DNA from: Candidatus Parcubacteria bacterium
Lineage (GTDB): Bacteria; Patescibacteriota; Patescibacteriia; UBA1558; GWA2-36-10
NCBI GenBank assembly: GCA_023246135.1
Contig: JAHFJB010000004.1
Location: 1 to 10,720 of the forward strand
DNA length: 10,720 nt
Reading direction: 5' to 3'
This document shows positions 1 through 10,720 of the stretch, one piece after another; the first letter of the stretch is position 1, and each line of letters opens with the position of its first letter. Both the position numbers and the translations under genes were made by a program. Below the pieces are notes generated by a model, which saw only the letters and a program-made list of their open reading frames with translations, did no database searches and was not told where the DNA came from.

Positions 1-7
1 AACATAA

Positions 8-877
8 TTAAGCTTGGTTATTACTACCAAAAATTTTGATCATTTTTTCAACCTCCGCTTGCATGGCCTTGGTACTTGGTTCCAAAATCTTTCTAGGATC
101 AATCAAATCACTATCTGGCTTGAGGCTTTTCACTAAGGCTTCTTTAAAAGCTAAGCGCAAATTAGTATCGATATTGATAATAGAAACGCCATTTTTAATG
201 GCTTGTTTGAACATCTGCACCGACAGACCAGAACCACCATGTAAAACTATGGGTATATTAACCAAAGACCTTATTTTTTGCAAGCGACGTTCATCTACTT
301 TTTCTATACCCTGGAAGCTACCATGTATGGTGCCCACCGCTACAGCTAAGGTGTCTACTTTAACCAAAGCCACGAATTCCTGGGCTTGAAGTGGATCAGT
401 CAACAGGTCTTTCATGTTTATCTCGCCAGTTTCTAGCTTAACTAACCCCTCTTTACCCAAAATTGAACCAAGCTCAGCTTGGGCCCAAATTCCTTTTTTG
501 TGGGCCAAACTACCAATCTCACGGCTCAAAAAAACATTGGTGGCAAAATCTTTTTCTGAAGCGTCAATATGAACCGAATTGTAGCCAATCTTAATACAAT
601 CTTTGATAAGCCCCAAGTCCTTGCCATGATCCAAGTGGATGCTAATAGGCACAGACTTACCGATAGAATTAGCTACACTAGTGATAATGCCAAAAATGGT
701 TTGTAAATTAGAATAATGTATGGCGGATTCTGATGTCTGTATTATGACTGGTGATTTTTGGCTGACAGCCGCCCGCACAATTGCCAAAGTAGTCTCCAAA
801 TTGGAAGTATTAAAAGCACCCACGGCATATTTGTTCTTGTGAGCGCGACTAACAATCTGCTTGATAGGAACTATCAT
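8..877 (-). CDS. fba: class II fructose-bisphosphate aldolase
   Basis: This is a zinc-dependent aldolase that splits fructose 1,6-bisphosphate into glyceraldehyde 3-phosphate and dihydroxyacetone phosphate, or runs in reverse, in the cytoplasm. The 289-residue length fits the family. Visible motifs are HLDHGKD with the catalytic Asp83 and zinc ligand His84, the SVHIDAS block (101-107, usually SVMIDGS), AELGSILGKEG (134-144), and the other two zinc ligands in GTIHG (His185) and VLHGGSG (His213). NIDTNLR (235-241) takes the place of the usual NINTDLR substrate-binding strand. Asp83-His84 spacing is that of the shorter KbaY/GatY-like branch, so a tagatose-bisphosphate aldolase cannot be excluded by sequence alone. 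Its place 9 bases after triosephosphate isomerase favours the glycolytic role. The start has no recognisable Shine-Dalgarno, which suggests dependence on upstream translation. Confidence 0.93.
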   Translation of the reverse strand: MIVPIKQIVSRAHKNKYAVGAFNTSNLETTLAIVRAAVSQKSPVIIQTSESAIHYSNLQTIFGIITSVANSIGKSVPISIHLDHGKDLGLIKDCIKIGYNSVHIDASEKDFATNVFLSREIGSLAHKKGIWAQAELGSILGKEGLVKLETGEINMKDLLTDPLQAQEFVALVKVDTLAVAVGTIHGSFQGIEKVDERRLQKIRSLVNIPIVLHGGSGLSVQMFKQAIKNGVSIINIDTNLRLAFKEALVKSLKPDSDLIDPRKILEPSTKAMQAEVEKMIKIFGSNNQA

Positions 878-886
878 ATTTTAAAT

Positions 887-1651
887 TTAAGCGTTTTTTA
901 TAATCTCCACAAAAACTTTGGCTTCCAGACTCGCTCCGCCAACCAGAGTGCCTTGCATATTGGCTAGCTTAGTAAAATCAGCTACGGTGTTAGGAGTAAC
1001 ACTACCGCCGTAAATAATACTATAAGCGGCCGGATCTTTGCCGTCAAAAACATCAATCATACTTTGTTTGATAACCGAGGCAATATGGGCCGCTTCTTGA
1101 CTATCAATTACTTGGCCGGAACCAATTACCCAGACCGGTTCATAAGCAATGATAATCTTTTGTTTTTTATCAAATTCAATATTGTGGAGTGCCTGATAAA
1201 CCTGATGCATCACCACCATATCTTTGTTACCTTCTCGCCTTTCATCAAAAGTCTCACCGACACAAATAATCGGCACCAGCCCTTGAGATAAAATGGCTCT
1301 AACTTTTTTATTGACTATTTCATCTATCTCACCCATCTGTCGCCTCTCCGAATGACCCACAATAACATATTGGCAACCTATTTTTTTTAATTCACCTACG
1401 GATATCTCACCAGTATAAGCACCGCGTTCTTCATAAAAACTATCTTGAGCTCCTAGGGCAATTTTGCTGCCTTTCAAAACTTTGGCGACTTCAGTCATCG
1501 CCAAAAAACTGGGGCATATCACTACTTGAATATCACGAGAAGCTTTATTATTGGATAGCAACTTTCTGGTAGCCTTGGCAACCTTGGACGACTGGTTGAC
1601 ATCCAACTGCATTTTCCAGTTGGCAATTATGATTTTTTTGTAATTTTTCAT
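887..1651 (-). CDS. tpiA: triosephosphate isomerase
   Basis: This 254-residue TIM-barrel enzyme interconverts dihydroxyacetone phosphate and glyceraldehyde 3-phosphate. All catalytic elements are visible: NWKM with Asn11 and Lys13, VGHSERR with His100, AYEPVWVIGSG with Glu171 and the mobile loop 6 (the common hinge is AIGTG), then YGGSV (214-218) and the phosphate-binding VGGASL (237-242). The length is normal. The ATG start is forced, because an in-frame TAA lies five codons upstream. The only purine-rich ribosome binding site, AGGGAGGGG, sits about 15 bases before the ATG, further than usual. The gene follows dacA after 47 bases and precedes the aldolase by 9 bases, so two adjacent glycolytic steps are co-expressed. 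A TATACT box lies in the dacA-tpiA gap, but no good -35 was found, so a separate promoter is unproven. Confidence 0.95.
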   Translation of the reverse strand: MKNYKKIIIANWKMQLDVNQSSKVAKATRKLLSNNKASRDIQVVICPSFLAMTEVAKVLKGSKIALGAQDSFYEERGAYTGEISVGELKKIGCQYVIVGHSERRQMGEIDEIVNKKVRAILSQGLVPIICVGETFDERREGNKDMVVMHQVYQALHNIEFDKKQKIIIAYEPVWVIGSGQVIDSQEAAHIASVIKQSMIDVFDGKDPAAYSIIYGGSVTPNTVADFTKLANMQGTLVGGASLEAKVFVEIIKNA

Positions 1652-1698
1652 ATAAAATTAATTAATCCCCTCCCTTTCAGTATAAAACAAAACGCCCT

Positions 1699-2616
1699 TT
1701 AATACCAGACAAAATTATTTAGTGTCCAGGCTGATAAAATCTTCAAATCATTGAATCTATCAGCATTGGAAGCTGAACCTAGAACAACCGATATAATTCT
1801 CTGGTCTTTGTCGCCTTCAATCTCAGCCACTAAGCAATGACCAGACTCAGTAATAAACCCGGTCTTACCGGCTACAACCTCCAAAAATCCGCTAAGCAAA
1901 TGATTGGTTGAATTTATTTTGTGGCTCTGGCCGCTAGTCGCTGTGAAAGAGTAAGTCTTTTGGTTAGTGGCATTTCTAATATCAGAATTAGCAAAGGCTT
2001 TTTTAGCTAAAAGCAAAATATCATTGGCTGAGGACACATTTTTAGCTGACAAGCCAGTAGGATCAACAAAACTAGTCTGAGCTAGCCCCAAAGCCTTGGC
2101 CTTAGTATTCATGGCTTTGATAAATTCTTCTGGCTTAAGGTCGGTGCTCCTAGACAAAGCATTGGCTACATTGTTATCTGAAGCAATGAGCATGGTATTA
2201 AAAGCATCTTTAAAAGTTACGGTTTCATCTCGCAAAATACTAGCCGAATTAGCTCCAGCTTCATCTCCTTTGGCCATAGTCAGAGTCTCATCCCAACCAG
2301 GATTATTATCCAAAAATACCAAGGCTGTCATTAATTTGGTTATACTGGCCAAGGGTCTTACTTCATCAGCGTTTTTTTGCCATAAGACAGTACCGGTATT
2401 TTTATCCATTACGGCAGCGGCTTGAGCCGTTAATTTTACTCCCAAAGAATTATTATCCACCTTGTGCGGTATTTTTGTCTGTTGAGCATCAAAAACCTGC
2501 CCCGATACTATAACTTGATTTTTATCCTGCAACTTAAAAATAGGCAAATGATAGACGCTTGGTGCTGTCAATTGCCAAGTCAATATAATAGTAGAAATTA
2601 GCGCCCAAAAATTCAT
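1699..2616 (-). CDS. dacA: D-alanyl-D-alanine carboxypeptidase (S11, PBP5-like)
   Basis: This penicillin-binding serine carboxypeptidase removes the terminal D-Ala from peptidoglycan pentapeptides outside the membrane. The three active-site motifs of the S11 family are present in order: SITK (Ser91 nucleophile, Lys94), SDN (146-148) and KTG (251-253). The N-terminus has a hydrophobic stretch (about residues 3-18) with no charged residues, likely an uncleaved anchor or signal peptide. At 305 residues it ends shortly after the catalytic domain, so it lacks the C-terminal beta domain and amphipathic anchor helix of E. coli PBP5. That leaves the N-terminal segment as the probable membrane tether. 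The ATG overlaps the stop of the pseudouridine synthase as ATGA, with a good Shine-Dalgarno (AAGGAAG) 7 bases upstream, which indicates translational coupling. It could be called dacF-like instead; the enzymatic class is secure. Confidence 0.92.
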   Translation of the reverse strand: MNFWALISTIILTWQLTAPSVYHLPIFKLQDKNQVIVSGQVFDAQQTKIPHKVDNNSLGVKLTAQAAAVMDKNTGTVLWQKNADEVRPLASITKLMTALVFLDNNPGWDETLTMAKGDEAGANSASILRDETVTFKDAFNTMLIASDNNVANALSRSTDLKPEEFIKAMNTKAKALGLAQTSFVDPTGLSAKNVSSANDILLLAKKAFANSDIRNATNQKTYSFTATSGQSHKINSTNHLLSGFLEVVAGKTGFITESGHCLVAEIEGDKDQRIISVVLGSASNADRFNDLKILSAWTLNNFVWY

Positions 2617-3311
2617 AAAATATCTTCCTTTTTTAACTGTCTATATTTACCGCTAGCTAAGTTACCTAATGTTAATCGGCCTTCGGCAATTCTTGTTAAT
2701 TCCAATACTCGCAGACCCTCTGCCCCTAACATACGTCTAATCTGCCTATTCCAACCTTGATGAATCACTATTTCCAATTTATTTTTGTCCAAAATTCTAA
2801 TCTTGTCAGCCCTAGCTAATCCTTCTGGCAATAAAACTCCTTGCTTCAATGTTCTGACAATACCTCTATCTAGTTCTCCACCAACTGTGACTAAATAAGT
2901 CTTATTTACTTCAAATTTAGGATGAGTCAATTGATAAATTAGCTCGCCATCATTACTAAGTAACAACAAGCCAGCCGAATCTTTATCTAATCTACCTACT
3001 GGAACCACTCTCGGATGCTTGGGCACTAAATCAATTACTGTCTTATCATTATGCGGGTCGCTGAGCGAACAAATATAGCCTTCGGGCTTATTTAATAAAT
3101 AATAAACTTTTCTCTCCAATATTACCTTTCTATCATCTACTGCAATATCAGATTGATTAGCTAAGACATTAGTAGACACCTCATCTACAACTACACCGGC
3201 TATTTTGACTCTACCAGCCCTGATAAGATCCTCTGACTTACGCCGCGAAGCTAAGCCAGCTTCGGCCAAAAACTTAGCTAGCCGCATGGTATCTTTAGTT
3301 ATTTTCTTCAT
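2613..3311 (-). CDS. rluB: rRNA pseudouridine synthase, RsuA/RluB family
   Basis: This 232-residue enzyme isomerises a specific uridine in ribosomal RNA. An N-terminal S4 RNA-binding domain (about residues 9-68, beginning MRLAKFLAEAGLASRRK) is followed by the catalytic domain. That domain contains LLNKPEGY (72-79), the catalytic loop GRLDKDSAGLLLLSNDG (106-122, Asp109 nucleophile), LTHPKFEVNKTY and the RQIRRML block. Family position next to scpA and scpB is that of RluB in many bacteria, where the target is 23S rRNA helix 80-93. RsuA (16S) is the alternative, so the exact target is inferred. The start is uncertain: the ATG at 3311 overlaps scpB by 17 bases and has no Shine-Dalgarno, while ATG at 3287 (Met9) begins exactly where the S4 domain usually starts and leaves a 7-base gap. 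The stop overlaps the dacA start by 4 bases. Confidence 0.92.
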   Translation of the reverse strand: MKKITKDTMRLAKFLAEAGLASRRKSEDLIRAGRVKIAGVVVDEVSTNVLANQSDIAVDDRKVILERKVYYLLNKPEGYICSLSDPHNDKTVIDLVPKHPRVVPVGRLDKDSAGLLLLSNDGELIYQLTHPKFEVNKTYLVTVGGELDRGIVRTLKQGVLLPEGLARADKIRILDKNKLEIVIHQGWNRQIRRMLGAEGLRVLELTRIAEGRLTLGNLASGKYRQLKKEDIL

Positions 3312-3855
3312 TAGCAGTATTGTCTAAAAGTTTGGCTAAATTTTCATCGCTATTGAGCTTTTCATATTCTGGCAAATCTTCCACTGCCGCTATGCCTAGA
3401 TGACGCAAAAAATCCATAGTTACCGAATAAGTAGTGGCCAAATTATTTTTGTCTTCATTGGACTCAATAAGTCCCCGAATAAGTAAATTTCGTAAAATTA
3501 AACTACAGTTTACACCCCTGATTTGCTCTAATTCTTCTTTACTTATGGGCTGGCGATAGGCAATGATAGTTAAGGTCTCTACTGATGGCTTAGTGAGTTC
3601 CCCAGTCAATTCATCTTTAAAATATTGCTGGAGTATCTTGCCATTATCTGGATTAGTCACTAGTTGTATCTGACGGTTATTAACAGCTATATGAATGCCA
3701 CTACTAGCTTGATTATGCCTAGCTTTTAGTGCCTCTACTATTTCTGGCCAATCAGCTTCGTCTATAGACAAAAAGCTACCGAGTTCTTTCAAAGACAGGG
3801 GTCGGCCAACTGCTAAGAGCAAACTTTCAATTATTGATAATTTTTCCTCTTTCAT
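3295..3855 (-). CDS. scpB: segregation and condensation protein B
   Basis: ScpB is the winged-helix kite subunit that dimerises and binds ScpA in the SMC-ScpAB condensin complex, which organises and segregates the chromosome. The 186-residue length is typical. The clearest signature lies at 91-131: SVETLTIIAYRQPISKEELEQIRGVN followed by LRNLLIRGLIE, matching the conserved second winged-helix domain. The N-terminal half (6-80) has the expected first winged helix, with IESLLLAVGRPLSLKEL. It starts 6 bases after the scpA stop and overlaps the next gene by 17 bases. No Shine-Dalgarno is visible before the ATG, only a T run, so initiation is probably coupled to scpA translation. The C-terminal tail is acidic and Asn/Glu-rich. 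No smc gene is in the window. Confidence 0.95.
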   Translation of the reverse strand: MKEEKLSIIESLLLAVGRPLSLKELGSFLSIDEADWPEIVEALKARHNQASSGIHIAVNNRQIQLVTNPDNGKILQQYFKDELTGELTKPSVETLTIIAYRQPISKEELEQIRGVNCSLILRNLLIRGLIESNEDKNNLATTYSVTMDFLRHLGIAAVEDLPEYEKLNSDENLAKLLDNTANEENN

Positions 3856-3861
3856 AAAAAA

Positions 3862-4569
3862 CTACTGATTATTTTTTTCAATATTTAATTCCCCAAATAA
3901 TTCATCTTGTTTAACTATAATTTCTTTTTGTTTGACTAATTCTAGGAGTGCCAAAAAGCCGACCACGACTTCCATCTTGTCTTTTTTATCCAACCATTCT
4001 TTAAAATTCATATGCACCCGCTCTTTAATCAAAATTTTTATCTCTTCTATTTTTTCACTGATAGAAATAGCTCGGGCAATCACGGCTTTGGGCAAATTGA
4101 TCAGATGCTCTATGCGCGATAGTACAAAAATAAAAGCCTTGCTCATAACATTGGCATCAACATTTTTTGGCGGACGGAATTCCTGTGGCAAATCAAATTT
4201 ATAAGGATTCAAACGCTCATAAGAACAATGTTTTTTATCCAAAAACATCCGATTAATCTCTTTACTAGCTTCATAATACTCCCGATAAATCTTGAGCTGG
4301 CGCTCCAAATCACCAACCTCTTCTTCGGCCTCAGTAGCCAAATCGGGCAAAAGATATTTTGATTTTAAATAAATCAGTTTGGAAGCAATCAATAAAAAAT
4401 CAGCCACTTCAGCAGAGGCTAAGTCATCAGCTTGTTCAATATAATCCAAATATTGATCGGTAATTTTGGCCAAAGAGATCTCAGTGATATGCAACTTATT
4501 CTTTTCAATAAGCTGTAACAACAAATCCAATGGCCCTTCAAATTGCTCTAAATGTATCTGATGCATCAT
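3862..4569 (-). CDS. scpA: segregation and condensation protein A (kleisin)
   Basis: ScpA is the kleisin that bridges the two SMC heads in bacterial condensin. The N-terminal signature IHLEQFEGPLDLLLQLIE (5-22), continuing KNKLHITEISLAKITDQYLDYI, is diagnostic. The C-terminal winged helix with VVVGFLALLELVKQKEIIV (around 200-220) and a final DELFGELN motif, which contacts the SMC head, is also intact. At 235 residues it is slightly shorter than the usual 240-260 but has both ends and the acidic linker (LATEAEEEVGDL, about 80-91). Two consecutive ATG codons are possible starts. No Shine-Dalgarno is present. The near-consensus promoter at 4596-4624 would give only about a 20-base leader, so this gene heads the operon scpA-scpB-rluB-dacA-tpiA-fba. 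Confidence 0.95.
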   Translation of the reverse strand: MMHQIHLEQFEGPLDLLLQLIEKNKLHITEISLAKITDQYLDYIEQADDLASAEVADFLLIASKLIYLKSKYLLPDLATEAEEEVGDLERQLKIYREYYEASKEINRMFLDKKHCSYERLNPYKFDLPQEFRPPKNVDANVMSKAFIFVLSRIEHLINLPKAVIARAISISEKIEEIKILIKERVHMNFKEWLDKKDKMEVVVGFLALLELVKQKEIIVKQDELFGELNIEKNNQ

Positions 4570-4581
4570 TCAATAAAATAA

Positions 4582-4594
4582 AAAATAGCATTGC
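4582..4594 (-). repeat. short dyad between the scpA -10 box and start codon
   Basis: The region just downstream of the scpA -10 box contains ATAGCA-A-TGCTAT, an exact inverted repeat around a single central base, followed on the minus strand by a run of six T. It overlaps the predicted transcription start. It could be an operator for a dimeric repressor or a weak leader hairpin; as an RNA stem it is only four pairs with a five-base loop. The inverted repeat is directly visible, but any function is inference. Confidence 0.35.
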
Positions 4595-4595
4595 T

Positions 4596-4624
4596 ATTAT
4601 AACATTTAAAACTTGTTTTTTCAA
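4596..4624 (-). promoter_or_regulatory. promoter of the scpA operon
   Basis: TTGAAA (4619-4624) and a perfect TATAAT (4596-4601) are separated by exactly 17 bases on the minus strand, one mismatch from the sigma-70 consensus. The expected transcription start is near 4589, about 20 bases before the scpA ATG. It lies immediately downstream of the candidate terminator at 4634-4665, so the operon starts as an independent unit. Confidence 0.8.
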
Positions 4625-4625
4625 T

Positions 4626-4851
4626 AAAATTAAGGGGGCCCAGCAGTACGAAACCGCCGGACCCCTCCACCCGAACTTTGAACTTCGCTCCATACGCACG
4701 TAGCGTTAGCTCTTGCTTGAAAGCAAAGTCTCGGTCCGGGAGAACCATCGATTTTCTGCCCCTTTGGGGGACACCAGGGGGCAAATCCTCGACGGTGGCC
4801 TTAAAAGCCTTATGTATACATGTGCATACGTGAATGTGCCTTTGATTTCCG
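4626..4851 (-). ncRNA. candidate structured noncoding RNA A (about 225 nt)
   Basis: A GC-rich segment in an AT-rich gap, bounded by a TTGACA-17-TACAAT promoter (4858-4886) and a 13-pair hairpin followed by CTTAATTTTA. On the minus strand several stems can be drawn. One is ACCGUCGA with UCGAUGGU enclosing UUGCCCC with GGGGCAG. Others are CCCGGAC with GUUCGGG, GUAUGC-ACAU-GUAUAC, and the UUGCU-UUCA-AGCAA hairpin. I see no RNase P, tmRNA or SRP RNA consensus. An open frame of 106 codons runs across it from a TTG that is the -35 box itself, through the hairpin and the scpA promoter, so it is unlikely to be a gene as it stands. However, its central part (about 4640-4800) has coding-like codons, so a small or decayed protein gene is the main alternative. 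The transcript ends are estimates. Confidence 0.5.
4634..4665 (-). terminator. intrinsic terminator of RNA A, just before the scpA promoter
   Basis: On the minus strand, bases 4665-4653 pair with 4647-4635 to form a 13-pair stem with three G-U pairs and a five-base loop (TTCGT). It starts GGGGTCCGG and ends GGGCCCC, and is followed by CTTAATTTTATT. The stem is very stable; the T tract is interrupted but acceptable. Position right before the TTGAAA box of the scpA promoter fits a transcript end. Confidence 0.65.
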
Positions 4852-4857
4852 ACAGAT

Positions 4858-4886
4858 ATTGTATAACAAAAAACAAATACTGTCAA
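4858..4886 (-). promoter_or_regulatory. promoter of candidate RNA A
   Basis: On the minus strand a perfect TTGACA (4881-4886) and TACAAT (4858-4863) are spaced by 17 bases. The predicted start is near 4851. No ribosome binding site plus long open frame follows, which is why an RNA product is preferred. Confidence 0.7.
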
Positions 4887-4911
4887 TAGTAAGTATTTTC
4901 TCTAATATTAG

Positions 4912-5057
4912 CTAAAAATTGATACCCCCGGTCCAAAAGACGAACACGGGGGTATGAAACAAAGGGGCCGCTGCTAAGTTTGCCGCGGGGGTTTGGTGAG
5001 AAAACGGCTCCCCCAGCGAACGGCCCCTGATCTTTCTAATGTCACTGGAACTTGAAT
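4912..5057 (-). ncRNA. candidate structured noncoding RNA B (about 145 nt)
   Basis: This GC-rich stretch downstream of aspS starts at a TTGACA-17-TATATA promoter and ends at a hairpin followed by CAATTTTT. The body folds as a long closed arm: AGGGGCCG (5028-5021) pairs with CGGCCCCT (4970-4963). Inside it are GGGGG (5014-5010) with CCCCC (4991-4987), and alternative pairings CGCTG/CAGCG and GCCG/CGGC. A 24-codon frame (GTG at about 5043, ending TAG inside the arm) exists but has no Shine-Dalgarno. I do not recognise a known RNA family. It could also act as the 3' terminator region of aspS, which has no other. Boundaries are inferred from the promoter and hairpin. Confidence 0.5.
4922..4955 (-). 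terminator. intrinsic terminator of RNA B
   Basis: ATACCCCCG (minus 4955-4947) pairs perfectly over nine bases with CGGGGGTAT (4930-4922) across a 16-base loop, and is followed on the minus strand by CAATTTTTAGC. The T run on this side only, with none on the plus side, sets the direction. It would end RNA B and any read-through from aspS. Confidence 0.7.
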
Positions 5058-5063
5058 ATTTTA

Positions 5064-5092
5064 TATATACAATAAATATATAATATTGTCAA
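5064..5092 (-). promoter_or_regulatory. promoter of candidate RNA B
   Basis: A perfect TTGACA (5087-5092) and TATATA (5064-5069) are spaced by 17 bases on the minus strand, beginning only nine bases after the aspS stop codon. The very AT-rich spacer and downstream region should melt easily. The predicted start is near 5057. Confidence 0.7.
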
Positions 5093-5101
5093 GAGGTAAC
5101 C

Positions 5102-6520
5102 TTATTTCTTTTTTATCTGTAGATGAAGCTCATCCAATTGTTCCTGCCCCACTGTTGAAGGTGACTCCATCATAGGATCACGGCCATCAGAAGTCAGAGG
5201 AAAAGCTGTCACTTCTTTCAAGTTTTTTTCACCCAAAAGTACCATCAGTAGTCTATCTATGCCCGGAGCAATGCCGCCATGGGGCGGTACGCCGTATTTA
5301 AAAGCTTCAAAATAATGTTTGAACTGTTCTTTTTGTTCTTTACTAAAGCCAATAAGCTCCCAGATCTTTTCCTGTACTTTCATATCATGGATGCGAATGG
5401 CTCCCCCACCAACTTCAAAACCGTTGAGTATTAAATCATGCTGATATGATTTGACCTTACTAGGATCCTTGTCTAAAAAGGCTAAGTCTTTTTCTTGAGG
5501 AGCTGTAAACATATTATGAGTTGGTCCCCAAGTCTTGCCGGCGCCAATAAACTTATCTTCGTCAGTCTGCTTAGTAAACAAAGGAAAATTTATCACCCAG
5601 GCAAAAGCTAATTCATCAACATCGTTTTTATCTTTCCTCAGATCAGGCTTATCAGTCTTATATTTTTTCATAACTTCATCATAATCTAAGCGCGGCCATG
5701 GTTCCTGAGTTATTTTCTTATGAGGAAATACCTCTTTGACCATAGCTATAAACATCTTTTCTACCAAGTCTAAAATATCTTCTTGACTGACAAATGACAT
5801 CTCCATATCTAGTTGATAGAACTCTCCCGGACTTCTGTCAGACCGCGCATCTTCATCACGAAAACATGGAGCCACCTGAAAATATCTATCCATACCAGCT
5901 ACCATTAGTAGCTGTTTGTATTGCTGGGGCGCTTGCGGCAAGGCAAAAAACTGGCCTGGATGAAGTCTAGATGGCACCAGATAATCCCGGGCGCCTTCCG
6001 GCGTAGACTTGGAAAGTATTGGAGTCTGAATTTCTATAAAATCTTGCGTATGCAAATAATTTCTAAAAAAGCTAATAACTTGATCGCGTATGACCAAATT
6101 GTGCTTCATCCTTTCATGACGCAAATCAAGATAACGATACTTAAGGCGCAATTCTTCATTGGCTTGGCGCTCTTCGTTGTCTATTTCAAACGGCGGAGTA
6201 TCAGCTGTAGATAAAACTTCTATTTTTTTGGCTAAAATTTCGACTGTGCCAGTAGCCAAATCTTTGTTGATTTGCTTATCTCCCCGCTTTTGCACTACAC
6301 CTGTAATACTCAAAACAAATTCCGGACGAATATCTTTGAGTAAGTCATTGCTAGCTTGGTCCAATTCACTGGGTACAGCGACTACTTGGACAATACCCCA
6401 GCGGTCTCTGAGATCCAAAAATACAATCTTACCCATATTGCGCCTATTGTGCACCCAACCTTTGATAAGCACTGTTTGGTTGACCTCACTAATAGTTTCT
6501 ATTGTTTTTTTTCTATCCAT
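5102..6520 (-). CDS. aspS: aspartyl-tRNA synthetase, lacking the GAD insertion
   Basis: This class II synthetase charges tRNA with aspartate. The N-terminal OB anticodon-binding domain (about 1-105) has GWVHNRRNMGKIVFLDLRD. The catalytic domain shows motif 1 around YLHTQDFIEIQTPIL (156-170), STPEGARDYLVPSR, motif 2 FRDED (221-225) with YQLDMEMSF, and motif 3 GGIAPGIDRLLM (416-427). STPEGARDYLVP and LPQAPQQYKQLLM are bacterial-type. At 472 residues it is about 110-120 short of the usual bacterial enzyme. The missing part is the GAD domain: only about 16 residues separate DKPDLR (291-296) from FPLF (313-316). The C-terminal AFPLTSDGRDPMMESPS is intact. Whether it also charges tRNA-Asn cannot be decided; asnS nearby makes that unnecessary. 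No Shine-Dalgarno precedes the ATG; a TATGAT box 15 bases upstream hints at a very short leader, but has no -35. Confidence 0.95.
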   Translation of the reverse strand: MDRKKTIETISEVNQTVLIKGWVHNRRNMGKIVFLDLRDRWGIVQVVAVPSELDQASNDLLKDIRPEFVLSITGVVQKRGDKQINKDLATGTVEILAKKIEVLSTADTPPFEIDNEERQANEELRLKYRYLDLRHERMKHNLVIRDQVISFFRNYLHTQDFIEIQTPILSKSTPEGARDYLVPSRLHPGQFFALPQAPQQYKQLLMVAGMDRYFQVAPCFRDEDARSDRSPGEFYQLDMEMSFVSQEDILDLVEKMFIAMVKEVFPHKKITQEPWPRLDYDEVMKKYKTDKPDLRKDKNDVDELAFAWVINFPLFTKQTDEDKFIGAGKTWGPTHNMFTAPQEKDLAFLDKDPSKVKSYQHDLILNGFEVGGGAIRIHDMKVQEKIWELIGFSKEQKEQFKHYFEAFKYGVPPHGGIAPGIDRLLMVLLGEKNLKEVTAFPLTSDGRDPMMESPSTVGQEQLDELHLQIKKK

Positions 6521-6561
6521 AAAATTATTTATTCTATCATAAGCTTAAGTGGAGCCGAGAA

Positions 6562-6585
6562 TCCCGCCAAGCGGGACGACCCGCT
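6562..6585. repeat. mutually exclusive CCCGC/GCGGG hairpins after tRNA-Thr
   Basis: Three alternating arms, TCCCGC (6562-6567), GCGGGA (6571-6576, part of AGCGGG 6570-6575) and CCCGCT (6580-6585), can form either of two six-pair hairpins sharing the middle arm. On the minus strand it lies between the CCA end of the tRNA and aspS. It may protect or help process the tRNA 3' end, attenuate aspS transcription, or be a shorter member of the local GC-rich hairpin repeats. There is no T run, so it is not a standard terminator. Confidence 0.45.
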
Positions 6586-6590
6586 AAATT

Positions 6591-6666
6591 TGGAGCCACC
6601 CGTCGGAATTGAACCGACAACCTATGGTTTACGATACCATTGCTCTACCAGTTGAGCTAGGGTGGC
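6591..6666 (-). tRNA. tRNA-Thr (anticodon CGU)
   Basis: A complete 76-base cloverleaf with encoded CCA. The acceptor is GCCACCC paired with GGGTGGC, discriminator T. The D arm is GCTC/GAGC with the AACTGGTA loop, the anticodon stem is ATGGT/ACCAT with loop ATCGTAA, and the T arm is GTCGG/CCGAC with loop TTCAATT. The base after U33 gives anticodon CGU, reading the threonine codon ACG. G1-C72, C2-G71 and G35-U36 agree with known threonine identity elements. It begins 11 bases after the asnS stop and precedes aspS, so it may be processed from a common transcript. Confidence 0.96.
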
Positions 6667-6687
6667 AAAAGGCCTGATTATGGCCTT
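6667..6687 (-). terminator. small hairpin at the asnS end, before tRNA-Thr
   Basis: On the minus strand AAGGCC-ATAATCA-GGCCTT is a six-pair stem followed by TT, giving a four-T run that abuts the first base of the tRNA. It contains the asnS stop codon. It may be a weak terminator or merely a spacer that helps RNase P processing; the stem is short and the T run minimal. Confidence 0.3.
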
Positions 6688-7967
6688 AATCTATAAATCG
6701 TCCTAGGGAAAGGTATGGTCTCACGGACATGCTCCAAGCCACAAACCCAGCCTACAATGCGCTCCAGTCCAAAACCAAAGCCGCCATGGGGTACACTACC
6801 GTATTTTCTCAAATCCAAATACCACTGAAACTCTTTTACTGGCAATTTATGCTCCTTGATGCGACTAAGTATTGTCTCATAGTCATCTTCCCTTTGTGAA
6901 CCGCCAATAATCTCACCATAGCCCTCGGGCGCCAGCAAATCAGCACACAGAGCCAAATCTTTATCTTTATTATCACGCTTCATATAAAAAGCTTTGATCT
7001 TGGCTGGATAATGAGTAACAAAAATCGGATTATCAAACTTCTTGGTAAGTATAGTTTCATCATCGGCCCCCAAATCATCATCAGCTTTGATGTCACTACC
7101 CATCTTCTGAAGCATTTTGACAGCTTCAGCGTGAGTAATTTGATGAAAAGGTTTAGCGATATTGTTTAGCGGCTTAGTGTCTCTTTCCAAAATTTTTAAT
7201 TCGGCTTGATTTTTGGATAAAACCGCCTGAACCATAAAACGAATCAAATCCTCTTGAACCTTGATATTGCCGGCTAAATCTACAAAAGCCATCTCCGCGT
7301 CCATCATCCAGAACTCAGTCAAATGCCGACGGGTCTTGGATTTCTCCGCTCGAAACACTGGACCAAAATCATAGACTTTGTTGTGAGCAAAAATCGCTGC
7401 CTCCAGATAGAGCTGACCGCTCTGCGACAAATAAGCAGTAGTATCAAAATAGTCAATGGCAAATAATTCGGTGGTGCCTTCACAAGCGCTGGGCGTTAAA
7501 ATCGGTGCATCAATCTTGATAAAATTATTCTTGGCCATAAATTCATAAGTAGCCTGAATCAGAGTGTTTCTTACTCGCTGTATTGCCCACTGACGGCTGG
7601 AGCGTAGCCACAAATGACGATTATCCAAGAGAAAATCTATGCCATGATCTTTTTTGCCAATTGGATATTCTTCGGCTATTTGATAAAAGTCAAAATCTTC
7701 AACTTGGAGTTCATACTCTTCTTTTTTTGGATGCTTACTAACTTTAGCAATTATCTTGACCGAGCTCTCCAGAGTCACTTTTTTGGCCTCTGCCCATTTG
7801 CTAGCGCTGATTTCTTCCATATTTAAAATAGCTTGGGCAAAACCCGAACCATCTCTGATTTGCCAAAAAGCAATTTTGCCAGAAGAACGCTCATTAGCTA
7901 TCCAACCGCTCACCTCTACTTCTTGGCCAACATAATCTTTTAAATCCTGTATAAAAATTTTCGTCAT
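6678..7967 (-). CDS. asnS: asparaginyl-tRNA synthetase
   Basis: This class II enzyme charges tRNA-Asn. I chose ATG at 7967 (429 residues), because the protein then starts MTKIFIQDLKDYVGQEVEVSGW, as the family does. The longer frame from GTG 7997 would start inside a 13-pair hairpin repeat. The OB anticodon-binding domain (1-100) has GWIANERSSGKIAFWQIRDGSG. The catalytic core has PILTPSACEGTTELF (155-169), LSQSGQLYLE (180-189), motif 2 FRAEKSKTRRHLTEFWMMDAEM (205-226, with TRRHLTEF typical of AsnRS) and motif 3 GFGFGLER (396-403). It ends in the usual FPRTIYRLRP. Length is normal for AsnRS. Its presence means Asn-tRNA is made directly, without a required transamidation route. The 5' leader carries the hairpin repeat, about 15 bases upstream of the ATG, and there is no clear Shine-Dalgarno. 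Confidence 0.95.
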   Translation of the reverse strand: MTKIFIQDLKDYVGQEVEVSGWIANERSSGKIAFWQIRDGSGFAQAILNMEEISASKWAEAKKVTLESSVKIIAKVSKHPKKEEYELQVEDFDFYQIAEEYPIGKKDHGIDFLLDNRHLWLRSSRQWAIQRVRNTLIQATYEFMAKNNFIKIDAPILTPSACEGTTELFAIDYFDTTAYLSQSGQLYLEAAIFAHNKVYDFGPVFRAEKSKTRRHLTEFWMMDAEMAFVDLAGNIKVQEDLIRFMVQAVLSKNQAELKILERDTKPLNNIAKPFHQITHAEAVKMLQKMGSDIKADDDLGADDETILTKKFDNPIFVTHYPAKIKAFYMKRDNKDKDLALCADLLAPEGYGEIIGGSQREDDYETILSRIKEHKLPVKEFQWYLDLRKYGSVPHGGFGFGLERIVGWVCGLEHVRETIPFPRTIYRLRP

Positions 7968-7982
7968 TGGGATATCTTTGTT

Positions 7983-8017
7983 AGCCCGCCTGTCCACCTA
8001 CGGCGGACAGGCGGGCT
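7983..8017. repeat. perfect 13-pair GC-rich hairpin element in the asnS leader
   Basis: AGCCCGCCTGTCC (7983-7995) and GGACAGGCGGGCT (8005-8017) are exact inverted copies around a nine-base loop, ACCTACGGC. A diverged version lies at 8559-8584, so it looks like a dispersed repeat rather than a one-off hairpin. From memory, such GCCTGTCC/GGACAGGC palindromes are common in intergenic regions of Patescibacteria; this was not searched. It sits between the predicted asnS promoter and start codon. Confidence 0.8.
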
Positions 8018-8054
8018 TGTCTAAATTATTAATTTATTTTATTTATATGCTAAA

Positions 8055-8083
8055 ATCATACCTAAAATAAGGACTTTTTACAA
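8055..8083 (-). promoter_or_regulatory. predicted promoter of asnS
   Basis: TTGTAA (8078-8083) and TATGAT (8055-8060) are spaced by 17 bases on the minus strand. The start would be near 8048, leaving a leader of about 80 bases that includes the hairpin element. It lies after the terminator-like hairpin of the 105-residue gene, where a new promoter is expected. The match is moderate. Confidence 0.5.
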
Positions 8084-8112
8084 GGGTCAAATTAATTTTT
8101 GCATAGAGCGTC

Positions 8113-8138
8113 AAAGACCAGCCTCCGTGCTGGTCTTT
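8113..8138 (-). terminator. terminator-like hairpin after the 105-residue gene
   Basis: AAAGACCAGC pairs over ten bases with GCTGGTCTTT around a six-base loop. On the minus strand it begins inside the TAA stop of the gene at 8137-8454 and ends in TTT. The T run is short (it belongs to the stem), so termination may be partial. The A/T-ended stem would be usable in either direction. Confidence 0.55.
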
Positions 8139-8454
8139 AAGGTAACAGATGGGGTTGTTCACGATCCGAGAGAGGCCTCCCTGTCCTCTCGCTGACTCTA
8201 CTGATGAGGTTCTGGCAAGTTTCAACTAGCCGATGGTCGGTCAAGACTATTATGAAAAGGCTAAGGCCGTTGCCCAAGCACCGAATCTTCGTCTTGATTA
8301 ACCCCGAATGCCCGGCAGCTTCGCCCCTTTCTAGAACGTCAATAGAAGCTATGACGTCCAACGCTGCAACATAGGTTGGTAGATCTTTGGTAGGCAGAAT
8401 GAACCTTAACTCCGTCTCCTGGTCGTTAGGGTCGCTAGTCAGATGCTCGCTCAT
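8137..8454 (-). CDS. orphan 105-residue protein, function unknown
   Basis: I do not recognise this protein. It is likely a real gene. The ATG is preceded by AAGGGGTGA six bases upstream, the best Shine-Dalgarno in the window. A TTGACA-17-TATTTT promoter lies 54 bases before it, and a ten-pair hairpin follows the stop. The order of predicted elements is strand (TELRFILPT, about 14-22), helix (LPTYVAALDVIASIDVL, 25-41), two strands (TKIRCLG and SLFIIVLTD) and a helix (VETCQNLISRVSER), a beta-alpha-beta-beta-alpha pattern that would suit a small alpha/beta fold. It has two cysteines, no signal peptide and no membrane segment. It is GC-richer with a different codon choice (GAC, GGC, GTC, GAG) than the surrounding housekeeping genes, suggesting recent acquisition or unusual expression. 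A frame at 8043-8225 overlaps it and was not kept. Confidence 0.65.
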   Translation of the reverse strand: MSEHLTSDPNDQETELRFILPTKDLPTYVAALDVIASIDVLERGEAAGHSGLIKTKIRCLGNGLSLFIIVLTDHRLVETCQNLISRVSERTGRPLSDREQPHLLP

Positions 8455-8507
8455 TGGTGTTCACCCCTTTCCGTCCCCCAGTGGTAAGAGCCGCTTGTTT
8501 CAAATAT

Positions 8508-8536
8508 AAAATACACCCCCCATAGTGGCGTGTCAA
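8508..8536 (-). promoter_or_regulatory. promoter of the 105-residue gene
   Basis: A perfect TTGACA (8531-8536) and TATTTT (8508-8513) are spaced by 17 bases on the minus strand. The spacer contains a GGGGGG run. The predicted start is near 8501, giving a leader of roughly 45 bases with the strong ribosome binding site. Confidence 0.65.
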
Positions 8537-8558
8537 ATGAATATATCATTAAATTAGC

Positions 8559-8584
8559 GCCTCTCCGTCGACTGGCGGATAGGC
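8559..8584. repeat. diverged copy of the GCCTGTCC hairpin element
   Basis: GCCTCTCCG (8559-8567) pairs with CGGATAGGC (8576-8584) with one mismatch and an eight-base loop. Aligned with the element at 7983-8017, the arms GCCTGTCC/GGACAGGC and GCCTCTCC/GGATAGGC differ by one base each. It stands between the membrane-protein gene and the promoter of the 105-residue gene, and may also end hydrogenase-operon transcription, though the sequence after it (GCTAATTTAA) is only loosely T-rich. Confidence 0.6.
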
Positions 8585-8601
8585 CACACTATTTTATAAA
8601 G

Positions 8602-9117
8602 TTATATCTTTTTAATACTCCTTAAAAACACAAAAGCAATAACTCCACCGATCAAAGCCGTGATTAACTGTGGCCAACTCATCATAGTAGCTACTGCCTT
8701 GATAGCCAAAGGATTCTTAATAAATAATTGAGCCACCGCAGTAGTAGTTGACCAAATAAAGATGAATTTTAGAAAACTAGCCGCGACTATCCCCAACCAA
8801 AAATTAGTTTGTCGAGCATAACTAAAAATCACAGCCAGAATGATATTACTAATAATAATAAATGGAACTATTGGTGCCAAAAAAATCGGTAATAAGCCGG
8901 CTGACAATGCTATAAGACTAGGAATAACACAGACGACCAATGTCTGACGCAATCCCAATATAACCACGGCAATAAATATCAAAGCATTAATTATCGGGCC
9001 AGTCACTTGTTGCAAAGGGAAAAGCGGTGCAAAGCTAGCTACACCTAATACTGCTGCCCACTTAACTAAAGATAGAGTCCCCTCTTTATTAATTGCAATT
9101 GCCTTTGTAAAAGCCAT
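8602..9117 (-). CDS. ECF S-component-like membrane protein beside hydrogenase
   Basis: This 171-residue hydrophobic protein has about five or six membrane segments (roughly 17-33, 41-56, 59-76, 80-100, 106-131 and 150-166). Short charged ends (KKI at the C-terminus) suggest positive-inside placement. Recognisable pieces are QQVTGPIINALIFIAVVILG (37-55), IPSLIALSAGLLP (65-77) and APIVPFIIISNIILA (81-95). These resemble substrate-binding (S) components of energy-coupling-factor transporters, including small proteins commonly annotated as iron hydrogenase because they sit beside or are named after it; that link is from memory. It has no cysteine cluster (a single Cys63), so it is not itself a redox protein. 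It begins 14 bases after the hydrogenase stop, without a Shine-Dalgarno, so the two are probably co-transcribed. The substrate, and whether an ECF energising module is present, are unknown. Confidence 0.65.
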   Translation of the reverse strand: MAFTKAIAINKEGTLSLVKWAAVLGVASFAPLFPLQQVTGPIINALIFIAVVILGLRQTLVVCVIPSLIALSAGLLPIFLAPIVPFIIISNIILAVIFSYARQTNFWLGIVAASFLKFIFIWSTTTAVAQLFIKNPLAIKAVATMMSWPQLITALIGGVIAFVFLRSIKKI

Positions 9118-9131
9118 ATAATATTTTGAAA

Positions 9132-10720
9132 TTATTTAGATGGGTAAACTTCTTTTTTCTTGCGATGATACTTGGTATGACAAACCAATTTTATATTTTT
9201 TTCTTTATTTAAAAATTCCTTATAAATTTTCTTGACAATGGGGCCATCCTCGGCCACCCGCACCTTGTTTTGGCGATCGACATTATAGAGGCCCTGGGCT
9301 CGCTTTTGCCTTATCTCATCATTAACCGGCAAAGGCTGACCGCCACCGCCAATACAACCACCAAAACAAGCCATCACTTCTACATAATCATAAGCCCTAG
9401 GATTATCCTTTAACTCGGCCAACAGCTCTTTAGCATTGGCCAAGCCGTTTACTACCGCTACTTTGACCTTTCTTTTTCCAATTTTAATGTTGGCTTTTTT
9501 AAAACCAGTTATTCCTCGCACAGATTCTAATTCTAACTTAGGCAAGGCCTGACCAGTCATCATCTTGTAAGCCGTCCTTAGAGCCGACTCCATGACTCCA
9601 CCCGAGGCACCATAAATCACTCCAGCACCATTGGGAATACCTAGAGCTTGGTCCGGTTTTTGCGGAGCCACAGTTTTTAAATCAATTTTTCTTTTCCGAA
9701 AAAGATGAGCCAGTTCCCTAGTTGTTAAAACATAATCAACCGCTTTGAGGCCCTTTACTTTCATCTCTGGTCTGGCCACTTCATATTTTTTGGCCACGCA
9801 AGGCATGATACTGACCACAATAATATCACGTGGATTTATTTTTTTACTATTAGCCCAGTAAGTCTTGATGAGCCCAGCTGTTATCATCTGTGGCGAACGA
9901 GCACTAGTAAGGTATGGCAATATTTCTGGCTGGAAAAATTCAGCATATTTGACCCAGCCTGGACAACAAGAAGTAAACATCGGCAAATTTTTGTTTTCCT
10001 TGATGCGATGGACCAACTCCTTGGCCTCCTCTACTGTGGTCACATCAGCCCCCACACTAGTATCAAAGACATACTTAACACCTAATTTCCTAATAGCACC
10101 AATTAATTTTTCTGTAACCACTGTGCCGTAAGGCATGCCAAACTCTTCTCCGATAGTACTCCGGATAGACGGTGCAAATTGAAAAACTATAGTTTTGTTT
10201 TTATGCAAAAATGGCTTTTCCACATCTTCAAACTCACCCACTCCCTCAAAGGCTCCCACTGGACAATGAGCTAGACACTGGCCACAATAGACACAATCTT
10301 TATTAGCTTTAGCTGAAGGTACAACTTCATAAAATTTTCCTCTCTTCTTATACTCCAAAAAATCCACCCCAACCTTGTGACAGGCATCCACGCACAAACC
10401 GCAATCAATGCATTTGGAACTATCAAAAATCAGTGATGGCCCAAACTGATGCACGGGATGGCCTTTTTTTCTATCAGGAAATTTGTTGATATTTACTTTA
10501 AATTTTTTAGCATAATCACGAATGCGACAGCGTTGTTGATAGACACAATCCCCACACTCTTCACAATGCTCACTAAAAATCAATTCTAAATTTGTTTGTT
10601 TAGCCCGAGAAATATCTTTGGAATCAGTCACCACTATCATACCGTCCTCTACTGGCGTTGAACAAGAAGCGTGCAAACCTTTTCGGCCCTCTATTTCCAC
10701 CATACACAAACGACAACTAA
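9132..10720 (-). CDS. hydA: [FeFe] hydrogenase, NuoG-like N-terminus, 5' partial
   Basis: This iron-only hydrogenase catalyses reversible H2 formation from electrons and protons; here 528 residues are visible. The 5' end lies outside the window: the frame stays open to base 10720 and begins within SCRLCMVEIEG, a [2Fe-2S] motif. Numbering that Ser as 1, the clusters in order are the [2Fe-2S] Cys2, Cys5 and Cys19; the HX3CX2CX5C [4Fe-4S] ligands His51, Cys55, Cys58, Cys64; and two ferredoxin clusters, Cys103-106-109-113 and Cys142-145-148-152. The H-cluster motifs are TSCCPGW (Cys250-251), MPCVAKKYE (Cys306) and VMACFGGCIGGGGQP (Cys450, Cys454). The usual Pro after the third-motif Cys is Phe451. 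GASGGVMESALR and the C-terminal small-subunit-like region ending LVCHTKYH are present. Domain order matches HydA of bifurcating or ferredoxin/NADH-linked complexes, but partners and maturases lie outside. The TTG at 10709 is the Leu of CRLC, not a start. Confidence 0.95.
   Translation of the reverse strand, partial: SCRLCMVEIEGRKGLHASCSTPVEDGMIVVTDSKDISRAKQTNLELIFSEHCEECGDCVYQQRCRIRDYAKKFKVNINKFPDRKKGHPVHQFGPSLIFDSSKCIDCGLCVDACHKVGVDFLEYKKRGKFYEVVPSAKANKDCVYCGQCLAHCPVGAFEGVGEFEDVEKPFLHKNKTIVFQFAPSIRSTIGEEFGMPYGTVVTEKLIGAIRKLGVKYVFDTSVGADVTTVEEAKELVHRIKENKNLPMFTSCCPGWVKYAEFFQPEILPYLTSARSPQMITAGLIKTYWANSKKINPRDIIVVSIMPCVAKKYEVARPEMKVKGLKAVDYVLTTRELAHLFRKRKIDLKTVAPQKPDQALGIPNGAGVIYGASGGVMESALRTAYKMMTGQALPKLELESVRGITGFKKANIKIGKRKVKVAVVNGLANAKELLAELKDNPRAYDYVEVMACFGGCIGGGGQPLPVNDEIRQKRAQGLYNVDRQNKVRVAEDGPIVKKIYKEFLNKEKNIKLVCHTKYHRKKKEVYPSK

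Follow-up and report, generated by a model that had tools for sequence, protein, structure and literature searches.

The window analysed here is a stretch of 10,720 nucleotides from an uncultivated, ultrasmall Candidatus Parcubacteria bacterium, referred to as G000, whose source assembly (592 kb in 120 contigs, 65% complete) represents an incomplete genome with a GC content of 34.5% in the sampled contigs. The genes around the locus of interest are ordinary: a tRNA-Thr lies between two class II D/K/N synthetases, followed by scpA, scpB and others. The gene name aspS is that of the first-pass annotation and its Pfam basis is tRNA-synt_2; the closest named contigs for this gene belong to Parcubacteria and Komeilibacteria, at 70-79% identity. 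Our comparison covered 21 genomes of the bacterial family, 36 of the order and 285 of the class. The scpA gene is present in all 21 family genomes, and the region upstream of it was inspected in the 20 genomes other than G000. Between aspS and scpA lies a gap of 532 bases in which, read along the minus strand, a promoter, RNA2, a terminator, a palindrome, a second promoter, RNA1, a second terminator and the scpA promoter follow one another (the ends of both RNAs are inferred):

5102..6520, minus strand: aspS, class II D/K/N aminoacyl-tRNA synthetase, the upstream gene (Pfam tRNA-synt_2, 8e-113)
5064..5092, minus strand: putative RNA2 promoter, TTGACA-17-TATATA (own scan; absent from the stock consensus scan)
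4922..5057, minus strand: RNA2, candidate small RNA of hairpin family A (fold z-score, loop family, synteny)
4982..5008, minus strand: RNA2 apical hairpin, stem GCCGU/GCGGC, loop UUUCUCACCAAACCCCC (fold and family alignment)
4922..4955, minus strand: RNA2 terminator-like hairpin, -20.9 kcal/mol (own scan)
4897..4916, no strand: palindrome TTTAGCTAATATTAGAGAAA, possible operator (genome matches and synteny)
4858..4886, minus strand: putative RNA1 promoter, TTGACA-17-TACAAT (own and stock scans)
4633..4851, minus strand: RNA1, candidate small RNA (fold z-score; no sequence relative found)
4633..4668, minus strand: RNA1 terminator-like hairpin, -26.1 kcal/mol (own and stock scans)
4596..4624, minus strand: putative scpA promoter, TTGAAA-17-TATAAT, with TG before the -10 box (own and stock scans)
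3862..4569, minus strand: scpA, the downstream gene (Pfam SMC_ScpA, 3e-23)

The three minus-strand promoters with 17-base spacers described in the first-pass annotation were recovered at 5092-5064, 4886-4858 and 4624-4596. Its further observation, that two perfect TTGACA boxes are each followed by a GC-rich structured segment and a terminator-like hairpin, agrees with our scan and with the folding z-scores, which were -5.5 for RNA1 (4626-4851) and -5.1 for RNA2 (4912-5057), with none of 200 shuffles equally stable in either case; each RNA has a GC content of 53%. A scan for a promoter followed by a terminator found two units in the gap and none on the opposite strand, whereas 197 of 200 dinucleotide shuffles of the gap contained no unit, three contained one and none contained two. 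The stock consensus scan returned the RNA1 and scpA promoters, another promoter at 5197-5169 inside aspS, and the RNA1 terminator alone, and its counts were not above those of their own shuffles (3 promoters vs 2.6; 1 terminator vs 1.2). Since the unit scan exceeds its shuffles and the stock counts do not, the excess of signal lies in the order of promoters and terminators rather than in their number. The weak points of these assignments are the short U tracts of the terminator calls (AATTTTTAG and CTTAATTTTA) and the -10 box of the RNA2 promoter, which matches only 4 of 6 consensus positions. Additionally, the unit scan joined the RNA2 promoter to an earlier hairpin (5012-4964, -12.5), the bearer of the RNA2 loop, and the RNA2 terminator of the first-pass annotation is the next hairpin after it. 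The sole tandem repeat found in the gap consists of 21 AT-rich bases at 5065-5085.

Neither RNA had been recognised from its sequence as a known family, and this holds for Rfam 15: in a cmscan of the whole window the tRNA alone reaches the gathering score, as do tRNAs alone in the loci of 20 relatives. A permissive cmscan of the gap returned three sub-threshold matches (SNORA24, BjrC68 and tmRNA), the best at 14.8 bits against a cut-off of 40, and all were rejected as far below the cut-off. When 50,697 phage records were searched by blastn with the gap as query, 11 of them gave a match, each covering 5-9% of the query. Against 91 relatives, matches occurred in 13 genomes, including G000 itself; outside this genome they spanned 23-55 bases and lay at the scpA-promoter end, at the palindrome or in the first 50 bases.

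The apical hairpin of RNA2 connects the window with a set of hairpins that we designate family A, whose trail began with an 18-base loop match between the relatives G010 and G018. The exact loop pattern was found in 4 of the 36 order genomes, with no match for a reversed-pattern control: G018 and G010 have it in their aspS-scpA gaps, G014 has it immediately behind aspS, and in G019 it lies at another place. In each of these genomes the motif fills a hairpin loop. The stem of these four sequences presents two-sided changes in 7 of 8 pairs, and with RNA2 and a G002 sequence added, all 30 cells of five pairs are paired and all five pairs show two-sided changes, both alignments (A3 and A4) being N-padded and hand-anchored on loop and stem, and the count controls leaning towards the stated stem. 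The covariation check proposed earlier could be applied to the RNA2 hairpin alone, in small hand-anchored alignments that show compensatory stem changes; RNA1 has no aligning relative, since it matches none of the 27 cassette RNAs cut by hand (E <0.05), and is a sequence orphan.

The RNA2 loop, UUUCUCACCAAACCCCC, contains UCUC, CCAA and CCCCC as in family A, with a shorter middle. This long G-free arrangement (UCUC..CCAA..CCCCC) was recognised in RNA2 by a pattern widened on seeing RNA2, and it arose in 4 of 20,000 shuffles of RNA2. A four-sequence model built without RNA2 gave it as the best match in the window (9.7 bits, E 1.1); RNA2 was absent from the matches of this model at E 1 in its own genome and from those of the model search of 285 class genomes, and a model including RNA2 scored it weakly (14.5 bits, E 0.34). 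The model score is weak; independent support comes from the position of RNA2, in synteny with the palindrome, and RNA2 most likely belongs, as a divergent member, to hairpin family A with its constant G-free loop.

The four-sequence model also found G002:C37 (E 0.04), which lies in a cassette with promoter and terminator and had already been seen through the wider pattern. A relaxed pattern, drafted after seeing RNA2, matched 11 places in the 36 genomes against 12 reversed-control matches, which as a raw count is no excess. Of the ten places inspected, all but G034:C12, six are in hairpin loops of cassettes and four are not; five of the six cassette loops have a scanned promoter, and G019:C28 has only a TTGACA box identified by eye. 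A third pattern matched 10 places in 9 of the 21 family genomes against 2 control matches and added G005:C3, where the motif lies in a junction and was left out of the stem counts. Family A is also represented away from scpA, in G019, G002 and G005. The pattern matches G014:C38, G001:C51, G020:C23 and G011:C9 were rejected as family A. Similarly, a model search of the 36 genomes (R1, E<=1) gave matches in G033 (two), G002:C51, G034 and G008 that were rejected for having no promoter-to-terminator unit on their strand, the last three also overlapping ORFs; a search of the 285 class genomes with stricter filters (R2, E 0.05) gave six matches, namely one training sequence and five rejected places that overlap ORFs and have no unit. 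As a separate observation, G033:C28 and G033:C35 present one GC-rich hairpin, with a loop around CCCCCCAAACCCCCC, twice inside a longer repeated stretch. Taken from the sequence comparisons, the loop-constant hairpins appear to constitute a new RNA family, common to related bacteria.

In G000, G018 and G010, a palindrome like TTTAGCTAATATTAGC stands directly 3' of the family-A unit and ahead of the promoter that comes next; in G014 the two are split between contigs, the family-A unit closing one and the palindrome opening another. The palindrome follows the family-A unit in all four gaps having that unit and is found in none of the 17 other gaps; near the family-A members outside the gap, in G019, G002 and G005, it was not found. 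The position of RNA1 is that of the last cassette in G018, G010 and G014, and GUGUCCCC of RNA1 was also noticed by eye in the first cassettes of G018 and G014. Across G000, the AT-rich palindrome TTAGCTAATATTAGC has 12 matches (9 without overlapping loci), all intergenic and often near promoters, and one shuffle of this genome gave none; in G016, 13 of 14 matches are intergenic, and one shuffle gave five. The palindrome is perhaps the binding site of a regulator.

This locus is unusual across the bacterial family. Among gaps of at least 250 bases, a promoter-RNA-terminator unit occurs in 15 of 20 aspS-scpA gaps versus 14 of 95 background gaps, and at least two units occur in 5 of 20 versus 0 of 95; the background was drawn from sampled stretches of six relatives, where a simple gene caller of our own delimited the gaps that separate co-directional genes. 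The length-matched test leaves out G008, in G003 and G014 the gap starts at the end of a contig, and related genomes are not independent. In total, the scan identified 23 co-directional units in 15 of 21 gaps and 4 on the opposite strand, with 0.3 expected from shuffles; the gap of G008 has 8 bases and no cassette, and five other genomes have no scanned unit. After reading the gaps, we cut 27 cassette RNAs by hand from 17 genomes, some of them missed by the scan. Most cassettes are not alignable between genera, and at E <0.05 only three sets align: one cassette in three genomes of the genus g4 (79-80% identity), in which two-sided changes affect 3 of 35 pairs and the covariation term is slightly unfavourable; two RNAs from G005 (84% over 128 bases); and the 18-base loop match of G010 and G018. 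The two related RNAs of G005 are about 375 nt long, form tandem cassettes in its aspS-scpA gap and have no Rfam match. In the corresponding gap of G020, the acceptor and T arm of one cassette RNA resemble those of a tRNA (GGAGGGA ... GGGTTCTAATCCC ... TCCCTCCA); neither ARAGORN nor Rfam calls this RNA a tRNA.

The best explanation for these comparisons is that the aspS-scpA gap is a hotspot where the bacterial family gains and replaces cassettes. The first-pass suggestion of a small pair of independently expressed RNA genes consequently stands in part: separate genes remain the best reading, and the pair is not a lone one but belongs to a family-wide hotspot. A fixed address for gained and replaced small-RNA genes, one family of which can be followed from genus to genus through its loop, offers an entry to RNA regulation in Patescibacteria.

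Together, these observations make it fairly probable, in our judgement, that the window contains two small RNA genes in a family hotspot, with RNA2 in a loop-constant hairpin family and acting through its loop. The promoters, structures, terminators, hotspot, loop family and synteny on which this reading builds are present in the sequence itself. In the mechanism that we propose, in which the expression of the RNAs, their targets and the direction of the effect are all inferred, RNA1 and RNA2 would each be transcribed from a housekeeping-type promoter of its own as far as an intrinsic terminator, so that scpA would be served by the third promoter. The constant G-free loop would be the working part of RNA2, the stem needing only to pair, and the loop would pair with other messages at G-rich sites, above all in Shine-Dalgarno-like leaders, dampening the translation of its targets without Hfq, which is found in 0 of the 21 family genomes. 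Such loop pairing is likely for RNA2, and RNA1 is probably another RNA of this broad type, with control perhaps exerted via the palindrome just before its promoter.

The relatives indicate where such pairing could be directed. Unpaired CCUCC is the 5-mer most in excess in the cassette RNAs (7 of 24 versus 1.1 expected, the set being the 27 hand-cut RNAs minus the near copies G014_1, G018_3 and G005_3), although it was first spotted by eye in the same RNAs, with the ranking of all 5-mers as the control. The 16S 3' end in G000, G016 and G018, located by a model search for the gene, is GGATCACCTCCTTTCT, and CCUCC is the ribosomal anti-Shine-Dalgarno core; a good part of the cassette loops therefore look like copies of this core, and such loops may pair with leaders as the C-rich small RNAs of Gram-positives do. 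RNA1 and RNA2 have no unpaired CCUCC. RNA1 has an unpaired UCCC, a motif not in excess overall (7 of 27 versus 6.0 expected), and under the p>0.5 rule neither UCCC nor CUCC is unpaired in RNA2, whose loop nonetheless contains CCCCC. Both share with the C-rich-region class an own promoter, an intrinsic terminator and the absence of a long ORF, and an anti-Shine-Dalgarno role for them would be an extension from the relatives. Pairing of the RNA2 loop with one target leader reached -14.7 kcal/mol, the best beside 76 sampled genes, an energy not above shuffles (equalled or exceeded in 71 of 1000 shuffles of the leader and in 420 of 1000 of the loop).

Shine-Dalgarno use itself divides the genes. 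In sampled stretches of seven genomes (G000, G004, G005, G006, G010, G016 and G019), the motif precedes 36 of 46 genes with a GC content of at least 0.45 versus 64 of 912 others, and at a control site 30 bases further upstream it precedes 5 of 46 and 58 of 912, respectively. The GC-rich genes come from 23 stretches of six genomes, with the motif in 17 of 18 for G010 and 10 of 12 for G005; in the sample from G000, no gene of this GC content passed the score cut. Only a GC-rich gene set seems to use Shine-Dalgarno sites and, if so, it would be the natural target set; this split makes the anti-Shine-Dalgarno idea directly testable. More speculatively, and with a low probability in our view, the Shine-Dalgarno site could serve as an address label through which the fast-changing RNAs of the aspS-scpA hotspot, with their anti-Shine-Dalgarno loops, exert global, Hfq-free control over the GC-rich accessory set alone. 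Were this true, low-GC housekeeping genes, which have no sites above background, would escape, and scattered GC-rich accessory genes with strong sites would be controlled. The window also contains, at 8137-8536 on the minus strand, a 105-aa ORF of 51% GC (8137-8454) outside the called genes and with no Pfam match, preceded by a promoter TTGACA-17-TATTTT at 8536-8508 and followed by a hairpin, where the terminator scan called no terminator; its leader GGAAAGGGGTGAACACCAATG pairs with the 16S 3' end at -17.2 kcal/mol, compared with -1.8 for aspS and -0.4 for scpA.

The same loops could instead be landing sites for a protein rather than antisense seeds. KH-domain proteins, for instance, recognise short pyrimidine runs, and a constant loop with several such runs (UCUC, CC, CCCCC) on variable stems would suit them, as would the failure to find target pairing, which was sought for one leader and did not rise above shuffles. 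We nevertheless consider a protein site rather unlikely, given that the top unpaired 5-mer is CCUCC, the anti-Shine-Dalgarno core, and that CCUU and UCCC runs are not in excess.

Less probable still is that the cassettes are by-products, with remnants of terminators and promoters arisen by chance, in a gap under no constraint, yielding noise transcription at most. The poor alignability of most cassettes between genera would fit this explanation, as would the genome with the 8-base gap and the five others without a scanned unit. However, the constant loop, the compensatory stem changes and the conserved order with the palindrome need selection, a further cassette is kept in the three g4 genomes, and the excess over matched gaps is large. 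An action in cis on scpA, with the cassettes as its leaders or attenuators, agrees with units lying just upstream of scpA and co-directional with it in 15 of 21 gaps, but is very improbable because scpA has its own promoter after the last terminator in the window, a site resembling it also lies 5' of scpA in most relatives shown, and family A also occurs away from this gene. Finally, despite Shine-Dalgarno sites in 6 of 12 cassette ORFs of at least 0.45 GC elsewhere, it is very improbable that RNA1 or RNA2 encodes a small protein, as some other GC-rich cassettes of the family do between promoter and terminator, since the 106-aa frame that spans RNA1 has its start at the TTG of the RNA1 -35 box, continues into scpA and has no Pfam match, and RNA2 has just a 23-aa frame on its strand.

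The preferred reading, two small RNA genes with loop pairing in RNA2, can be compared with several known systems. Within the open-access literature, no paper was found on regulatory small RNAs of these bacteria, subscription journals and preprints being outside this scope, and a perspective on Patescibacteria mentions, in its accessible excerpts, riboswitches as tools only (PMC11665869). TIGR guide-RNA arrays, described in excerpts of PMC12045711 as noncoding RNA loci of phages and parasitic bacteria, are likewise noncoding RNA loci, but the gap is not a tandem array. A closer parallel is offered by LhrC1-5 of Listeria, which, in the excerpted text of PMC4132741, comprise several short independent RNA genes; through G-poor CUCCC/UCCC motifs located in loops and single-stranded segments, these RNAs base-pair to a target at its Shine-Dalgarno region. 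The cassettes share with them the several short independent genes and the G-poor, C-rich loop motifs; in contrast, the LhrC copies resemble one another and have a known target, whereas RNA1 and RNA2 are not alike and have no Rfam match. Similarly, RoxS/RsaE, FsrA and CsfG of Firmicutes pair with leaders through C-rich single-stranded regions, according to excerpts of PMC8216469. The window RNAs may work through such regions too, leader pairing being proposed here, but they belong to a different phylum and have no sequence or Rfam kinship with these RNAs. Two further differences set the family apart from the Firmicutes: Hfq is absent, and the Shine-Dalgarno excess is confined to GC-rich genes in the sampled genomes, so that candidate targets in this family would be few.
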